Origin: Candidatus Peribacteria bacterium
GTDB lineage: Bacteria > Patescibacteriota > Gracilibacteria > UBA1369 > LOWO2-01-FULL-3
Assembly: GCA_943356465.1 (NCBI GenBank)
Contig: CALREX010000004.1
Span: 1-64,000, forward strand
Length of the DNA stretch: 64,000 nt
Direction of reading: 5' to 3'
Within the stretch, counting starts at the first letter, position 1. Every line of letters starts with the position of its first letter. The notes under the pieces were generated by a model. That model had not been told where the DNA came from. It did not search any database and saw only the letters and a program-made list of their open reading frames with translations. The position numbers and the translations under genes were made by a program. This document shows positions 1 through 64,000 of the stretch, in pieces.

Positions 1-35
1 TGTCCGAAATACATTCGAACTTCGTCCAATACACA

Positions 36-116
36 CCGCCATTATAAGTGAGGGATGAGAAGTTTATGCCCCGCAGCGCAGCGAAGGGGTAAATCCCTCT
101 CTCTCCGCCATTATAA
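36..116 (+). repeat. tRNA-3'-end-like hairpin element, copy A, with flanking direct repeat
   Basis: The string CCGCCATTATAA occurs at 36-47 and again at 105-116. Between them is a nested hairpin: outer stem GAGGGAT (50-56) with ATCCCTC (93-99), and inner stem GCCCC (68-72) with GGGG (86-89). The 3' side (CCCTC, TCTCTCC, G, CCA) reads like the T-stem, acceptor and CCA of the tRNA-Ser at 3895-3987, but the T-loop is replaced by a longer insert containing GAGAAGTTTAT. Related copies lie at 4026-4102 and 52442-52489. The sequence is seen directly; a tRNA-derived origin is inferred. Confidence 0.55.
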
Positions 117-120
117 AATC

Positions 121-1245
121 ATGTCAATCCGCCAAATCAAAACCATAGAAGAGCTGGAGAAATTGACAGGTAAAAAATTTCCAAAGAACGAAAGGGAAAG
201 TATTACAAAAATACTTGAAACAATGCCCGTCAGATTGACGGACTATCTTTTAGAATTATCAAAATCATCGCCTGCAGTAGCGGCACAATTTCTTCCAAAC
301 ATAAATGAACTCAAGGAAGATGGCTTAAAAAAACCATTTTCCGGCGTAATGAAAACAGGAATTCCGGGGCTCGAAAGAATGTATATAGATAGATGTATAA
401 TCATGCCTTCCAGCCAATGTCCCGCATATTGCCGTTTTTGTTTCAGGAAATTTTATCTGGAAACGGTTGCAATGCCAATGAATTATATAAATATAGATAG
501 GGCTATCGAATACATAAAAAATGATGAAAGATTGAAAGGAGTTTTAATAACAGGCGGAGATCCATTAATGGACTTAAAACGACTGGAATATATAATCAAA
601 AATCTCAGAAAAATTGATCATGTCCAAGATATAAGAATCGGGACACGTTCTCCTATGTTTGATCCGGAAAGAATCGATGATGATCTCGTAAATATGCTTC
701 TGAAATATCATGATTTCGAGAAAATGAAACCAATCGAAATTGCTGTACACTTCAATCATAGTGACGAAATTACCAAACAATCAATTGCAGCAGTAACAAA
801 GCTGACAGCCTCACCAATACAAGTTTACAATCAGACAGTTTTACTGAAAGGAATCAACGACGATCCTGAGATTTTGATGGATTTATTTAGAAAATTGCAT
901 CTTTTAGGAGTGGAAATTTACTGCTTGTATCACTGCGATCCGCTTAATGGAATCAAACATTTCAGAACATCCATCCAAAAAGGAATAGAGATCAAAAAAT
1001 ATTTCAGAGGAGGAAATGCAACCGGTAGGATAAATCCTGCATACATCATAGATACACAAATCGGGAAAGTAGAAATCGGTGTAGATGCACATATAGAAAA
1101 AAGAGAAGGTGATTTCGTTTGGATCAAAACACCATACAAATTAAGCACGTATACATCGGTATATAAGGACTTTAAATTGCCGGCAGGACAGTGTAAATTA
1201 GACAAGGACGGCTATATCTCTATCAAGTATTTAGACGCAAAGTAA
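121..1245 (+). CDS. KamA-family radical SAM protein (lysine 2,3-aminomutase-like)
   Basis: The 374-residue product is a radical-SAM protein of the lysine 2,3-aminomutase family, which moves an amino group using a 4Fe-4S cluster, S-adenosylmethionine and PLP. The cluster motif C100-P-A-Y-C104-R-F-C107 is visible, followed by the glycine-rich SAM-contact segment ITGGDPL and the strand RIGTRSP typical of the family. An upstream in-frame ATG at 55 would put hairpin element A inside the protein and add a Cys/Arg-rich leader without family resemblance, so I chose the ATG at 121 (MSIRQIK). The exact substrate (free lysine, elongation factor P or another amino acid) cannot be read from the sequence. 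It is followed 7 nt later by the PAP2-PyrD fusion gene, so the two are probably co-transcribed. Confidence 0.8.
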   Translation: MSIRQIKTIEELEKLTGKKFPKNERESITKILETMPVRLTDYLLELSKSSPAVAAQFLPNINELKEDGLKKPFSGVMKTGIPGLERMYIDRCIIMPSSQCPAYCRFCFRKFYLETVAMPMNYINIDRAIEYIKNDERLKGVLITGGDPLMDLKRLEYIIKNLRKIDHVQDIRIGTRSPMFDPERIDDDLVNMLLKYHDFEKMKPIEIAVHFNHSDEITKQSIAAVTKLTASPIQVYNQTVLLKGINDDPEILMDLFRKLHLLGVEIYCLYHCDPLNGIKHFRTSIQKGIEIKKYFRGGNATGRINPAYIIDTQIGKVEIGVDAHIEKREGDFVWIKTPYKLSTYTSVYKDFKLPAGQCKLDKDGYISIKYLDAK

Positions 1246-1252
1246 GATTCAA

Positions 1253-2905
1253 ATGATTTTCCAAAGCATAATAAATCTAGACAAATCAATTCTTGCAAAA
1301 ATTGAACCGCTTCAAACTGAATTTTTTGTAAAAGTCTTTAAAATAATTACGAATTTCGGAAGCGTAGCAGCGATATTGGTTTTCACAATTCTTCTTTTGA
1401 CATTTTTTTTGGCAAAAAAGGAAATCCAAAAATTTTATACAGTTGCTTTTACAGCATTCGGAGGATTTTTAACAGAATTCATACTCAAATATACGGTTTT
1501 ACGTGCACGTCCTGCAAGAATGGTGATATTTGAAGATGATCCAAGTTTTCCAAGCGGACACACCACAATGTCATTTATTTTTTTCATGCTTTTATTTTTC
1601 ACATTAAAAGATAAAATAAAAAATAAATTTTTAAAGTTTCTATTTTTTATAAGTTGTCTGACGGTATCTTCCATCATTGGATTTAGCAGGCTTTATCTTC
1701 ATGTACATTATCCATCGGACGTAATCGGAGGAATTTTAGTGGCGGTATTATGGCTTGGAATAGGGCTAAATCTCGCAGAGCAATTTATCGCTCTTAAAAA
1801 CATAGTGATGAAATTTTTATACAAAAACATTCTAAAACCCATAATATTTTTATTCGATCCGGAAAACACACATGATTTTTTTAACAAAATCGGCAGATTT
1901 TTGGGAAGTAATATTGTCACAAGATTTTTTACACGCGCGATTTTTTACTACAAAAACGAGATGCTTTTACAAAAAATTCTTGGAATAAAATTTGAAAATC
2001 CAATCGGACTTGCCGCTGGTTTTGATAAAAACATAGAGCTTTATAAAATCCTTCCGGAAGTGGGATTCGGATACGAAGAAGGAGGATCAATAACAGGCGA
2101 AAGGTCTGAAGGAAATCCAAAACCACGATTATGGAGGCTTAAAAAATCACAAGGATTGGTGGTATATTACGGACTAAACAATAAAGGTGCAGATGAAATT
2201 TCAAACAGAATAAAAAAAGGAAAATTTAATTTCCCTATAGGAATAAGTGTCGCAAAAACAAATTGTGAACGCACAGTAATTTCGGAGGAAGGTATCAAAG
2301 ATTATCTTAAGGGATTTAATCTTACAAAAGATATAGCATCATATATGACAGTAAATATTTCATGTCCAAATGCACATGGAGGACAGCCATTTACTGATAA
2401 AGAGTCTCTTGATAAGTTACTCAAAGAAATCACAAAAAACAGAAATAAAAAACCGATTTTTATAAAAATGCCACCTGATTTAAAACGATCCGAAATCGAC
2501 GATATAATAAAAATTTCTGCGAAATATAAAATAGACGGATTTATTTGTACTAACCTGACAAAAGACAGAGCAAACAAGAAAATGATGGCAAAAGTATACG
2601 AAAAAAACATAGTAGGATTCGGAGGGATAAGCGGAAAACCAGTCGAAGACTTATCAAACGAAACGATAAAATATATCTACAAAAAAACTGAAGGGAAAGC
2701 GATAATAATAGGGGTTGGAGGAATATTTAGCGCAGAAGATGCATACAAAAAAATACGACTTGGCGCATCACTTTTACAGATTATTACAGGCATGATTTTT
2801 GAGGGCCCACAACTTGTAGGAGAAATCAATCAAGGACTTGTAAAACTATTAAAAAAAGACGGCCTTGAGAATATCTCGCAGGCCGTCGGAATCGATAATA
2901 AATAA
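1253..2905 (+). CDS. pyrD: PAP2 phosphatase-dihydroorotate dehydrogenase fusion
   Basis: This 550-residue protein joins two families. Residues about 1-180 are a membrane PAP2/PgpB-type phosphatase with several hydrophobic helices and the three signature pieces K79-x6-R86-P87, P100-S-G-H103 and S145-R-x5-H152-x3-D156. Residues about 200-550 are dihydroorotate dehydrogenase (fourth step of UMP synthesis): IGLAAGFDKN, NISCPN and the C-terminal phosphate-binding stretch GVGGIF...GASLLQ. The lead-in to the barrel (PENTHDFF) is class-2-like, the membrane/quinone type. However, the catalytic position in NISCPN is C371, as in class 1, rather than the Ser of class 2. No stop or frameshift separates the halves. 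The fusion would tether the dehydrogenase to the membrane. Confidence 0.85.
   Translation: MIFQSIINLDKSILAKIEPLQTEFFVKVFKIITNFGSVAAILVFTILLLTFFLAKKEIQKFYTVAFTAFGGFLTEFILKYTVLRARPARMVIFEDDPSFPSGHTTMSFIFFMLLFFTLKDKIKNKFLKFLFFISCLTVSSIIGFSRLYLHVHYPSDVIGGILVAVLWLGIGLNLAEQFIALKNIVMKFLYKNILKPIIFLFDPENTHDFFNKIGRFLGSNIVTRFFTRAIFYYKNEMLLQKILGIKFENPIGLAAGFDKNIELYKILPEVGFGYEEGGSITGERSEGNPKPRLWRLKKSQGLVVYYGLNNKGADEISNRIKKGKFNFPIGISVAKTNCERTVISEEGIKDYLKGFNLTKDIASYMTVNISCPNAHGGQPFTDKESLDKLLKEITKNRNKKPIFIKMPPDLKRSEIDDIIKISAKYKIDGFICTNLTKDRANKKMMAKVYEKNIVGFGGISGKPVEDLSNETIKYIYKKTEGKAIIIGVGGIFSAEDAYKKIRLGASLLQIITGMIFEGPQLVGEINQGLVKLLKKDGLENISQAVGIDNK
2851..2887 (-). terminator. Intrinsic terminator of the lipoprotein gene, inside pyrD
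   Basis: Read on the minus strand, GACGGCCT and AGGCCGTC (plus positions 2880-2887 and 2858-2865) pair around an inner GAGA/TCTC stem and are followed by seven T (plus 2851-2857). This is a strong terminator for the leftward gene ending at 2910. It lies entirely inside the last codons of the convergent pyrD fusion gene. Confidence 0.85.
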
Positions 2906-2909
2906 TCAT

Positions 2910-3770
2910 TTATTTTTTAGCAGGCTTTTTAGCCGGCGCCTTCTCTACTGTTTTCTCTGCTTGGAAGCTTTTTGAATCGGTGATATCTGTAAAGCTCCTT
3001 ACTCCACCGGAAAGAGCGGTTTTTGCAGCAGTAACATAGTATTCAACACTTGCAGTAAATTTAAGTTTTAGAGAACTTGTAACTTCAATAAATCCATCTT
3101 TTTCAACTACTACAGGTTTTGACGAGACGTCAGGCTCTGCAAATGCAAGTTTGCCGTCTTTTCTTTGTAAAGTGTAAGATACTCCGTCAAGGCATGGATT
3201 TATGCCACTTTTGACATTGTTTTTACACATGTTTACTTCAACATTATATGTATCTGCACCAACATCCTTGAATTTTACATGAAAAGTTTCATCTTGTTTT
3301 GGCAAAGTGCTTGGCTCGGATATCGCTGGAAGCTCAAGCTTTTTAGGCATAGGAACAGTAACTTCATCAGTAACATAAGTTCCATCTTCAAAAGTAATTT
3401 TTATACGAAAATCATTAGAAGTATTCCCAGCCTCACTTGGAGTTAATTGTACACTACATTTATGAGGAAATCTTGGTCTGTCACACATATTTCCACTATC
3501 TTTGTTTTCATCTTTCACTTCACTGACATACATAAATTTAGGATTAATAGACTTTGGTAAGTCGGAAGAATATACATCACCGCCTTCATTCATAGGCTCA
3601 CTTACGCTAATGTCAGGACGATCAAGATAAAGATAAAAATCCAAGAATTTATCACCCCTCCAGGCAACATTATCAAGAACAAGCTTCACTTTGCTCCCAG
3701 ATGTTGAGCATCCTGCAAATATAAATGAGACAAAAATCACCCCTAAAACTAAAAATCTTATATTCTTCAT
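2910..3770 (-). CDS. Secreted lipoprotein of unknown function
   Basis: The 286-residue product begins MKNIRF, has a hydrophobic stretch and a lipobox ending in FAGC (C20), so it should be lipidated and anchored outside the membrane. The mature part is predicted beta-rich, perhaps two Ig-like modules; Cys pairs near CDRPRFPHKC and CKNN...NPC may form disulfides. The C-terminus is a Lys/Ala/Pro tail (KAPAKKPAKK). I do not recognise a family. It is convergent with the pyrD fusion and divergent from tRNA-Ser, so it is probably monocistronic. Confidence 0.75.
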   Translation of the reverse strand: MKNIRFLVLGVIFVSFIFAGCSTSGSKVKLVLDNVAWRGDKFLDFYLYLDRPDISVSEPMNEGGDVYSSDLPKSINPKFMYVSEVKDENKDSGNMCDRPRFPHKCSVQLTPSEAGNTSNDFRIKITFEDGTYVTDEVTVPMPKKLELPAISEPSTLPKQDETFHVKFKDVGADTYNVEVNMCKNNVKSGINPCLDGVSYTLQRKDGKLAFAEPDVSSKPVVVEKDGFIEVTSSLKLKFTASVEYYVTAAKTALSGGVRSFTDITDSKSFQAEKTVEKAPAKKPAKK

Positions 3771-3894
3771 AAATTTTTTGTTAAATTGCAGCTACATTTA
3801 TAACTTCGATTAATCAAAAAAACAAGAAAATCACCTAGACTTCCTGGGATGTTTTCCATATAGTGATGTAGCTTTTTGACTAGCAAAACCCAAT

Positions 3895-4025
<131 letters not shown>

Positions 4026-4028
<3 letters not shown>

Positions 4029-4102
4029 TGTTAGTTAGAGCGAGGGATGAGAAGTTTATACCCCAAAGCCAAAGCGAAGGGGTAAATCCCTCCCTAACAT
4101 TT
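4026..4102 (+). repeat. tRNA-3'-end-like hairpin element, copy B
   Basis: Outer stem AAATGTTAG (4026-4034) pairs with CTAACATTT (4094-4102). Inside it, GAGGGAT (4042-4048) pairs with ATCCCTC (4086-4092), and ACCCC (4060-4064) with GGGGT (4079-4083). The segment GATGAGAAGTTTAT and the right half GAAGGGGTAAATCCCTC match copy A at 50-99. AATCCCTCCCT also repeats the 3' end of the tRNA-Ser just upstream. It ends 15 nt before the PEP carboxylase start, so a leader-RNA role is also possible. Confidence 0.55.
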
Positions 4103-4116
4103 ACACGCTCACCCAT

Positions 4117-5625
4117 ATGAGAAAAATCCCCGCAACAATGGCGACACAGCATCCAGACAATGCTTGCGCCGCATATTTCACCGGAAAAAGATTTATTTCA
4201 GTCAATGATGAAATAGAAGAATGCGTGCGGGCTTTTTCAGAACTGCATGCAGAAGAATACATGTGGGACTGGGAAGGGAAATTTGTAGATGAGGCGGTGA
4301 TAGACAGGCTTTTCAATAAATATCACAGTTTTTTTTCAAAAAAACAAATCGGAAGAGATATATTTTTGACTTTTAGGGTGCCGAATATTTGGCTTGAACC
4401 AAGCCATAAGCTTCCTCGTGCTTTCATGAATATGATAACAGCGGAGAATGCGGCAAAAACATATAATATGCACACGCCGCCGCTTTTTGAAGTGATTCTT
4501 CCAATGACAACAAGTGCAGATCAGCTGATTTATTTGCAGAAAACATTTTCAAAAATATCAAAAGCCACGAAAGAAATTTTTGAAATGAAATCCGATTTAA
4601 AAAAAATAGATGTTATTCCACTTTTCGAAAAATTCGAAACTCTACCAAAAATAAAATCTATTTTAAAAGAATATATAGATTTTTTAAAAAAAGAATATCA
4701 TTTTAAGCCGAAGTATATGCGAACTTTTTCGGCACGAAGCGATACAGCTATGAATAGCGGTTTTTTGCCTGCGAAACTTTTTTCAAAACAAACAATAAGT
4801 CTATATCATGAATTTGGAGAAGAGGAAGATATTAAGATGTATCCATGGGTTGGAGGCGGCGCATTACCTTTTAGAGGAGGAATAAATCCGGAAAATATAG
4901 ATGCGGTTTTGGAAGAATACAAAGGAGTTGCAACACTCACTCTTCAAAGTGCATTTAGATACGATTATCCGCTTAAGGAGGTCAAGAAAGCGATAAAGAG
5001 ATTGAATGAAAAAATTCCTGAAAACAGAATGAAATACATAAAAATAAGTAAAGAAGAACAAGAGCAATTAAATGATTTTAATAACTATGTTTCAAAATAT
5101 TTCAAATCTGTTATAGAGCCTTCAGCGGAAATGATAAACCACATAGGTAAAAAATTGCCACAAAACAGAGAACGTATGCAACACGTAGGTCTTTTTGGAT
5201 ATTCTCGTGGAGAAGGTAAAATAAAACTTCCACGCGCAATTATTTTCACAGGAGCATTATATTCACTTGGTGTTCCTCCGGAACTTATAGGGCAGGGAAG
5301 AGCGCTTCTATATGCGAAGAAAAAAGGTATGTTGGATTTAATAAAACATTTATGTCCGTATTTGATAGAGGATTTTAGACATGCCGGACATTATTTGAAT
5401 AAAGAAAATTTGGATCTTTTATGCAAAAAAAATGATATATGGAAGGAAGTCAGGAACGAAATTGATAATATAGAAAAAATAATAGGGGTCGAAATAGGAC
5501 AGGAAAAAACAAGCCACATCATTCACAGAAATCTTACTTCAAATATTTATCAGCAATTGATGACTAACGAAGATTTCTCGGAAGATGCTCTGCGTGCTGC
5601 GGAAATTAGAAAATCATTAGGGTAA
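4117..5625 (+). CDS. ppcA: Phosphoenolpyruvate carboxylase, archaeal type
   Basis: The 502-residue enzyme carboxylates PEP to oxaloacetate. It belongs to the short archaeal-type PEP carboxylases (about 500 residues, against about 900 for the bacterial type). The N-terminus MRKIPATMATQHPDNA is the family's characteristic opening, and further on come TFSARSDTAMNSG, WVGGGALPFRGG and GYSRGEGKIKLPRAI. The length is complete. It follows tRNA-Ser and hairpin element B and is 10 nt from the next gene, an MFS transporter. With PPDK (33084-35741) it can link pyruvate, PEP and oxaloacetate. This enzyme type is unusual in bacteria generally and suggests ancient transfer. Confidence 0.93.
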   Translation: MRKIPATMATQHPDNACAAYFTGKRFISVNDEIEECVRAFSELHAEEYMWDWEGKFVDEAVIDRLFNKYHSFFSKKQIGRDIFLTFRVPNIWLEPSHKLPRAFMNMITAENAAKTYNMHTPPLFEVILPMTTSADQLIYLQKTFSKISKATKEIFEMKSDLKKIDVIPLFEKFETLPKIKSILKEYIDFLKKEYHFKPKYMRTFSARSDTAMNSGFLPAKLFSKQTISLYHEFGEEEDIKMYPWVGGGALPFRGGINPENIDAVLEEYKGVATLTLQSAFRYDYPLKEVKKAIKRLNEKIPENRMKYIKISKEEQEQLNDFNNYVSKYFKSVIEPSAEMINHIGKKLPQNRERMQHVGLFGYSRGEGKIKLPRAIIFTGALYSLGVPPELIGQGRALLYAKKKGMLDLIKHLCPYLIEDFRHAGHYLNKENLDLLCKKNDIWKEVRNEIDNIEKIIGVEIGQEKTSHIIHRNLTSNIYQQLMTNEDFSEDALRAAEIRKSLG

Positions 5626-5635
5626 ATAAATTTAT

Positions 5636-6838
5636 ATGAAAAAAGAAAAAATATTAATCGCATTAACAGTCTTGGTTGACGTGATAGGAATTGGAATCGT
5701 CATTCCAGTCCTTCCATTTTATGTGGAATCATTTGGAGCAAAGCCATTTGTTATAACTCTACTCTTCGCAGTATTTTCATTTTTTTCATTTATAAGTGCC
5801 CCCTTTTTAGGTGCATTGTCTGACAAAATCGGAAGAAGGCCGGTACTTGTAATTAGTATATTATCAACATCGATAGGGTGGATAGTTTTTGCCATGGCAA
5901 ATCAAATATGGGTACTGTTTTTGGGTAGAATTATCGATGGAATGGCGGCTGGAAATTTGCCTATTGCTCAAAGTTATCTTACAGATATTTCCAGAAACGA
6001 CAAAGAACGCACAGAGAATTTAGGGCTTATAGGAGGCATTTTTGGGATAGGTTTTATTGTTGGGCCAATGATAGGGGGAGTATTGAGTTCTGTGTCACAC
6101 GCATTTCCATTTTGGGTGGTTGGAGTTTTGGCGTTGATCAATTCAATACTTGTGTTTTTCTTCTTACCTGAAACAAATGCAAACATAGATAAAACAAAAA
6201 AACTTTCACTAAATCCAATCACACCTTTATTAAAAGCTGCTAAAAACAAAGAACTTTTGCCGGCATACGTAATATGGTTTTTCTTTGGCATGGCAGCCGT
6301 TGGAATGCACTCTGTTTTTGCGTTGTTTTTGTCGAAAGCCTTCGGGTATGGAGCATTCGCTTCCGGAATATATATGACTTTTATAGGAGTGGTAATTGCG
6401 ATAAATCAGGGGGTTGCATTAAAACACTTTTGGCTAAAGAAATTCAAGGAATCAAATCTAACACTTTGGCTAATGCCAATATTTGGTATAGGTTATTTTT
6501 TGATGGGAATAGAAATTTTACCAATATTTTTATTTGGAATGGTCATAATCACTTTCAGCCAGTCTGTTTTGAGGGTTACGTTAAACAGTCAAATAGCCGG
6601 CTCAGCAGAAGCAAATGAAAGAGGTGAGGTCATGGGAATACTTGCTGGAGTAATGTCTTTAAGCACAATTGTAGGACCTATAATAGCCGGATATGTTTTT
6701 CAAATAAAAGAAAACCTGCCTTTTATCTTGAGCGGAATTTACGCATTAATAGCATCTGGAATAATACTTTCGATGAGACGAAAGATACAGAATAAAATTT
6801 TACCGGAAGATGTTAATGTAGCTCCTCAAGATATTTGA
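5636..6838 (+). CDS. MFS transporter, TetA/drug-efflux-like
   Basis: The 400-residue protein has about 12 hydrophobic helices. Helix 1 carries DVIGIGIVIPVLPFY, the pattern of TetA-type drug/H+ antiporters. The loop 2-3 motif GALSDKIGRRPVL is the MFS motif A, and helix 5 has GPMIGG (antiporter motif C-like). It starts 10 nt after ppcA. Its 3' end overlaps the convergent ctpA stop by 26 nt. The substrate is unknown; multidrug efflux is an inference from family resemblance. Confidence 0.85.
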   Translation: MKKEKILIALTVLVDVIGIGIVIPVLPFYVESFGAKPFVITLLFAVFSFFSFISAPFLGALSDKIGRRPVLVISILSTSIGWIVFAMANQIWVLFLGRIIDGMAAGNLPIAQSYLTDISRNDKERTENLGLIGGIFGIGFIVGPMIGGVLSSVSHAFPFWVVGVLALINSILVFFFLPETNANIDKTKKLSLNPITPLLKAAKNKELLPAYVIWFFFGMAAVGMHSVFALFLSKAFGYGAFASGIYMTFIGVVIAINQGVALKHFWLKKFKESNLTLWLMPIFGIGYFLMGIEILPIFLFGMVIITFSQSVLRVTLNSQIAGSAEANERGEVMGILAGVMSLSTIVGPIIAGYVFQIKENLPFILSGIYALIASGIILSMRRKIQNKILPEDVNVAPQDI

Positions 6839-8051
6839 TAGCAGCTTCTTTCTGTGTATCTTTTTTATTTTTCAAGTCTTCATCTTTTAGTTCAACAACA
6901 ATGTCAGGAGTAAGTCCTACATGATTTACAGTTCGTCCATTAGGAGTAAACCATTTCGCGATAGTAAGCCTTATGCTTGATCCATCCGGAAAACTATCGA
7001 CTTCCTGCACAGATCCTTTTCCGTAAGTCTTGGTTCCCATAATAATTCCACGCTTAAGATCTTGTATAGCACCGGCAAGAATCTCTGACGCTGAAGCACT
7101 TCCTTCATTCACCAAAACGACAAGAGGAACTTTTGTGATCTTAGGATTTCCATTCGTTTTCATCATGTCGTTTTCTTTTCCACGTTGTCGGATCTCAACT
7201 GCATTCGTATCAGTAGGTAATAGATAAGACAAAAGTTCAACAGCACTATCCAGATATCCACCACCGTTATATCTCAAATCAATCACAAGGCCCTTTGGCT
7301 CGTTTAAAATCATTTCTGAAACAGCTTTACCAAATTGCTCATTTGTTTTTCCATTAAACTGGTTAACGCTCAAATAAACGATGCCGCTTTTTGTTCTTTC
7401 CATAGTAACACTATCAATTTCAATGCTGTCACGAATAATAGAAACATCAAAAGGTTTATCAAGATTTTTTCTCCCTATTGTAAGCGTAACACCTGTTCCT
7501 TTTTTACCACGGATGGCCATTATTGCGTCAAAAAGAGACATGTTATTTGCCGGTTTTCCATCTATCTTATAAATTATATCTCCGGGAAGTAATCCGGCTT
7601 TTTCTGAAGGGCTGCCCTTCATCGGAGTTACAATCTTTAGAAGTTTATCCTCAACAGTAAGCTCTGCTCCAATTCCTTCAAGCTTTCCATCTATATTTTC
7701 ACTAAACTCCTTACTCTCTTTTGGAGTCATGAAAACAGTATAAGGATCGTCAAAAGAAGCAACGAGCCCTTTGATTGCTCCATAGATTTTATCTTCGGAA
7801 GCAACTTTATCTTTATCTACATATTCCTTATCAAGTTTGTCCCAAATGCTCCAAAAAAGATTCAAGTTTTCATCATGAACATCTGTTTTTTTCTGGGATT
7901 CCTCAACAGAATCGCTGGTTTTAGTAGTGCCAAAAACATCACCAAGAAGGCCAAAACTACTAGCCTGCCATCCAACCAAAAAAGAAAAAACGGCAATAAC
8001 CGATCCTATAAAAATTTTCTTACCAGATCCTGTATTTTCCATTTCATACAT
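6813..8051 (-). CDS. ctpA: Carboxy-terminal processing protease, S41 with PDZ
   Basis: The 412-residue protein has one N-terminal membrane helix (residues about 12-32), a PDZ domain (about 125-195, LLPGDIIYKIDGK) and an S41 protease core. The catalytic Ser lies in GSASASE (317-323) and the Lys is K345 in KTYGKGSVQ. It would cleave C-terminal tails of envelope proteins outside the membrane. A second possible start is M4 (MENTGSG). It lies 9 nt downstream of pcrA in the same direction, so they are likely co-transcribed. Confidence 0.93.
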   Translation of the reverse strand: MYEMENTGSGKKIFIGSVIAVFSFLVGWQASSFGLLGDVFGTTKTSDSVEESQKKTDVHDENLNLFWSIWDKLDKEYVDKDKVASEDKIYGAIKGLVASFDDPYTVFMTPKESKEFSENIDGKLEGIGAELTVEDKLLKIVTPMKGSPSEKAGLLPGDIIYKIDGKPANNMSLFDAIMAIRGKKGTGVTLTIGRKNLDKPFDVSIIRDSIEIDSVTMERTKSGIVYLSVNQFNGKTNEQFGKAVSEMILNEPKGLVIDLRYNGGGYLDSAVELLSYLLPTDTNAVEIRQRGKENDMMKTNGNPKITKVPLVVLVNEGSASASEILAGAIQDLKRGIIMGTKTYGKGSVQEVDSFPDGSSIRLTIAKWFTPNGRTVNHVGLTPDIVVELKDEDLKNKKDTQKEAAIKYLEELH

Positions 8052-8060
8052 GGGCCAATT

Positions 8061-10265
8061 TTAACTTATTTTTCGTAGCGGCGCAACGCTTATAGCAAGT
8101 TTTTTGACACCTATTTTGGGATCTTCAAATGCAACAGTTGCAACTCCTCCGGTTACATTCACGACAATTCCACTGCCGAAAACTAAATGAGCAACTCTAT
8201 CACCGGATGACAGCTCTATATCAACACCAACATCAAGCTCAACAGGTACAGGCCTTCTTTCGATTTCAGAAATAGAGAAATGTTTTCTGGAAGAATTTTG
8301 TCCATAATTTCTGTCTACAAGATTTGCATCGATATCCTCCAAAAATTGAGAAGGAATATTTGCTTTAGATTCTCCATAAAGCATTCTTTCGCGCGCATGA
8401 AGAAGATAAAGTCTGTCTTTTGCTCTAGTCATAGCCACGTACATAAGTCTACGTTCTTCTTCCAGCTGTTCTCTATCCATCAAACTTCTGTTGTGTGGGA
8501 AAATTCCTTCCTCAAGTCCGGCGATGAAAACATAAGGAAATTCAAGTCCCTTAGCGCTGTGCACTGTCATGAACGTAACTGCATTGTCAGTTTCATTTAC
8601 TGTATCCAAATCTGAAATAAGACTTATTTCTTCAAGGAAAATACTCAAAGAAGTACCTGCATCTATATTGTCATATTTATGAGAAACAGAAATAAGCTCG
8701 GCGATATTTTCAAGCCTGCTTTCTCCTTCTATAGTTCCGTCGTCAATCATTTTTTTATATCCTGTCTTATCAAGAACATGACGCACCATAGCGGATGCAT
8801 TGCTTTGAGAATTTAGGTCACGTAAGTCTGTTATAAGTTTTACAAAATTTTCTATATATTCACTTTTACTATCAGAAATATCCTCTATTTGGTCACACAA
8901 AAGCATTGCATTGAAAAAAGAAATATCATGAACAATAGAAAAATCTCTTATTGATTCAATAGTCTTTGGTCCGATTTTTCTTGCTGGAGTATTCAAAATT
9001 CTAAGCAAACTTACATTATCGCTTGGATTCTGAATCACACGTAAATAAGCGATAATATCCTTCACCTCTTTTCTGGAATAAAACTTTATTCCACCAACTA
9101 TTTTGTAAGGAATTCCATGTCTTATAAAAACCTCTTCAAGTACACGGGATTGAGCATTTGTGCGGTACAAAACAACAAAATCATGATAAACGGGATATTC
9201 ACTTCCGATAAGTAATTCAGAAATCTCTTTCGAAATTATCTCTGCCTCATGCCTTTCATTGTCTGCAATAAATTCTTTGATTTTTTCTCCACCACCTCTT
9301 GAAGTCCAAAGATCTTTTGGTTTTCTTCTTTCGTTTTTTTTGATGATCTGATTTGAAGCATCAAGAATTATTTGGGTGGATCTGTAGTTTTGCTCAAGAG
9401 TAACAACTTTTGTATCTGGATAATCTTTTTCAAAATCCAAAATATTCTGAATTGTCGCTCCACGCCAGCTATAAATACTCTGATCAGCATCTCCGATAAC
9501 ACACAAATTTCTATATTTTTCAGCAAGCATCTTAACAAGAAGATACTGCGCTCTATTTGTATCCTGATACTCATCAACGGAAATAAATTTAAATTTTTCT
9601 CTATACACTTCAAGAACTTCGGGATGCGTTTGAAAAAGTTCAACAGTCTGCATGATTATGTCATCAAAATCCAGAGCATTGGCTTTTATTAAAGCTTTTT
9701 GATACCTCGGATAAATTTCCGCAACTTTCTCGGAGAAAAAATCATGTGCATATGATGCAAATTCTTTAGGCCCTAGCAGTTGATTTTTCGCATTCGAAAT
9801 ACTTCCCAAAATAGCCCTTGGAACCATTTTTTTAGGATCAAGCATCATCTCTTCAAGAATATGTTTCATCAAAATTTGTTGATCTGTGTCATCATAAATT
9901 GCAAAAGAATTTTCATATCCCAAAAGATGAATATATTTTCTAAGAATTCTTACGCAAATCGAGTGGAAAGTTCCAACTGTAGGGATAGTATTGTCCTCAT
10001 AAAAACCACCGGACGTAGAAGGAGTCTCATTTTTGCCAAGTAGTTTAAGTACGCGTCCTTTCATTTCTTTTGCTGCCTTATTCGTAAAAGTTACTGCCAA
10101 AATATTCCATGGATTGATTCCTTTTTCCATAATCAAGTAAGCGATTCTATTTGTTAAAGCCTTGGTTTTTCCGCTACCGGCACCGGCTATCACCAAAAGA
10201 GGACCTTCAAAATGTGTAACCGCCTCAATCTGTCTATCATTCAAGTTATCAAAAATAGAACTCAT
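8061..10265 (-). CDS. pcrA: ATP-dependent DNA helicase, UvrD/PcrA family
   Basis: This 734-residue SF1A helicase unwinds 3'-tailed DNA in repair and clears replication forks. Visible motifs are Q motif LNDRQIEAV, Walker A GAGSGKT near residue 30, Walker B DEYQDTN, motif III GDADQSIYSWRGA, motif IV EQNYRS, motif V TVHSAKGLEFP and motif VI RLMYVAMTRA. The C-terminus is a small Tudor-like fold (GDRVAHLVFGSGIVV) as in PcrA, which binds RNA polymerase. The start is preceded by an AT-rich TATAAA-like hexamer only five bases upstream, so the message may be leaderless. Confidence 0.95.
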   Translation of the reverse strand: MSSIFDNLNDRQIEAVTHFEGPLLVIAGAGSGKTKALTNRIAYLIMEKGINPWNILAVTFTNKAAKEMKGRVLKLLGKNETPSTSGGFYEDNTIPTVGTFHSICVRILRKYIHLLGYENSFAIYDDTDQQILMKHILEEMMLDPKKMVPRAILGSISNAKNQLLGPKEFASYAHDFFSEKVAEIYPRYQKALIKANALDFDDIIMQTVELFQTHPEVLEVYREKFKFISVDEYQDTNRAQYLLVKMLAEKYRNLCVIGDADQSIYSWRGATIQNILDFEKDYPDTKVVTLEQNYRSTQIILDASNQIIKKNERRKPKDLWTSRGGGEKIKEFIADNERHEAEIISKEISELLIGSEYPVYHDFVVLYRTNAQSRVLEEVFIRHGIPYKIVGGIKFYSRKEVKDIIAYLRVIQNPSDNVSLLRILNTPARKIGPKTIESIRDFSIVHDISFFNAMLLCDQIEDISDSKSEYIENFVKLITDLRDLNSQSNASAMVRHVLDKTGYKKMIDDGTIEGESRLENIAELISVSHKYDNIDAGTSLSIFLEEISLISDLDTVNETDNAVTFMTVHSAKGLEFPYVFIAGLEEGIFPHNRSLMDREQLEEERRLMYVAMTRAKDRLYLLHARERMLYGESKANIPSQFLEDIDANLVDRNYGQNSSRKHFSISEIERRPVPVELDVGVDIELSSGDRVAHLVFGSGIVVNVTGGVATVAFEDPKIGVKKLAISVAPLRKIS

Positions 10266-10305
10266 GTATTTTTATAATGGAGCTCGATTATATCTCAAAT
10301 AAAAT

Positions 10306-12687
10306 TCATCGCAAATAAAATGGCAATATATAAGGTTGTTTCAATCCAGGAATCTGTTTAATAATACTCAGATCATCAATATTGATTTTGCCATAATACA
10401 GGTCCTTCAAATTACCACCTTTTTTAAGGAATGATAAAATCATTTTATTCCCATTAAAATAAACTAATTCACGAGTAAATCCTCCAAGTGCCGATGTATC
10501 GGCAAGACCACGTTTGGTTTTTAGAGCAACACGATGAGCTCTGGCAGTATCAAAACCAAGATCAAGGAGTGCATTTACAGTTTTAACAAAACTTCCCTTT
10601 AGGGCCTGATCAACGCCTACAATAGAAGATGCCGGCCAATATGTTTTATAAATTGGCTGACTCTGGACTTGATTTTGATTGTAAACAGCAAGCCCTTCTT
10701 GAGTAAATAAATAGTCAGCTAATCCTCTTTGAAAAATTTTATAGGGTTGTATTTTTCCATTTACTGCAGTCAAAACATGGGTTTCAATTTCATGTGCTAT
10801 CGTGCCTTTAAGCCTCTGTGCAGAAAAAGTTGCATTTTCTCTAATCAATATATTTTTTTCTTTTCCTGTAATTACATCGGAAACTAAATCTTTTCGAATA
10901 ACAACACTCCATTCATGTAAGCCATATTTATTTAGAACTTCTTCAAATTTTATTTTTGCCTGACGTGAGTCCATCATGGAACCTTCCTTCGGAAAAATTT
11001 TTGGCATATCACTAATCATTTTGTTAGCTTCCTCTAGAAGTATAGAATCGGGAGCTCCATAAAGTGCTATAGATTTTTCAGTAAATTGTTCTGTTCCTAT
11101 GGCTTTCAGTAAATTTATTTTAAGCCTTATTTCATTAGCTTTTCTTTTCCAAAGTATACCTATTGGAGAATCTGAGAATACCATACTATCTATGCAGTAA
11201 AGGAATTTATCAGGATCAAAATCAAGTGGCTTATAAATAAATTGAGGATTATATTTCAAATTTTCAAGTATCCGTGCTTCTTCAGATTCTAAATTTAATG
11301 GTCTTAAATAATGTAGCAAATGTATTTGCTGGTCGATATCCATTAGTTGAGACTCTGTTGCAAGCTCATCAGGATGTTTTAATGATTTCTCTATAAAAAC
11401 AGGTGTTGTCGGAATTTCCGGGGTTGTTAGTATAGTTTTTTTATTTGGATCAATTAATATATTTTTCAAATCACGCGTGCCAATACGTACAGGCACATTT
11501 TTTTCAAGATCTGCAATATCTACAAGCGTAATTATGCGATATGTATCAAAATTAAGTTTACACTTAGAATTTTTATCAATACCAAGAGCTTGAGCCAAAC
11601 GTCTATCCACTATCGTTTTTTCTAAAGAAAGATCAACACATACATTTACACGTTGATTGCCATTTTCACCAATAATTTCGATCACATCAATTAAGCCGAT
11701 AACAGGAGTAACTTTCTGAGAAACGGGCCTCTCAACACGCTGACCAAAAATATCCAATGCGATCCTTACTCCTTTTTCAGGAGTTTGTACTTTTATCCCT
11801 TCGATACGTTCGAGCCGTTTACGCAGAGGAGCCATATTCGCAATCTGCACAGCAAGACCAGCACGCGCATTTATTTCCAAAAGAACCGGACCTGTAGTTT
11901 TGTCCAAACTGATATCAACAGCAGCAAATCCAAGATTGCTTATTTGTTGAACTCTGGAGGCGATTAGTAAAATTTCTTCCCAATAAGGTATTTTTAATCC
12001 GGAAATATCTCCATATCCAGGCACACTTGAAATCTGTTTACCATATTGTGTTATATATGTTATTTCACCTTTAGCCATGTCAATACCTGCGGCAATCCCG
12101 CCCATATGAATATTCGCTTTACCATCGGAGTCCCGAGTTGGTAAGCGCAACATCGCCATAACAGGTATTAGATTGTGAACAATAACACGAATATCGGGTA
12201 ATCCACGATAGGCAATTGAAGCAAAAGGTTCGGGAGCGATAAGAACTTGTTCAAAAAGTGCAATATCAGGCATGTCATTAATTGAATAACGACCATCTAA
12301 TATGTTTTCTACATGATCCTTTAGCTCTTTCAAAAAAATAATTTCTCCATTGGATTTAACAAAATCTTTCCCTTTACGTTCCTTGATAACTATAATTCCC
12401 TCTCCTCCATAGCCGGAATTTGGTTTAACAACAAATGCTGATGGGATAGTATCCCACTTAAAAGTAGTCAATTCTTTTTTTCTGGAAATAGTGCCGTATA
12501 GCTTTGCTGTAGGGATATTGCGAGCAGCAAGGAAATGCTTAGTTTTTAATTTGCTGTCGGCCATTAAAACAGCCTTTTTGGGATTATAAGCCTTAATATA
12601 AAGCAGATTACGTGCATTGATGCCTAGAATACCTGGATTATGAAAAAACCACATGATATGTTGTTTATTACTATTCTTCTTGAGCAT
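10306..12687 (-). CDS. ATP-grasp ligase + degenerate retropepsin-like + DUF1704/MATCAP-like peptidase fusion
   Basis: The 793-residue protein has three parts. Residues about 30-300 are an ATP-grasp ligase of the alpha-L-glutamate ligase-like type: KPNSGYGGEG at 88-97 for ATP and LLEINARAGL at 269-278 for metal. Residues about 325-415 resemble the RimB/retropepsin-like domain usually encoded beside such ligases, but the DTG-type catalytic triplet is absent (VDLSLEKTIVD). Residues about 440-793 are DUF1704, the family of flavohemoglobin expression-modulating QEGLA proteins and the eukaryotic tubulin tyrosine carboxypeptidase MATCAP. Zinc motif H632-E-I-E-T-H637 and QEGLA at 663-667 are intact. 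The start overlaps the 3' end of the PKD-7TM gene by 17 nt. The substrate is unknown. Confidence 0.82.
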   Translation of the reverse strand: MLKKNSNKQHIMWFFHNPGILGINARNLLYIKAYNPKKAVLMADSKLKTKHFLAARNIPTAKLYGTISRKKELTTFKWDTIPSAFVVKPNSGYGGEGIIVIKERKGKDFVKSNGEIIFLKELKDHVENILDGRYSINDMPDIALFEQVLIAPEPFASIAYRGLPDIRVIVHNLIPVMAMLRLPTRDSDGKANIHMGGIAAGIDMAKGEITYITQYGKQISSVPGYGDISGLKIPYWEEILLIASRVQQISNLGFAAVDISLDKTTGPVLLEINARAGLAVQIANMAPLRKRLERIEGIKVQTPEKGVRIALDIFGQRVERPVSQKVTPVIGLIDVIEIIGENGNQRVNVCVDLSLEKTIVDRRLAQALGIDKNSKCKLNFDTYRIITLVDIADLEKNVPVRIGTRDLKNILIDPNKKTILTTPEIPTTPVFIEKSLKHPDELATESQLMDIDQQIHLLHYLRPLNLESEEARILENLKYNPQFIYKPLDFDPDKFLYCIDSMVFSDSPIGILWKRKANEIRLKINLLKAIGTEQFTEKSIALYGAPDSILLEEANKMISDMPKIFPKEGSMMDSRQAKIKFEEVLNKYGLHEWSVVIRKDLVSDVITGKEKNILIRENATFSAQRLKGTIAHEIETHVLTAVNGKIQPYKIFQRGLADYLFTQEGLAVYNQNQVQSQPIYKTYWPASSIVGVDQALKGSFVKTVNALLDLGFDTARAHRVALKTKRGLADTSALGGFTRELVYFNGNKMILSFLKKGGNLKDLYYGKINIDDLSIIKQIPGLKQPYILPFYLR

Positions 12688-14179
12688 GCTTCATAACTTC
12701 ACGGAAACGGAATATTTCAGTTAATCGCAACCCTGTCCAACGACTCATTAAAACATTAATTAAAAGCAAAACAAGGATAAGCTCAGGATATGCCAACATC
12801 AGGGTTTGCATATATTGCCATTCAACCAATTCGTAACATATCAAAGAAACAGTCATTGTCTCAACCATAAGAATTGGGGCAACCTTATATCCATTATTAC
12901 TGAGAGCATTAACAAATTTTTCCGCCATTGTTGTCATTACAAGAATAGGAAAGACTGCAATCGAAGCAATTTGGTTGACATCCAGCCACGCACCAAAAGC
13001 AAGTAGGCCCAAAATCACAAGCGTAGAAAAACATAAAATGATCGCCATACGTGGGTAATGTAGCATACGAAAACGATCAAGAATTTTCCTAAAGACGGAA
13101 CCTGTAATAATAATTACTACTATAATGGCCAAGCCAGCCTGAAGTCCAAGCGCAAGAAAAGCAAGCGTAATTATAGAAGTGGAATACAAACCAAGAGTGC
13201 CAAATCCAATAATCTGTTTAATAAATGTAATTATGGTTACGATGAGAGGCAACATTAACAGCAACACAATTGTATTAGAGGGGATGCCTTTAGTTATCGC
13301 ATAATTTACCAAATAAGAAATTGCATTCCATAGTCCGACATGACTTGATTCTAGGTTAATAATGCTATACTGAGCTTTACCTTTTATCAAAGACTTTATA
13401 AAATCTTCCACAGAATCAGCGGCGATCAAATTTCGCAATTGATATTGCCTGACAAGTAATATTTGTTTAGGACTAATTATGTTGAAATTACTCTGCATAA
13501 TCCTGCCAAGAGTACCCAGATTTTCATCACTAATCACAATAAGAGTTTTATCATTTAAAATTTCTTTTATTTCAGGGCGCTCTTGCACTAATCGAGTAAG
13601 AGAATTAATGCCGCTACCGCGAGTAGTCCACATAATTATGCTTTCTGCACTACCAAGTATGTTTTTTTCTTCAACTATTTTTTTAGATAGTGATTCCTCG
13701 GAAACGAATGCTGTTGTACTGTCATAACTATCAATGAGTTTTATATAAATTCCCTTATCAATAGCCTCGGTCGTCAACTCTTGAATAGTTTCTTTTTGAT
13801 CGGAAACATCAGTCAATAAAACCATCAATTTTTGGTAAACAAAAACATCACGATCGACAACTACCTCTTCATCTTTTTGTTTCATAGTTAAAACTACATG
13901 ATAAAGTCCTGTATTCTCAAAACTATGAATAACTTCCTGACCTTTTGAAGATCTCGATTTATCTCCAAAATCCCACGAATATACAACGGGCTCATCAGGA
14001 TATACGAGTTGTGGAGATGACACGTTGAAAATTATATTTTTCCCGACTTCAACGGTGTCATTAGAGGCAATCACGGCCGACAACTTAAGGGTGGAAAAAT
14101 CAGATCCTTTTGCCGAGTATGCAATCAAAACACATAGAACAAGAGCAATTGACAACAATTTAAAGATTTTCTTAATCAT
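12671..14179 (-). CDS. PKD-domain protein with C-terminal 7TM module (7TM_transglut-like)
   Basis: The 502-residue protein has an N-terminal signal or anchor (residues about 5-25), a PKD-type beta-sandwich (about 55-115; YSWDFGDKS and FENTGLYHVVLTM), then an extracytoplasmic alpha/beta domain (about 116-275). From about 295 it has seven hydrophobic helices ending in RFREVMKHAQEE. Established comparative-genomics work links such 7TM modules to ATP-grasp glutamate-ligase-like proteins and retropepsin-like domains, and the ligase fusion is the next gene, overlapping by 17 nt. I infer a membrane partner that senses or presents the ligase substrate. The usual inactive transglutaminase domain is not recognisable and PKD may take its place. 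Confidence 0.75.
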   Translation of the reverse strand: MIKKIFKLLSIALVLCVLIAYSAKGSDFSTLKLSAVIASNDTVEVGKNIIFNVSSPQLVYPDEPVVYSWDFGDKSRSSKGQEVIHSFENTGLYHVVLTMKQKDEEVVVDRDVFVYQKLMVLLTDVSDQKETIQELTTEAIDKGIYIKLIDSYDSTTAFVSEESLSKKIVEEKNILGSAESIIMWTTRGSGINSLTRLVQERPEIKEILNDKTLIVISDENLGTLGRIMQSNFNIISPKQILLVRQYQLRNLIAADSVEDFIKSLIKGKAQYSIINLESSHVGLWNAISYLVNYAITKGIPSNTIVLLLMLPLIVTIITFIKQIIGFGTLGLYSTSIITLAFLALGLQAGLAIIVVIIITGSVFRKILDRFRMLHYPRMAIILCFSTLVILGLLAFGAWLDVNQIASIAVFPILVMTTMAEKFVNALSNNGYKVAPILMVETMTVSLICYELVEWQYMQTLMLAYPELILVLLLINVLMSRWTGLRLTEIFRFREVMKHAQEE

Positions 14180-14236
14180 CTAAGGCTCATTCTATCACTC
14201 TATTCTACTTTACACAATTCATCATGCACTCAAAAG

Positions 14237-15322
14237 TTATCTTTGAATATGCACCGGAGTCCCTACGTCAGCAAAATCAAATAAGAACTGAGATTCTTCA
14301 GGAAGCATTCTTACGCATCCATGACTTACCGGAATTCCAATATGTTCTCTCGCTTCAGTCCAGAAAGAATCACCCCTGCCACGTAGACTTGGAAGAGCAT
14401 GAAGACCATAACCTCTTTCATCAAACATCATAAAATTTGGCATTATGTAATGAGGTTCCTTTCCTCCAACTCTAGTTTCTTGTTTCAGAATGATATGAAA
14501 ATCTCCTCTAGGAGTAGGGGTAGAAGACGCACCACTGCTAATAGTAAATTCACGCACTACATAATCACCCAGCTTTACAATCATTTTTTGATTATCGAGA
14601 GAGATATTTATGCTTTTTTCTCCATCAACAGGAATATCCATTACAGAACCACTTTGATTTGCATAAAACATTCGTAGTCTTACATCTCCAGGAAGAGATC
14701 CAGTATCTCCGACCATCAAATCAAATGACACTTTAGCTTCATCCATCCACTTAATACCTTCTACGACAGGCGTCAAATTTTCTTTAAAAACATCAGCCTT
14801 TTTTGAAGATCTTGAAAAGAATGTAAACGAAGCTGTGTATCCTGGATCAACTCTTAATTGATCCATTCCAATTCTATTATTTTTTTCCCAATTTGTATCG
14901 ACCACTCCATCAAGTTCTTTTGCATAAAATTGACTTGCTGAGTCTCTTGGCTTATCCGTTCCAAGCGATACGTGAGGTCCTTTACAAGTGCTTTTACCTG
15001 AGAACCATGGCATATTTCCTGCATTTTTTACGAACACAGTAACTCTGAAAACTTCATTTGTATCTATCTTGAGTTTTCTTCGAGTAGATATTATTTGAGC
15101 ATTAAAATCCTGATTTGTAGGAGTTTCATATGCACAATTTTCAATAGGTTTTGCAGGAACAGGTGCCAAAACTTTTGCACGCTCTCCAATAACTTTACCA
15201 GTATCAGGTGCAGGTAAAACAGAGGCTTTTATCATAGTAGTATCCGCACTCGCAAGCCCGGAAAGTATGATAGATATAGATATGGAAGTAACAATTCCAA
15301 ATAAAAATTTGTTCCTTTTCAT
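14237..15322 (-). CDS. L,D-transpeptidase (YkuD) with N-terminal secretory region
   Basis: The 361-residue protein starts with a signal peptide (MKRNKFLFGIV..., cleavage near SGLASA). Residues about 60-220 form a beta-rich domain, and residues about 240-361 form the YkuD catalytic domain. The active-site motif HIGIPVS-H-G-C-V-R places the nucleophile at C336 with S333 and H334. These enzymes form 3-3 cross-links in peptidoglycan or attach proteins to it. The PRGDFHI strand is also typical. It lies 57 nt upstream of the PKD-7TM gene on the same strand, so the envelope genes may form one transcription unit. Confidence 0.92.
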   Translation of the reverse strand: MKRNKFLFGIVTSISISIILSGLASADTTMIKASVLPAPDTGKVIGERAKVLAPVPAKPIENCAYETPTNQDFNAQIISTRRKLKIDTNEVFRVTVFVKNAGNMPWFSGKSTCKGPHVSLGTDKPRDSASQFYAKELDGVVDTNWEKNNRIGMDQLRVDPGYTASFTFFSRSSKKADVFKENLTPVVEGIKWMDEAKVSFDLMVGDTGSLPGDVRLRMFYANQSGSVMDIPVDGEKSINISLDNQKMIVKLGDYVVREFTISSGASSTPTPRGDFHIILKQETRVGGKEPHYIMPNFMMFDERGYGLHALPSLRGRGDSFWTEAREHIGIPVSHGCVRMLPEESQFLFDFADVGTPVHIQR

Positions 15323-15412
15323 ATTGTTTTTATTTTAGTTTTTATTTTTAACTAAACATATTATACAACAAAAAAGGAATAAGTGCAACAGGTTGATTAG
15401 CGGAAAATAATG

Positions 15413-16246
15413 CTATTTATCACAACTTATTCTACTGGAATCATCAAGTTCTCTAGGCAAAATTAAAGTTCTGATATCGCTTGAAATTGCAGAGGTACAA
15501 AGTTTTGAAGTATATTTATATTCTGCATTAAAAATAGGCTTATCTTGTTCAGTAAAAACAGATAACTCGTCACATTCTTTATAAGCATGACATTCCTCAT
15601 TCAGAGTCAGATCATAATAATCAACCAATCTGTCAGCTAACTCCACTGCATTTTTAAGCGCGACAGTTAGATTTCTTGCATGTGCTTCATTTGCAATACG
15701 TTTATTAAAAGCCAATTGATCTTTCTTTGTCAGTTTAAATCCGGTTTTATTTGAATATCCATCTACATTGTCAGGCTCAACTCCATCGCAGCCTTTTGAA
15801 ACAGCTAGATCCAACCGTGACAACATAACATCTAAAACATTTTTGGTACGAATATCCAGCCATTTTTCACCTTTCCAGCCATCCATGGATTTTCCTAGAG
15901 ATGATGATTTAAATTTACTGAAATCACTACGCCAGTTTTCGCTTGAGCCGGCGGAAAAATAACAAAGCACCTTCTTGCCTGAAGATTTTAATTCGGAAAT
16001 AGTTTCAGATGAAGTATCGAACAAATCTATATCATACACATCAACATCGTAATCCTGATTTATAGTACCTGTTAATTGCCATTGCCATGTAGTATTCACG
16101 GTTGGGCGATACCAGTCACCGGCTGAAAGAGGTGAAATATTCGGGTCAAACACGTCTTCCTTTGCACCAGATGATTTCGCAAAAGCAGGTGCGATCGTTA
16201 AGCAAATCAGAGTCACTAAAGCCGATATTTTTATCAAATTCCGCAT
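15413..16246 (-). CDS. Secreted GH114-like (endo-alpha-1,4-polygalactosaminidase family) protein
   Basis: The product is a TIM-barrel protein of the GH114/DUF297 family. The start at 16246 (MRNLIKISALV) gives a clean signal peptide ending in AFA, followed by the mature N-terminus KSSGAKEDVFDP; a longer frame to 16327 would overlap nrdR and add a non-signal leader. Family marks are WQWQLTG, VYDIDLFD, KVLCYFSAGSSENWR, GCDGVEPDNVDG and LALKN-like AVALKNAVEL. About 278 residues is normal for one domain. The likely role is hydrolysis of amino-sugar exopolysaccharide at the cell surface. It starts 10 nt after nrdR. Confidence 0.82.
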   Translation of the reverse strand: MRNLIKISALVTLICLTIAPAFAKSSGAKEDVFDPNISPLSAGDWYRPTVNTTWQWQLTGTINQDYDVDVYDIDLFDTSSETISELKSSGKKVLCYFSAGSSENWRSDFSKFKSSSLGKSMDGWKGEKWLDIRTKNVLDVMLSRLDLAVSKGCDGVEPDNVDGYSNKTGFKLTKKDQLAFNKRIANEAHARNLTVALKNAVELADRLVDYYDLTLNEECHAYKECDELSVFTEQDKPIFNAEYKYTSKLCTSAISSDIRTLILPRELDDSSRISCDK

Positions 16247-16256
16247 AAAACAAATA

Positions 16257-16703
16257 TTATTTTGAAAGCTTCTGAAGCTCTTTTTTGAAAGTATCAATAT
16301 CCTTAAACTGCCTATATACAGAGGCAAACCTTATATATGCGACTTCATCCAATTCTTTTAGTGCATTCATAATCCCTTCTCCTATAATACCGCTATCGAC
16401 TTCTTTCCCTAGATTTGCCCATTCTTCTTCGAGTCTATTTAACATTTGGCTGACTTGTTCTTCGGTGATTTTTCTCTTTTCACAAGATTTCCAAATACCT
16501 TTTTCAAGCTTCTCTCTATCGTAAGATTCACGTGATCCATCTTTTTTCACAACTATAAATTTATTCACTTCAACTCTTTCAAAAGTCGTAAATCTATGAT
16601 GGCACTTTTCGCATTCTCGTCTTCTTCGAACAGCTTTGTGGCCGTCAGTTTCACGAGAATCAAGTACACACGTATCTCCTTTTTGGCATTTTGGACAGTT
16701 CAT
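16257..16703 (-). CDS. nrdR: Transcriptional repressor NrdR
   Basis: The 148-residue protein has the zinc ribbon MNCPKC...CEKCHHRF, followed by an ATP-cone domain (KFIVVKKDGSRESYDREKLEKG). NrdR senses ATP/dATP and represses ribonucleotide reductase genes. Length and motifs fit the family closely. It sits between a dGTP triphosphohydrolase gene upstream (11 nt gap) and the GH114-like gene downstream. No ribonucleotide reductase gene is in this window, so the targets are elsewhere. Confidence 0.96.
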   Translation of the reverse strand: MNCPKCQKGDTCVLDSRETDGHKAVRRRRECEKCHHRFTTFERVEVNKFIVVKKDGSRESYDREKLEKGIWKSCEKRKITEEQVSQMLNRLEEEWANLGKEVDSGIIGEGIMNALKELDEVAYIRFASVYRQFKDIDTFKKELQKLSK

Positions 16704-16714
16704 ATGGCAGCAGT

Positions 16715-17827
16715 CTAATGTTTTTTTGAAATATTTTCAATCGCAGTAAGGAGAAATGATTCAGTCATTCCGGCAATATAATCCTTTATCGCAATAATTA
16801 GGGGATTTTTTTCGCCGCGAATAGTGCGAATTTTTCCTGGAAATTTTTTTGGATTTTTAACATAAAACGCAAAAAGCTTCTTTATCATTTTTTTCCCTTT
16901 TTCAATCTCTTTGGAAATTTTAGAATTCATATAAAAATTTTCGAACAGATATTTTCTAAGTTGTTTTATTTGCGCCAGCATTTTATCACTGAACTTCACA
17001 AGCATTCTCTTATAACGTTTCACATCATCGAGATTTTTTATTTTTTCAAATTTAAGATTTTTCTCTGTATTCTGACACAAATCCTCAACCATCATCGAAA
17101 TAATATTACTTATAACACGTGAAATAAAAATATCTTTATCTTTAATTTTTCCATACCTTTTATAAACATTGACTTCAGCCATTTTCCATAAAGTTTTTTT
17201 CTTAAGTTCGGAAATTTTTAAAAATCCACCACGAATTCCGTCATCCAAGTCATGATTTGTATAAGCAATTTCATCGGCAATATTCACGATCTGCGCTTCC
17301 AGGTGTGAAGCAGTTTCAAAGACTTTTCCACTTTGATCGAAAACAGTTTGATGCTTCATAAGTCCGTCCAAAACCTCAAAAGTTAGATTTAGTCCATCAA
17401 AATCGGGATATGCTTTTTCAAGTTCCTCAACAATCCTTCGACTTTGTTCATTATGCTCAAAATGCATGCCATATTTTTTCATCATTTCATCAATTGCATC
17501 TTCTCCTCCATGTCCAAAAGGTGGATGACCAAGATCATGCGCAAGCCCTATAACTTCACACAAATCTTCATTTAGACCAAGCCTCCTTGCCAAATCTCTG
17601 CTGATTTGAGCAACCTCCAAAGAATGTGTCATTCTAGTCCGATAATGATCTCCGCTGCCGGCGGTAAACACCTGAGTTTTCGCATCTAAACGCCTAAAAG
17701 CTTTGCTGTGAAGAATTCGATTTTGATCTTTTTGAAATGGCGTTCTCATATCATCCAAATCTTTCTCCTCAAACTTCCGCCCAAGGCTCTTTTTTATCGC
17801 ATACTTTTTAAGATTTTTATAAGCCAT
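16715..17827 (-). CDS. dgt: Deoxyguanosinetriphosphate triphosphohydrolase-like HD protein
   Basis: The 370-residue enzyme (start MAYKNLKKYA at 17827) belongs to the HD superfamily dNTP triphosphohydrolases, which convert dGTP to deoxyguanosine and PPPi. Family motifs are RTPFQKDQNRILHSKAFRRL, TRMTHSLEVAQISR, the HD pair in GLAHDLGHPPFGHGGE, and EHNEQS. An in-frame extension to 17917 would cross the divergent promoter and begin with a hydrophobic, non-family leader, so I rejected it. It is followed by nrdR, which also acts on deoxynucleotide supply, a sensible pairing. Confidence 0.92.
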   Translation of the reverse strand: MAYKNLKKYAIKKSLGRKFEEKDLDDMRTPFQKDQNRILHSKAFRRLDAKTQVFTAGSGDHYRTRMTHSLEVAQISRDLARRLGLNEDLCEVIGLAHDLGHPPFGHGGEDAIDEMMKKYGMHFEHNEQSRRIVEELEKAYPDFDGLNLTFEVLDGLMKHQTVFDQSGKVFETASHLEAQIVNIADEIAYTNHDLDDGIRGGFLKISELKKKTLWKMAEVNVYKRYGKIKDKDIFISRVISNIISMMVEDLCQNTEKNLKFEKIKNLDDVKRYKRMLVKFSDKMLAQIKQLRKYLFENFYMNSKISKEIEKGKKMIKKLFAFYVKNPKKFPGKIRTIRGEKNPLIIAIKDYIAGMTESFLLTAIENISKKH

Positions 17828-17851
17828 ATCCTTGAAATTAAGCCATAAACA

Positions 17852-17860
17852 TGATATACT
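17852..17860 (+). promoter_or_regulatory. Extended -10 promoter TGATATACT
   Basis: TGATATACT sits 23 nt before the ATG at 17884, in the divergent gap with dgt. It has the TGn extended -10 form. The same nine bases occur at 41031-41039 before another plus-strand gene. Confidence 0.55.
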
Positions 17861-17883
17861 AATACGATAAATAAAACAAAAAT

Positions 17884-18180
17884 ATGCCGGAAATACAACC
17901 AAAAGAAACAAAATCAAATCTTTCTCCTGTGGCTCAGGAAGTCATGCCGTACATGGAAAAGATAACAGAAATTTTGAGAAGAAGAGATCTTGTTGCATTT
18001 GCCAACAAACTTGTAAGACAGGCAATGCAAAAAGAAATTTTAAACGAACAAGAAAAAGCTGATTTTGAGAATGTTGTCGAAGATGTAAGAACACAAATGA
18101 TGAAAGATCTTGAAAAAGATGAAAATGGTCAAAAAATTGTGTCTAACTATTTGGATGGAATCAAAGAAGCAATTCAATAA
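17884..18180 (+). CDS. Small conserved-looking helical protein, unknown function
   Basis: The 98-residue product is highly charged and predicted almost wholly helical, with no signal peptide or membrane segment. I do not recognise a family. A promoter (17852-17860) and a strong terminator (18212-18241) bracket it, so it is a free-standing transcription unit between dgt and xerC. It could be a small cytoplasmic binding or regulatory protein, but nothing in the sequence says which. Confidence 0.65.
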   Translation: MPEIQPKETKSNLSPVAQEVMPYMEKITEILRRRDLVAFANKLVRQAMQKEILNEQEKADFENVVEDVRTQMMKDLEKDENGQKIVSNYLDGIKEAIQ

Positions 18181-18211
18181 GTAATTAGTGACTTTTAATC
18201 CACGCTCTGAT

Positions 18212-18241
18212 AACCTTTAAGATGACCTTAAAGGTTTTTTT
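18212..18241 (+). terminator. Intrinsic terminator abutting the xerC start codon
   Basis: AACCTTTAAG (18212-18221) pairs with CTTAAAGGTT (18227-18236), loop ATGAC, followed by a run of T to 18241. The xerC ATG begins at 18242 with no gap, so either xerC is read from a start at the ATG or this is an attenuator. Confidence 0.88.
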
Positions 18242-19147
18242 ATGAAATTCTCCGAGCATTTACAGAAATTTTTGGAATATCTCGAAATCACAAAAAACAA
18301 ATCCAAGAAAACTTTGGAGAACTATCAGCATTATTTGAAAAGATTCATAGAGTTTTTGGACAAAGATATCGAGCCTGAAAAAATCACACTTGAAGACATA
18401 AACAAATACAGACTTTATTTGAATCGTCTAACCGACGCTAAAGGAAATACACTTTCATCAAAGACGCAAAATTACCATATCATAGCCCTTCGCGCATTTT
18501 TGAAATATTTGATAAAACAAGATATCGAAACTCTAGCGCCGGAAAAAATCGAGCTTTCAAAAATTCCACAGCGCACAGTCGAAGTCATGAGTCGTGAAGA
18601 ACTTGAAAGTGTTTTTAACACTGTTGATAAATCAAAACCATTGGGTATTCGAGATACTGCAATTTTAGAAACACTTTATTCTACGGGACTTCGTGTAAGT
18701 GAATTGAAAAATCTGAATCGCGATCAAGTGGATTTGAAAAGGAGAGAATTCATGGTTCGTGGAAAAGGCAAGAAACCGAGAATCGTTTTTCTTTCAAAAA
18801 ACGCGGTAACTGCGATAGAAAATTATTTGAAAACACGAGTCGATAATTTCAAACCACTATTTGTAAATAACCTCAAGGTAAGCGATATTTTGGAAGAAGA
18901 AAAACACAGATTAACCGCAGTAAGTATCGAAAAAATGGTTCGAAAATACGCACTAAAAGCCGGTTTAATAAAGAAGATTACTCCACACACTTTCCGCCAC
19001 AGCTATGCGACAGAGTTACTAATAAACGGCGCCGATATCCGCAGTGTACAAGAAATGCTCGGCCACAGCTCAATCACCACAACCCAAGTCTACACACACG
19101 TCACCAACAAAAAGCTCAGAGAAATACATGAAAGGTTTCATAAATAG
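18242..19147 (+). CDS. xerC: Tyrosine recombinase XerC/XerD
   Basis: The 301-residue site-specific recombinase resolves chromosome dimers at dif in partnership with FtsK. The N-terminal SAM-like DNA-binding domain covers residues about 1-95 and the catalytic domain about 115-300. The catalytic set includes the Arg in STGLRVSEL, then H249 and R252 in HTFRHSYAT, H275 in LGHSS and nucleophile Y284 in QVYTHV. Whether it is XerC or XerD cannot be told without its partner; a single Xer could serve alone. The T-run of a terminator touches its ATG, so translation is probably leaderless. Structural element copy 1 follows it. Confidence 0.93.
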   Translation: MKFSEHLQKFLEYLEITKNKSKKTLENYQHYLKRFIEFLDKDIEPEKITLEDINKYRLYLNRLTDAKGNTLSSKTQNYHIIALRAFLKYLIKQDIETLAPEKIELSKIPQRTVEVMSREELESVFNTVDKSKPLGIRDTAILETLYSTGLRVSELKNLNRDQVDLKRREFMVRGKGKKPRIVFLSKNAVTAIENYLKTRVDNFKPLFVNNLKVSDILEEEKHRLTAVSIEKMVRKYALKAGLIKKITPHTFRHSYATELLINGADIRSVQEMLGHSSITTTQVYTHVTNKKLREIHERFHK

Positions 19148-19229
19148 AGATTATGGTAAAAATTTAATGAATTAGCAAAAGGGTAGGATATATTTTTTTT
19201 TGGCCTTATTCAAAGATTGGAATGGTTGT

Positions 19230-19370
19230 GGCAAAGAGATAAAAGAGTTTTTTAAGAAATATTGTTCAATTGGCTGAGCTATCATGCATAGCTCAGCCTT
19301 TGTCATGTCGTACATGTTAGACATGACAAATAATTGAACCATTTATTAAAAAATCTTTTATCTCTTTGCC
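19230..19370 (+). repeat. Two-hairpin/outer-stem element, copy 1
   Basis: Outer arms GGCAAAGAGATAAAAGA (19230-19246) and its complement (19354-19370) pair, extended inward by TTTTTTAA and GTTCAATT segments. Inside, hairpin 1 is GGCTGAGCTA / TAGCTCAGCC with loop TCATGCA (19282-19288). Hairpin 2 is TTTGTCATGTC / GACATGACAAA with loop GTACATGTTA (19310-19319). Loops match copies 2 and 3 while the stems do not. It lies between xerC and ftsE, both on the plus strand. Confidence 0.85.
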
Positions 19371-19375
19371 AATTC

Positions 19376-19384
19376 TGATACAAT
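19376..19384 (+). promoter_or_regulatory. Extended -10 promoter of ftsE, leaderless message
   Basis: TGATACAAT ends six bases before the ftsE ATG (19391). A normal start point about seven bases downstream would fall on the ATG itself, so the message is probably leaderless. No Shine-Dalgarno sequence is present. Confidence 0.5.
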
Positions 19385-19390
19385 CAAACC

Positions 19391-20047
19391 ATGATTTTCG
19401 TAGACCGCGTCACAAAAAAATTCGGGAATAAGAAAGTTTTGGACTCTATCTCTTTCAAGGTGGAAGGAGGCGAATTTGTTTGCATCACTGGACATTCCGG
19501 AGCAGGAAAAACGACGCTTATACATACAATTATAGGTGCGGAAAAAATAAACAATGGAAATATTTTTGTTGACGATTTGGAAGTACACAAACTTAAGGGC
19601 GAGCGTCTACAAGCCTACAGAAGGAAGATAGGAATTGTGTTTCAGGATTATAAATTGCTTCCACAAAAAACAGTTTTTGAGAATGTCGCATTTGCACTTG
19701 AAGTTTCAGGATATCCAAAAGATTTCGTACAAAAAAGAGTTACCGAAGTTTTGAAACTCACTGGACTTGAAGAACTTCGAAATAGTTTTCCTCGTGAAAT
19801 TTCCGGAGGAGAAAAACAAAGAGTGGCTATTGCTAGAGCACTTGTACATGCGCCACAATTACTGATCGCCGACGAGCCGACAGGAAATCTTGATCCGGAA
19901 AATGCACTCGCACTTGCAGAACTTTTGCTAAAAATAAATAAATCAGGTACAACAATTTTACTTTCAACTCACAATAAAGACGTAGTGGATCGCGTCAAAA
20001 AAAGAGTGATCACATTAAAAGAAGGGAAAATTATCAGCGACAAATAA
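19391..20047 (+). CDS. ftsE: Cell-division ABC transporter ATPase FtsE
   Basis: The 218-residue ABC ATPase has Walker A GHSGAGKTT, Q-loop VFQDYKLL, signature SGGEKQRVAIARAL and Walker B LLIADEPTGNLDPE. The QDYKLLPQKTVFENV region is FtsE-like. FtsE pairs with FtsX at the septum to activate peptidoglycan hydrolases. No ftsX follows: purM begins 11 nt later. FtsX must be encoded elsewhere, or this ATPase serves another permease. Motifs and length are complete. Confidence 0.85.
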   Translation: MIFVDRVTKKFGNKKVLDSISFKVEGGEFVCITGHSGAGKTTLIHTIIGAEKINNGNIFVDDLEVHKLKGERLQAYRRKIGIVFQDYKLLPQKTVFENVAFALEVSGYPKDFVQKRVTEVLKLTGLEELRNSFPREISGGEKQRVAIARALVHAPQLLIADEPTGNLDPENALALAELLLKINKSGTTILLSTHNKDVVDRVKKRVITLKEGKIISDK

Positions 20048-20058
20048 CTAATTTACTT

Positions 20059-21096
20059 ATGGCAACTTATAAAGAATCTGGAGTCGACATCGACTTGGGA
20101 GACAAATGTTCGGCTATTGCATACGCAGCGGCGAAAGCGACTTTTCCTGGAAGGAAAGGCATGATTGGCGAACCTGTTATAGAAGAAGGTGGATTCACAG
20201 GAGCGATGGATATGGGCGATTATCTGCTTGTACAAAACGACGATGGAATCGGAACAAAAATGCAAGTCGCGGAATCAATGGAGAAATATGACACGATTGG
20301 ATACGATTTAGTGGCTATGGTAGCGGATGATGCGTCATGTGTAGGAGCTGAAACAATTTCAGTTTCAAATACAATTGATGCAAATCGCGTTGATGAGAAA
20401 AAAATAACGGCAATGATGGAAGGGCTTAAAAAAGCCGCAACTGAACATAAGATAATAGTTCCTGGAGGAGAAATTGCAGAACTTGGCGATATTTTAAACG
20501 GATACATTTGGAATGCAACAGCAGTCGGAGTAGTAGAAAAAAATAGAATAATTACAGGTAAAAATATCAAACCTGGAGACAAGGTTATAGGGCTTCAGTG
20601 TAACGGTTTTAGAGCAAACGGACTTTCACTTGTCAGACATGTTTTGAAAGGAAAATTTGGCGCAAATTGGGTACATGAAAAATATGACAATACACGAACA
20701 TGGGGAGAAGTTGTTCTGATTCCATCAGTGATTTATACAAGTTTGATAATTGATTTACACGGAAGATTCAAAGAACAACCAAAAGCGGAATTAAAAGGAA
20801 TAGCTCATATCACCGGAGGTGGAATAGCAGGAAATTTCGGCAGAGTGCTAAAGAAAACAGGACTTGGGGCAAACCTAGATAATTTGCCAACGCCACACGA
20901 ACAAATGCTAAAATTGATAGAAATTGGAGGTATTCCAAAAGAAGATGCATATAAAACATGGAATATGGGAGTCGGAATGTTGCTCGTTTCAAACGATATA
21001 GATGTCATTACTGAGGCTTGTGCGAGACATAACATCAAGATGCAAGTGGTAGGTGAAATTGTCGAAGGCGGAAAAATCACAATCAAAGGTCTATAG
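20059..21096 (+). CDS. purM: Phosphoribosylformylglycinamidine cyclo-ligase (AIR synthetase)
   Basis: The 345-residue enzyme closes the imidazole ring in purine synthesis (FGAM + ATP to AIR). Diagnostic stretches are YKESGVDID at the N-terminus, DGIGTK, DDASCVGAE, PGGEIAEL, GLQCNGFRANGLSLVR, HITGGGIAGN and WNMGVGMLLV. Length is right for a monofunctional PurM. No other purine genes are close by. It starts 11 nt after ftsE and is probably transcribed with it. A terminator-like hairpin follows at 21163-21187. Confidence 0.95.
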   Translation: MATYKESGVDIDLGDKCSAIAYAAAKATFPGRKGMIGEPVIEEGGFTGAMDMGDYLLVQNDDGIGTKMQVAESMEKYDTIGYDLVAMVADDASCVGAETISVSNTIDANRVDEKKITAMMEGLKKAATEHKIIVPGGEIAELGDILNGYIWNATAVGVVEKNRIITGKNIKPGDKVIGLQCNGFRANGLSLVRHVLKGKFGANWVHEKYDNTRTWGEVVLIPSVIYTSLIIDLHGRFKEQPKAELKGIAHITGGGIAGNFGRVLKKTGLGANLDNLPTPHEQMLKLIEIGGIPKEDAYKTWNMGVGMLLVSNDIDVITEACARHNIKMQVVGEIVEGGKITIKGL

Positions 21097-21131
21097 CATC
21101 ATCAGTGAACAGCATTAAAAATTTAGAAAGA

Positions 21132-21151
21132 TTTTAAGAAAATTTAATATC
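21132..21151 (+). promoter_or_regulatory. AT-rich conserved motif upstream of dprA
   Basis: TTTTAAGAAAATTTAATATC differs by one missing base from the motif TTAACGAAAATTTAATATC found upstream of recA (29987-30010) and of the dockerin gene (40106-40129), in the same orientation relative to the next gene. It could be a promoter for an alternative sigma factor or a regulator site; function is inferred. Confidence 0.45.
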
Positions 21152-21162
21152 AATGCTTTAAG

Positions 21163-21187
21163 GTTAGATTATCTCTAACTTTTTTTT
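21163..21187 (+). terminator. Terminator-like hairpin abutting the dprA start codon
   Basis: GTTAGA (21163-21168) pairs with TCTAAC (21174-21179), loop TTATC, followed by eight T (21180-21187). The dprA ATG is 21188-21190. It ends the ftsE-purM unit, or attenuates dprA. Confidence 0.75.
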
Positions 21188-22105
21188 ATGCAAACACTAA
21201 ACCTCACGGACAAAGTTTATCCAGCCATGCTAAAGGAAATCTCAGGTCCTCCTCAAAAACTTTTTTATGAAGGGGATCTCACCATTTTGGACAGAACTTG
21301 CATCGCAGTTGTCGGGACAAGAAGATGCACGGAGTATGGAAGAATGATGGCAGAAAAGATAATAGAAGAATTATCGCATTACGAAGTGACGATCATTTCC
21401 GGGCTTGCAAAAGGCATCGATACGATTGCACACAAAGCCGCGATAAAAAATAATTTAAAAACTGTAGCAGTTTTACCAAGTGGACTCATCGATATTTATC
21501 CACCGGAAAATAAAAATTTAGCGCAGGAAATTTCTGAAAAAGGACTTCTTGTTTCAGAATATGAAGAAAATTCACGTCCATCAAAATACACATTTCCTCA
21601 AAGAAACAGGATCATTTCAGGGCTTTCCATAGCGACTTTAGTCGTAGAAGCTCCGGAGAAATCAGGCGCTCTGATCACGGCACGTCTTGCGCTTGAACAA
21701 AACAGAGAAATATTTGTCGTGCCACAAAATGTTGATAAATTTCAGGGGATCGGAGCTCTAAAACTTTTACAACGCTCCGGCGCATATCCGGTTTCATCAG
21801 GACAAGAAATAATCGAACAACTTAGCCTGCAACCAAAATTAAAACTGGAAATAAAAAATCCGGAACATACAAAAACACCTGAACAAAAGCCGGAGGCACG
21901 CATAAACAAGCCAAAAATCGCTTACAATATCTCAGAAGAAGAAAAAGAAATTTTATTTTCCATGACAATAAATCGCGAAACATCACTCGAAAAAATAAAA
22001 GATAAATCAAAATTCGAAACACAAAAAATCCTCACAATATTATCTTTACTTGAGATAAATAATTTTATAGTGAATAATGCTGGAAGATATATACGTAAGT
22101 GCTAA
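21188..22105 (+). CDS. dprA: DNA-processing protein DprA
   Basis: DprA loads RecA onto incoming single-stranded DNA during natural transformation. The 305-residue protein has the Rossmann-like core (residues about 1-205): VGTRRCTEYG, ISGLAKGIDTIAHKAAI, LPSGLIDIYPPEN, FPQRNRIISGLS and SGALITARLALEQ. A Lys/Pro-rich linker and a C-terminal winged-helix domain (about 240-305) follow. A terminator-like hairpin touches its ATG and an AT-rich motif lies at 21132-21151. An MFS gene starts 10 nt after its stop. With RecA and PilB in the window it supports a competence pathway. Confidence 0.94.
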   Translation: MQTLNLTDKVYPAMLKEISGPPQKLFYEGDLTILDRTCIAVVGTRRCTEYGRMMAEKIIEELSHYEVTIISGLAKGIDTIAHKAAIKNNLKTVAVLPSGLIDIYPPENKNLAQEISEKGLLVSEYEENSRPSKYTFPQRNRIISGLSIATLVVEAPEKSGALITARLALEQNREIFVVPQNVDKFQGIGALKLLQRSGAYPVSSGQEIIEQLSLQPKLKLEIKNPEHTKTPEQKPEARINKPKIAYNISEEEKEILFSMTINRETSLEKIKDKSKFETQKILTILSLLEINNFIVNNAGRYIRKC

Positions 22106-22115
22106 TATTTAAGTT

Positions 22116-23300
22116 ATGGAAAAAATAAGAACCCCGCATAAAAGCAAAGAAGGAAGAATTTTTTCATGGCTTGCGCTGTTAATCGGATTAGCGGCAAGCT
22201 TGATACTTCCGATATTTCCAAACTTCGTAAAATCAGTTTTGCATACAGATGAGGCGGTGAGTATTTTCTTTTCCGTAATGGCATTGATGACATTATCAGC
22301 AGGACTATGCAGTACGATAATTTTTAAAAAATTAGAAAGAACATTCGTAATGAAAGCCAGTTTTATAAGTTTGGCGGTAATTTACTTCATGCTTATTTTC
22401 GTTGTAAGGATCACGGAACTTTCAATTTTAACAACAATAAAATCCTGGTTTGAACTTTTCGCGATTATTACACTATCACTTTTCGTAAGGGATTTTTCTA
22501 ACAGCAAGGATTTTGGAGAAGCAGAAGGCAGATATTTTAAATTTCAAAATATTGGATACTTGATAGGTCCGCTTGTCGGTGGATTTTTGGCCAGCCAGTT
22601 TGGTTACGAGATAGTCTTTATTTTGGCGGCCGCAATAGTGCTTGGAGGATTTTTATATTTTTACAATCATCATGTTATCAAAGAATCTGCCGCAATTATA
22701 AATATGAAAAGAGTATCGACAGTTAAATTTTTTGAAAACATAAAAAATTATTTCAGCGATCCAAACAGAACAAAAGCATATGTTATGAGTTTTTCATTAA
22801 TGGGTTGGTTCATGGTAAAAAGGCTTTATCTTCCGCTTTATGTCGTCGCATCAGGATACCTTAGCAGTGTTACAGGAATTGTGTTTTCGCTGGCAATCAT
22901 TCCATTTATTTTGCTTGAAGAAAAAATTGGAAAATACGCAGATGCAAAAGGAATAAGAATTCCGATTTCATCAGGATTCTTTATCATAGCGGGAGGACTT
23001 CTTTTGACTTTCATAAGCCCTTTCCCTATCTTGAATTTTATTATAATAATACTATCAAATATCGGAGCTGCATTTATAGAACCGATTCAAGAATATTATC
23101 TTTTAAAAAATACACCAAAAGAACAGGAAGAAGATTTCTACGGCATCTACTCAACGTCAACAACAGTATCTTCTTTTTTCACACCAATAATAGGAGCACT
23201 TGTTTTATCAGTACTTCCATTCAAATTTATATTCCTAGTCTTTGCTGTTTTAATAGCTGTAGCAGGCCTTTATTTCAGATCTAGCTTAAAAGGTTTGTAG
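22116..23300 (+). CDS. MFS transporter, uncharacterised
   Basis: The 394-residue protein has about 12 hydrophobic helices, with a cytoplasmic N-terminus HKSKEGRIFSW and a helix 5 segment IGPLVGGFLASQFGYEIVF that resembles MFS antiporters. It lacks a clear motif A between helices 2 and 3, so it is a divergent member. It follows dprA by 10 nt and its last 20 nt overlap the convergent pilB stop. Substrate unknown. Confidence 0.78.
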   Translation: MEKIRTPHKSKEGRIFSWLALLIGLAASLILPIFPNFVKSVLHTDEAVSIFFSVMALMTLSAGLCSTIIFKKLERTFVMKASFISLAVIYFMLIFVVRITELSILTTIKSWFELFAIITLSLFVRDFSNSKDFGEAEGRYFKFQNIGYLIGPLVGGFLASQFGYEIVFILAAAIVLGGFLYFYNHHVIKESAAIINMKRVSTVKFFENIKNYFSDPNRTKAYVMSFSLMGWFMVKRLYLPLYVVASGYLSSVTGIVFSLAIIPFILLEEKIGKYADAKGIRIPISSGFFIIAGGLLLTFISPFPILNFIIIILSNIGAAFIEPIQEYYLLKNTPKEQEEDFYGIYSTSTTVSSFFTPIIGALVLSVLPFKFIFLVFAVLIAVAGLYFRSSLKGL

Positions 23301-25095
23301 TTCTAAAGACTTCTTCCATTGTGGTTAGTCCTTGCGCGACCTTATTTAAGCCATCCTGTTTCATTTTAATCATTCCTTTTTTTAAAGCCGCAGCCTCTAT
23401 CTCAGATAAAGAAGCATTCTTTAAAATAAGATTTTTTATCTCATCATCTATCGTGATCGCTTCGGCTATAACAAGCCTTCCAAGGTATCCGGTGCTGCTG
23501 CATTCATCACATCCGTGAACATGTGGAACTTTTTCAGGAACCACGATTTTTTCACTATCAAATTCTTTCTTTTCACTATCAGCGACAGGGTCCAGAGTTG
23601 AACATTTTAAACAAACTTTACGCACTAATCTTTGCGCAACAATAGTATTTAATGCCGGTGCAATCATGAAAGGAGCAAGCCCCATATTCACAAGACGGGG
23701 AATAGTTTCAAGAACGCTGTTTGTATGAAGTGTGGAAAGTAGCACGTGACCGGTAAGGGCCGCTTGTGCCGCAGTTTGAGCAGTTTCTATGTCACGAATT
23801 TCTCCGAGCATTACGATATTCGGATCATTTCTCAAAATAGATCTAAGACCGGCCGCAAAACTATATCCGGCTTTTTCACTTATCTGACTTTGAACAACTC
23901 CTCGCATATAATACTCAACAGGATCTTCGAGTGTGATTGTCTTTTTCTCAGGAGAATTCATCAAGCTCAACATCGAGTAAAGCGTTGTGCTTTTTCCGCT
24001 TCCTGTAGGCCCAGTTACGAGCACCATTCCCTGCGAAATCTTAGTGGCGTCTTGCAAGGTTTTCAGAGCTTGTCCTTGAAATCCAAGTTCTTCTAGAGTC
24101 AAAGCTTTAACGTCCGAAGGCAGATATCTGCAAACAAATGATTCACCATAAGGAGTAGGAATTGACGCGACACGAACTGCAATTTTTCTTTCATTGAAAT
24201 TAAAAACATAACGTCCATCCTGAGGAATTGCATTTATATTTAATTGCATTCCACTTTTAAATTTTATCTGATCGGCAAGTCTGTGATATGTGTCAGAAGG
24301 CAAAGTGAAAACTATATGCAAAACTCCATCAATTCTAAAACGAACGACTGTTTCGATATCAGAAGGTTCATAGTGGATATCAGAAGCTTTAGTTTTTAGG
24401 GCTGCAACATCAAGCAAATTCAATGCTTCTTCAGCAGGAACACTTCCAAGTTTTGTTGGAAGATCTTTTAATGCAGTGATTTCTTTTTCGTAAGTTTGAA
24501 TAGATTTTTCTTCAACACTTTGTACGAGCTCAATTTTTTTGTATTTTTGTGTGGCATCATAAAGCTTAAATGCTTCAGTGATTCCAATTTCAGAAGCAAG
24601 GCTCAAAGTGACTTCAAATCCTTTATCTTTAAGCATTTGAAGAATTTTTTTTGTTTCATCATTGTCTGGATCAGATACGGCAATCTTAAGAGCTTTTGCA
24701 GCTTTCAAAAACGGAATCATTTTTCCTTTTTTCGCAGTATCAAGATCAAGAACTCTGATGAAATCCGGATTAAGAGGCGTACGCTCGATATCAATGTATG
24801 GCATGTTCTTTTCACGTGCTGATTTCTGCACAGATTTCTCAAGAAACTCTCTATTTACTTCAGAAACCTGACCCATCGCAGTCTGATCAGTAAGACCTTT
24901 TTGGGCTTGTTTAGGATTATTTCCCTCAATCTTTAGTCCTTGGTCTGTTGGCGCAGCAACAGGAGCAACAGTTGTCCCAGTCGCGTTCATAGCTATATTT
25001 GGATCAGCAGGCGCAACAACATTTGCAGTAGCAACTACTGCAGCATTTGTTGGTTGTTGAGTTTTCACACTGTCTCCAATATTTGTATCTGCCAT
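23281..25095 (-). CDS. pilB: Type IV pilus assembly ATPase PilB (GspE family)
   Basis: The 604-residue secretion ATPase drives pilus extension. The first 70 residues are an Ala/Pro/Thr-rich, probably disordered segment. Residues about 75-210 are the MshEN-type N-domain (NREFLEKSV, KGKMIPFLKA). The catalytic core has GPTGSGKSTTLYS (Walker A), Asp box ITLEDPVEYYM, Walker B IVMLGEIRDIETA and His box LLSTLHTNS. A tetracysteine zinc site (CLKCS and CDECSSTGYLGR) confirms GspE/PilB rather than PilT. No pilin or PilC gene is in this window. Confidence 0.95.
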   Translation of the reverse strand: MADTNIGDSVKTQQPTNAAVVATANVVAPADPNIAMNATGTTVAPVAAPTDQGLKIEGNNPKQAQKGLTDQTAMGQVSEVNREFLEKSVQKSAREKNMPYIDIERTPLNPDFIRVLDLDTAKKGKMIPFLKAAKALKIAVSDPDNDETKKILQMLKDKGFEVTLSLASEIGITEAFKLYDATQKYKKIELVQSVEEKSIQTYEKEITALKDLPTKLGSVPAEEALNLLDVAALKTKASDIHYEPSDIETVVRFRIDGVLHIVFTLPSDTYHRLADQIKFKSGMQLNINAIPQDGRYVFNFNERKIAVRVASIPTPYGESFVCRYLPSDVKALTLEELGFQGQALKTLQDATKISQGMVLVTGPTGSGKSTTLYSMLSLMNSPEKKTITLEDPVEYYMRGVVQSQISEKAGYSFAAGLRSILRNDPNIVMLGEIRDIETAQTAAQAALTGHVLLSTLHTNSVLETIPRLVNMGLAPFMIAPALNTIVAQRLVRKVCLKCSTLDPVADSEKKEFDSEKIVVPEKVPHVHGCDECSSTGYLGRLVIAEAITIDDEIKNLILKNASLSEIEAAALKKGMIKMKQDGLNKVAQGLTTMEEVFRTTNLLS

Positions 25096-25199
25096 AAATT
25101 CAGATTCGTTTATATCTGAATATTATAGCAGAAAACAGCTTTGAAAGGAAGTCTAAAAGAGTTAAAATGCAGTACTGATACATCCTTATAAAAACAATT

Positions 25200-26849
25200 A
25201 TGGGAACAAAATGCAAAAACTGTAATAACCAATTTAAAATTACAGATGAAGATTTGGCCTTTTATGAACGCATTTCTCCTGTATTTGGGGGTAAAAAATA
25301 TAATATTCCAGCTCCAACACTATGTCCTGATTGCAGACAGCAAAGACGATTAAGTTTCCGCAATGAACGAAATCTTTACAAGCGCAAATCAGATATGGGA
25401 GGAAAAGAAGTTGTGACAATGTACGCTCAAGAATCAAAATGTCTTGTTTATGATCAGAATGAATGGTGGGGAGATGGCTTTGATCCATTGAAATACGGAA
25501 AAAATTTTTCATTCAATAAGCCGTTTTTTGAACAGTTTCAAGAATTGATGATGGCAATACCGCATATCAGTTTGATAAATAAAGAACCTGAAAACAGCGA
25601 ATATTGTAATTTTGCATTTCGCAATAAAGATTCATATTTAATTTTTACGGCATGGGAAAACGATGCATGTTTCTACTCAAATCGAATAGGAAAATCACGC
25701 GACACATTCGACTCATCAAATGTCACAAGTTGTGAACTTTGTTATTCGGCCGTAGACAGCGAAAATTCATACAATTGTTCTTTTATAAAAAATTGTACAA
25801 ATTGCACAGACTGTATTTTGGGACAAAACTTAAGAGGTTGTAAAAACTGTTTTGCGTCGTTTGGATTAGCGAATAAACAATATTGCATTGGGAATATCCA
25901 GTACGAAAAAGAAGAGTATGAACGCAGAGTAAAGCCATTTTTGGAGAATTTGCCAAAATCAAAAGAAGACTATTTTAATTGGTTGAAAAAGATTCCACGT
26001 CGCTACATGGAAGCGACAAATGTAGAAAATTGTACGGGAGACAACATCTATAATTCAAAAAACGCAAAAGAATGTTACGAAGTAAAAGAGTTGCAAGATT
26101 GCAAATTCGTAAGCAATGCGACGTCTTTGAAAGATTGTTACGATATCAACAATGACGACCATTCGGAATTGGTTTATGAGTGTATAGGAAGTGAAAAAAA
26201 TTATATGCACAGTTTTAACGATATCTGCTGGTTTAATAGTGGAATCTCTTATTGCAGTTTATGTTTCAATTCAAAAAATTGTTTCGGATGCATAGGTTTA
26301 AAGAAAAATGAATATTGTATTTTAAATAAACAATATACAAAGGAACAATATGAAGAACTTGTTCCGAAAATTATTGAACACATGCAGAAAAACAAGGAAT
26401 GGGGTGAATTTTTTCCAATGAATATTTCTCCTTTTTCTTATAACGAATCAATGGCACAGGATTATTTCCCATTAAGCAAAGAAAACGTGATAACAATAGG
26501 ATTAAAATGGCGTGATGATGAGGAAGAAGCACCAAAGACTGGATACAAACTACCGGATTTTGCGAAAGACGCAAAAGAAGATATTTGTCAGCAAATTCTT
26601 ATTTGTGAATCGAGCGGCAAAGCTTATAAAATTTTGCCAAACGAATTAAATTTCTATAAGAAAAAGAATTTACCACTGCCTAGGAAATGCCCAAACCAGA
26701 GGCATAAAGAACGAATGGCGCTAAGAAATCCAAGGAAACTTTATGATCGCAAATGTGACAAATGTGGAACTGACATAAAAACAACTTACAATCCAAAACA
26801 ACCTGAAATTATATACTGCGAAAAATGTTATTTAGAAACAGTTAGCTAA
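25200..26849 (+). CDS. Large Cys-rich protein with terminal zinc ribbons, unknown function
   Basis: The 549-residue protein opens with a zinc-ribbon-like unit (CKNC...CPDC) and closes with another (CDKCG...CEKCYL). Between, residues about 195-350 repeat short units with Cys/Asn at regular spacing (YNCSFIKNCTNCTDCILG, then GCKNCFASFG), which looks like a stacked beta-helix with cysteine ladders. Two similar segments recur: ANKQYCIGNIQYEKEEYE and KKNEYCILNKQYTKEQYE, so the middle is an internal duplication. There is no signal peptide, so it is probably cytoplasmic. I do not recognise a characterised family. Structural element copy 2 begins in its last codons. Confidence 0.75.
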   Translation: MGTKCKNCNNQFKITDEDLAFYERISPVFGGKKYNIPAPTLCPDCRQQRRLSFRNERNLYKRKSDMGGKEVVTMYAQESKCLVYDQNEWWGDGFDPLKYGKNFSFNKPFFEQFQELMMAIPHISLINKEPENSEYCNFAFRNKDSYLIFTAWENDACFYSNRIGKSRDTFDSSNVTSCELCYSAVDSENSYNCSFIKNCTNCTDCILGQNLRGCKNCFASFGLANKQYCIGNIQYEKEEYERRVKPFLENLPKSKEDYFNWLKKIPRRYMEATNVENCTGDNIYNSKNAKECYEVKELQDCKFVSNATSLKDCYDINNDDHSELVYECIGSEKNYMHSFNDICWFNSGISYCSLCFNSKNCFGCIGLKKNEYCILNKQYTKEQYEELVPKIIEHMQKNKEWGEFFPMNISPFSYNESMAQDYFPLSKENVITIGLKWRDDEEEAPKTGYKLPDFAKDAKEDICQQILICESSGKAYKILPNELNFYKKKNLPLPRKCPNQRHKERMALRNPRKLYDRKCDKCGTDIKTTYNPKQPEIIYCEKCYLETVS

Positions 26850-26985
26850 AATAGAGATATACGTGAGTAATAGATTGTTGTGCTTTTTAGCCGATCATGT
26901 ATCGGCTAAAATTGGACAAATCGTACATGTTAGATTTGTCCAATTGCACTACCTATTACGAATGTATATCTCTATTTTGGCTAAC
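26841..26985 (+). repeat. Two-hairpin/outer-stem element, copy 2
   Basis: The left outer arm starts in the last codons of the Cys-rich gene (GTTAGC at 26841) and pairs with the right arm ending GCTAAC at 26985: 22 consecutive pairs with one G-T wobble, then a further seven. Hairpin 1 is TTTTAGCCGA / TCGGCTAAAA, loop TCATGTA (26895-26901). Hairpin 2 is ATTGGACAAATC / GATTTGTCCAAT, loop GTACATGTTA (26923-26932). It fills the gap between two convergent genes. Confidence 0.88.
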
Positions 26986-27001
26986 GTATTTTTCAAAACA
27001 T

Positions 27002-28246
27002 TTACGCCACCTTTTTCAGAGCCTCCACGATTTGATTTGCTCCGGCTTCGTCTATTCCCTCAACTTCCACCAAATCTTTCGCGCTAAGACCCTTTATTTG
27101 TTCTACAAGAGTAAGGTTTGCCTTAGATAGAGATTCAACCAATGAATCAGCAAGTCCAAGATCAGCTAGATTCTCAATTGCCATCTTGATTTCACCTTTT
27201 GCTTCAGGGGAAAGCTCAGAAATATCAAGAATATCAATTTCCCATCCTGTAAGGATAGAAGCCAAGCGAACATTTTGTCCCTGTTTTCCGATGGCAAGAG
27301 GACGTTGATCAGGTTGTACATAAACTTTTGCTCTTCTTTCTTTATCGAAAAGTTTTATAGCAGTTACTTTTGCAGGAGCTAAAGATGTTTTTATGTAATC
27401 TTCCATATTTGAAGACCATTGAATAATATCTATTCTTTCTCCATTAAGTTCATCCATTATGTTTTGTACACGAACACCTTTTTGCCCTACACATGAGCCA
27501 ATTGGATCGATTTTTGAATCAGTTGAATGCACTGCAACTTTACATCTTATTCCTGGTTCTCTGGAGATAGATTTGATTTCTACAAGTCCGGATTTTATTT
27601 CAGGAATTTCAAGCTCAAGAAGCTTACGAACAAGCCCTGGATGGTTTCTTGAAATAATAAGCTGAGGCCCTTTTGTCGTTTTTATAACTTTATCCAAATA
27701 AAGCTTAATTCTTTGTCCTGAATAATATTTTTCGCCTGGAATTTGTTGATCGTAAGGCAAATTTGTAGTCGTTTTATTGTCCAAATTTACATATACATTT
27801 GTTCCGTCAACACGGTGAACCATCGCATTTAAAAGTTCATTTTCACGATCTTTAAACGTATCGTACATCACATCTCTTTCAGCATCCTGAATTTTTTGAA
27901 TGATAACCTGTTTTGCAGCTTGAGCTGCAATTCTTCCATAGTTTGTAGGAGTTACATCAATTTTGATTTTATCTCCAATTTTAGCTTTTTTGCTGTATTT
28001 TTTTGCTTCAAGTTCAGACATTTGAAGATCTTCATCTTCAACTTTTTTTACAACTTCTTTCACGATAAAGACAGTTGCAAGTCCTGAATTTTCATCGAGA
28101 TCAACGTCAACTTCTTGATTTTTATTTCCATAATCTTTCCTGAAAGCTGCACGCAGAGCGGCTTTTATAGTTTCAAGTACTTTATCTCTGGGAATATTTT
28201 TCTCATCGCAAAGTTGATTTATCGCAGCAAGGAACTGTGATTGCAT
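27002..28246 (-). CDS. nusA: Transcription termination/antitermination factor NusA
   Basis: NusA binds RNA polymerase and modulates pausing, termination and antitermination. The start at 28246 (MQSQFLAAINQLCDEK) matches the family; a longer frame to 28276 adds only MFLYPLKRTN. Domains: N-terminal (1-125), S1 (about 135-200), KH1 and KH2 (about 230-345; VGQKGVRVQNIMDELNGERIDI and AIGKQGQNVRLAS), and a C-terminal helix-hairpin-helix (ISAKDLVEVEGID-like). It ends the recA-recX-nusA run; the gap to recX is about 40 nt. Convergent with the Cys-rich gene across element copy 2. Confidence 0.95.
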   Translation of the reverse strand: MQSQFLAAINQLCDEKNIPRDKVLETIKAALRAAFRKDYGNKNQEVDVDLDENSGLATVFIVKEVVKKVEDEDLQMSELEAKKYSKKAKIGDKIKIDVTPTNYGRIAAQAAKQVIIQKIQDAERDVMYDTFKDRENELLNAMVHRVDGTNVYVNLDNKTTTNLPYDQQIPGEKYYSGQRIKLYLDKVIKTTKGPQLIISRNHPGLVRKLLELEIPEIKSGLVEIKSISREPGIRCKVAVHSTDSKIDPIGSCVGQKGVRVQNIMDELNGERIDIIQWSSNMEDYIKTSLAPAKVTAIKLFDKERRAKVYVQPDQRPLAIGKQGQNVRLASILTGWEIDILDISELSPEAKGEIKMAIENLADLGLADSLVESLSKANLTLVEQIKGLSAKDLVEVEGIDEAGANQIVEALKKVA

Positions 28247-28286
28247 ATTAGTTCTTTTTAAGGGATACAAAAACAAACAGGATAAA

Positions 28287-28790
28287 TTAATAATCCTGTT
28301 CTACGAGGCTAGAATAACAGGATTTTAATGATGTGTAAATAGCTTCTTTCGAAAAGCCTTTAGAAGAAAGAAATTGGAAGGCTTTAGATTTTTGCTTAAG
28401 TATCGGGTGCTTACTCCACAACCTCATTTTTTTTGAAATAAGATCTCTGCAGGCTTTGGATTCATCATAGTCGAGGTTTTCAAATCCTACATCTATAATA
28501 TTTTTGTCTATGCCCTTTACCCGAAGTTCCTGTTTAATAAGAGAAATCCCTCTCGGTTTAAACTGGATTCTGCTAAGAACATAATCTTTTACGAACTGAT
28601 CATCGTCCAGATATTTTAGTTCTATAAGTCTATTTATAACTTCATTTATCATCTCGACTTCAACTTCAGGATGACTTTTACAAATATTAGATATTTTTTT
28701 ATTTATTTCGGAAACTGTATATCTTTTCTTTGATACAAGTCGCAAAGCATAATCCATAAGCCTGCTTTTTGTGATGATCTTATTATTCAT
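28287..28790 (-). CDS. recX: Regulatory protein RecX
   Basis: RecX binds RecA filaments and limits their activity. The protein (about 167 residues from [16 protein letters not shown]) is built of three-helix repeats; the tract [15 protein letters not shown] is the RecX hallmark. The chosen ATG at 28790 overlaps the recA stop by 8 nt, consistent with translational coupling; an alternative ATG at 28805 adds five residues. The recA-recX order is the classical one. Confidence 0.9.
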
Positions 28791-29874
28791 TTTCAGATAT
28801 TCCATCAGTTACTTCTGAAGATTCAGCCATTGTTTTTGCTATTTCGTCTGCATTACCGGAAATAAAAGTTTTTACATCTTTTTCTATCTCTTTCGTCATT
28901 TTGCCATTTCCTAGTAAGAAATTCTTTGCAGTCTCGCGTCCCTGTCCAAGTTTTTCATCATGGTAGCTATAGAAAGCTCCGGATTTTCTTACAATATTAT
29001 ATTTTGTAGCAAGGTCAAGAAGGTCTCCCTCAAAGGAAATTCCCTTGTTATAAAGAATATCAAATTCAGCTGTTTTAAAAGGTGGAGCAATCTTATTTTT
29101 CACTATTTTTACCTTAACACGATTTCCAACAAGTTCTTTTTCTACACTACCTGGATCTTCGATTTTTCCTATACTTCTGATATCCATTCTTACAGAAGCA
29201 TAAAATTTTAATGCTTGTCCTCCAGTAGTAGTTTCAGGATTTCCAAACATAACTCCTATTTTCATACGTAACTGATTAAGGAAAATAACAGTAGTATTTG
29301 TTTTTGAAGTAATTGCAGTAAGTTTTCTTAGAGCCTGACTCATAAGTCTCGCTTGAAGACCCATATGTGAATCACCCATATCTCCATCAATTTCAGCTCG
29401 TGGCGTAAGGGCGGCTACAGAATCGATTACAATTGCGTCGATACCTCCACTTCTTACAAGAGATTCAACGATTTCAAGCGCTTGCTCTCCGCTGTCAGGT
29501 TGAGCCAAAAGAAGAGAATCAACGTCAACACCTATGCGTCTTGCATACTCAGGATCAAGTGCATGTTCCGCATCAATAAAAGCAACAGTTCCTCCGGCTC
29601 TTTGTGCATGGGCCAAAATATGAAGACTCAATGTAGTTTTTCCTGAACTTTCAGGTCCAAAGATTTCTACAACCCTTCCTCGAGGAATTCCACCGCCAAG
29701 AGCCACATCAAGAGAAAGAGAACCTGTTGATATTGTTTCGATAGGTACTCTGGTTTCTTCCCCCATTTTCATAATTGAACCTTTTCCAAAACTTTTTTCG
29801 ATCTGAGCAATTGCCAAATCTATCGCTTTATTCTTTTCATTTTTCTCATTATTTTTTTCGTTTTTAGTTGTCAT
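28783..29874 (-). CDS. recA: Recombinase RecA
   Basis: RecA forms filaments on single-stranded DNA, drives strand exchange and triggers LexA autocleavage where present. The start at 29874 ([18 protein letters not shown]) is chosen because the upstream in-frame ATG at 29919 lies inside the promoter palindrome. Motifs: [14 protein letters not shown], Walker [22 protein letters not shown], loop L1 [19 protein letters not shown] and loop L2 [21 protein letters not shown]. The 363-residue length is normal. The acidic C-terminus ([12 protein letters not shown]) is also typical. RecX follows with an overlap. Confidence 0.98.
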
Positions 29875-29904
29875 AGAATGATTGTTATTTGCTAAAGTGA
29901 CTAC

Positions 29905-29933
29905 AGTATAGGTGAGCATACACTCACCGTCAA
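29905..29933 (-). promoter_or_regulatory. recA promoter with palindromic spacer operator
   Basis: On the minus strand TTGACG (-35, plus 29928-29933) and TATACT (-10, plus 29905-29910) are exactly 17 bp apart. The spacer is GTGAGTGTATGCTCACC, so GGTGAG-N6-CTCACC (29911-29928) is a perfect six-base inverted repeat lying between the two promoter hexamers. This is where a repressor such as LexA would block RNA polymerase. The predicted leader to the ATG at 29874 is about 24 nt. Confidence 0.75.
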
Positions 29934-29986
29934 TAGATTTTTTGTTTTTTGTCGAAAATGCTTAAGCAAGCCACTTATAGCACATA

Positions 29987-30010
29987 GATATTAAATTTTC
30001 GTTAAAAAAA
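29987..30010 (-). promoter_or_regulatory. 24-bp AT-rich motif upstream of recA
   Basis: On the minus strand this is a run of T followed by TTAACGAAAATTTAATATC. All 24 bases are identical to 40106-40129 (minus strand) and nearly identical to 21132-21151 (plus strand). It lies 113 nt before the recA ATG and 40 nt after the stop of the zinc-ribbon gene. Confidence 0.5.
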
Positions 30011-30049
30011 CTTAAATTTTTTCTAAAATCTCACCTAACTAAAATAAAA

Positions 30050-30265
30050 TTATTTTGGAACGACAACTTTTTTCTCACCAGGTTTTGGCTCATCCAGCCT
30101 AAAAAAAGAAGAAATACTTTTTCTGGTTCCAAAGGCGACATTCTTAGTACCACATTTTTTACATGTATAGACGTACTTTTTGCCAACTCTGTTTGTGTCA
30201 ACAATTTCTTCGCAATCTTTGCAGTAAAAGATGATATCGCAGTCTTGTAAATTTTCTTCAGCCAT
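30050..30265 (-). CDS. Small zinc-ribbon protein
   Basis: The 71-residue product has two Cys pairs, CKDC and CKKC, about 20 residues apart, forming a typical zinc ribbon, and a basic, Pro-rich tail ending KVVVPK. No signal peptide or membrane segment is visible. Its start lies 11 nt after the stop of the membrane-protein gene upstream, so they are probably translated from one message. The function is unknown; nucleic-acid or protein binding is the usual role of such ribbons. Confidence 0.75.
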   Translation of the reverse strand: MAEENLQDCDIIFYCKDCEEIVDTNRVGKKYVYTCKKCGTKNVAFGTRKSISSFFRLDEPKPGEKKVVVPK

Positions 30266-30276
30266 GAAAATATAAA

Positions 30277-30864
30277 TTATAGATCTATAGTTTTTTGTGA
30301 ATATTCTTCTTTTTTTGCCTCACTTTCGTCCAAAACATTATCATAAACTCCACCGGAAATTCTATCCTCAATATCGATCAGTGGCTTAATTTCTCCATCA
30401 ATATCAAAATTTACTTCTCTCTTTCTTAGTCCTGCAAAAGCGCCAAGAATAGTTAGTCCAGTACCTATGAACGAAAAAATTATACCAATTCCTGCATTTT
30501 TCTCGGTAAGATTTATTCCAAATTTCGGATGGAAATAAACACTCAAGGCAAGTACAAGCATAAGTATGGAAAGTCCGCTTGCAGATATGTAAATTTGAAT
30601 TTCGGAAAGTGGCAGTTTAGGTTCTGATTTGCTAAAAAGTTTGACTCCGGAAATCAGTGCACATGCGGCACCCGAAACAAGAACAAGAAGGCCTGCAAGG
30701 TACATAGGGCCTGTAATACCCAAAAACATATCTCCAGTCTTGAATTTATCTATATCCTGATACCACGGCAAAAACGATCCAAGAACCATCAAAAGTCCCC
30801 CAGCCAAAGCCAATTTCTTGTAAAAAGGTAACTGCCTAAATTTGTGTTTGAAAGAGTCAGGCAT
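30277..30864 (-). CDS. Four-helix membrane protein, unknown function
   Basis: The 195-residue protein has four hydrophobic segments (about 16-30, 50-72, 88-108 and 125-145) and a cytoplasmic acidic tail (SEAKKEEYSQKTIDL). The motif LPWYQD follows the first helix. I do not recognise a named family. It is divergent from the glycosyltransferase gene at 30912 and upstream of the zinc-ribbon gene. Envelope function is likely from topology only. Confidence 0.7.
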   Translation of the reverse strand: MPDSFKHKFRQLPFYKKLALAGGLLMVLGSFLPWYQDIDKFKTGDMFLGITGPMYLAGLLVLVSGAACALISGVKLFSKSEPKLPLSEIQIYISASGLSILMLVLALSVYFHPKFGINLTEKNAGIGIIFSFIGTGLTILGAFAGLRKREVNFDIDGEIKPLIDIEDRISGGVYDNVLDESEAKKEEYSQKTIDL

Positions 30865-30899
30865 ATTTAATAAAGTTTAAGTTTATTACAGAATTGTAA

Positions 30900-30905
30900 T
30901 ATACT
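30900..30905 (+). promoter_or_regulatory. -10 element of the glycosyltransferase gene, leaderless
   Basis: TATACT ends six bases before the ATG at 30912; a usual start point would fall on or next to the ATG. No Shine-Dalgarno sequence is present. Confidence 0.45.
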
Positions 30906-30911
30906 GAAAAC

Positions 30912-32018
30912 ATGAAAATTGCAATAGACATTAGGTCGGCGGGAGGAGAGAAAGCAGGCAAAGGCTGGTTCACTTTCAATATTGTCAGAAATTTGTTGAA
31001 GATTGACCGCAAAAATGAATATATCCTATACTGCGCTGATTTCGTTGCTGGATTCGAAGAATTCAAAAACGCAAAACAAAAAAGGATAAGAGGAAAAGGG
31101 ATTTTTTGGCATATAAACAGTGCAATCGATATATATAAAGAAAAAGCGGATATATTCTTTGCGCCGACAAGTTTCATAATTCCGATTTTGCTTCCTAGGT
31201 CAATAAAAAGCATCGTAGTAGTACATGATTTAGTGGCTTTTTTATTTCCAAAAACACACAATAAAAAAGCTGTATTTATAGAAAAATTATTATTAAAAAC
31301 TGCACTGAAAAAAGCATATAAAGTTGTAACGGTTTCAAAAAACACCAAAAAAGACATAATCGAAAAATTCGTAGTAGATGAACAAAAAATAGAAGTAATA
31401 AATTGCGCCGCCGGAGAAGGATACGGAAAAGTAAAAGAAGATGTGCTCAAAGAATTTGCAGATAAAACAAATCTTCCAGCCAAATTTTTTCTTGCAGTGG
31501 GTACGATAGAACCGCGAAAAAACTACATAAATTTGATAAAAGCATTCGCATTAATAAAAGAACGTTTCCCGGATTATTACTTGATAATTGTTGGAAAAAA
31601 CGGTTGGAACTTTGAAGAAGTTTATGAGGAAATAAGAAGAAATTATTTGCAAAAATATGTGCACATTTTAGGTTATTTATCAGATAAAAGTTTGGTAAAT
31701 TTATACAATTTAGCTGAAGCTTTAGTGTTTCCTTCGTTTTATGAAGGATTTGGAATACCGCCTCTGGAAGCCATGAAGTCAGACTGTCCGGTGATATCGT
31801 CGTGCACATCATCTTTGCCGGAAGTGGTTGGTGACGGCGCACTTTTGGTTGATCCAAACAGTCCATCCCAAATAGCAGAAGCAATGGTTAAAATCATCAT
31901 GGATAGTGACCTAAAGAGCACATTAAAAGAGAAAGGATTGAAGCAGTCTGAGAAATTTTCATGGGAAGCCTCTGCGGGAAAACTTTATGAAATGATTCAC
32001 AAAACACCAAAAAAGTGA
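30912..32018 (+). CDS. Glycosyltransferase family 4 (GT-B)
   Basis: The 368-residue GT-B enzyme has the N-terminal acceptor half (KIAIDIRSAGGEKAGKGWF) and the C-terminal donor half. The latter has GTIEPRKNYINLIKAFAL and the EX7E-type site in SFYEGFGIPPLEAMKSDCPVI, followed by LPEVVGDGALLVDP. It transfers a sugar from a nucleotide donor, probably in surface polysaccharide synthesis. No membrane segment is seen; such enzymes act at the inner face. NAD kinase follows 29 nt downstream. Confidence 0.9.
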   Translation: MKIAIDIRSAGGEKAGKGWFTFNIVRNLLKIDRKNEYILYCADFVAGFEEFKNAKQKRIRGKGIFWHINSAIDIYKEKADIFFAPTSFIIPILLPRSIKSIVVVHDLVAFLFPKTHNKKAVFIEKLLLKTALKKAYKVVTVSKNTKKDIIEKFVVDEQKIEVINCAAGEGYGKVKEDVLKEFADKTNLPAKFFLAVGTIEPRKNYINLIKAFALIKERFPDYYLIIVGKNGWNFEEVYEEIRRNYLQKYVHILGYLSDKSLVNLYNLAEALVFPSFYEGFGIPPLEAMKSDCPVISSCTSSLPEVVGDGALLVDPNSPSQIAEAMVKIIMDSDLKSTLKEKGLKQSEKFSWEASAGKLYEMIHKTPKK

Positions 32019-32047
32019 GATAATATACATGTACGTAACTATTCTCT

Positions 32048-32938
32048 ATGTTAGAACCAAAGCTAAATAAGCAGATTCACAAAATAGGGATCATCACTAA
32101 ACGCGAAAACAAGCACTACAAGAAGCTAATTCTTGAACTTGCAAAATATCTAAAAGATAAACACAAAGATTTATATTTCGACAAAAATTCTTTTAATTAC
32201 ATAAAAGGCGCAAAGAAAGGATATTCCAAAGAAGAATTATTAAATGAAACAGATCTTGTCATAACCCTTGGTGGCGACGGAACACTACTTAAAACAGCAC
32301 GAAACATTCAAAGGAAGAAAACCATTGTTTTGGGTGTAAATCTTGGCACAGTAGGTTTTTTGAGCGAAGCATCACCTGAAAATCTATACGAAACTTTAGA
32401 TAAAATTTTTGCAGGACAATATAACATAGATCGCCGTGCACTTTTAAGAGTGACTGTTTACAGGAATAATAAAAAAATAGAAACGTTTTTAGCGCTAAAC
32501 GATGCGGTTATAAATCAAGGAGCATTTGCAAGACTAATCAGACTTGAGCTGGAAATTAACAGTAGAAAATTAGTAACTTTCAATGCAGATGGTGTAATAG
32601 TTGCAACTCCAACAGGATCGACCGCACATTCACTTTCAGCAGGCGGACCGATTGTGCATCCAAGCATTCAAGGGATAACTATAACTCCGATATGTCCAAG
32701 TTCGCTTTCAATGCGTCCGATAATAGTACCTGATTCACGACAACTCACGCTGATAGTGGAAACACACAGACGTGATGAAGCGGCAACAATAGGTCTGACT
32801 ATCGACGGACAGGAAATGATAAAACTCGAATATGGTGACAAAATCACATGCCGAAGAAGCCGCAGATATCTCCACCTTGTTCGGACAAGAAACCGCTATT
32901 ACAAACAACTTCGCGACAAGCTAAGTTGGGGGGAGTGA
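32048..32938 (+). CDS. nadK: NAD kinase
   Basis: The 296-residue enzyme phosphorylates NAD to NADP. It has the signature LGGDGTLLKTAR, NLGTVGFLSE, NDAVINQG, and the NAD/ATP site NADGVIVATPTGSTAHSLSAGGPIVHP. Length is normal. It lies after the glycosyltransferase gene and is convergent with ppdK. NADPH supply fits the nearby glutamate dehydrogenase. Its stop at 32938 is followed directly by the left arm of element copy 3. Confidence 0.96.
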   Translation: MLEPKLNKQIHKIGIITKRENKHYKKLILELAKYLKDKHKDLYFDKNSFNYIKGAKKGYSKEELLNETDLVITLGGDGTLLKTARNIQRKKTIVLGVNLGTVGFLSEASPENLYETLDKIFAGQYNIDRRALLRVTVYRNNKKIETFLALNDAVINQGAFARLIRLELEINSRKLVTFNADGVIVATPTGSTAHSLSAGGPIVHPSIQGITITPICPSSLSMRPIIVPDSRQLTLIVETHRRDEAATIGLTIDGQEMIKLEYGDKITCRRSRRYLHLVRTRNRYYKQLRDKLSWGE

Positions 32939-32939
32939 G

Positions 32940-33090
32940 GATTTGAAAATGCAGGACATATTTCTTGTGAACAATCCTTGTGTTGCTTGTTTCATGATCA
33001 TGTATCATGAAACATTGAGCATTCGTACATGTTAGAATGCTCAATGGCAACACGATTGTGAACAGGGAATATGTCCTGCATTTTCAAATC
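32940..33090 (+). repeat. Two-hairpin/outer-stem element, copy 3
   Basis: The left arm 32940-32962 and right arm 33068-33090 are perfect 23-base complements (core TTTGAAAATGCAGGACA), extended inward with minor mismatches toward GTGTTGC / GCAACAC. Hairpin 1 is GTTTCATGA / TCATGAAAC, loop TCATGTA (32998-33004). Hairpin 2 is CATTGAGCATTC / GAATGCTCAATG, loop GTACATGTTA (33025-33034). The right arm includes the last codons and stop of the convergent ppdK gene. Confidence 0.9.
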
Positions 33091-35741
33091 TTCAACACCG
33101 CCTGCGCCGCCGCAAGCCTTGCAACTGGAACTCTATACGGGCTACAGCTGACATAATTCAGTCCTATTTTATGACAGAATTCTATAGATTTTGGCTCACC
33201 TCCGTGCTCGCCGCAAATTCCTATTTCAAGATCAGGTTTTTCTTTTCGACCAAGTTCTACACAAAGACGCATCAATTGGCCGACGCCGTACTGATCAATA
33301 CTCTCAGTCGGATCTCTTTCGAAAATCCCTTTTTCAAGATATTCCTTCAAAAATTTACCTGAGTCATCGCGTGAAAAACCAAGTGTCATTTGAGTCAGAT
33401 CATTAGTTCCGAAAGAGAAAAAGTCCGCTTCCTTAGCCAATTCATCGGCCGTCAAACAAGCGCGCGGAACCTCGATCATTGTACCGATTTTATAATTAAA
33501 ATTTACACTGTCTCCATAAGACAAAATAGTTTCTTCGATAAGTTTTTTCAAATTTACAAGCTCGGTTTTAAAGCCAACAAGCGGAATCTCAAATTCAACA
33601 TTTACCTCTATTCCACTATCGGAAACCTCAATGGCAGCCTCAGAAATAGCTTCAGCCTGCATTTTGTAAATGTCAGGGAAAGTGATTCCAAGTCTGCATC
33701 CACGATGTCCAAGCATAGGATTAATTTCATGAAGATTTGAAATAGTTATTTTCAAATCTTCAAAAGTCGTCCCTAAATCTTCAGAAAGTTTGTGAATATC
33801 TTCTTCTTTGTCTGGCAAAAATTCATGAAGAGGTGGATCAAGCAAACGTATTGTCATTGGTTTTCCTTCCATCACTTTAAAAATTTCCACGAAATCATTT
33901 TTCTGAAATTCTTTTAATTTTATTAGTTGTTTTCCACGTGTGTCATCATCCTTTGATAAAATCATTTTTCGAACCATTGGAATTCTTTCTTCATCAAAGA
34001 ACATGTGTTCTGTGCGGCAAAGTCCGATTCCTTCAGCTCCAAAATCTATAGCAACCTGACAATCTTTCGGAGTATCTGCATTTGTACGAACGCGCATAAT
34101 CCTGACCTTATCAGCCCATTCCATAATAGTTTTGAAATCTCCAGACATCTTTGGCTCTTCAAGCTCTACGCTACCTAAAATAACCTCTCCAGTGCTTCCA
34201 TCAAGAGTTATGATATCTCCCTCATTTATCACACTGTCTCCAATAATTATTTTTTTCGCAGACGCATTTACGGAAATATCAGCACATCCAGCGACACAAC
34301 ATTTTCCCATTCCTCTTGCGACAACAGCCGCGTGGCTGGTCATTCCTCCACGTGAAGTCAAAATTCCTTGAGCCGCATGCATTCCATGAATATCTTCAGG
34401 ACTCGTTTCTTTTCTCACAAGAATAACTTTCTCATCTTTTTCATTTGCCCAAGTAAAAGCATCATCAGCATTAAATACAACTTTACCGCATGCCGCTCCT
34501 GGTGAAGCAGGCAAGCCTTTTGCTATTACATTTTTCTTTGCGGATTTTTTGATTTGAGGATGAAGTAATTGTCCAAGTGATGCTGCATCTATTTTCAAAA
34601 GAGCTTCTTCTTTTGAAAGAAGTCCTTCCTCTACAAGATCAACAGCAACCTTGATAGCAGCATGTGCCGTCCTTTTGCCATTTCTTGTTTGCAACAAAAA
34701 CAAATTTCCACGTTCAATAGTAAACTCGATATCCTGCATATCTTTGTAATGTTTTTCCAAAGTATTTTTCACATCTAAAAGCTGTTCATAAGCGGACTCA
34801 TTAATTTCTTTTAAGTCATCAATTTTGTTCGGAGTTCTGATTCCGGCGACAACATCTTCACCCTGCGCATTCATCAAAAATTCGCCATAAAATTCTTTTG
34901 CTCCAGTCGAAGGATTTCTGGTAAACGCGACTCCTGTGCCGCTATCGTCTCCCATATTTCCAAAAACCATAGATTGGACATTTACAGCAGTTCCTTTAAG
35001 TCCGTTAATATTATTTATTTTTCTATAAGTTTTTGCGCGATCATTATCCCAAGAATTGAAAACTGCCTCGATGGCTAGTTTCAGCTGTGCAAGTGGATTC
35101 TCGGGAAATTCATTTTCTGAGTTTTGACTAATAATATTTTTAAATTCATAAACCAATTTTTTCAAATCTTCCGCATCTAAATCAGTATCCTGTTTTACGT
35201 TTTTTTCATTTTTTGCTTTTTCAATCGCTTCCTCGAAAAGATCATGAGAAACACAAAGAACAACATTCCCAAACATTTGCACAAATCTTCTATAACAATC
35301 ATATGCAAACCTTGCATTTTTTGTGCTTGCAATTAAACCTTCCACAGTCTCATCATTAAGCCCTAGATTGAGAATTGTATCCATCATTCCAGGCATTGAA
35401 ACAGCCGCTCCGCTCCTTACGGAAACGAGTAGTGGATTTTTTGCATTACCAAGCTTTTTACCTGTATTAACTTCAAGCAAATTCAATTTTTCCTCAAGCT
35501 GCTCGGCAAAACTTTCCGGATAAGAATTTTTAGAAACAAAATAATCACAAACTTCTGTAGTGATTGTAAAACCAAATGGAACAGGTATTCCGATATTGGT
35601 CATCTCAGCAAGATTTGCGCCCTTACCTCCGAGCAGATCACGCATATCTTTGTCGCCTTCGTCAAAAGAATAAATATATTTTTTAGTAAAAACATCGCGA
35701 TTTGCGGTCGACGCTTTCGCAATTGAAGAGCTTGGTATCAT
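33084..35741 (-). CDS. ppdK: Pyruvate, phosphate dikinase
   Basis: The 885-residue enzyme interconverts pyruvate + ATP + Pi and PEP + AMP + PPi. The ATP-grasp part starts with LLGGKGANLAEMTNIGIPVPFGF. The swivelling phosphohistidine domain has the catalytic His in LTSRGGMTSHAAVVARGMGK. The C-terminal PEP/pyruvate barrel has GIGLCRTEHMF and the catalytic Cys in GICGEHGG. Length matches bacterial PPDK. It follows gdhA by 12 nt. With PEP carboxylase it provides reversible PEP metabolism using PPi. Confidence 0.97.
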   Translation of the reverse strand: MIPSSSIAKASTANRDVFTKKYIYSFDEGDKDMRDLLGGKGANLAEMTNIGIPVPFGFTITTEVCDYFVSKNSYPESFAEQLEEKLNLLEVNTGKKLGNAKNPLLVSVRSGAAVSMPGMMDTILNLGLNDETVEGLIASTKNARFAYDCYRRFVQMFGNVVLCVSHDLFEEAIEKAKNEKNVKQDTDLDAEDLKKLVYEFKNIISQNSENEFPENPLAQLKLAIEAVFNSWDNDRAKTYRKINNINGLKGTAVNVQSMVFGNMGDDSGTGVAFTRNPSTGAKEFYGEFLMNAQGEDVVAGIRTPNKIDDLKEINESAYEQLLDVKNTLEKHYKDMQDIEFTIERGNLFLLQTRNGKRTAHAAIKVAVDLVEEGLLSKEEALLKIDAASLGQLLHPQIKKSAKKNVIAKGLPASPGAACGKVVFNADDAFTWANEKDEKVILVRKETSPEDIHGMHAAQGILTSRGGMTSHAAVVARGMGKCCVAGCADISVNASAKKIIIGDSVINEGDIITLDGSTGEVILGSVELEEPKMSGDFKTIMEWADKVRIMRVRTNADTPKDCQVAIDFGAEGIGLCRTEHMFFDEERIPMVRKMILSKDDDTRGKQLIKLKEFQKNDFVEIFKVMEGKPMTIRLLDPPLHEFLPDKEEDIHKLSEDLGTTFEDLKITISNLHEINPMLGHRGCRLGITFPDIYKMQAEAISEAAIEVSDSGIEVNVEFEIPLVGFKTELVNLKKLIEETILSYGDSVNFNYKIGTMIEVPRACLTADELAKEADFFSFGTNDLTQMTLGFSRDDSGKFLKEYLEKGIFERDPTESIDQYGVGQLMRLCVELGRKEKPDLEIGICGEHGGEPKSIEFCHKIGLNYVSCSPYRVPVARLAAAQAVLKI

Positions 35742-35753
35742 AAATTTGTTAGA

Positions 35754-36995
35754 TTAAATTTTCCAGTTTGCCTTAATAGCAGCCTCAACACGTGCAATAG
35801 CAGTGATGAAAGCGGCCTCTCTAAATGTACAATTATATTTAGCTTTATTGCCTTTCACATCATTCCAAGCTTTTACCATGATATCTTTAAGCTTTGCATT
35901 AACCTCATCTGTTTCCCAATATTTATCATCGGCATTTTGTAACATTTCAAACCAGCTGACAGTAACACCACCTGCATTCGCAAGAATATCAGGGATAACA
36001 GGGATATTTCTATTAGCCAAAATTTCATCAGCTTCCGGCATTGTTGGGCCATTTGCAAGTTCAAGAACAAGCTTAGCTTTTACCTGGTCTGCATTTCCTT
36101 TAGTTAATTGATTTTCAAGTGCGGCAAGGATCAAAATATCGCAGTCCTGTACAAGCAATTCTTCATTTGTAATAGCTTTTGCACTTCCTCCTTCAAACGC
36201 ATGAACAGTTCCTTTTTCAGCTTTGCATGCAGTCAATGCAGCAAAATCAAGTCCGTCAGTACAATAAACACCACCTTGTGAATCTGAAGTTCCAACAAGT
36301 TTGTATCCTTCAGCTGTAAGAAGTTCAATCATTATGCTTCCTGCATTTCCAAATCCTTGAACAATGATTTTGACATCAGATGGATTTAACCCATTTTCTT
36401 TAGCATATTCATTCAAAACATAAGTTCCTCCCTGTGCAGTAGCCTTGTCTCTTCCCTTGCTTCCACCATTTTCCAAAGGTTTTCCTGTGACAACACCTTT
36501 TGCATCATGTCCGACAAATTTTGAATACTCGTCAGCGATCCATGACATAATTTTTGGAGTTGTGTTTACGTCCGGAGCTGGAACGTCAGTCTTAGGTCCG
36601 ATAACAGGAGCAATAAGTCTGATGTAAGCCCTTGTAAGTCTCTCTAGTTCTCCTTCTGAAAGCTCTTTTGGATTAACAATAATTCCCCCTTTTCCTCCTC
36701 CAAGCGGAATTCCAACAACTGAACATTTTATAGTCATCCAAGCCGAAAGGGCCATAACTTCACCGAAATCAACTTGTTGGTGATATCTGATTCCTCCTTT
36801 GAAAGGTCCGCATGCATTGTTGTGTTGAACCCTGAAACCGGTGAACATTCTAAGACTTCCATTGTCCATTCGCACAGGAATATTTACCTCAACTTTTCTC
36901 ATAGGATTCGACAAAATCATCGCAATATCCTTATCTAGATTCATGATGTCAGAAGCCCTTTTTATCTGAGCAAGGGTATTTTCAAAAAGAGACAT
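35754..36995 (-). CDS. gdhA: Glutamate dehydrogenase
   Basis: The 413-residue enzyme interconverts glutamate and 2-oxoglutarate + NH3. Visible are the substrate-binding stretch GPFKGGIRYH and the catalytic segment MTIKCSVVGIPLGGGKGGI with the key Lys, then PAPDVNT and the nucleotide-binding QGFGNAGS. It has the size of hexameric glutamate dehydrogenases of the archaeal/Gram-positive type. It heads a two-gene run with ppdK; a sigma-70 promoter is visible upstream. Confidence 0.96.
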   Translation of the reverse strand: MSLFENTLAQIKRASDIMNLDKDIAMILSNPMRKVEVNIPVRMDNGSLRMFTGFRVQHNNACGPFKGGIRYHQQVDFGEVMALSAWMTIKCSVVGIPLGGGKGGIIVNPKELSEGELERLTRAYIRLIAPVIGPKTDVPAPDVNTTPKIMSWIADEYSKFVGHDAKGVVTGKPLENGGSKGRDKATAQGGTYVLNEYAKENGLNPSDVKIIVQGFGNAGSIMIELLTAEGYKLVGTSDSQGGVYCTDGLDFAALTACKAEKGTVHAFEGGSAKAITNEELLVQDCDILILAALENQLTKGNADQVKAKLVLELANGPTMPEADEILANRNIPVIPDILANAGGVTVSWFEMLQNADDKYWETDEVNAKLKDIMVKAWNDVKGNKAKYNCTFREAAFITAIARVEAAIKANWKI

Positions 36996-37026
36996 AAATA
37001 AAATTTGTTAATATATTTGTGGCGCA

Positions 37027-37054
37027 ATTCTATTCTAGCCAGCAAAAAATTCAA
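37027..37054 (-). promoter_or_regulatory. gdhA-ppdK promoter
   Basis: On the minus strand TTGAAT (-35, plus 37049-37054) and TAGAAT (-10, plus 37027-37032) are 16 bp apart, with the gdhA ATG about 30 nt downstream of the -10. No Shine-Dalgarno sequence is obvious. Confidence 0.6.
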
Positions 37055-37105
37055 CAAATATCGGTTGCGGACATATAGCTTTTTGTGGTGTCGAAATTGA
37101 AAAAA

Positions 37106-37585
37106 CTATTTCCAAATCTGATACCAGCTCTTCTTCGGTGCTTGCAGAAGATTTAACTGATTTTCCAGAACAACAATTTTCTCCTGAAAAGAGGTAATAA
37201 GCCGTAGAAAATTTTGTCTTTCCTCGGAATGTTGATTCAAAAGTCTTTCCATCGTCTGCGAAAAATTTCTAAAATCATTTGCGGAAATATATACTTTGTC
37301 TTCATTCTCCTCCGTTTCTGCAAACTTTATAAATGATTTAACTTTTTTATTTGTAACTCCACTGATATCGCTCGAAGGAATATCTGCTTTAGCGCTTGTG
37401 GCCGGAGAAGTTTTCATTCCGTAAAATTCACAGAAAGAATCCTTTTCAATAAGATAATTAAAACCTTGAGCCGATAATTGACTCTAAATTCTTAATTTTT
37501 TGGACTTAATAGCACGTCTGATAGTTTGAATGGATTTAAGCGATAAATCCGCAGCTTCTTGTATGCTTATAAATTCTTTTTCCAT
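37106..37585 (-). pseudogene. HTH/excisionase-like gene split by one in-frame TAG
   Basis: From the ATG at 37585 the frame reads MEKEFISIQEAADLSLK and continues as a MerR/excisionase-type helix-turn-helix for 33 residues, then meets TAG at 37484-37486. The same frame then continues without interruption (SQLSAQGFNYLIEKDSF...) into a 103-codon segment that can also start at the internal ATG at 37417 and ends in a coiled coil (residues about 70-145 of the whole). Apart from the TAG the frame is open for 159 residues and the two halves join naturally. It is a recent nonsense mutation, a readthrough site or a sequencing error. An inverted repeat lies just upstream (37593-37621). Confidence 0.75.
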
Positions 37586-37592
37586 AGGTAGG

Positions 37593-37621
37593 TTGAGTAA
37601 TCAATTTTTTTGACTACTCAA
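37593..37621 (-). promoter_or_regulatory. Inverted repeat at the start of the HTH gene
   Basis: TTGAGTAGTCAA and TTGATTACTCAA (minus strand) are 12-base arms with one mismatch around five A. They lie 8 bases before the ATG and directly after a TATATT-like -10 (plus 37622-37627). The position suits an autoregulatory operator. Confidence 0.5.
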
Positions 37622-37660
37622 AATATAATGGATTTAAACCCAAACACAAAATATATTATT

Positions 37661-38494
37661 TTATTTGAAATTGACAGAACTCTCCGCTCTTTTCTTTCCA
37701 TGTTTAAAGGCAAAGAAAAGAGATAAAATAACTATTCCAAGAAAAAAAATATTTTTCAAGAAATCAAAATTTTCAAAAACGCTCGCTATACCTTTTGAAA
37801 GAGTATTTTTTTCAAGTAGATCTACCTCTGAATTTTCAAATTTTACATTCTTTATTTTCTCTACACCTTTGTCTATTGTGGAAATATTTCCATTCAAAAA
37901 ATAAAAAAGAGTTTTAGAAGTCTTACTAATAGGTGGATTATCAGAATATTGGCTTTCATCTGTGGTGATTTTTGATCCGGCCATCATTGCGTAATCAGAA
38001 ATTTTGAAATAAAAATCTACAATTTTTCCTCCTTGAGTTGGAAACATATCACCTTTTTTCAAAGTTTCTCCAAAATAAATTATATTTTTTTGAGGAGCAT
38101 CTTTTACAAGATAGAAAGGTTTACCTCCATTTTCCAAAAAATCACCTGCCTCATATTTCACAAAAGAAAGTTTTTCTTTGTCATACTTGAAATGGAAGGA
38201 AACGCCTATCACAGGTGAAAAGACATCTTTCGCATATACGGAAATTTTCAGTAAATTATTTTTTTCAAAATTTTTCTCAATAAAAATTCGGCCATTTTTT
38301 GAAATAGATTCTTTTGAAACATCAGGCAAATTATCACTTCCCATTGAAGAATTTATAAAGTTTTCACCACCTATGTCAACAAGAGTATCATCAATAACGT
38401 CAGCCACTCCGACGAAGTCAGACTCTCTTCCAATCCAAGAAAAAATTGCAAAAATAAGAGCAAAAATACCAACCAAGTTTCCAATTTTTTTCAT
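37661..38494 (-). CDS. Membrane-anchored cohesin-domain protein
   Basis: The 277-residue protein has an N-terminal signal/anchor (MKKIGNLVGIFALIFAIFSWIG), a single cohesin-like beta-sandwich (about 75-200; KNNLLKISVYAKDVFSPVIGVSFHFKYDKEKLSFVKYEAGDFL) and a C-terminal membrane helix followed by a basic tail (KHGKKRAESSVNFK). It could therefore display a cohesin on the cell surface. The gene upstream on the same strand (38568-40040) encodes a protein with a dockerin, the natural partner. Cohesin assignment rests on strand pattern and neighbours, not on a database match. Confidence 0.72.
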   Translation of the reverse strand: MKKIGNLVGIFALIFAIFSWIGRESDFVGVADVIDDTLVDIGGENFINSSMGSDNLPDVSKESISKNGRIFIEKNFEKNNLLKISVYAKDVFSPVIGVSFHFKYDKEKLSFVKYEAGDFLENGGKPFYLVKDAPQKNIIYFGETLKKGDMFPTQGGKIVDFYFKISDYAMMAGSKITTDESQYSDNPPISKTSKTLFYFLNGNISTIDKGVEKIKNVKFENSEVDLLEKNTLSKGIASVFENFDFLKNIFFLGIVILSLFFAFKHGKKRAESSVNFK

Positions 38495-38525
38495 TTTTTA
38501 AAGTATAAAATTATAAAATTATAAT

Positions 38526-38561
38526 CAGTGGAGAGGAATCTCTGTCGATTCCCCTCCACTG
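38526..38561 (-). terminator. Terminator after the dockerin gene
   Basis: CAGTGGAG-A-GGAATC and GATTCC-C-CTCCACTG form a 14-bp stem with one mismatch and loop TCTGTC. An AT-rich, T-containing stretch follows on the minus strand. It separates the dockerin gene from the cohesin gene. Confidence 0.7.
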
Positions 38562-38567
38562 GTTTAT

Positions 38568-40040
38568 CTAGTCTTTAAGCCCAAAATTAGCACCTATAAT
38601 AATCAAATCAGCGCCATCTATAATTCCGTCATAATTGAAATCTTTTAAAGCATCATATTCTTCATCTGCATATTCGCTGCCAAAAGATCTGGCAAGTTTT
38701 TCGATATCTTTTCCATCTATGCGATCACTTCTATCGCTGTCTCCTTTAAGTCCGCGGGTTTCAGTTCCGGAAATCGTAAATGCTTGGCTTGTTATGCCAT
38801 CTTTTATAGCAAAAACCTGATATGAGTATTCTATGCCTGTAACTATTTTTGAATTATCAATGTAAAAATTATCGCTTCCCTCCTTCAAAATTTTATACGC
38901 ACCAGTAACATCTTTTTTCTTCACAACATAAGTAGCACCTGCAATTGTGTCCCAAGTAAGCCCTAAACTATACCTTTCTTGTCCGGCCGAAATTTTCAAA
39001 TTTGCAATATTCAAAGAAATACTACTTCCGATATTTATAGTTGTACCTGTAAATTTTGTAGTCATGTCTCCAAGAGTGTCAGCCAAAAAACTGCTGGCTC
39101 CAAAAGATAAATCGGTCATTTTTACAGCTGTATTTTTTACTTTAAAAGTGAGATCCAAAAGTTTTCCACTGCCATCAATCCCTGTTGGTGGATTAACAAG
39201 TCTTGCATCGCCGACAATCAATGTTCCCTCAACTCCATTTTGAAGAGCTGCACTGAAAGAAGTTTCTTTTCCATCAGATTTCAAGAAAGAGGACTCTGTA
39301 GCCGCAACATAAGACAAAACAGCTGAGTCATAGTTTATTTCAAATCCATATCCATACAAGTCGACGGCATCTTTCGCATCAAGAGAAACAGTTAGATTTT
39401 CACCTATGTTTGCATTTTTGCCGGAAATTGAAACCTCTGGTCCATGGCCTGAATAAGCACTATTTGCACTGCCGGGAGTTCCCAAAATACTTCCGCCATT
39501 TCTTCCGATAGATCCGTTGGAAGACACAGCAGTCGCCCAATTTGCGGCACTATCGACTTTGACCAAAGGATCAATGCGTTCCATTGTTGCTTTGCTTGTG
39601 GCATTTCCAGCATACCATGCCCCACCGCTTATGTTCGCGCTATCCACAATGTTGCCAGCAGGATCTTTCAAGATCAATGCATCTCCTGCATTCGCAAGAG
39701 AAACGCCTGTCACAGCGCCGGCAGTAAGATTTTTTATACTATCTTCATTATCTTCTACCAAAAAATATCCATGTGCAGCGATTTTTCCGGAATGGATTAT
39801 ATATTTTGTCGTAACATCATCTTCAATAAACCATCCGCTCAAATCAACTTCCTGAGAAGTTGGATTATAAAGTTCAATCCATTCATCATTAGAATCATCG
39901 CTCGTACCCGCCCATGCGACCTCGTTGATCACGACATCGCCAAGTGTAGCCGCAAAACTTGTTATGCCCTTTACTATCAGAATTGAAGAGGCAAGACAAA
40001 GAAGCGCAGTCAAAGTAAGAAATTTTTTTAAACTTTCCAT
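38568..40040 (-). CDS. Secreted lamin-tail + cohesin-like + dockerin protein
   Basis: Starting at 40040 (MESLKKFLTLTALLC) the 490-residue protein has a signal peptide ending SFA, then a lamin-tail domain (about 35-150; VVINEVAWAGTS and WIELYNPTSQEVDLSGWFIED). A cohesin-like domain (about 210-345; VSISGKNANIGENLTVSLDA) and an FnIII-like module follow. The type-I dockerin at the C-terminus has two calcium loops: GDSDRSDRIDGKDIEKL and DFNYDGIIDGADLIIIG. Carrying both a cohesin and a dockerin it could polymerise or dock on the membrane cohesin next door. An upstream ATG at 40088 gives a non-signal leader and was rejected. Confidence 0.82.
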   Translation of the reverse strand: MESLKKFLTLTALLCLASSILIVKGITSFAATLGDVVINEVAWAGTSDDSNDEWIELYNPTSQEVDLSGWFIEDDVTTKYIIHSGKIAAHGYFLVEDNEDSIKNLTAGAVTGVSLANAGDALILKDPAGNIVDSANISGGAWYAGNATSKATMERIDPLVKVDSAANWATAVSSNGSIGRNGGSILGTPGSANSAYSGHGPEVSISGKNANIGENLTVSLDAKDAVDLYGYGFEINYDSAVLSYVAATESSFLKSDGKETSFSAALQNGVEGTLIVGDARLVNPPTGIDGSGKLLDLTFKVKNTAVKMTDLSFGASSFLADTLGDMTTKFTGTTINIGSSISLNIANLKISAGQERYSLGLTWDTIAGATYVVKKKDVTGAYKILKEGSDNFYIDNSKIVTGIEYSYQVFAIKDGITSQAFTISGTETRGLKGDSDRSDRIDGKDIEKLARSFGSEYADEEYDALKDFNYDGIIDGADLIIIGANFGLKD

Positions 40041-40068
40041 AGGATTTTGGTTAAATATTTTTTTAAAC

Positions 40069-40084
40069 TCTTTTCGCGAAAAGA
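40069..40084. promoter_or_regulatory. Perfect 16-bp palindrome in the dockerin gene leader
   Basis: TCTTTTCGCGAAAAGA lies between the AT-rich motif (40106-40129) and the ATG at 40040. It could be an operator or a small RNA hairpin; it has no T-run of its own. Confidence 0.4.
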
Positions 40085-40105
40085 ACAACCGCAGAGTAAC
40101 AGGTG

Positions 40106-40129
40106 GATATTAAATTTTCGTTAAAAAAA
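40106..40129 (-). promoter_or_regulatory. 24-bp AT-rich motif upstream of the dockerin gene
   Basis: All 24 bases are identical to 29987-30010 and in the same orientation relative to the downstream gene. The motif ends 66 nt before the ATG at 40040. Confidence 0.5.
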
Positions 40130-40207
40130 GATTAAAAAAATCTAAAAACAACAAAAACAATTTGCAAAAAATAAAAAACCATCGACAAATATACAAAATA
40201 CAAATAA

Positions 40208-41023
40208 CTATTTTTCTGCAGAAATTTTCTCTAAAACATTCTTAAATCCAATAAATCCCTCTCGGTTATCTATCCTCAATCTAGGCAAAGTTAACATGTT
40301 ATCTTTACTCAAATCCGCTTCGCCTTCATGTGTCGTTAAAGCGATTTTATAGCCATTTTGCTGTAAAATTTTTATTGCAGCATCATTATATTTTCCGGAA
40401 GGATAAACAAACGCCATAGGTTCTATGTCGAAATTATTTTTCAAAAAATCACGCGCATCGACTACTTGAGCTAAAAGCTCAGCTCCACTGATTTTGCTCA
40501 TATCCAAATGACTTTTTGTGTGAGATGTGATTTCAATTCCAACCTCTATGCAAGCCTTTATTTGCTCTTTTGTCATATGTTCATGTGCGCCGACCATTCC
40601 GGTAATTACCGCATCAGAAGCCGTAAATCCATATTTTTGCAAAATCGGAAGTGCAGTCGTATAAAAATCTTCAAGTCCGTCATCAAAACTCAAAACTATA
40701 GATTTTTTAGGCACTTTACCGGCAATAAGATCGCTCAAATGAAGAGTCGTATATCCATTATCTTTTAGATATTTCATCTGTTTTTCAAAATCTCTGGGAT
40801 TGATCGAAAGCCTCCATCCCAAGCCATCTTTTTTCTCGTCTACGTCGCGTACGTAGTGATACATTATTATCGGTACTTTAGTCACAAGATCTTTTGAAAC
40901 AGCAACTTCAGTATTTTTCTGAACAGTAGAAATTTCAGTTTTGACATTGTTAGTTTTCTCTCCACCACAAGCGGAAAAAAGAACCAAACAAAATGCCAAT
41001 AAAATCAATAAATATTTTTTCAT
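40208..41023 (-). CDS. Polysaccharide deacetylase lipoprotein
   Basis: With the start at 41023 (MKKYLLILLAFCLVLFSAC) the product is a lipoprotein with lipobox FSAC and a NodB/CE4 deacetylase domain. CE4 motifs: IVLSFDDGLEDFY (catalytic DD) and the metal-binding SHTKSHLDM. The PMIMYH-like segment PIIMYHYVRD before the core is common in this family. The domain removes N-acetyl groups from cell-wall or exopolysaccharide amino sugars. It fits with the nearby GH114-like protein and L,D-transpeptidase. Divergent from the Tudor-like lipoprotein gene. Confidence 0.9.
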   Translation of the reverse strand: MKKYLLILLAFCLVLFSACGGEKTNNVKTEISTVQKNTEVAVSKDLVTKVPIIMYHYVRDVDEKKDGLGWRLSINPRDFEKQMKYLKDNGYTTLHLSDLIAGKVPKKSIVLSFDDGLEDFYTTALPILQKYGFTASDAVITGMVGAHEHMTKEQIKACIEVGIEITSHTKSHLDMSKISGAELLAQVVDARDFLKNNFDIEPMAFVYPSGKYNDAAIKILQQNGYKIALTTHEGEADLSKDNMLTLPRLRIDNREGFIGFKNVLEKISAEK

Positions 41024-41030
41024 AAACTCA

Positions 41031-41039
41031 TGATATACT
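41031..41039 (+). promoter_or_regulatory. Extended -10 promoter TGATATACT
   Basis: This matches the extended -10 at 17852-17860 base for base. It lies 29 nt before the ATG of the small lipoprotein gene (41069). A second TATAAC hexamer lies closer to the ATG. Confidence 0.5.
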
Positions 41040-41068
41040 AAAGACAATAATTTTATAACTCAATTTCT

Positions 41069-41479
41069 ATGAGGAACAAAATTCTGATTTCTCTCGTTGC
41101 GATGTCGTCAATTTTGATGATTTTTGCAGCCGGTTGCGGACCAAAAGTACCTGCGCCAATCAAGGCTGGAGATGCAGTAATGGCTCTTTGGTCAGGAAGC
41201 TCATGGTATCTTGGAACAGCAGATACAGCTTGTGCAACAGGTCTAAATGTAAAATGGGCTGATGGTTCATCTGCATCATGTGTTGCTACAGCAAGCATAG
41301 TACATGAGGTGGTTGCTACAAAAGATACAGCAGTCGTTGGAGCAAATGTCTACGCAAAATGGTACGGCTCAGCTTTCTACAAAGCTAAAGTCACAGCTAT
41401 AAATGGAGACAAATACAGTGTCCAATACGACGATGGAAGCAAAAAAGATGATCTGACTCTTGCAGATCTTCGCATGTAA
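41069..41479 (+). CDS. Small lipoprotein with paired Tudor/agenet-like domains
   Basis: The 136-residue protein has a signal peptide and lipobox FAAGC, so it is lipid-anchored outside. The mature part has two similar 50-residue beta-barrel units: GDAVMALWSGSSWYLGTADT...VKWADGS and GANVYAKWYGSAFYKAKVTA...VQYDDGS. The W-Y-x-G/A-x-V pattern resembles Tudor or agenet folds. Ligand unknown; an extracellular Tudor pair might bind peptides or polymer. A bidirectional terminator follows. Confidence 0.8.
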   Translation: MRNKILISLVAMSSILMIFAAGCGPKVPAPIKAGDAVMALWSGSSWYLGTADTACATGLNVKWADGSSASCVATASIVHEVVATKDTAVVGANVYAKWYGSAFYKAKVTAINGDKYSVQYDDGSKKDDLTLADLRM

Positions 41480-41502
41480 TCCACGAAATCAAAAGCAAAA
41501 AT

Positions 41503-41531
41503 AAAAGGCCTCTGAGTAATCAGGGGCTTTT
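41503..41531. terminator. Bidirectional terminator
   Basis: AAAAGGCCTCTGA and TCAGGGGCTTTT form an imperfect stem with loop GTAA and T-runs on either strand. It serves the lipoprotein gene (plus) and tRNA-Lys (minus). Confidence 0.75.
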
Positions 41532-41541
41532 ATATGTATTT

Positions 41542-41617
41542 TGGTGGGGCGGCCGGGGGTCGAACCCGGGACCATCAGCTTAAAAGGCTGTTGCTCTACC
41601 GGCTGAGCTACCGCCCC
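41542..41617 (-). tRNA. tRNA-Lys (TTT), CCA encoded
   Basis: On the minus strand GGGGCGG pairs with CCGCCCC. The D-arm contains TAGCTCAG...GGTAGAGC. The anticodon loop CTTTTAA gives anticodon TTT (Lys). The T-arm CGGGTTCGACCCCCG, discriminator A and CCA follow. The 76-nt length is standard. Confidence 0.97.
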
Positions 41618-41672
41618 ATACAACGAAACCATTTTATTTATCTGAAGCCTTAAGTGCAATAGATTTTTTGCC

Positions 41673-42245
41673 CTACTCTCTCTTTGTATAAAGGCTGTGT
41701 ACTAAAAATGCTAGCGCAGGAAGAGAAAACCAGAGAGCGCTGTTATTTATTATTGATCTTATCAAAGCAGATTCATTGTAAACATCCCATAGGGCAGTTA
41801 CTGTGGTTTTTGGCTCCCCAAGGCCAATAAAAGATATTCCACTGACGAAAACAAGTACTGCGCTCACTATAAGTCCGGCACTCATGATTGCATAAACAAC
41901 GCTCAAAACAAAACGCACAGAGACAGATCTGTCATCGACGGTATCAACTTCAAAAGCTCCTTTTACAGCAAAAATAATCACAAATGCGATAAAAATCACC
42001 ACTTTTACAAGCACCATAGCTTCTTGCTCATTTCCAACAGCCGCAAATTTTAAAAGATTAGTAAACATCACAGAACCGCTCAAGTACTGCGAAAAAATAG
42101 TTCCACCTGCATCAGCTGCAATCATGGAAACGTATGTCCCGAGAATAATTTTTAGAGTGCTGTCGCGGCCAACAATAAAGCTGTACGCAACAATTACGAC
42201 AAAGAAAACAAGTACAAAAAGATCCCAGGAAAGAGTGATAGTCAT
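41673..42245 (-). CDS. Integral membrane protein, unknown function
   Basis: The 190-residue protein has about five hydrophobic helices; the opening SWDLFVLVFFVVIVAYSFIVGRDST is vaguely CvpA-like, but I would not assign that family. It starts about 55 nt after dnaJ on the same strand, which may place it in the dnaJ transcription unit. No enzymatic motif is seen. Confidence 0.7.
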   Translation of the reverse strand: MTITLSWDLFVLVFFVVIVAYSFIVGRDSTLKIILGTYVSMIAADAGGTIFSQYLSGSVMFTNLLKFAAVGNEQEAMVLVKVVIFIAFVIIFAVKGAFEVDTVDDRSVSVRFVLSVVYAIMSAGLIVSAVLVFVSGISFIGLGEPKTTVTALWDVYNESALIRSIINNSALWFSLPALAFLVHSLYTKRE

Positions 42246-42300
42246 AAGTAATGAGTGATTACAAAAGAAATTTTATACTAATGACAAAAAAAGTAAAGTG

Positions 42301-43452
42301 CTACCAAAAAAGTCCACCACTTTTCTTCGTATCAAGTCCTGCCTCAGCAGCAAGAGCAATATAAAGTTCGCGTTCTTTCTTCGATAATTTTTCCGGAATT
42401 TTTATTCGAATTTTCACATAGTGATCGCCGGCTTGCCCGTTCGATCTTTTTACTCCCTCTCCTGAAATTTTAAAAACTTTTGAGTCGCTTGTTCCTGCAG
42501 GAATTTTTATGGTTTTTTCTCCATGAATTGTTGGAACAGAAATTTCATCACCCAAAACGGCTTGTATAAGGTGTATTTCAGTCTCACCATGAATATCTAA
42601 ACCATCTCTTATGAATTTCTTGCTTTGCTCGACAACAAGTAAAATGTATAAATCTCCACTTAACCCGTTTTTTATACCGCCCTCGCCTTTTCCGGCCAAT
42701 TTAAGTGTTGATCCATTGTCTACGCCTGCCGGAATTTTTACTTTTACACGTTCTTTCACTCGCACTCGTGTAGTTCCATGACACACAGAACACAATTTTT
42801 CAGGATGTTTACCTTCACCGTTACATTCATCGCATATATTGGAAGTAGCCATTTGTCCCAAAATTGTATTTCGAATTGACCTTATTTCTCCTGTTCCGTT
42901 ACATGCCTTACACGTCACAATGCTACTTCCAGGCTCAGCTCCACGTCCATCACAATGCTGACACACATCGGATTTTGTAATCTCAAGTTCTTTTTCACAT
43001 CCGAAAACAGCATCATCAAAAGATATTTTTACATTAGCTTCGATATCATTTCCACGTATAGGCCCTGATCTTTTTGATCGCTTGGACCTTCCGCTCGAAG
43101 CTCCTCCACCAAAAAATGATTCAAATATATCTGCAAATCCACCTGACCCATTTCCAAAATCAAAATTCATTCCATTAAAATCAAATCCTCCTGATTGCGC
43201 TCCACCACTGCCACCGCCAAATCCATTTCTTGGCCCTGCGCTGCCAAAAGTATCATATTGTTGTCGTTTTTGTTTGTCTGACAAAACTTCATAGGCGACA
43301 TTTATTTCTTTGAATTTTTGCTCTGAGTCTTTGTCGCCCTTATGCTTGTCAGGATGATACTTAAGGGCGGATTTTCGGTATGCAGATTTTATCTCCGCAT
43401 CAGTAGCGGTTTTTGAAACTCCCAAAATTTCATAAAGATTTTTTTCTGCCAT
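42301..43452 (-). CDS. dnaJ: Chaperone protein DnaJ
   Basis: The start at 43452 (MAEKNLYEILGVSKTATDAE) is the family N-terminus; an in-frame extension to 43503 adds MLDKIFSKMYNQLVKKF, without similarity. The 383-residue co-chaperone has the J domain with HPD (KYHPDKHKG), a Gly/Phe-rich linker, and four zinc-finger repeats (CQHCDGRG, CKACNGTG, CDECNGEG and CSVCHGTT). The last repeat lacks the final Gly of CxxCxGxG. Two C-terminal substrate-binding barrels follow. dnaK and grpE are not in the window. Confidence 0.96.
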   Translation of the reverse strand: MAEKNLYEILGVSKTATDAEIKSAYRKSALKYHPDKHKGDKDSEQKFKEINVAYEVLSDKQKRQQYDTFGSAGPRNGFGGGSGGAQSGGFDFNGMNFDFGNGSGGFADIFESFFGGGASSGRSKRSKRSGPIRGNDIEANVKISFDDAVFGCEKELEITKSDVCQHCDGRGAEPGSSIVTCKACNGTGEIRSIRNTILGQMATSNICDECNGEGKHPEKLCSVCHGTTRVRVKERVKVKIPAGVDNGSTLKLAGKGEGGIKNGLSGDLYILLVVEQSKKFIRDGLDIHGETEIHLIQAVLGDEISVPTIHGEKTIKIPAGTSDSKVFKISGEGVKRSNGQAGDHYVKIRIKIPEKLSKKERELYIALAAEAGLDTKKSGGLFW

Positions 43453-43682
43453 AAATTTTTTTACCAATTGATTATACATTTTACTAAAAATCTTGTCTAG
43501 CACTCTATTGTTTAAAGTGCCAGCTAAAAATGTATACTCGAAAAAACTCGACCAGAAAGGCGCGAATTACGAAACGACTACACGATATGTCAGCATGAAA
43601 CATTTGAAAAATAAAGACTTAAGAATAGAATCAAAACAATATTGGCTCAAAAAAATAACTCTTTTTACAAGCCAAAACCTCA

Positions 43683-43688
43683 TATAAT
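43683..43688 (+). promoter_or_regulatory. -10 element of the giant SLH gene
   Basis: TATAAT ends 12 bases before the ATG at 43701, predicting a leader of only about five bases. No convincing -35 is seen at 17 bp. Confidence 0.45.
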
Positions 43689-43700
43689 TAACCAACGCAT

Positions 43701-46700
43701 ATGTCCAAAACAAACTGGATTAAACGTGCAATTTCGCGCGTGTCAATCATATTGATAATATCAATGATGTCGGCAAGTTTGCCTGTAGCTCAAGCCGCAA
43801 CGTTCAGTGTTAGTACAGCAAATTTGATAAACAATTTTCCTGGTATACAAATAAAAGGAAGCTCAAGTCCTAGTGCAATAGTAAGACTCGGAGTGACGGC
43901 ATCCGCCGCGGATAAGACATTGACGTCTGTAACAGTAAATTTCAGTGGAACAGGTTTTGCTACCAGCGATTTATTGGCTATAGCTACGGGAAATACTTCC
44001 GGAGTAGCTTTGTACGATGACTCGGGGGCGGGAAATACCGGATCTTTTTCGGTTGCCGGAGGTGACACTGTGGTTACGTTGGGAGGAACACCTGATTGGA
44101 CTCCTTCAACTACAAATATAACATTAACTCCTGCCACACCTGTAGCTCTTACCAGCGGAGTGGAAAAAATATTTTACGTTGTAATAAAAACATCAAATAC
44201 TCTTTCGACAGACGATCAAATAGTGGCTACAATTCCTGCTACAACTGGAATCATCACTACGGATACAAATGGTCCTGCTTCGTCATTTACTGCTAATTTT
44301 CTTAAAGGTGATGTAACTCTTCCAAGTATAACTTCAGTTGTAAAGACATCGAATACTCAGGCAATGGTCATGTTTTCAGAGCCTGTGCAAAAAGTTACAT
44401 TTGGTAATATCACTTGGGTGTCAGCAACGGATCCGTTCACATTTGTAGATAATGGAACAACCGGAGGAAGTACGGTAACAGCGATCTCTCATAACGCGGG
44501 TCAAAATTTTGCAACAATTACAATGTCTGACAGTTTAGACAGTGGAGATTTTGACGGCAGTCCAAGTACTTTGGCGGCAGCGAGCAGTAAAATCATGGAC
44601 ATGGCCGGAAATGTGATGGCAACAGGTTCCGCAAATTTTTCAAATCCTCCTGGATTTACTACTGTTTCAATTCCATCTACATTTGCAGGAGCGGTTTTCA
44701 ATGCCGGATCACCATTGGTAACTCTTGCAGCTGCGGGAGGTACTGGATCGTACACATTTACCGCAAACAGTTCTGCTGATACGACTACATTGACTGGTCT
44801 TGGATTGTCTGTAGCTACCGACGGAAAAGTTACGGGAACGGTGGCAAGTACGCAGGGAAGCTTTAACGTCATGTTTAAGGTCACGGATTCTGGTTCGGCT
44901 ATATCAATAAAACAATTCACGATAAATGTCGCCGCAACTCAAGGTGGAGGAATTCCTGGAATAATGAGTATTGCTCCGGCAACAGGAGTGCAAAGTTCCA
45001 CTGCAACTGTGACTATAACAGGTGCAAATACAACTTTTTCAAATTCGACAACTGTATCTTTTTCAAAGTCTGCAGGATCCGGTGTTACATCCGGAGCTGT
45101 TACGGTTACTAGTGCTACATCTCTTAGCGTACCCGTGACTGTTTCTGGCTCTGCGACAACAGGATCTTGGGATGTTACCGTAACGACAGGCAGCCAGTCG
45201 GCAACAATGCCAAATGGATTTAATGTCGTAGCGGCGGCCAGTGGTCTGACATTACTTGCTCCGGCTTCGGCGCAAACAAATGTTGCGATGCCGCCTACGT
45301 TTAGTTTTAACCCAACATCAAGTTCTAGCGTAAACACATATCGTGTAACCGTAAAATCAAATTCTGATTTCACAGGAACAACGCTATGGGATTATGCTTT
45401 CCCAACACCTTCAAATTCAACTTCAAGCCATTGTACGTCAACAATGTGTAACGTACCATTTGGAAGTGGAACATTTAGTGTGATGACAATGCCTGTAGCA
45501 ATTGCACCAAACACAACATACTACTGGCAGGTAAGAACTTATGCTGAACAGATGACGGGAATAAATGCAGCGACGCCTCTTGAAACCACTCAGGTAAACG
45601 GATTTACAACTGTTTCGTCAGCGTCAGACATGATGCCGCCATCGATTTTCCACAGTCCGGTTTTCCAGGCAAAAAAGAATACGGATTTGCTACTTTTTGC
45701 AAGAGTTATGGATAATTTGGCGACAAACGCTTCAACTCCACAACTTACTACAACCATCAAATATTGTCAGGGTAGTGGATGTTCAAGCTACACATCTGCA
45801 GCCGGAGTATATGTTGGAAACGGATATTTCAAATATACGATTCCGTCAGCAACAATCACAAATACAGCAGGTACGATAGTAAGATATTATTTAAGCGCAA
45901 CTGATGGCACGAACACAACAGACTTTAAGGCTGCAGGTTCAGGCATTGTTCCATTCCAGCTACTAGCAGCTGATGCATCTACGTGGTCATCGACCATATC
46001 AGGAACAGTAAAAGATTCTACAGGTGCATGTCCTTCAGGAGTACAGAGTGCGACAGTTTTTGTGGAAGGAACAGGATTTAACACAACTACAGATAGCAGT
46101 TGTGTATTTTCACTAACCAATTTAGCAGCTGGATCGTACACTGTAATTGCTGTAAAAGATGGATATGCGGATAGAATGATGAATGGTATTTCGACAGGAA
46201 TGACAGGATTGCCATTCTTGTTGCCGGCAAGCGCAGGAACAGGACAAGTATCTGGAGGAGTTGGTGGAGATACCTCAAAACCACATGTTAAATTTACATG
46301 TCCTCCGGATGGAGCTACGAACATGCCTGGACAAATGACAGGTTTCAAAATATGTGCGGTTTTTGATAAAGATATGAGTCAGTCAACAATCATTCCTACA
46401 AATCTTGTGGTAAAAGATGTAAACATGTTGACTGGAAGCGGTACAGACATCACTACGACAAAAGGAGCATGGGTATATTATCCTACAAACCCAAATACAA
46501 TTGGTTTGCCACTAGAGAGCAAAATGGCTGTCTGGACATTATCAGGATCAAATACTTTGGGAGACGGTAAAACAATATCTGTGTCTATTGGTTCAAGTGT
46601 AACAGATACGGCGGGAAATCCTGTCGCAGGAAATCAACCTGATGGAAGCTATGTGTTTTCATTCACAACAGGTTCAACATTTACATCAGGCTCAACAGCC

Positions 46701-49700
46701 GGATCGGGAGCTTTCGTCAATCCACACGTGGTTGGAACAACGCCTCCACCTGGAACACAAAGTGCTCCTACAAACACAAAAGTAATCATCAATTTCTCTG
46801 ATCCGATGGCGGATGATAGCGGCAGCTACATACTAAAAGATTACGTAAAGCTGTTCACTGTTTCCGGCACAACTGAAACAGACATAACATCATCAGCGGT
46901 AAATTTAGTCACACTAAGCACGGATAAAAAGAATGCCGCCATAAGTTTATCAAGCAGCTACAACAGCGGCTCATTCATCGCGGGTACTGATTATGAGGTG
47001 AAAGTATTAGGAGGAGCAAAAGCGTTAACAGGTGTTCCACTTGGTTCAGCAACTCAATCGACAACACCGATGTTCGTGTCTAAATTCAAAACAGGATCAT
47101 CTGCAGACACAGGTGCCCCATCTGTTGCAGGTTCATTCCCTGACAGTGGTGCGACAAATGTTCAAACCGCACTTGCATCAGTAAACGTCGGATTCAATAA
47201 AGACATGGATGCATCAACTATCACAGCAAGTAATTTCTACGTTTCTACAGGATCATCCACGATTAATGGATCAGTGGTTTACAAAGCTACAGAAAGACAA
47301 GCTGTATACATTTTCAAGCAGGGGTTATCTCCAAATACGACATACACGATAAATCTTACGGCATCAATCAAAGGTATTAATGGAACAGCAATAACGGCGG
47401 CAACAAGAACATTTACAACAGGTGCCGCGGATACATCAGCTCCAATGATTCAATTCATGAAGTGTGATGACAGCGGTTGCGCGGCAACATTCACAAAACC
47501 AATGGTTTCAGCATCGGCAATCGATACCTTAAACTGGGCGATAAGCGTCATCAACCCTTCCAACTATGCAAACTTCAGATATGGAAGTGCTGGTAGCAGC
47601 AGCGGAACAGCTATAAGCCTGACAAACGCACAGTTCTCATACGATGGAGAAACAAATACATTATTGATAAAAGGATTAAGTTTATCATCAGCAATAGGAC
47701 AGGAGGCTTATCTTGAAATGAAAAATCCTTCAGGTGCAAAATCGCTAGATGGAGTCGAGGTAGGCAGTTCCGGAAATAAAATCCGTGCAATGATTCAAAA
47801 CAGTGCAACAACACAAGGCGCACTTGCTCCTGGAGCAACAAGCACTAGTGCTTCGACAGCGGCAGGACAATTTACACCAGACAACTTTAGCAAGTCCACA
47901 TTTGGATTTGCGCCTCCTGTAGAGGTTAGACCATTTAACATGCTTGCGGGACAAACAACTATTTATGGCATTCGTTTGCCAATCTCTACGCAAATACCGG
48001 CAGGTGGACAAATAGTTCTTACCTTCCCTCAAGGGTTTGATGTTTCAAGTGCACAACAAGACGTAAACAGTCCGATGAGAGGTGACCTAAATGGCCCTGG
48101 CAGTGGAACTATTAACTTTAAATGTACGACAAGTGTTACAGGAGGAAAAACATGTCCTTCTTCAGGAGGAGCAACTGTAACAGGAGATGGTACATCAGAT
48201 TCAACAAAAGGAGGCCTCTCAGATGATGGTGTGATCGTAAATGCAACATCAAGAACTGTAACTATTTATCTATCCGCCGCTACACAATCAACAGGTGATA
48301 ATGCACATGATTACCTAATGCTGGATATTTCAGGAATCAAAAATTCAACAGTTCCAAAAGATTTCAACACGACAGGTTACACTGTAGATATAAAAACAAA
48401 ATCAGCAAATGGAGAAACAACATTGGAATCACTAACTTCAATGCCTATCTTCATACAATCGGGAGGTTCATATACTTTGAACGGAACAGTGACAGCTACG
48501 AGCAATGATCAAGCTGGCACAATAAAAGTATACTTGATGTCTCCGGCAACAGGTCCACTTGAAACAACATCTGCAGACTTTGCAGATGCAACATCTGGAG
48601 CTTCAGATGGTGCCACAAAAGCAACATACTCATTTACGAATCTTCCAGCTGGAGAATTCATGGTATTCACGGACCAATCTATTACCCTTGGTTCCGGCGG
48701 TAGTGCAAAAGAATTTGTAGGAAAAACAACACCTGAAAAAGCATCAATAAATGCTGTAACGGATTTAACCAGCGATGGTGCCACAGACTCTGCTGTAAAA
48801 TATGATTTCACTTTGGCTAGTGCGACAACAGGAACAGCAGTCGTAGTCACTTTGACAGGACCTGCAAACGAACCGGTTGATATCTTCGCAAATTCTTCAT
48901 CAGGATTTAAAGTAAAATCAGTTACATTAAACGGAAGTGGAGCATGTGCAACAGTATCTGCATGTACAATCAAACTTGGCAACGGCCAGTGGAATGTTGG
49001 AGTAGGGCCACAAATGCCGAAAGGTGTAACTGGTAGTATGCCACCGGCTCCAAGTTATCTTCCACCGCAACCAATAAAGGTAGGAGTTAGTGGCGCGACA
49101 GTCACAGAAAACAGTGGAACTGCTGATGACGGAACAATAGTATTTGCTCTTATTACGGCAAACAAAGACATTCAAGGTATCGTGAAAGATGGTAGCGGAA
49201 AAGTTATAGCAAACGCAGAAGTCTTCGCATATTCTCCACAAGGAGGTATGGGAACGCATGCACAGGCTGGAACAGATGGAACATTTGATTTGAAGGTCGT
49301 AGACGGAAGTTATAAAGTTGGAGCATTTATCATGGGAATGCCGCCGTCACAGGAAACACCTGTAACTGTAAACAGCAATACTTCACAGGGAGGAAGCGCG
49401 ACGGATTACCTATTTATAAATGGAGCTGTTACAGGTATCACACCTGCTGCGGCATTATCTTCATTTGTAGTCAAATTGGCAAAACCTGATTATACAATTT
49501 CAGGAAAAGTAACTGATGGTACAAACGTTGTACAAGGCGCGGGAGTTTACGCATATCGAACAGACGCTCCAGGAAACGCCAACGCAATGACAAACAGTTC
49601 AGGAACATATACGCTTTATGTATCAGCCGGAACATGGAAGGTCGGATCATTCTTGCCACAGTATGGTAATCTTACAGAACAAACTGTGACAGTTACCACG

Positions 49701-52349
49701 GCAAATCAGAGCAGCATTGACTTTGCACCTTCAGGTACTGGAACATTCTATACAGTTTCCGGAACAGTTACTGTAGGAGGAACAGCAAAACAAGGAGCAT
49801 TTGTAAGATTGTCATGTCCTACAACTTCAAATGAAGCGATTACAGGATCTGACGGAACATATACATTTAATGCACCTGCAGCCTCAGGATGTACAATGAA
49901 ATCATTCATACCTGGACAGGGAGAAAGCGCACCGGTAAGTGTCAGCATTTCAGCAAATACTACACAGAATTTTGCAATAGGTGCACAAGAGACTATCACG
50001 GTAGTCTTCTCGTCAGCGCCATCAAAAGCATTCGTGGAATTAAAATCTTCAACAGGAATCAACAGCGTAAGCCAGGTTGAAAATAAAATATCCACAACAC
50101 TTTCAGTACCTGACGGAGATTATAAAGTTACAATAAATGTTCCTGGAGTAGGATCGATTCCTCTTACAAGCGTTGCAGCAACAAGCGGTTCTACGGTTTA
50201 CAGCAATACAACAGGAATAATGACGGTTAATGGTGCTGAATCACTCACTGTCACACTTCCGACATTCCGTACCGTATCAGGAACAGTTAAGGACACCGCA
50301 GCAACGGTCATAGCAGATGCTTGGGTTGATATCGGAAATTCATCAAATGGTATGCACTTTGGAACAAAAGCAGGATCAGATGGTACGTTCTCAATAAAAG
50401 TACAGGACTCAGCTACACCATACTTTATAAATGCAATGAAACCTGGATATTTCAGAGAACCTACAGATTTGACAGTGAACGGCGCAGACCAATCAGCACA
50501 AATACTTACAATGTCGGCCGCAACAGCGACTATCCAGGGAACTGTAAAAGTCGGTTCAACAGGAGTTGCAAATGCCTTCGTAAGAGGAGAAAAACTCGGT
50601 GGAGGATTTACTGCTACACAGGCGGATGCAAATGGAGCTTACACACTCTCGGTTAGTGCCGGAACATGGAAAACATTTGCAACAGGTCCAGGATATGCCG
50701 AAGCAGCAGGAAGCACAGTAGATGTAACCACAGGAGCAACAACAGGAAAAGATATAACATTGAGTGTCACAGCAACAATAGATCCACCAAAAACAAAAAC
50801 TATCACTCCATCATCAGGAGGTACATTGGATGACCCAGCATCAGGCCTTTCTGTCACAGCTGCACCTGGAGCACTTGGTTCAGGATCCTCTGCTGGAACA
50901 TTGACATCAACACCTACATCAAACTTCACAGAGACAAGCGGAGTAACAGTCGTGGGAGATCAAGCGGTACAGCTTGAAGCAAAAGATTCAGACGGAAATG
51001 CTATTACAACTTTCAGCGACAACGTAACAATCACACAGGATTTGACATTGGCCGAAGTGGAAGCGGCGGCATCACCTACAGATTCAAAGATTGATACAAA
51101 AGCCGAAGCGGACGCACTACAAATCATGTATTGGGATGAAAGTAGTGCAAGTTGGATTCCTATTGCAACAACGGTTACAGAATACAATGCAGCAGGTGCA
51201 GTAATCACAGATGCGACAACAATAGATACAGGTGCAGAGTTCGCAGCAACAGTCGCGACAGTAAAATTAACAGCACTAACAAGTCACTTCTCCCTATTTG
51301 CCCCAGGAGTCGCAACAGATCCATCAGCACCGTCAGCTGCACCAAGCGGACTTACAACTACGGCTACTACAACAACATCAATCACATTAGGATGGACATT
51401 GGATTCAGATGCTACAGCTGGATATGACATCTATAGAAGTACAAGTTTTGCAGGAACATATTCACGACTTGGATCGGAACCTACAGTTGCAGCGACATCC
51501 ACAGTCACATACACAGACAGCGCAAGTCTTTCAGCTGGAACCACGTATTACTACAAGATAAGTGCGATAAATTCATCAGGTGAATCAGAAGCATCAGCAG
51601 CAATAACAACTGCAACAACAGCAGCATCTTCAAATAGTGGTGGACCTGTATTGACAGGAGGAAGTGGTGGTGGTGGCAGCAAAAAGACAACTACTACAAC
51701 CGAAGACAAGACAAAATCTGACGAAACCACAAAAGACACAACTACAGAAAACAAAGCTGAAACAGCAACAACATCAACTCCGCTAAAAGATATCGTTGGT
51801 CACTGGGCTCAAACATACATTGAAGATTTATATGAAAAGAAAATCGTATCAGGCGCAGATGTAAGCCATTACAATCCTGATAAACCTATCACAAGGGCTG
51901 AATTTACAAAGATCGTGGTCAATATGTATAGTATTCCGATGAAGGACGCAGAGTCTCTTACAAGCTCATTCAAGGACGTCAAGGAATCAGAGTGGTACGC
52001 AGCATACGTACAGGCCGCTTACGACAAAGGAATTGTCTCAGGTTACACAAATCAGACATTCAATCCAAACAAGCCTATCACGAGAGCTGAAGCGATGAAG
52101 ATTATTTTATCCGCATCAGGAGTGACATTGAGCGAACCTACCGAAGATTCGAAATTCACGGACGTAAAGAAAAAGGATTGGTTTGCAAAATATGTTGAAT
52201 ACGCAGCCGCAAACGGGATAGTAACAGGATACGAAGACGGAACATTTGGCTACAATAAGCCGATCACAAGAGGTGAAGTCGCAAAAATCGCAGACCTTCT
52301 CTTGAAAGACAATATTGTAGGAATGGTGTTGGGAGTACTTCAAAATTAA
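43701..52349 (+). CDS. Giant S-layer-homology surface protein
   Basis: The 2,882-residue protein has a signal peptide cleaved near AQAA. From the N-terminus it has beta-sandwich modules including an IPT/TIG-like unit (IMSIAPATGVQSSTATVTITG). At least three SbsA-type Ig-like units follow, each with the DGATN / FSDPM / FNKDMDAST pattern, then six or so carboxypeptidase-regulatory-like units (ISGTVKDSTG, IQGIVKDGSG, ISGKVTDGT, VSGTVTVGG, VSGTVKDTA and IQGTVKVGS). Near the end are an FnIII domain, a Ser/Gly/Thr-rich linker and three SLH domains (VGHWAQTYIEDLYEKKIV, ESEWYAAYVQAAYDKGIV, KKDWFAKYVEYAAANGIV). SLH domains bind pyruvylated wall polymer, so this is a long cell-wall-anchored stalk. It is flanked by a TATAAT box and an intrinsic terminator, so monocistronic. 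Confidence 0.92.
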   Translation: MSKTNWIKRAISRVSIILIISMMSASLPVAQAATFSVSTANLINNFPGIQIKGSSSPSAIVRLGVTASAADKTLTSVTVNFSGTGFATSDLLAIATGNTSGVALYDDSGAGNTGSFSVAGGDTVVTLGGTPDWTPSTTNITLTPATPVALTSGVEKIFYVVIKTSNTLSTDDQIVATIPATTGIITTDTNGPASSFTANFLKGDVTLPSITSVVKTSNTQAMVMFSEPVQKVTFGNITWVSATDPFTFVDNGTTGGSTVTAISHNAGQNFATITMSDSLDSGDFDGSPSTLAAASSKIMDMAGNVMATGSANFSNPPGFTTVSIPSTFAGAVFNAGSPLVTLAAAGGTGSYTFTANSSADTTTLTGLGLSVATDGKVTGTVASTQGSFNVMFKVTDSGSAISIKQFTINVAATQGGGIPGIMSIAPATGVQSSTATVTITGANTTFSNSTTVSFSKSAGSGVTSGAVTVTSATSLSVPVTVSGSATTGSWDVTVTTGSQSATMPNGFNVVAAASGLTLLAPASAQTNVAMPPTFSFNPTSSSSVNTYRVTVKSNSDFTGTTLWDYAFPTPSNSTSSHCTSTMCNVPFGSGTFSVMTMPVAIAPNTTYYWQVRTYAEQMTGINAATPLETTQVNGFTTVSSASDMMPPSIFHSPVFQAKKNTDLLLFARVMDNLATNASTPQLTTTIKYCQGSGCSSYTSAAGVYVGNGYFKYTIPSATITNTAGTIVRYYLSATDGTNTTDFKAAGSGIVPFQLLAADASTWSSTISGTVKDSTGACPSGVQSATVFVEGTGFNTTTDSSCVFSLTNLAAGSYTVIAVKDGYADRMMNGISTGMTGLPFLLPASAGTGQVSGGVGGDTSKPHVKFTCPPDGATNMPGQMTGFKICAVFDKDMSQSTIIPTNLVVKDVNMLTGSGTDITTTKGAWVYYPTNPNTIGLPLESKMAVWTLSGSNTLGDGKTISVSIGSSVTDTAGNPVAGNQPDGSYVFSFTTGSTFTSGSTAGSGAFVNPHVVGTTPPPGTQSAPTNTKVIINFSDPMADDSGSYILKDYVKLFTVSGTTETDITSSAVNLVTLSTDKKNAAISLSSSYNSGSFIAGTDYEVKVLGGAKALTGVPLGSATQSTTPMFVSKFKTGSSADTGAPSVAGSFPDSGATNVQTALASVNVGFNKDMDASTITASNFYVSTGSSTINGSVVYKATERQAVYIFKQGLSPNTTYTINLTASIKGINGTAITAATRTFTTGAADTSAPMIQFMKCDDSGCAATFTKPMVSASAIDTLNWAISVINPSNYANFRYGSAGSSSGTAISLTNAQFSYDGETNTLLIKGLSLSSAIGQEAYLEMKNPSGAKSLDGVEVGSSGNKIRAMIQNSATTQGALAPGATSTSASTAAGQFTPDNFSKSTFGFAPPVEVRPFNMLAGQTTIYGIRLPISTQIPAGGQIVLTFPQGFDVSSAQQDVNSPMRGDLNGPGSGTINFKCTTSVTGGKTCPSSGGATVTGDGTSDSTKGGLSDDGVIVNATSRTVTIYLSAATQSTGDNAHDYLMLDISGIKNSTVPKDFNTTGYTVDIKTKSANGETTLESLTSMPIFIQSGGSYTLNGTVTATSNDQAGTIKVYLMSPATGPLETTSADFADATSGASDGATKATYSFTNLPAGEFMVFTDQSITLGSGGSAKEFVGKTTPEKASINAVTDLTSDGATDSAVKYDFTLASATTGTAVVVTLTGPANEPVDIFANSSSGFKVKSVTLNGSGACATVSACTIKLGNGQWNVGVGPQMPKGVTGSMPPAPSYLPPQPIKVGVSGATVTENSGTADDGTIVFALITANKDIQGIVKDGSGKVIANAEVFAYSPQGGMGTHAQAGTDGTFDLKVVDGSYKVGAFIMGMPPSQETPVTVNSNTSQGGSATDYLFINGAVTGITPAAALSSFVVKLAKPDYTISGKVTDGTNVVQGAGVYAYRTDAPGNANAMTNSSGTYTLYVSAGTWKVGSFLPQYGNLTEQTVTVTTANQSSIDFAPSGTGTFYTVSGTVTVGGTAKQGAFVRLSCPTTSNEAITGSDGTYTFNAPAASGCTMKSFIPGQGESAPVSVSISANTTQNFAIGAQETITVVFSSAPSKAFVELKSSTGINSVSQVENKISTTLSVPDGDYKVTINVPGVGSIPLTSVAATSGSTVYSNTTGIMTVNGAESLTVTLPTFRTVSGTVKDTAATVIADAWVDIGNSSNGMHFGTKAGSDGTFSIKVQDSATPYFINAMKPGYFREPTDLTVNGADQSAQILTMSAATATIQGTVKVGSTGVANAFVRGEKLGGGFTATQADANGAYTLSVSAGTWKTFATGPGYAEAAGSTVDVTTGATTGKDITLSVTATIDPPKTKTITPSSGGTLDDPASGLSVTAAPGALGSGSSAGTLTSTPTSNFTETSGVTVVGDQAVQLEAKDSDGNAITTFSDNVTITQDLTLAEVEAAASPTDSKIDTKAEADALQIMYWDESSASWIPIATTVTEYNAAGAVITDATTIDTGAEFAATVATVKLTALTSHFSLFAPGVATDPSAPSAAPSGLTTTATTTTSITLGWTLDSDATAGYDIYRSTSFAGTYSRLGSEPTVAATSTVTYTDSASLSAGTTYYYKISAINSSGESEASAAITTATTAASSNSGGPVLTGGSGGGGSKKTTTTTEDKTKSDETTKDTTTENKAETATTSTPLKDIVGHWAQTYIEDLYEKKIVSGADVSHYNPDKPITRAEFTKIVVNMYSIPMKDAESLTSSFKDVKESEWYAAYVQAAYDKGIVSGYTNQTFNPNKPITRAEAMKIILSASGVTLSEPTEDSKFTDVKKKDWFAKYVEYAAANGIVTGYEDGTFGYNKPITRGEVAKIADLLLKDNIVGMVLGVLQN

Positions 52350-52374
52350 AATGCGACGAAGTCTAACATGACAC

Positions 52375-52406
52375 AAAAAAGCCCTCCACAAAACGGAGGG
52401 CTTTTT
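52375..52406 (+). terminator. Intrinsic terminator of the giant SLH gene
   Basis: GCCCTCC (52381-52387) pairs with GGAGGGC (52395-52401), loop ACAAAAC, flanked by six A and followed by five T. Confidence 0.93.
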
Positions 52407-52441
52407 GAAAAGAACGATTGACAAGAGTGTTACATTTTTTT

Positions 52442-52489
52442 TGGTAGCGCCACGGGGAATTACCCTCCGGGCATAAACTTCGATTCTCC
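52442..52489 (-). repeat. tRNA-3'-end-like hairpin element, copy C (tRNA-Glu-derived)
   Basis: On the minus strand GGAGAAT pairs (one mismatch) with ATTCCCC. Inside is GAAGTTTATGCCC, then GGAGGGTAA, the same core as copies A and B. It ends with the tRNA-Glu acceptor strand and CCA. The 22 bases 52439-52460 are identical to the tRNA-Glu 3' end at 52539-52560, exactly 100 bp away. Confidence 0.6.
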
Positions 52490-52501
52490 TGCTAAACCAT
52501 T

Positions 52502-52542
52502 AAAATAATTCGATTTATCCTTTGGATAAACCGTATTATTTT
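52502..52542 (-). terminator. Hairpin directly after tRNA-Glu
   Basis: AAAATAAT-CG-TTTATCC and GGATAAA-CG-ATTATTTT pair with two symmetric mismatches around TTT. It parallels the hairpin after tRNA-Ser (3988-4028) and may end or process the tRNA transcript. Confidence 0.6.
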
Positions 52543-52616
52543 GGTAGCGCCACGGGGAATCGAACCCCGGTTTCCTCCTTGAGAAGGAGGCGTCCTAGCC
52601 GCTAGACGATGGCGCC
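52542..52616 (-). tRNA. tRNA-Glu (CTC), CCA encoded
   Basis: On the minus strand the acceptor GGCGCCA pairs with TGGCGCT (first pair G-U). The D-arm is in CGTCTAGCGGCTAGGACG. The anticodon stem CCTCC/GGAGG encloses loop TTCTCAA, anticodon CTC (Glu). T-arm CGGGGTTCGATTCCCCG, discriminator A and CCA follow. The length is 75 nt. Confidence 0.95.
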
Positions 52617-52675
52617 AAAATAAGCAGGCTCAGTTTAGCGAAGCACGGGTTCTAAATCAAACGTTTTTAAAACTT

Positions 52676-52912
52676 TCAATAAATATTTCCCCTATAATCT
52701 ATGTCTATGATTTCAATGTCATTTTGAAGAATTTTATAAATTACTCTGATTTTCCCTATACGAAGCCTATAAAGATTTTCACCAATACCTTGTAGTTTTT
52801 TTATATCATTGCCGAAAAATGGATTTTGTTTAACTTCGAGAAGTTTTTCTTTCAGCCTCAAACGCATTTTCTTATCCAAAGAATTTATGAATTTTGTGAT
52901 TTTGTCAGACAT
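52676..52912 (-). CDS. RelE/ParE-type toxin
   Basis: The 78-residue basic protein has the RelE/ParE fold pattern: two helices (KITKFINSLDKKMRLRLKEKLLEV), then strands LYRLRIGKIRVIYKIL and IEIIDIDYRGNIY. RelE toxins cleave mRNA at the ribosome, ParE poisons gyrase; the sequence alone does not decide. It lies 9 nt downstream of the antitoxin gene, the standard order for these modules. Its nearness to tRNA-Glu and its truncated copy suggests a transferred block. Confidence 0.85.
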   Translation of the reverse strand: MSDKITKFINSLDKKMRLRLKEKLLEVKQNPFFGNDIKKLQGIGENLYRLRIGKIRVIYKILQNDIEIIDIDYRGNIY

Positions 52913-52921
52913 ACATCATTT

Positions 52922-53134
52922 CTAAAGAGATCCTATCAAATCATCTATTTTTAGACCTTTTCCTGAATTATCCCTATTTGCATTGAAAATATTACCAGGC
53001 GCAAATCCGTCTTCTATAAATGATTTTGTCAGCACTATCTTTATCAAAGAACTAGCAGGAACGCCATAGGCGGCAGACTTCCTTTTAATAGCTTTACTTA
53101 ATTTATCTTCAATCTTTACTTGCAATAAAACCAT
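52922..53134 (-). CDS. Antitoxin, ribbon-helix-helix type
   Basis: The 70-residue protein has a short strand (VLLQVKIEDKLSKAIKRKSAAYGV) followed by two helices, as in RelB/DinJ-type antitoxins that bind DNA through an N-terminal ribbon-helix-helix and the toxin through a flexible tail (GNIFNANRDNSGKGLKIDDLIGSL). It precedes the RelE-like toxin. The promoter would be autoregulated, but no clear palindrome was picked out. Confidence 0.75.
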   Translation of the reverse strand: MVLLQVKIEDKLSKAIKRKSAAYGVPASSLIKIVLTKSFIEDGFAPGNIFNANRDNSGKGLKIDDLIGSL

Positions 53135-53274
53135 ACTAATTTAATTATAAAATAATACTAAACGCATACATATAATATACCAAAAACATGTATTTTTCAA
53201 TGTCATAATCGAAAAATATCAAAAAAGAATTTAAGAAAAATTTATAAATATTTCAAGAAAATTCAAAGATTATT

Positions 53275-54762
53275 TTAAAACTTCCCCAAAAATTTTTGCC
53301 AGACCTTCTTTGAAAACTTCTTAAAACCGTTTTGTTTTAGGTATCTGATTCCACCACGCACAATTCGTAAAAAGCGCTTAAAGACGGCGAAAATACCACC
53401 CGTTCTTCCGGCAAAATCACGATCACCATGATTTCCTCTATCAGGCGCAGGTCTTGGATTTTCAAGCCATTTCAAAACAGGCTCGCAAACTGTCAGATAA
53501 TTGCAAAATTTTTCGGTGTATTCACGGCCACGTAAGCCATATTCTCGAAGTCGCGCACTGTCTCGTCCTCCGTTATACCATTCGCGATAAATCGTACAAA
53601 TTGCACTGGAAAGTTCTTCATAATCTCCACTTTTCACTCCGACTCCGACGCCATAATTAGTACATTCTTTCGAAATTTCACTGCCAAGAGTTGTTACGAT
53701 AGGTAAGCCAAATTTCATCATTTCATTTAATCTATTTCTTGCACCGAAAATAGTCTCGGCGCATTTTCGGTCTACATTAAGTCCTAAATCAGCTCGTTTG
53801 TATACGTAAGGAATATTTACAGTATCAATCCATCCTAAAAATACAAACCTGTTTTTGAATTCCGATTTTTCGATAAGTTCTTTAAATTTTGCAAAAGTTT
53901 TATTGTCCAGGCCGCAGATCTCGCCTCCTGTAGAGACAAAATACAATTTCTCACATTTCTGCATCGCCTCGCAAACGCCTTTGAATAATGTAATTTCATC
54001 GACCCAGGTATTGTATCCGCCCATCCAGAGTATCATGAAAGCATCTTTTGGTACACGTCCCAAAACTTCCACCAGACCCGAAGGAAGCTCATCCATAAGC
54101 CCTCTTTCACCTTCAAACCATTCCGTGCCGTTCGGTATATGCTCTATAAATTTGTAACCGAAACTATCTTTTCCCATTCTTCCAAATGCCGCAATCTCTC
54201 CATATAGAGCATGTTCCTGCGGTTTTGAAACTACGGAGATTTTATCCGCACGTGAAACAATACTTCTCTCCATATTATAATAATGGTCCAGATAGTCATC
54301 ACTATCAATTTTATAGGCTTGTGCCTGAGCTTCGGCCATAACCCATCCATTTAGATCAGCCCAAAACGGCGCTGAAAAACGAAGGCAGGAAGCCAAAAAA
54401 GAAGGGTAAGTGTTTATGCCTATCACTGCGTCAGGAGAAAATTCATCGCAAATTTTCTGCAAAGTTTGTACGATCTTAGGATCATTTTTGGAAATTAAAA
54501 TTTCCCCATATTTGTCGGACAAAGCGGTTTCTTTATACAAAACTTCGCTGTCATAGCATTCCGGCATAGCAATACTAACAAACTTGACGATGAATCCTTG
54601 CCTTTTTACAGCCGAAAACGCCCTCTCCACCCCGACAGAAACCATCCCGCCTTCACGAGTAAGCGGTTTCAAAAACTGCCAAGTTCGTAGCCCAGCAGCC
54701 GGCCTCGACTTCGTATTTTCCTCAGGCAATGGCGAATTTCCAATTATAAGAATGCGTTTCAT
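53275..54762 (-). CDS. Glycosyltransferase, GT-B fold
   Basis: The 495-residue protein looks like a GT-B transferase: N-terminal RILIIGNSPLPEENTKSRPAAGLRTWQF, mid-domain DLNGWVMAEAQ and KISVVSKPQEHALYGEI, and donor-half sequences FMILWMGGYNTWVDE, RFVFLGWIDTVNIPYVYKRADLGLN and RNRLNEMMKFGLPIVTT. The C-terminal 60 residues are basic (RFLRIVRGGIRYLKQNGFKKFSKKVWQKFL), possibly for membrane association. Surface glycan synthesis is likely. It stands alone between the toxin-antitoxin pair and the MopE-like gene. Confidence 0.82.
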   Translation of the reverse strand: MKRILIIGNSPLPEENTKSRPAAGLRTWQFLKPLTREGGMVSVGVERAFSAVKRQGFIVKFVSIAMPECYDSEVLYKETALSDKYGEILISKNDPKIVQTLQKICDEFSPDAVIGINTYPSFLASCLRFSAPFWADLNGWVMAEAQAQAYKIDSDDYLDHYYNMERSIVSRADKISVVSKPQEHALYGEIAAFGRMGKDSFGYKFIEHIPNGTEWFEGERGLMDELPSGLVEVLGRVPKDAFMILWMGGYNTWVDEITLFKGVCEAMQKCEKLYFVSTGGEICGLDNKTFAKFKELIEKSEFKNRFVFLGWIDTVNIPYVYKRADLGLNVDRKCAETIFGARNRLNEMMKFGLPIVTTLGSEISKECTNYGVGVGVKSGDYEELSSAICTIYREWYNGGRDSARLREYGLRGREYTEKFCNYLTVCEPVLKWLENPRPAPDRGNHGDRDFAGRTGGIFAVFKRFLRIVRGGIRYLKQNGFKKFSKKVWQKFLGKF

Positions 54763-54808
54763 GAATTTTCGCTAATAAATATCCAGCGGAATATTAGCAT
54801 GTAAAATC

Positions 54809-56911
54809 TTATTGCAAAACAATAACGCCTTTGGCTTTAAGAGCTGCTATTTGATTTGCAGGCACAAAATCTTCAGTTAAATCTACAGTATCTCCTTCTC
54901 CAATCCCAGGATTTACTATCAATGCTGAAATATCTTTCAAGTTAGGATTGGTTACCAATATTACGGTTTTCAAGTAAACAAGTCCCTTAAGCGCAGATAT
55001 ATCAGACGTGCCGGTATTTCCAAGGAAAAGCTCTTCTGCTTTACTCAATACGGCCAAAGGAGAAAGATCTGGTATAGGATTGGCGCCAATATTAATGCTA
55101 GTTGCATTTCTAAAACATTCAATCCCGTGGATGCCGGTTAATCCTTTATTTTTGAGATATAAGTTTGTAACCCCATCAGCTTCTGCAACAGTTAATTTAT
55201 CATTTGGCCCCTTTCCCAAAAAAGCAAAAACAGCATTTTTAAAGCCAGTATCAAATTTTTCTATATCTACTAATCCATCCGCATTCCCATCGCAAGTTCC
55301 ACCTGATTCCTCAAGGTCAATTTTCCCGTTACAGTTATCGTCAACACCATTCATGTAAACCTCTTTCGGCGCTGGCCCAACTCCAGGCTTAGTGATAACA
55401 AATTTACCGGCATCACAAACCTCCTCCGTAGCCTGACAAATTCCAATGCCGTCATATTGGCTGAAAGAAGTTGTTTTTGAAAGAGGCAAGCCCTTTCCAT
55501 TATCATCAATCAAGCCATTACAGTCGTCATCAACGCCATTACATGTCTCAGCTTTTGGCCCATTTGCCGGAGTGAAAACAGATTTTCCAGCAATACATTT
55601 TGTGACTGCTGCCTTACAAGCCGCTACATTTTCCGTTTTCGGATCCCATTCCTTAGGATAGTCTTCTTTTTTTGTTAGATCTTCGTCTGTAGCACCATCA
55701 CAATCATTGTCTAAACCATCGCAAATTTCTGCAGCAGAACCTATTGCCTTTTTAGAAATAACGTAAGGTCCACCAATCGCAACACCAACACACGTTTGAA
55801 CCTCTTTCTGGCATTCGCCGACATCAGTTCCGTCAGGCGAAACTATGTCCGGATCAGTCGATCCGTCACAATCATTATCCTTTCCGTCACATATCTTTCC
55901 TTCCGGCACAGGCACTGTTTCATTTTCTATATTTACCCAAGTACCATCTTTACACTGTAATAATCCAGGTGCACACTCTCCGATACCTTGAGTTCCTGGT
56001 TTACCTGTATAAAATGGTTTAATTTTACCATCAGGCTGTCCTTCACACATTTTCGGAGGTTGAACATCGGGAGGAACATCGCCACTTGAATCGGCAATCC
56101 CGTCGCCATCTGTGTCAACACCGCCATCAACAACGTCAGGAGAATCAGCATCAGTACCGCCATCGACACCGCCATCGACAACATCAAGAGAATTAGCGTC
56201 AGTACCGCCATCAGTTGCGCCATCAACACCATTATCAACAGCATCAAGCCCAGCCTCTGGACCAGAGTCAACAATGACATCAACGCCATCATCATCGACA
56301 ACATCAGGAGCATTCGCATCTTTTGCATCATCTAAATCCAGATCCCCGTCATCAGTATCAAGATCAACAGGAATCTTTATATCAATAGGTCCAACCTCAA
56401 AAGCATCTCCATCGTCACTATCGTCAGAATCATTTCCATCCACGGCGTCGCCATCTTTGGCATCTACGGCTTCAGAATCCGTACCATCATTTCCGTCCAC
56501 AGCATCCGCATCGTCACTACCATTTACAGCATCTGCATCATCATTTGTCTTACCACCATCAACGCCTGAAATATCTCCACCACGTCTTCTATTGCCATCT
56601 AGGGAAATCAAGCCATCCAGACTGCCACCATCAGCTAAAATAGCACAAGCACCATTCTTAGGATCGAATGCGCCCCCGTCGTTAAGACAAGCCATAATTG
56701 TCGCATCATCATAAAAATCACCTATACATGCAGGAACAGACGAACTAACTCCAGCCAATATCATAGCTTTTGCAATCTTACTTCTCGCAACTCCGGTCAA
56801 AAGTGACAATTTTTTCCCAACTCCAGCAGCACTTCTATCAACAGCTGGTCTCCTTGCAGGCACAGAGCCTACAGATTCAGGCATTTTCCCGATTGCACGT
56901 ATGTTAGTCAT
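54809..56911 (-). CDS. Secreted MopE-type Cys/Asp repeat protein with LRR tail
   Basis: The start at 56911 (MTNIRAIGKMPESV) is preferred; a frame to 56965 adds a leader with no similarity. The 700-residue protein has a hydrophobic N-terminal segment (KAMILAGVSSSVPAC), a long Asp/Gly/Val low-complexity region (about 100-270), then MopE-like metal-binding repeats. These are CDGKDNDCDGSTDPD, CDGLDNDCDGATDED, CNGVDDDCNGLIDD and NGVDDNCNGKIDLEE. The C-terminus (about 560-700) is a leucine-rich repeat unit (LTGIHGIECF, INIGANPIPDLSPLAVL, LFLGNTGTSDISALKGL). MopE repeats bind copper or calcium. This is a surface or exported protein; its partner is unknown. Confidence 0.82.
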   Translation of the reverse strand: MTNIRAIGKMPESVGSVPARRPAVDRSAAGVGKKLSLLTGVARSKIAKAMILAGVSSSVPACIGDFYDDATIMACLNDGGAFDPKNGACAILADGGSLDGLISLDGNRRRGGDISGVDGGKTNDDADAVNGSDDADAVDGNDGTDSEAVDAKDGDAVDGNDSDDSDDGDAFEVGPIDIKIPVDLDTDDGDLDLDDAKDANAPDVVDDDGVDVIVDSGPEAGLDAVDNGVDGATDGGTDANSLDVVDGGVDGGTDADSPDVVDGGVDTDGDGIADSSGDVPPDVQPPKMCEGQPDGKIKPFYTGKPGTQGIGECAPGLLQCKDGTWVNIENETVPVPEGKICDGKDNDCDGSTDPDIVSPDGTDVGECQKEVQTCVGVAIGGPYVISKKAIGSAAEICDGLDNDCDGATDEDLTKKEDYPKEWDPKTENVAACKAAVTKCIAGKSVFTPANGPKAETCNGVDDDCNGLIDDNGKGLPLSKTTSFSQYDGIGICQATEEVCDAGKFVITKPGVGPAPKEVYMNGVDDNCNGKIDLEESGGTCDGNADGLVDIEKFDTGFKNAVFAFLGKGPNDKLTVAEADGVTNLYLKNKGLTGIHGIECFRNATSINIGANPIPDLSPLAVLSKAEELFLGNTGTSDISALKGLVYLKTVILVTNPNLKDISALIVNPGIGEGDTVDLTEDFVPANQIAALKAKGVIVLQ

Positions 56912-57094
56912 AAGTTTAAAAATAAATTTGGAGATCAAGTTACCATAAATCACACAATCAGTCAATAAGCTTTTTATTCAAGTAATATTGTGTAAGTCAA
57001 CCTCACGATTGAAAATATCATATTTCCAAATAAAAACAATCCTCAAAGATTTTTGCACAAACATATTCTTCAAAACGTCAAAACTTCTGGTGAG

Positions 57095-57240
57095 GCACAA
57101 TGTAACATTTTTTCGGTTACGCAATGTCGATTTGTCGCTTTCCTAAGCCAAAATATCTCATGGTTTTCGGGTGCACCGTATAACATTTTCCGAAAAGTGC
57201 AATGCCGTTTTATCGCTTGCATTAGCCGAAAACTCGAGTT
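57095..57240. repeat. Imperfect tandem repeat of about 65 bp upstream of the HNH gene
   Basis: A unit containing GTAACATTTTTTCGG, GCAATGTCG, TTTGTCGCTTTCC and AAGCC is followed by a diverged copy with ATAACATTTTCCG, GCAATGCCG, TTTATCGCTTGCA and TAGCC. No convincing gene lies in the 430-bp gap between the MopE-like and HNH genes, and this repeat is the only structure I see in it. Confidence 0.55.
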
Positions 57241-57342
57241 TTACCACAACACGCATTTTAAGAATTCGCTACTTGAAAAAGTTGAAATTTTGGCTTGTGG
57301 GTACTAATATTCGGACACAAATATCTTCTAAAAAACCATCCT

Positions 57343-58422
57343 ATGAATACGAAAAACAGCCATCAAGATTTTCACATCGACCAAAACAGCTCATTTATTC
57401 AAAGGCCATGCGGCAGTAAAAATATTGCTTCTTTCAGCGATGAAAATTTATACAATTTGTGTAAACAATACGGAGAGCGCACGCGAATCTGGCGACAAAG
57501 ATTTTCAGGACTTTTGCCGGAAGTTTTCAAACGCAAATTATATGAGAAGAAAGGCTTTTATTCCATTTTTGAATTTGCAAAAAAGCTTGCGGGAATGAGC
57601 GAAGAACAGGTCAGACTTGTTTTGAATTTAGAAAAAAGATTTGAGGAAATGCCAAAACTAAAATCGCTTTTGACAGATGGAAAAGTCAGCATAAATAAAC
57701 TTTCTAGAATAGTTTCGATCGCAAAACCTGAAAATGAAGTGTTTTTGGCAACACAAGTACAAGTTTTATCAAAAAGTGCGGTCGAAACTTTGGTGAGAGA
57801 TGAGAAATTTGCGGAGAAAAACGCAGTGAATTCAATGGAGTTTTTAAGTAAAAATTCTAAAGTTACGATAATGGATTTTAAAAATCAAAATGGCTTACAG
57901 GAGAGCTTTTTTGGCTCGAAAGGTCTGCCCGGGCAGATATGTTTCGACATGGAAATTACAAAAGGCAACACTGTGAAAATGACAGAAAAAAGTAGTCAAT
58001 TTGGCGCTTTAAATCTTTCTCAAGAAGTGCAAGAAAAACTTCTCGAACTTCAAGAAAAAGGCATCGATGTAAACGAACTTCTAAAAGAATTTTTACAAAA
58101 ACGAGAGCTGGAAATCGCGCAGAAGAAAGAGGAAATAAGTCAAATGAAAAAATCTGGGGTTAATTCTCTGCGAACTGCTACAGAGAACTCTTCAAGGTGC
58201 ATTCCAGTTTCCATAAAAAGGATAATTTACCAAGAACACGGCACAAAATGTTCCATAAAAACATGCCAAAAACCTTCTCAGCAAATACATCACACACAAA
58301 GATTTTCCCTGTCACAAAGCCACAATCCTCAATATCTTGCCCCGCTTTGCAAAGAACATCACGAACTTGCATACAGCATGGACTTGGCTTATCACGAAAT
58401 ACGACAGAGAAATAGAAAATGA
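57343..58422 (+). CDS. HNH endonuclease-domain protein
   Basis: Starting at MNTKNSHQDF (57343) the protein has about 359 residues. Residues about 60-180 form a helical, DUF222-like region (RLVLNLEKRFEEMPKLKSLL and GKVSINKLSRIVS). A charged coiled coil follows, and the C-terminus has an HNH nuclease with zinc cysteines: CSIKTC, then QIHHTQRFSLSQSHNPQYLAPLCKEHHELAYS. Such proteins are often near or within mobile or repetitive elements. No RuvC-like domain is seen, so it is not IscB/IsrB. A possible structured RNA lies downstream. Confidence 0.85.
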   Translation: MNTKNSHQDFHIDQNSSFIQRPCGSKNIASFSDENLYNLCKQYGERTRIWRQRFSGLLPEVFKRKLYEKKGFYSIFEFAKKLAGMSEEQVRLVLNLEKRFEEMPKLKSLLTDGKVSINKLSRIVSIAKPENEVFLATQVQVLSKSAVETLVRDEKFAEKNAVNSMEFLSKNSKVTIMDFKNQNGLQESFFGSKGLPGQICFDMEITKGNTVKMTEKSSQFGALNLSQEVQEKLLELQEKGIDVNELLKEFLQKRELEIAQKKEEISQMKKSGVNSLRTATENSSRCIPVSIKRIIYQEHGTKCSIKTCQKPSQQIHHTQRFSLSQSHNPQYLAPLCKEHHELAYSMDLAYHEIRQRNRK

Positions 58423-58510
58423 GATAATGCCTCTGTCAGATCTCAACAGGTCATTTTTTATTTTTAGCCTAAAATCCGGTTAAAGGTTTTTTGGCGTACA
58501 TACATAAAGT

Positions 58511-58546
58511 GACTTCTTTACAGCTTCATTTCAGTGAAGTCATTTT
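58511..58546 (+). terminator. Probable terminator downstream of the HNH gene
   Basis: TGACTTC and GAAGTCA pair with a 17-nt loop and are followed by TTTTT. It is about 90 nt after the HNH stop; the loop is long, so efficiency is uncertain. Confidence 0.5.
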
Positions 58547-58676
58547 TGCTAAACCAATCAGCAAGTACGACATCTTTATCAATCCAACTCAAAAATTTAA
58601 GCCAAATTAAGGTTATTTTAACAGGCCGACATTAAAAAAATCTTAAAACTTTCATAAAACCATCCTCATTCCTGTA

Positions 58677-58890
58677 AATACCCAAAGCGCTATTTTCCCA
58701 CCACACATTTCAAGCACACGAGTCAAGTCCACAACAAAACAACAACGAAATCGCACAAACAATACAAGCATGCACAAGCCCAAAAACCACACCACCTACA
58801 CAAATTCACAACTTAACCACAAAAATCACCACAAAACAAATCACCAAAAGTCAACCAAACAAGCCAAAAACCGCAAGCTTCACAACATCT
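58677..58890 (+). other. C/A-rich, G-poor tract in the long intergenic region
   Basis: The tract is almost free of G and T; by hand count 58741-58860 has 6 G and 11 T in 120 bases. It codes for nothing obvious. Such C-rich, unstructured RNA is what Rho binds (rut sites), so a Rho-dependent terminator after the HNH gene or an unstructured leader is possible. Confidence 0.45.
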
Positions 58891-58941
58891 CAAAATTTTG
58901 TCACGTGTTTCTGCGAAACAAAAACTCGATAACATGAGTTA

Positions 58942-59393
58942 TATAAGGCGAACATCAGGAAACTCAAAGATGGCTTAAGTCAGAAGAAAAAGACGCACAG
59001 CCTGACCACGGAATCTCAGAAAATCCGCAAAAAAGTCTCGCCGCACGTGCGAAATGGATAACCAAAAATAATTGACGCTGACTAGTCGGTTTGGTAAATT
59101 CATTCGTGATAAGGCGAACCGCCAGTTATTGTTGAACCGAGCGAAAATTTGGTCTTTGACAATCGGGGGAACTTAGAGTTTGGCCGCATAATCATGCGCC
59201 CACGAAGATTAACTATTAAATAAAAAGACGAGCTTAAGGTCGCTTAAAAACGACAAGCCCGTCATAGTCCGATTAAGCGGACAAAGGTCGCCCCGCCTAA
59301 AGCGGGTAAAAAAACAAAGCAGACAATAAAACTGTCTTGTGAGGTCTGTCGTCCAAATTTAAAGAGGGTGCGACAGAATAGCAGGGCTTTATA
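58942..59393 (+). ncRNA. Candidate structured non-coding RNA (~450 nt)
   Basis: Between the C/A-rich tract and the last gene is a GC-richer block with no open frame and many local hairpins. Examples are GACGAGCTT/AAGCCCGTC (59227-59263) with an inner GTCG/CGAC, GTCCG/CGGAC (59267-59282), CCCGC/GCGGG (59292-59306), AGACA/TGTCT (59321-59337) and GTCAG/CTGAC near 58978. The ends can close: TATAAGGC (58942-58949) with GCTTTATA (59386-59393). The 3' motif GCGACAGAATAGC recalls RNase P, but the expected P4 helix is not found. Strand and ends are inferred. Confidence 0.4.
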
Positions 59394-59466
59394 AACAAAA
59401 ACCTTTTATCTGTTTCTTCATATCTGTTTCTCAAAACAAATTATTTATTTTTAACCCATATAAAAT

Positions 59467-62400
59467 ATGGCTAACTTCCGCAAGATACTTGCGACACTTT
59501 CTACAGTGGCGCTTCTATCAACGCTTGTGGTCACTACAGCTGTTTCAGCTGCAGGATACACAGACGTCTCAGCAGATCACTGGGCGAAGTCTTATGTAGA
59601 CAACCTAGTTGAGCTTGGTGTATTTACAGGCGAGGGCAAATTCCGCCCAGCTGACAATATGTCAAGAGCTGAATTCGTAAAATCAGTAGTAGTAGCCGCT
59701 GGGCTACAAGGAACAACAGCAATTACTTTCCCTGACGTAAAAGATGGTGATTGGTTTGCTCCTTACGTAAAAACAGCTGTCGCAAATGGAGTAATCGGAG
59801 GATATGCGAACGGAAAGTTCGGTCCAAACGATTCTCTAACACGTGAACAGGCTGCTAAAATCGTAGCTAAAGCATTCGATCTACCGGCAGTAACTCCAAC
59901 TAAGCCTTCTTTCTCAGATGTTAAGGCTACAGATTGGTCTTACCCATACGTTGAAACTCTAGTTTCATACGGAATCGTTTCCGGATACGGCAACGGTAAA
60001 TTCGGTCCAATGGACAGCGTAAAGAGAGAACAGGTCGCAAAGATCGTTTCTCTTGCACTTTCTCCAGCTACACCGGTTGACGGAGGTACAGAAGTATCTG
60101 GTGGAGATCTAGGTGTTATGATTTCATCTAGCACTCCAGATGCAGTAACCCTTCCATGTAGTTCTACTGCAGACGAAGTCTTCGCTGTAGATCTTAAGGC
60201 TGGTGATAAAGATGTCACTTTCAATGGATTCACGGTTCACAAGAAAGGCGTTGGAGCTCTTCCTTCAACAATGCAAGCTTACTTATACGATGGTGCTGAT
60301 AGACTTACAGCAGGAAAAAGCTTGAACAGCTCAACAAACAACATTGAATTTTCAAATGTTGGTTTGATGGTTATGGCTGGAAAAACAAAGACAGTGATGA
60401 TGAAAATTGACGTAGGTACGTCATGTACAGCAGGAGAGGTAAACTTCGAATTAGTTGATTCTTCAGCAGTAAAATCAACAGCAGATGCTGTTACTGGAGA
60501 TTTTCCAATTACTAGCGAAACAGTTGGAGTTTCAGCAACAAATGCTGGAACAATCACGATCGCTAAAAATGGATCTACCACAGCTCCAAAAGTTGGAGAA
60601 ACAGGTGTCACTATAGCTAAATTCACATTGAATGCAGCTACAGAGGCGGCTAAAGTTTCAAAACTTGGCTTATATGTTACAGGAACAATCAGCAGCACAG
60701 ATGTAGTAAATCTAAAACTATATGTTGCTGGACAAACTGATCCATTGGCTACGGTTGATGGTGTAAATGCTAAAGATTTAGCTCAGTTTACTTTTGATAC
60801 TCCTTACGAAATTGAGAAAGGAGGTACAAAGAGTTTCTATGTAACTGCTGATCTAAATCCAGGAAGAAATGGAGACACGGTCGCTGTTTACATTGATGAA
60901 AATACAGATCTAGAGGTTATTGGAGGAACATACGGATTTGGAATGGCTGTGACAAAGACAAACTACATGAGTACAACTTGTACAGCAGGTTCGTCAACAA
61001 CATGTTCATTCTCAACACTCGAAGGTGGAGATATTACAATCACATCTGGTGGCCCAGCAGCGGCAGACATAGCTGTAAACGCAAAGGATGTTCACTTGAT
61101 GGATTTCAAAATTGTATCAGTATCAGATGTAACATTCAAGAATCTTGATGTTTCTTTGACTCCAGGTTCATTGGATGCTACAGATGATGATGCAGGTCTT
61201 CTAGGAGATGATGCTGCGGCAAATTACACAGATGTAAAAATTGTCAATGTAGATACAGGAGAAACATTGATGGGACCGGTTGATGTAACTTCATTCCATA
61301 CTTCAGATGAAGGAGCTACACCAATTGGAATCGGCACAGACGGTGCCATTTCTTACTACACATTCACTGATGAATTCTCAATGGCTGCAGGACAAACTCT
61401 AAATCTTGCATTGACTGCCGACGTTGCAAATGATGCAAGTCTTTCGACAGACACATTGTTGGCAAAACTTGAGTTAGCAGGAACATATCCACAAATCAGA
61501 GATGTAAACAATAAGACTCTTACAAATTCATCTTCTCTTGTGCCAGCATCTGCGATCACAGGAAAGACGATGACGGTTGCATCTGCATCATTGGTGACAG
61601 CACTAGCGGCTGTTCCGGTAGCTGGACCAGCAGCACATACTGCAACAAACAATTCCAATACTTACGTGAAAGGACAAAAAGCTCTAAAGTTTGTTGGAAT
61701 CAGTGCAAAATGTGGAACAGCGTCAAACTGTAAAGTGACAGACTTAGCTCTTACTGGATACATGGATTCGGATAACAGTGGTGTATACGCAGCGGGAACA
61801 GAGGGTGGTGTTACTGTAAGCTCTTACGTAGGAAGCGTATGGGTTGACGATGGAGACGGAAATCACGTAGCTACAGCTAAGAGTGTAAACTCAACAACTG
61901 GAGCAGTGTCATTCACAAGTCTAAACTATACAATTCCAGCTGGAAAAACAGTAATTCTATACGTAATTGGAGATCTATCTTCAAGTGCAGCGGCACTTGA
62001 TAACGTATCGTTTGCTCTAGCTTCAGGAGGAATTACCTATGAAGATAAAGACGGAAATTCAGCAACTTCAACAGGTGCAGTAAATGGAACAACAGCTCCA
62101 ACAACATATCTTTCTACATCAGCAGGAGGTGTTATTACTGCCAGCGTAGACCCATCTACTCCAAAAGACAGCATAGCAGTAGCTGGAACATCAGACGTTG
62201 AAGTTACAAGATTCAAATTCTCAGGAACAAGAGAAGACTTCACAGTTAAAGCGCTATCTATAAGTGCTTACCAATTGGGAGTAGCATCTACGGACCTAGG
62301 AGAATATGATAACAACATCTCTTCACTAAAGATTGAATATACAAATAGTGCTGGAGTAACAGAAACAAAGTCAGGATACTTGACAAGTGGAACAGCTCAA

Positions 62401-64000
62401 TTCTCAGGAATGGATTTATTCCTTAAGAAAGATGACGATGCGACTATGAAAGTATATGCAACGCTATCTACAATTGCAGCAGGAGCATCAGCTGGAGAAG
62501 TTGTTCAGCTAAATCTGGCTCTAAACAATTTTGAAGCACTTTCAGGATCTGGAGGAGAATCATACAAAGCTGATAAGCTTGATGCAGACAGCGCATTAGT
62601 GTCAGTAGGTTCTATCGCATGGACTACTACGGTGGGTCCAAAAACAATTGCAGCGGCAGCAAATACAGTCACAATTGGAACATCAGAAACAGTAACGGTT
62701 CCAGATCTTGACGTTAGCTTACCGGTTGGTACATTGGTTAAATTTGGTGCAGCCAGCACAACATGGACAGCTGCAACAGAAGTAGCGATTGTCACAACTT
62801 CAACATACAATGACGGAGACCTTACTCTTACAGGTCTAGTCATCAATAATGCTGATGGACAAATTGATACTGGAGGTGTAGAAAATGTTTACTACTCTCT
62901 ACCGGGAACTGGATACTTGACAGCGACAAACATGATGCATGTTTATGAAACAAAACCAACATTGGCTTTGGCTTCTAGCTCACCATCAGGTTCAAGATCA
63001 GTTTCATCTTCAGATGAAGCATTCGTATTCACAGTTTCAGCTGATTCACACGAGAAAGTTCAAATCAGAACAGGTACAGCTCTTACGACTTGTGCAATCG
63101 GTTTTGATGTTGGAAACGATGGCGATCAGACAGTTGCAGCTGCATCTACTACTGCAGCTATAGACGGTTCTGATTGTCTATTGACTCAGGTTGCTTCATC
63201 TACTGCTGATGATTCAATTTCATTTGACGCAGGTGCGACAAGCGTGATTAGTCAATACGCTAGAGCAAGCTTCTGGATGAGAACAAGTGCTACAGCTCCT
63301 CAATTCGCAGACATTCAGTATGGTACTGATGCTGCTGCTGGTGGAGGTGCTACTGGTTCTGTAGACAATGTCTCTACTTTGGCCGCAAGTGATTGTACAA
63401 TCCAAGGTACTTCAAGTTCTGCAGATATGGTTGCTTCAAATTGGTATTTCTGTGATGTTGCAATTCCTGCAGCTACTACAACAGAAAGATACTTCCATAT
63501 CATTACTCATGAAATTACTGAGTTGTCGAATACAAAGACATTGACTATCGATCAACTCGTTCTATACAACGACAAGATTACTATGGATCTATCAGGAGAT
63601 GATATCGGTACGTATGCAGAAATGCAAACAAGCGCAGCTTCAGGAACAGTTACTGCAACATTGAAAGATTCAGGATCAACAGTCGCAACAGGATACGTAT
63701 ACAAGAACACATCAGCAGCAGCTGAAGGTGGTTCAGCATCTATAACATTCGTTCCAATCAGTGGAACAGATGCAGCTATCGAAATAGCTAAAGGTACGAC
63801 AAAGACATATACTGTTGTATTAAGCACATCTGCACTTCTAGACGAAGACGCAAGTGCTGACGATCCATTGACATTCTCAATTGATCTAGGATCATACAGT
63901 GGTGTAACTGCGGGAACACCTACAGGAGACTTCTGGTGGAATGATACCAACTTCAGCAATGCAACAGTTGGTTCAGCTACGGGAACTTCTTACGGTTTAA
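59467..64000 (+). CDS. S-layer protein with N-terminal SLH domains (runs off window)
   Basis: The frame starts ATG GCT AAC TTC CGC at 59467 and is open to the window end (1,511 codons, no stop), so it is 3'-truncated here. It has a signal peptide ending in SAA. Three SLH domains follow within the first 200 residues (DHWAKSYVDNLVELGVF, DGDWFAPYVKTAVANGVI, TDWSYPYVETLVSYGIV). Then comes a long run of Thr/Ala/Ser/Gly-rich beta-sandwich repeats. With SLH first it has the architecture of a true S-layer lattice protein, unlike the C-terminal SLH of the 2,882-residue protein. No Shine-Dalgarno sequence; the leader between the candidate RNA and the ATG is AT-rich. Confidence 0.93.
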   Translation, partial: MANFRKILATLSTVALLSTLVVTTAVSAAGYTDVSADHWAKSYVDNLVELGVFTGEGKFRPADNMSRAEFVKSVVVAAGLQGTTAITFPDVKDGDWFAPYVKTAVANGVIGGYANGKFGPNDSLTREQAAKIVAKAFDLPAVTPTKPSFSDVKATDWSYPYVETLVSYGIVSGYGNGKFGPMDSVKREQVAKIVSLALSPATPVDGGTEVSGGDLGVMISSSTPDAVTLPCSSTADEVFAVDLKAGDKDVTFNGFTVHKKGVGALPSTMQAYLYDGADRLTAGKSLNSSTNNIEFSNVGLMVMAGKTKTVMMKIDVGTSCTAGEVNFELVDSSAVKSTADAVTGDFPITSETVGVSATNAGTITIAKNGSTTAPKVGETGVTIAKFTLNAATEAAKVSKLGLYVTGTISSTDVVNLKLYVAGQTDPLATVDGVNAKDLAQFTFDTPYEIEKGGTKSFYVTADLNPGRNGDTVAVYIDENTDLEVIGGTYGFGMAVTKTNYMSTTCTAGSSTTCSFSTLEGGDITITSGGPAAADIAVNAKDVHLMDFKIVSVSDVTFKNLDVSLTPGSLDATDDDAGLLGDDAAANYTDVKIVNVDTGETLMGPVDVTSFHTSDEGATPIGIGTDGAISYYTFTDEFSMAAGQTLNLALTADVANDASLSTDTLLAKLELAGTYPQIRDVNNKTLTNSSSLVPASAITGKTMTVASASLVTALAAVPVAGPAAHTATNNSNTYVKGQKALKFVGISAKCGTASNCKVTDLALTGYMDSDNSGVYAAGTEGGVTVSSYVGSVWVDDGDGNHVATAKSVNSTTGAVSFTSLNYTIPAGKTVILYVIGDLSSSAAALDNVSFALASGGITYEDKDGNSATSTGAVNGTTAPTTYLSTSAGGVITASVDPSTPKDSIAVAGTSDVEVTRFKFSGTREDFTVKALSISAYQLGVASTDLGEYDNNISSLKIEYTNSAGVTETKSGYLTSGTAQFSGMDLFLKKDDDATMKVYATLSTIAAGASAGEVVQLNLALNNFEALSGSGGESYKADKLDADSALVSVGSIAWTTTVGPKTIAAAANTVTIGTSETVTVPDLDVSLPVGTLVKFGAASTTWTAATEVAIVTTSTYNDGDLTLTGLVINNADGQIDTGGVENVYYSLPGTGYLTATNMMHVYETKPTLALASSSPSGSRSVSSSDEAFVFTVSADSHEKVQIRTGTALTTCAIGFDVGNDGDQTVAAASTTAAIDGSDCLLTQVASSTADDSISFDAGATSVISQYARASFWMRTSATAPQFADIQYGTDAAAGGGATGSVDNVSTLAASDCTIQGTSSSADMVASNWYFCDVAIPAATTTERYFHIITHEITELSNTKTLTIDQLVLYNDKITMDLSGDDIGTYAEMQTSAASGTVTATLKDSGSTVATGYVYKNTSAAAEGGSASITFVPISGTDAAIEIAKGTTKTYTVVLSTSALLDEDASADDPLTFSIDLGSYSGVTAGTPTGDFWWNDTNFSNATVGSATGTSYGL

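Follow-up and report, generated by a model that had tools for sequence, protein, structure and literature searches.

An ATP-grasp ligase fused to a MATCAP-like metallopeptidase and paired with a 7TM protein ending in Glu-Glu in Patescibacteriota

Introduction

In RloABC of Pseudomonas aeruginosa (PMC12239564), as in the locus described here, an ATP-grasp ligase (RloC), a 7TM protein (RloB), and a peptidase occur together; they are encoded in one operon, and RloB and RloC genetically oppose the peptidase. RloA, however, is a separate, secreted, active retropepsin, whereas the retropepsin of our locus is fused, cytosolic, and dead, and a MATCAP domain is the intact peptidase. RloB also has an inactive transglutaminase domain in the place where our 7TM protein has a PKD domain.

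RimK and RimB (PMC11957791) likewise combine an ATP-grasp glutamate ligase with a glutamate-removing retropepsin. In the published RimBK hybrid (PMC11957791), an active RimB lies N-terminal to RimK, whereas the retropepsin remnant of our protein is C-terminal to the ligase and degenerate; unlike our system, neither RimK/RimB nor RimBK has a 7TM partner or a metallopeptidase. The original prediction, which held that known systems spread the ligase, retropepsin-like, and 7TM parts over separate genes, overlooked this hybrid.

The metallopeptidase belongs to the family of TMCP/MATCAP (KIAA0895L and KIAA0895; PMC10499314), with which it shares HExxxH and EGLA motifs. These enzymes target C-terminal Tyr/Glu and take off polyglutamate, but they are eukaryotic and stand-alone, act on tubulin, and contain no ligase. 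Bacterial QEGLA proteins (TIGR02421), e.g. on a Shinella plasmid, are of the same peptidase family and also adjoin an ATP-grasp gene; the Shinella locus differs in its ATP-grasp type, its separate genes, its N-formylglutamate amidohydrolase neighbor, and its lack of a 7TM gene.

Each single domain of our protein is already known. Our literature search returned no description of a ligase–MATCAP fusion, of the eraser replacement, or of the tail reported below, although an earlier mention of ATP-grasp with DUF1704 in the 2009 amidoligase survey of Iyer et al. is possible.

Locus architecture

The window, i.e. the whole 64,000-nucleotide stretch of DNA analyzed, encodes the system in two open reading frames on the reverse strand. 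Both were confirmed, with protein-level conservation, and carry the following features:

10306..12687, reverse strand: fusion ORF (ATP-grasp ligase, degenerate retropepsin, and MATCAP), 793 aa as called
11779..12639, reverse strand: ATP-grasp ligase domain, residues 17–303 (profile matches, conserved residues)
11413..11760, reverse strand: degenerate RimB/RloA-type retropepsin domain, residues ~310–425, flap segment deleted
11626..11634, reverse strand: D352-L353-S354 at the catalytic D-T-G place (alignment with retropepsins)
10309..11340, reverse strand: MATCAP/DUF1704 metallopeptidase domain, residues 450–793 (PF08014, 2.8e-50)
10777..10794, reverse strand: HEIETH, predicted gluzincin metal site, residues 632–637
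10687..10701, reverse strand: QEGLA motif, residues 663–667
12671..14179, reverse strand: partner gene, 502 aa, with signal peptide, PKD domain, extracytoplasmic domain, and 7TM_transglut region
14102..14179, reverse strand: hydrophobic N-terminal segment, likely signal peptide, residues 1–26 (hydropathy)
13868..14074, reverse strand: PKD domain, residues 36–104 (profile match)
12722..13288, reverse strand: seven-helix membrane region, residues ~298–486, C-terminus predicted cytosolic
12674..12679, reverse strand: GAA GAA codons of the terminal Glu-Glu of the 7TM partner, proposed glutamate acceptor

Profile searches and motifs bear out the prediction that a single polypeptide joins a ligase, a retropepsin-like domain without DTG, and a DUF1704 domain with HEIETH and QEGLA, and this three-domain architecture is well supported at the sequence level. 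The ligase domain matches ATPgrasp_ST (PF14397) at 1.2e-62 over residues 26–296, well above the curated cut-off, and the RloC-type ligase model TIGR02291 at 263.5 bits (E 2e-78), below its strict equivalog cut-off of 314.2. Six residues (K88, E146, R181, D258, E271, and N273) are almost invariant among ~187 aligned ligases; the ATP and metal residues are conserved, and the domain is predicted to be alpha-L-glutamate-ligase-like. The PF08014 (MATCAP, identical to DUF1704) match spans residues 477–778 and scores 171.8 bits against a cut-off of 27, and TIGR02421 matches at 5e-56, below its strict equivalog cut-off. The MATCAP family profile matches the human KIAA0895L structure (7z5g) at 3.1e-43. 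The HExxxH and EGLA motifs of the window protein are kept by every fused system examined, and the domain is a predicted metallopeptidase with a putative carboxypeptidase direction.

The middle region gave no match by itself in a Pfam search. When a family profile of the fused middle domain was compared with that of the intact retropepsin of unfused relatives, the two matched with 99.8% probability (hhalign), in an alignment in which the DTG is altered and ~40 residues are gone from the fused form. The unfused retropepsins conserve the DTG and an RPxI segment, and match PF05618 in 14/14 cases tested; their profile finds 9g59/9g58 at 1e-8, entries deposited under the name of putative ATP-dependent zinc protease domain proteins. 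By these profile comparisons, the middle domain is homologous to the RimB-like retropepsin family (PF05618), with D-L-S in the window protein in place of the catalytic D-T/S-G. The secreted active retropepsin of rlo has no counterpart here, the D-L-S domain lying inside the ligase polypeptide, and hydropathy revealed no membrane-length hydrophobic segment in the fusion protein.

The prediction of a PKD plus 7TM partner is upheld by matches to 7TM_transglut (3e-28) and PKD (6e-10). Against the RloB model NF052267, the partner scores 73.6 bits where the cut-off is 900, so it is not of RloB type by that measure. By the topology of the family, its last ~16 residues would be cytosolic. The predicted 17-nt overlap of the two genes holds for the ORFs as called, but it depends on the most upstream ATG, which is doubtful: homologues from the same genus (L002 and L003) start, with MWFFHNPG, at the residue corresponding to Met12. 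The likely start of the fusion is therefore 12654, giving 782 aa and a 16-nt gap to the partner gene, and the overlap is probably a start-codon artefact.

Distribution and gene order

A survey of the fusion across the phylum, the course proposed with the original prediction, found it common and conserved in the window's class. Among near relatives, 49/60 gave a match, about 40 of which cover ligase and MATCAP in one frame, and the single open frame kept across the class rules out a chance or frameshift fusion. Of 380 genomes sampled evenly across the phylum, 110 have 7TM_transglut, 86 have MATCAP, and 35 (including the window's own genome) have the full fusion, nearly all of these 35 being from the window's class. 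A scan of genome contigs returned mainly one unfused relative, from Candidatus Shapirobacteria (L041); plasmid records yielded no fusion match over 80% of the query, and no relatives were found on viral contigs.

Almost all systems with sufficient flanking sequence have the 7TM gene immediately upstream of the ligase. No other neighbor is conserved across loci, so the module comprises two genes, or three when unfused, in an order (7TM, ligase, MATCAP) common to fused and unfused systems. Most ligases from outside the window's class have an intact RimB/RloA-type DTG retropepsin at their C-terminal end; where ligases are unfused, MATCAP is absent, distant, or directly downstream, being the next gene on the same strand and in the same order in L043, L044, L046–L050, and L063.

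The ligase tree places the fused proteins in a single supported clade of 57. Fusion occurred a second time in another lineage of the phylum (L059, L060), which reads DTS at the triad position and is nested in the unfused part of the tree, and in a third, separate lineage MATCAP is adjacent and unfused. Apparent fusions in family f58 proved, on reading the loci, to be adjacent genes.

Replacement of the retropepsin by MATCAP

We compared about 180 systems in the phylum, 175 of them with a readable 7TM tail, and counted as MATCAP-coupled those with a fused (55) or adjacent (30) MATCAP. Of the coupled systems, 75/85 (48/55 fused and 27/30 adjacent) have lost the D[TS]G triad, vs 3/88 uncoupled ones; seven fused proteins still have it. 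HExxxH is intact in all 81 systems that have lost the retropepsin triad and carry MATCAP in the locus, and the three uncoupled triad-lost systems all belong to family f58 and hold MATCAP elsewhere in the genome; every assessable ligase thus has at least one intact peptidase. That MATCAP took over from the retropepsin as the eraser is, as judged from these sequence comparisons, well supported. The middle domain would once have been an active, RimB-like trimming retropepsin fused to the ligase, which decayed after MATCAP was recruited and now probably serves as a spacer or ligase regulator.

A rule that the ligase is never without an eraser predicts that loss of RloA should be harmful and that deleting rloB or rloC should rescue it. 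In P. aeruginosa, losing the three RloA proteases is deleterious, and deletion of rloB or rloC suppresses the effect (PMC12239564). RloA (PMC12239564) and RimB (PMC11957791) cleave polyglutamate, and TMCP/MATCAP enzymes are C-terminal deglutamylases that take C-terminal and polymeric glutamate off tubulin (PMC10499314); it is therefore plausible that the two erasers work on the same product. It is chiefly from this exchange of two unrelated peptidases with a shared activity that we argue for a glutamate tag, and the same activities make polyglutamate likelier than tyrosine.

The Glu-Glu tail of the 7TM partner

The C-terminus of the window's 7TM protein reads ...RFREVMKHAQEE, ending in Glu-Glu. 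The same ending is found in 78/85 MATCAP-coupled systems (52/55 fused, 26/30 adjacent) and in 8/88 uncoupled ones, namely 1/17 with MATCAP nearby but non-adjacent and 7/71 without MATCAP nearby. General C-terminal acidity is ruled out as its source, since only 3/746 background genes (0.4%) end in Glu-Glu. The 7TM proteins of unfused relatives stop at almost the same place with the glutamates absent, and neither of the two Rlo-type tails examined (from Legionella and Aeromonas) has Glu-Glu. The ending is kept where the downstream ligase start is 78–461 nt away, and its codons are mostly GAA, which rules out a Shine-Dalgarno artefact: the codons are no ribosome-binding site.

The association extends to family f58, in which genomes with MATCAP moved away (L158–L160, L165) are also without the tail. 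Seven MATCAP-coupled systems lack it (L059, L061, L080, L149, L043, L044, and L063), and family f169, L191, and L055, in which the retropepsin is intact and MATCAP is not linked, have it. In view of f169 and L191, Glu-Glu may not be specific to MATCAP but serve as an acceptor tail whichever eraser is present.

With few independent origins, the ligase tree offers three to seven contrasts for the correlations among coupling, Glu-Glu, and triad decay, and a sign test is not significant; nearly all informative contrasts agree in direction, and almost none is opposite.

Discussion

We lean slightly towards a reading in which the Glu-Glu C-terminus of the 7TM partner is glutamylated by the ligase and trimmed by the MATCAP domain of the same chain. 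The PKD domain of the 7TM protein would sense or bind something outside the cell, while its short basic tail, ending in Glu-Glu, would sit in the cytosol, where the ATP-grasp domain may append amino acids, most likely glutamate, to the C-terminus. The MATCAP domain would remove the added residues, and the state of the tail would set the signaling or activity of the 7TM protein. Since having writer and eraser in a single polypeptide could lead to futile cycling, regulation would be needed, probably through the 7TM protein. The analysis supports the prediction that amino-acid tagging at the membrane is reversible, with glutamate as the probable added residue, the tail as the candidate substrate, and signaling as its putative role.

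The same tail could instead be left unmodified and act as a docking motif or product mimic in the MATCAP active site, tethering the cytosolic enzyme to the membrane or silencing it, with another protein or free polyglutamate as the real substrate. The correlation of tail and MATCAP also fits this, fixed short Glu-Glu ends would suit a primer and a binding motif alike, and RimK produces free poly-alpha-glutamate besides protein tags (PMC11957791). MATCAP docking cannot, however, account for family f169, where the tail accompanies an intact retropepsin and MATCAP is not linked, and we regard it as rather unlikely. More doubtful still is an unlinked cytosolic target, with the 7TM protein only regulating the enzyme. 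RimK and RimB, whose ligase is in the same superfamily as ours, act in this manner on ribosomal protein S6 (RpsF; PMC11957791), but the 7TM gene is the sole conserved neighbor here, and the S6 tail of this genome, although long and Glu/Lys-rich, terminates in DITL rather than in glutamates, so S6 was set aside as the obvious target.

We give the least weight to a role in small-molecule chemistry, in which ligase and MATCAP would act on a sugar- or peptide-linked amide, either a small metabolite or a precursor of the envelope, that the peptidase recycles. The best match of the ligase, PF14397, is named "sugar-transfer associated ATP-grasp", and in Shinella an unfused MATCAP gene lies between N-formylglutamate amidohydrolase and glutathione-synthetase-type ATP-grasp genes; yet sugar-transfer genes are not conserved near our loci, and the closest tested relatives (Rlo, Rim, and TMCP) have protein tails or polyglutamate as their substrates.

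Beyond the proposed cycle itself, we tentatively consider, at somewhat less than even probability, a wider evolutionary account: the cytosolic C-terminus of a bacterial membrane receptor undergoes reversible polyglutamylation by a single bifunctional enzyme, an RloC-like ligase whose retropepsin eraser gave way to a tubulin-detyrosinase-type carboxypeptidase through at least two fusions and one adjacent gene, with convergent gain of a Glu-Glu acceptor tail. To our knowledge, no Rlo substrates were known when that system was described in 2025, very few targets of bacterial polyglutamylation are known, and the MATCAP family is so far known from tubulin. The comparison of ~180 systems points to one eraser replacing another, and the two-residue tail of the partner offers a testable candidate target. 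If the glutamylation cycle holds, it would give the MATCAP family a bacterial setting and represent a prokaryotic parallel to the tubulin tail code.

Genes beside the module

Upstream of the 7TM partner gene lie the following:

14237-16327, minus strand, L,D-transpeptidase (YkuD) and GH114 glycosidase

These YkuD and GH114 neighbors of the module are not conserved beside it in relatives. In ribosomal protein S6, encoded elsewhere in the same genome (C4, locus L148, ~1484-2093), the C-terminus is extended by a long stretch rich in Glu and Lys whose last residues are DITL.

MATCAP and ligase arrangements in related loci

In family f38 (loci L052, L106, L110, L111, L113, L116, L118, and L119), the MATCAP (DUF1704 metallopeptidase) gene lies on the opposite strand, ~3.6-4.4 kb downstream of the gene for the ligase-retropepsin protein, the unfused counterpart that ends in a RimB/RloA-type retropepsin. 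The spacing between the two genes is strikingly constant, and the ligase-retropepsin is intact in these loci. Genomes G007, G147, G309, G330, G372, and several more encode a second, divergent MATCAP-like protein (~350-480 aa) that is not linked to the ligase, and a Shinella plasmid (NZ_OZ000535.1; L143) carries N-formylglutamate amidohydrolase, QEGLA/MATCAP, and glutathione synthetase genes in an apparently single operon.

The 7TM tails of family f169 (L184-L188 and L198) end in DDEEE or similar, with an intact retropepsin and no MATCAP linkage, and break the simple rule that a C-terminal Glu-Glu accompanies MATCAP.

At L064, a second, YheCD-like ATP-grasp gene (8015-8959) overlaps the 3′ end of a ligase-retropepsin gene, and long C-terminal extensions are found in the ligase-retropepsin proteins of L081 (3218-5779; 854 aa) and L082 (4411-7173; 921 aa). 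The L082 extension is a second ATP-grasp domain (PF02655); this protein is the same ligase in a different fusion.
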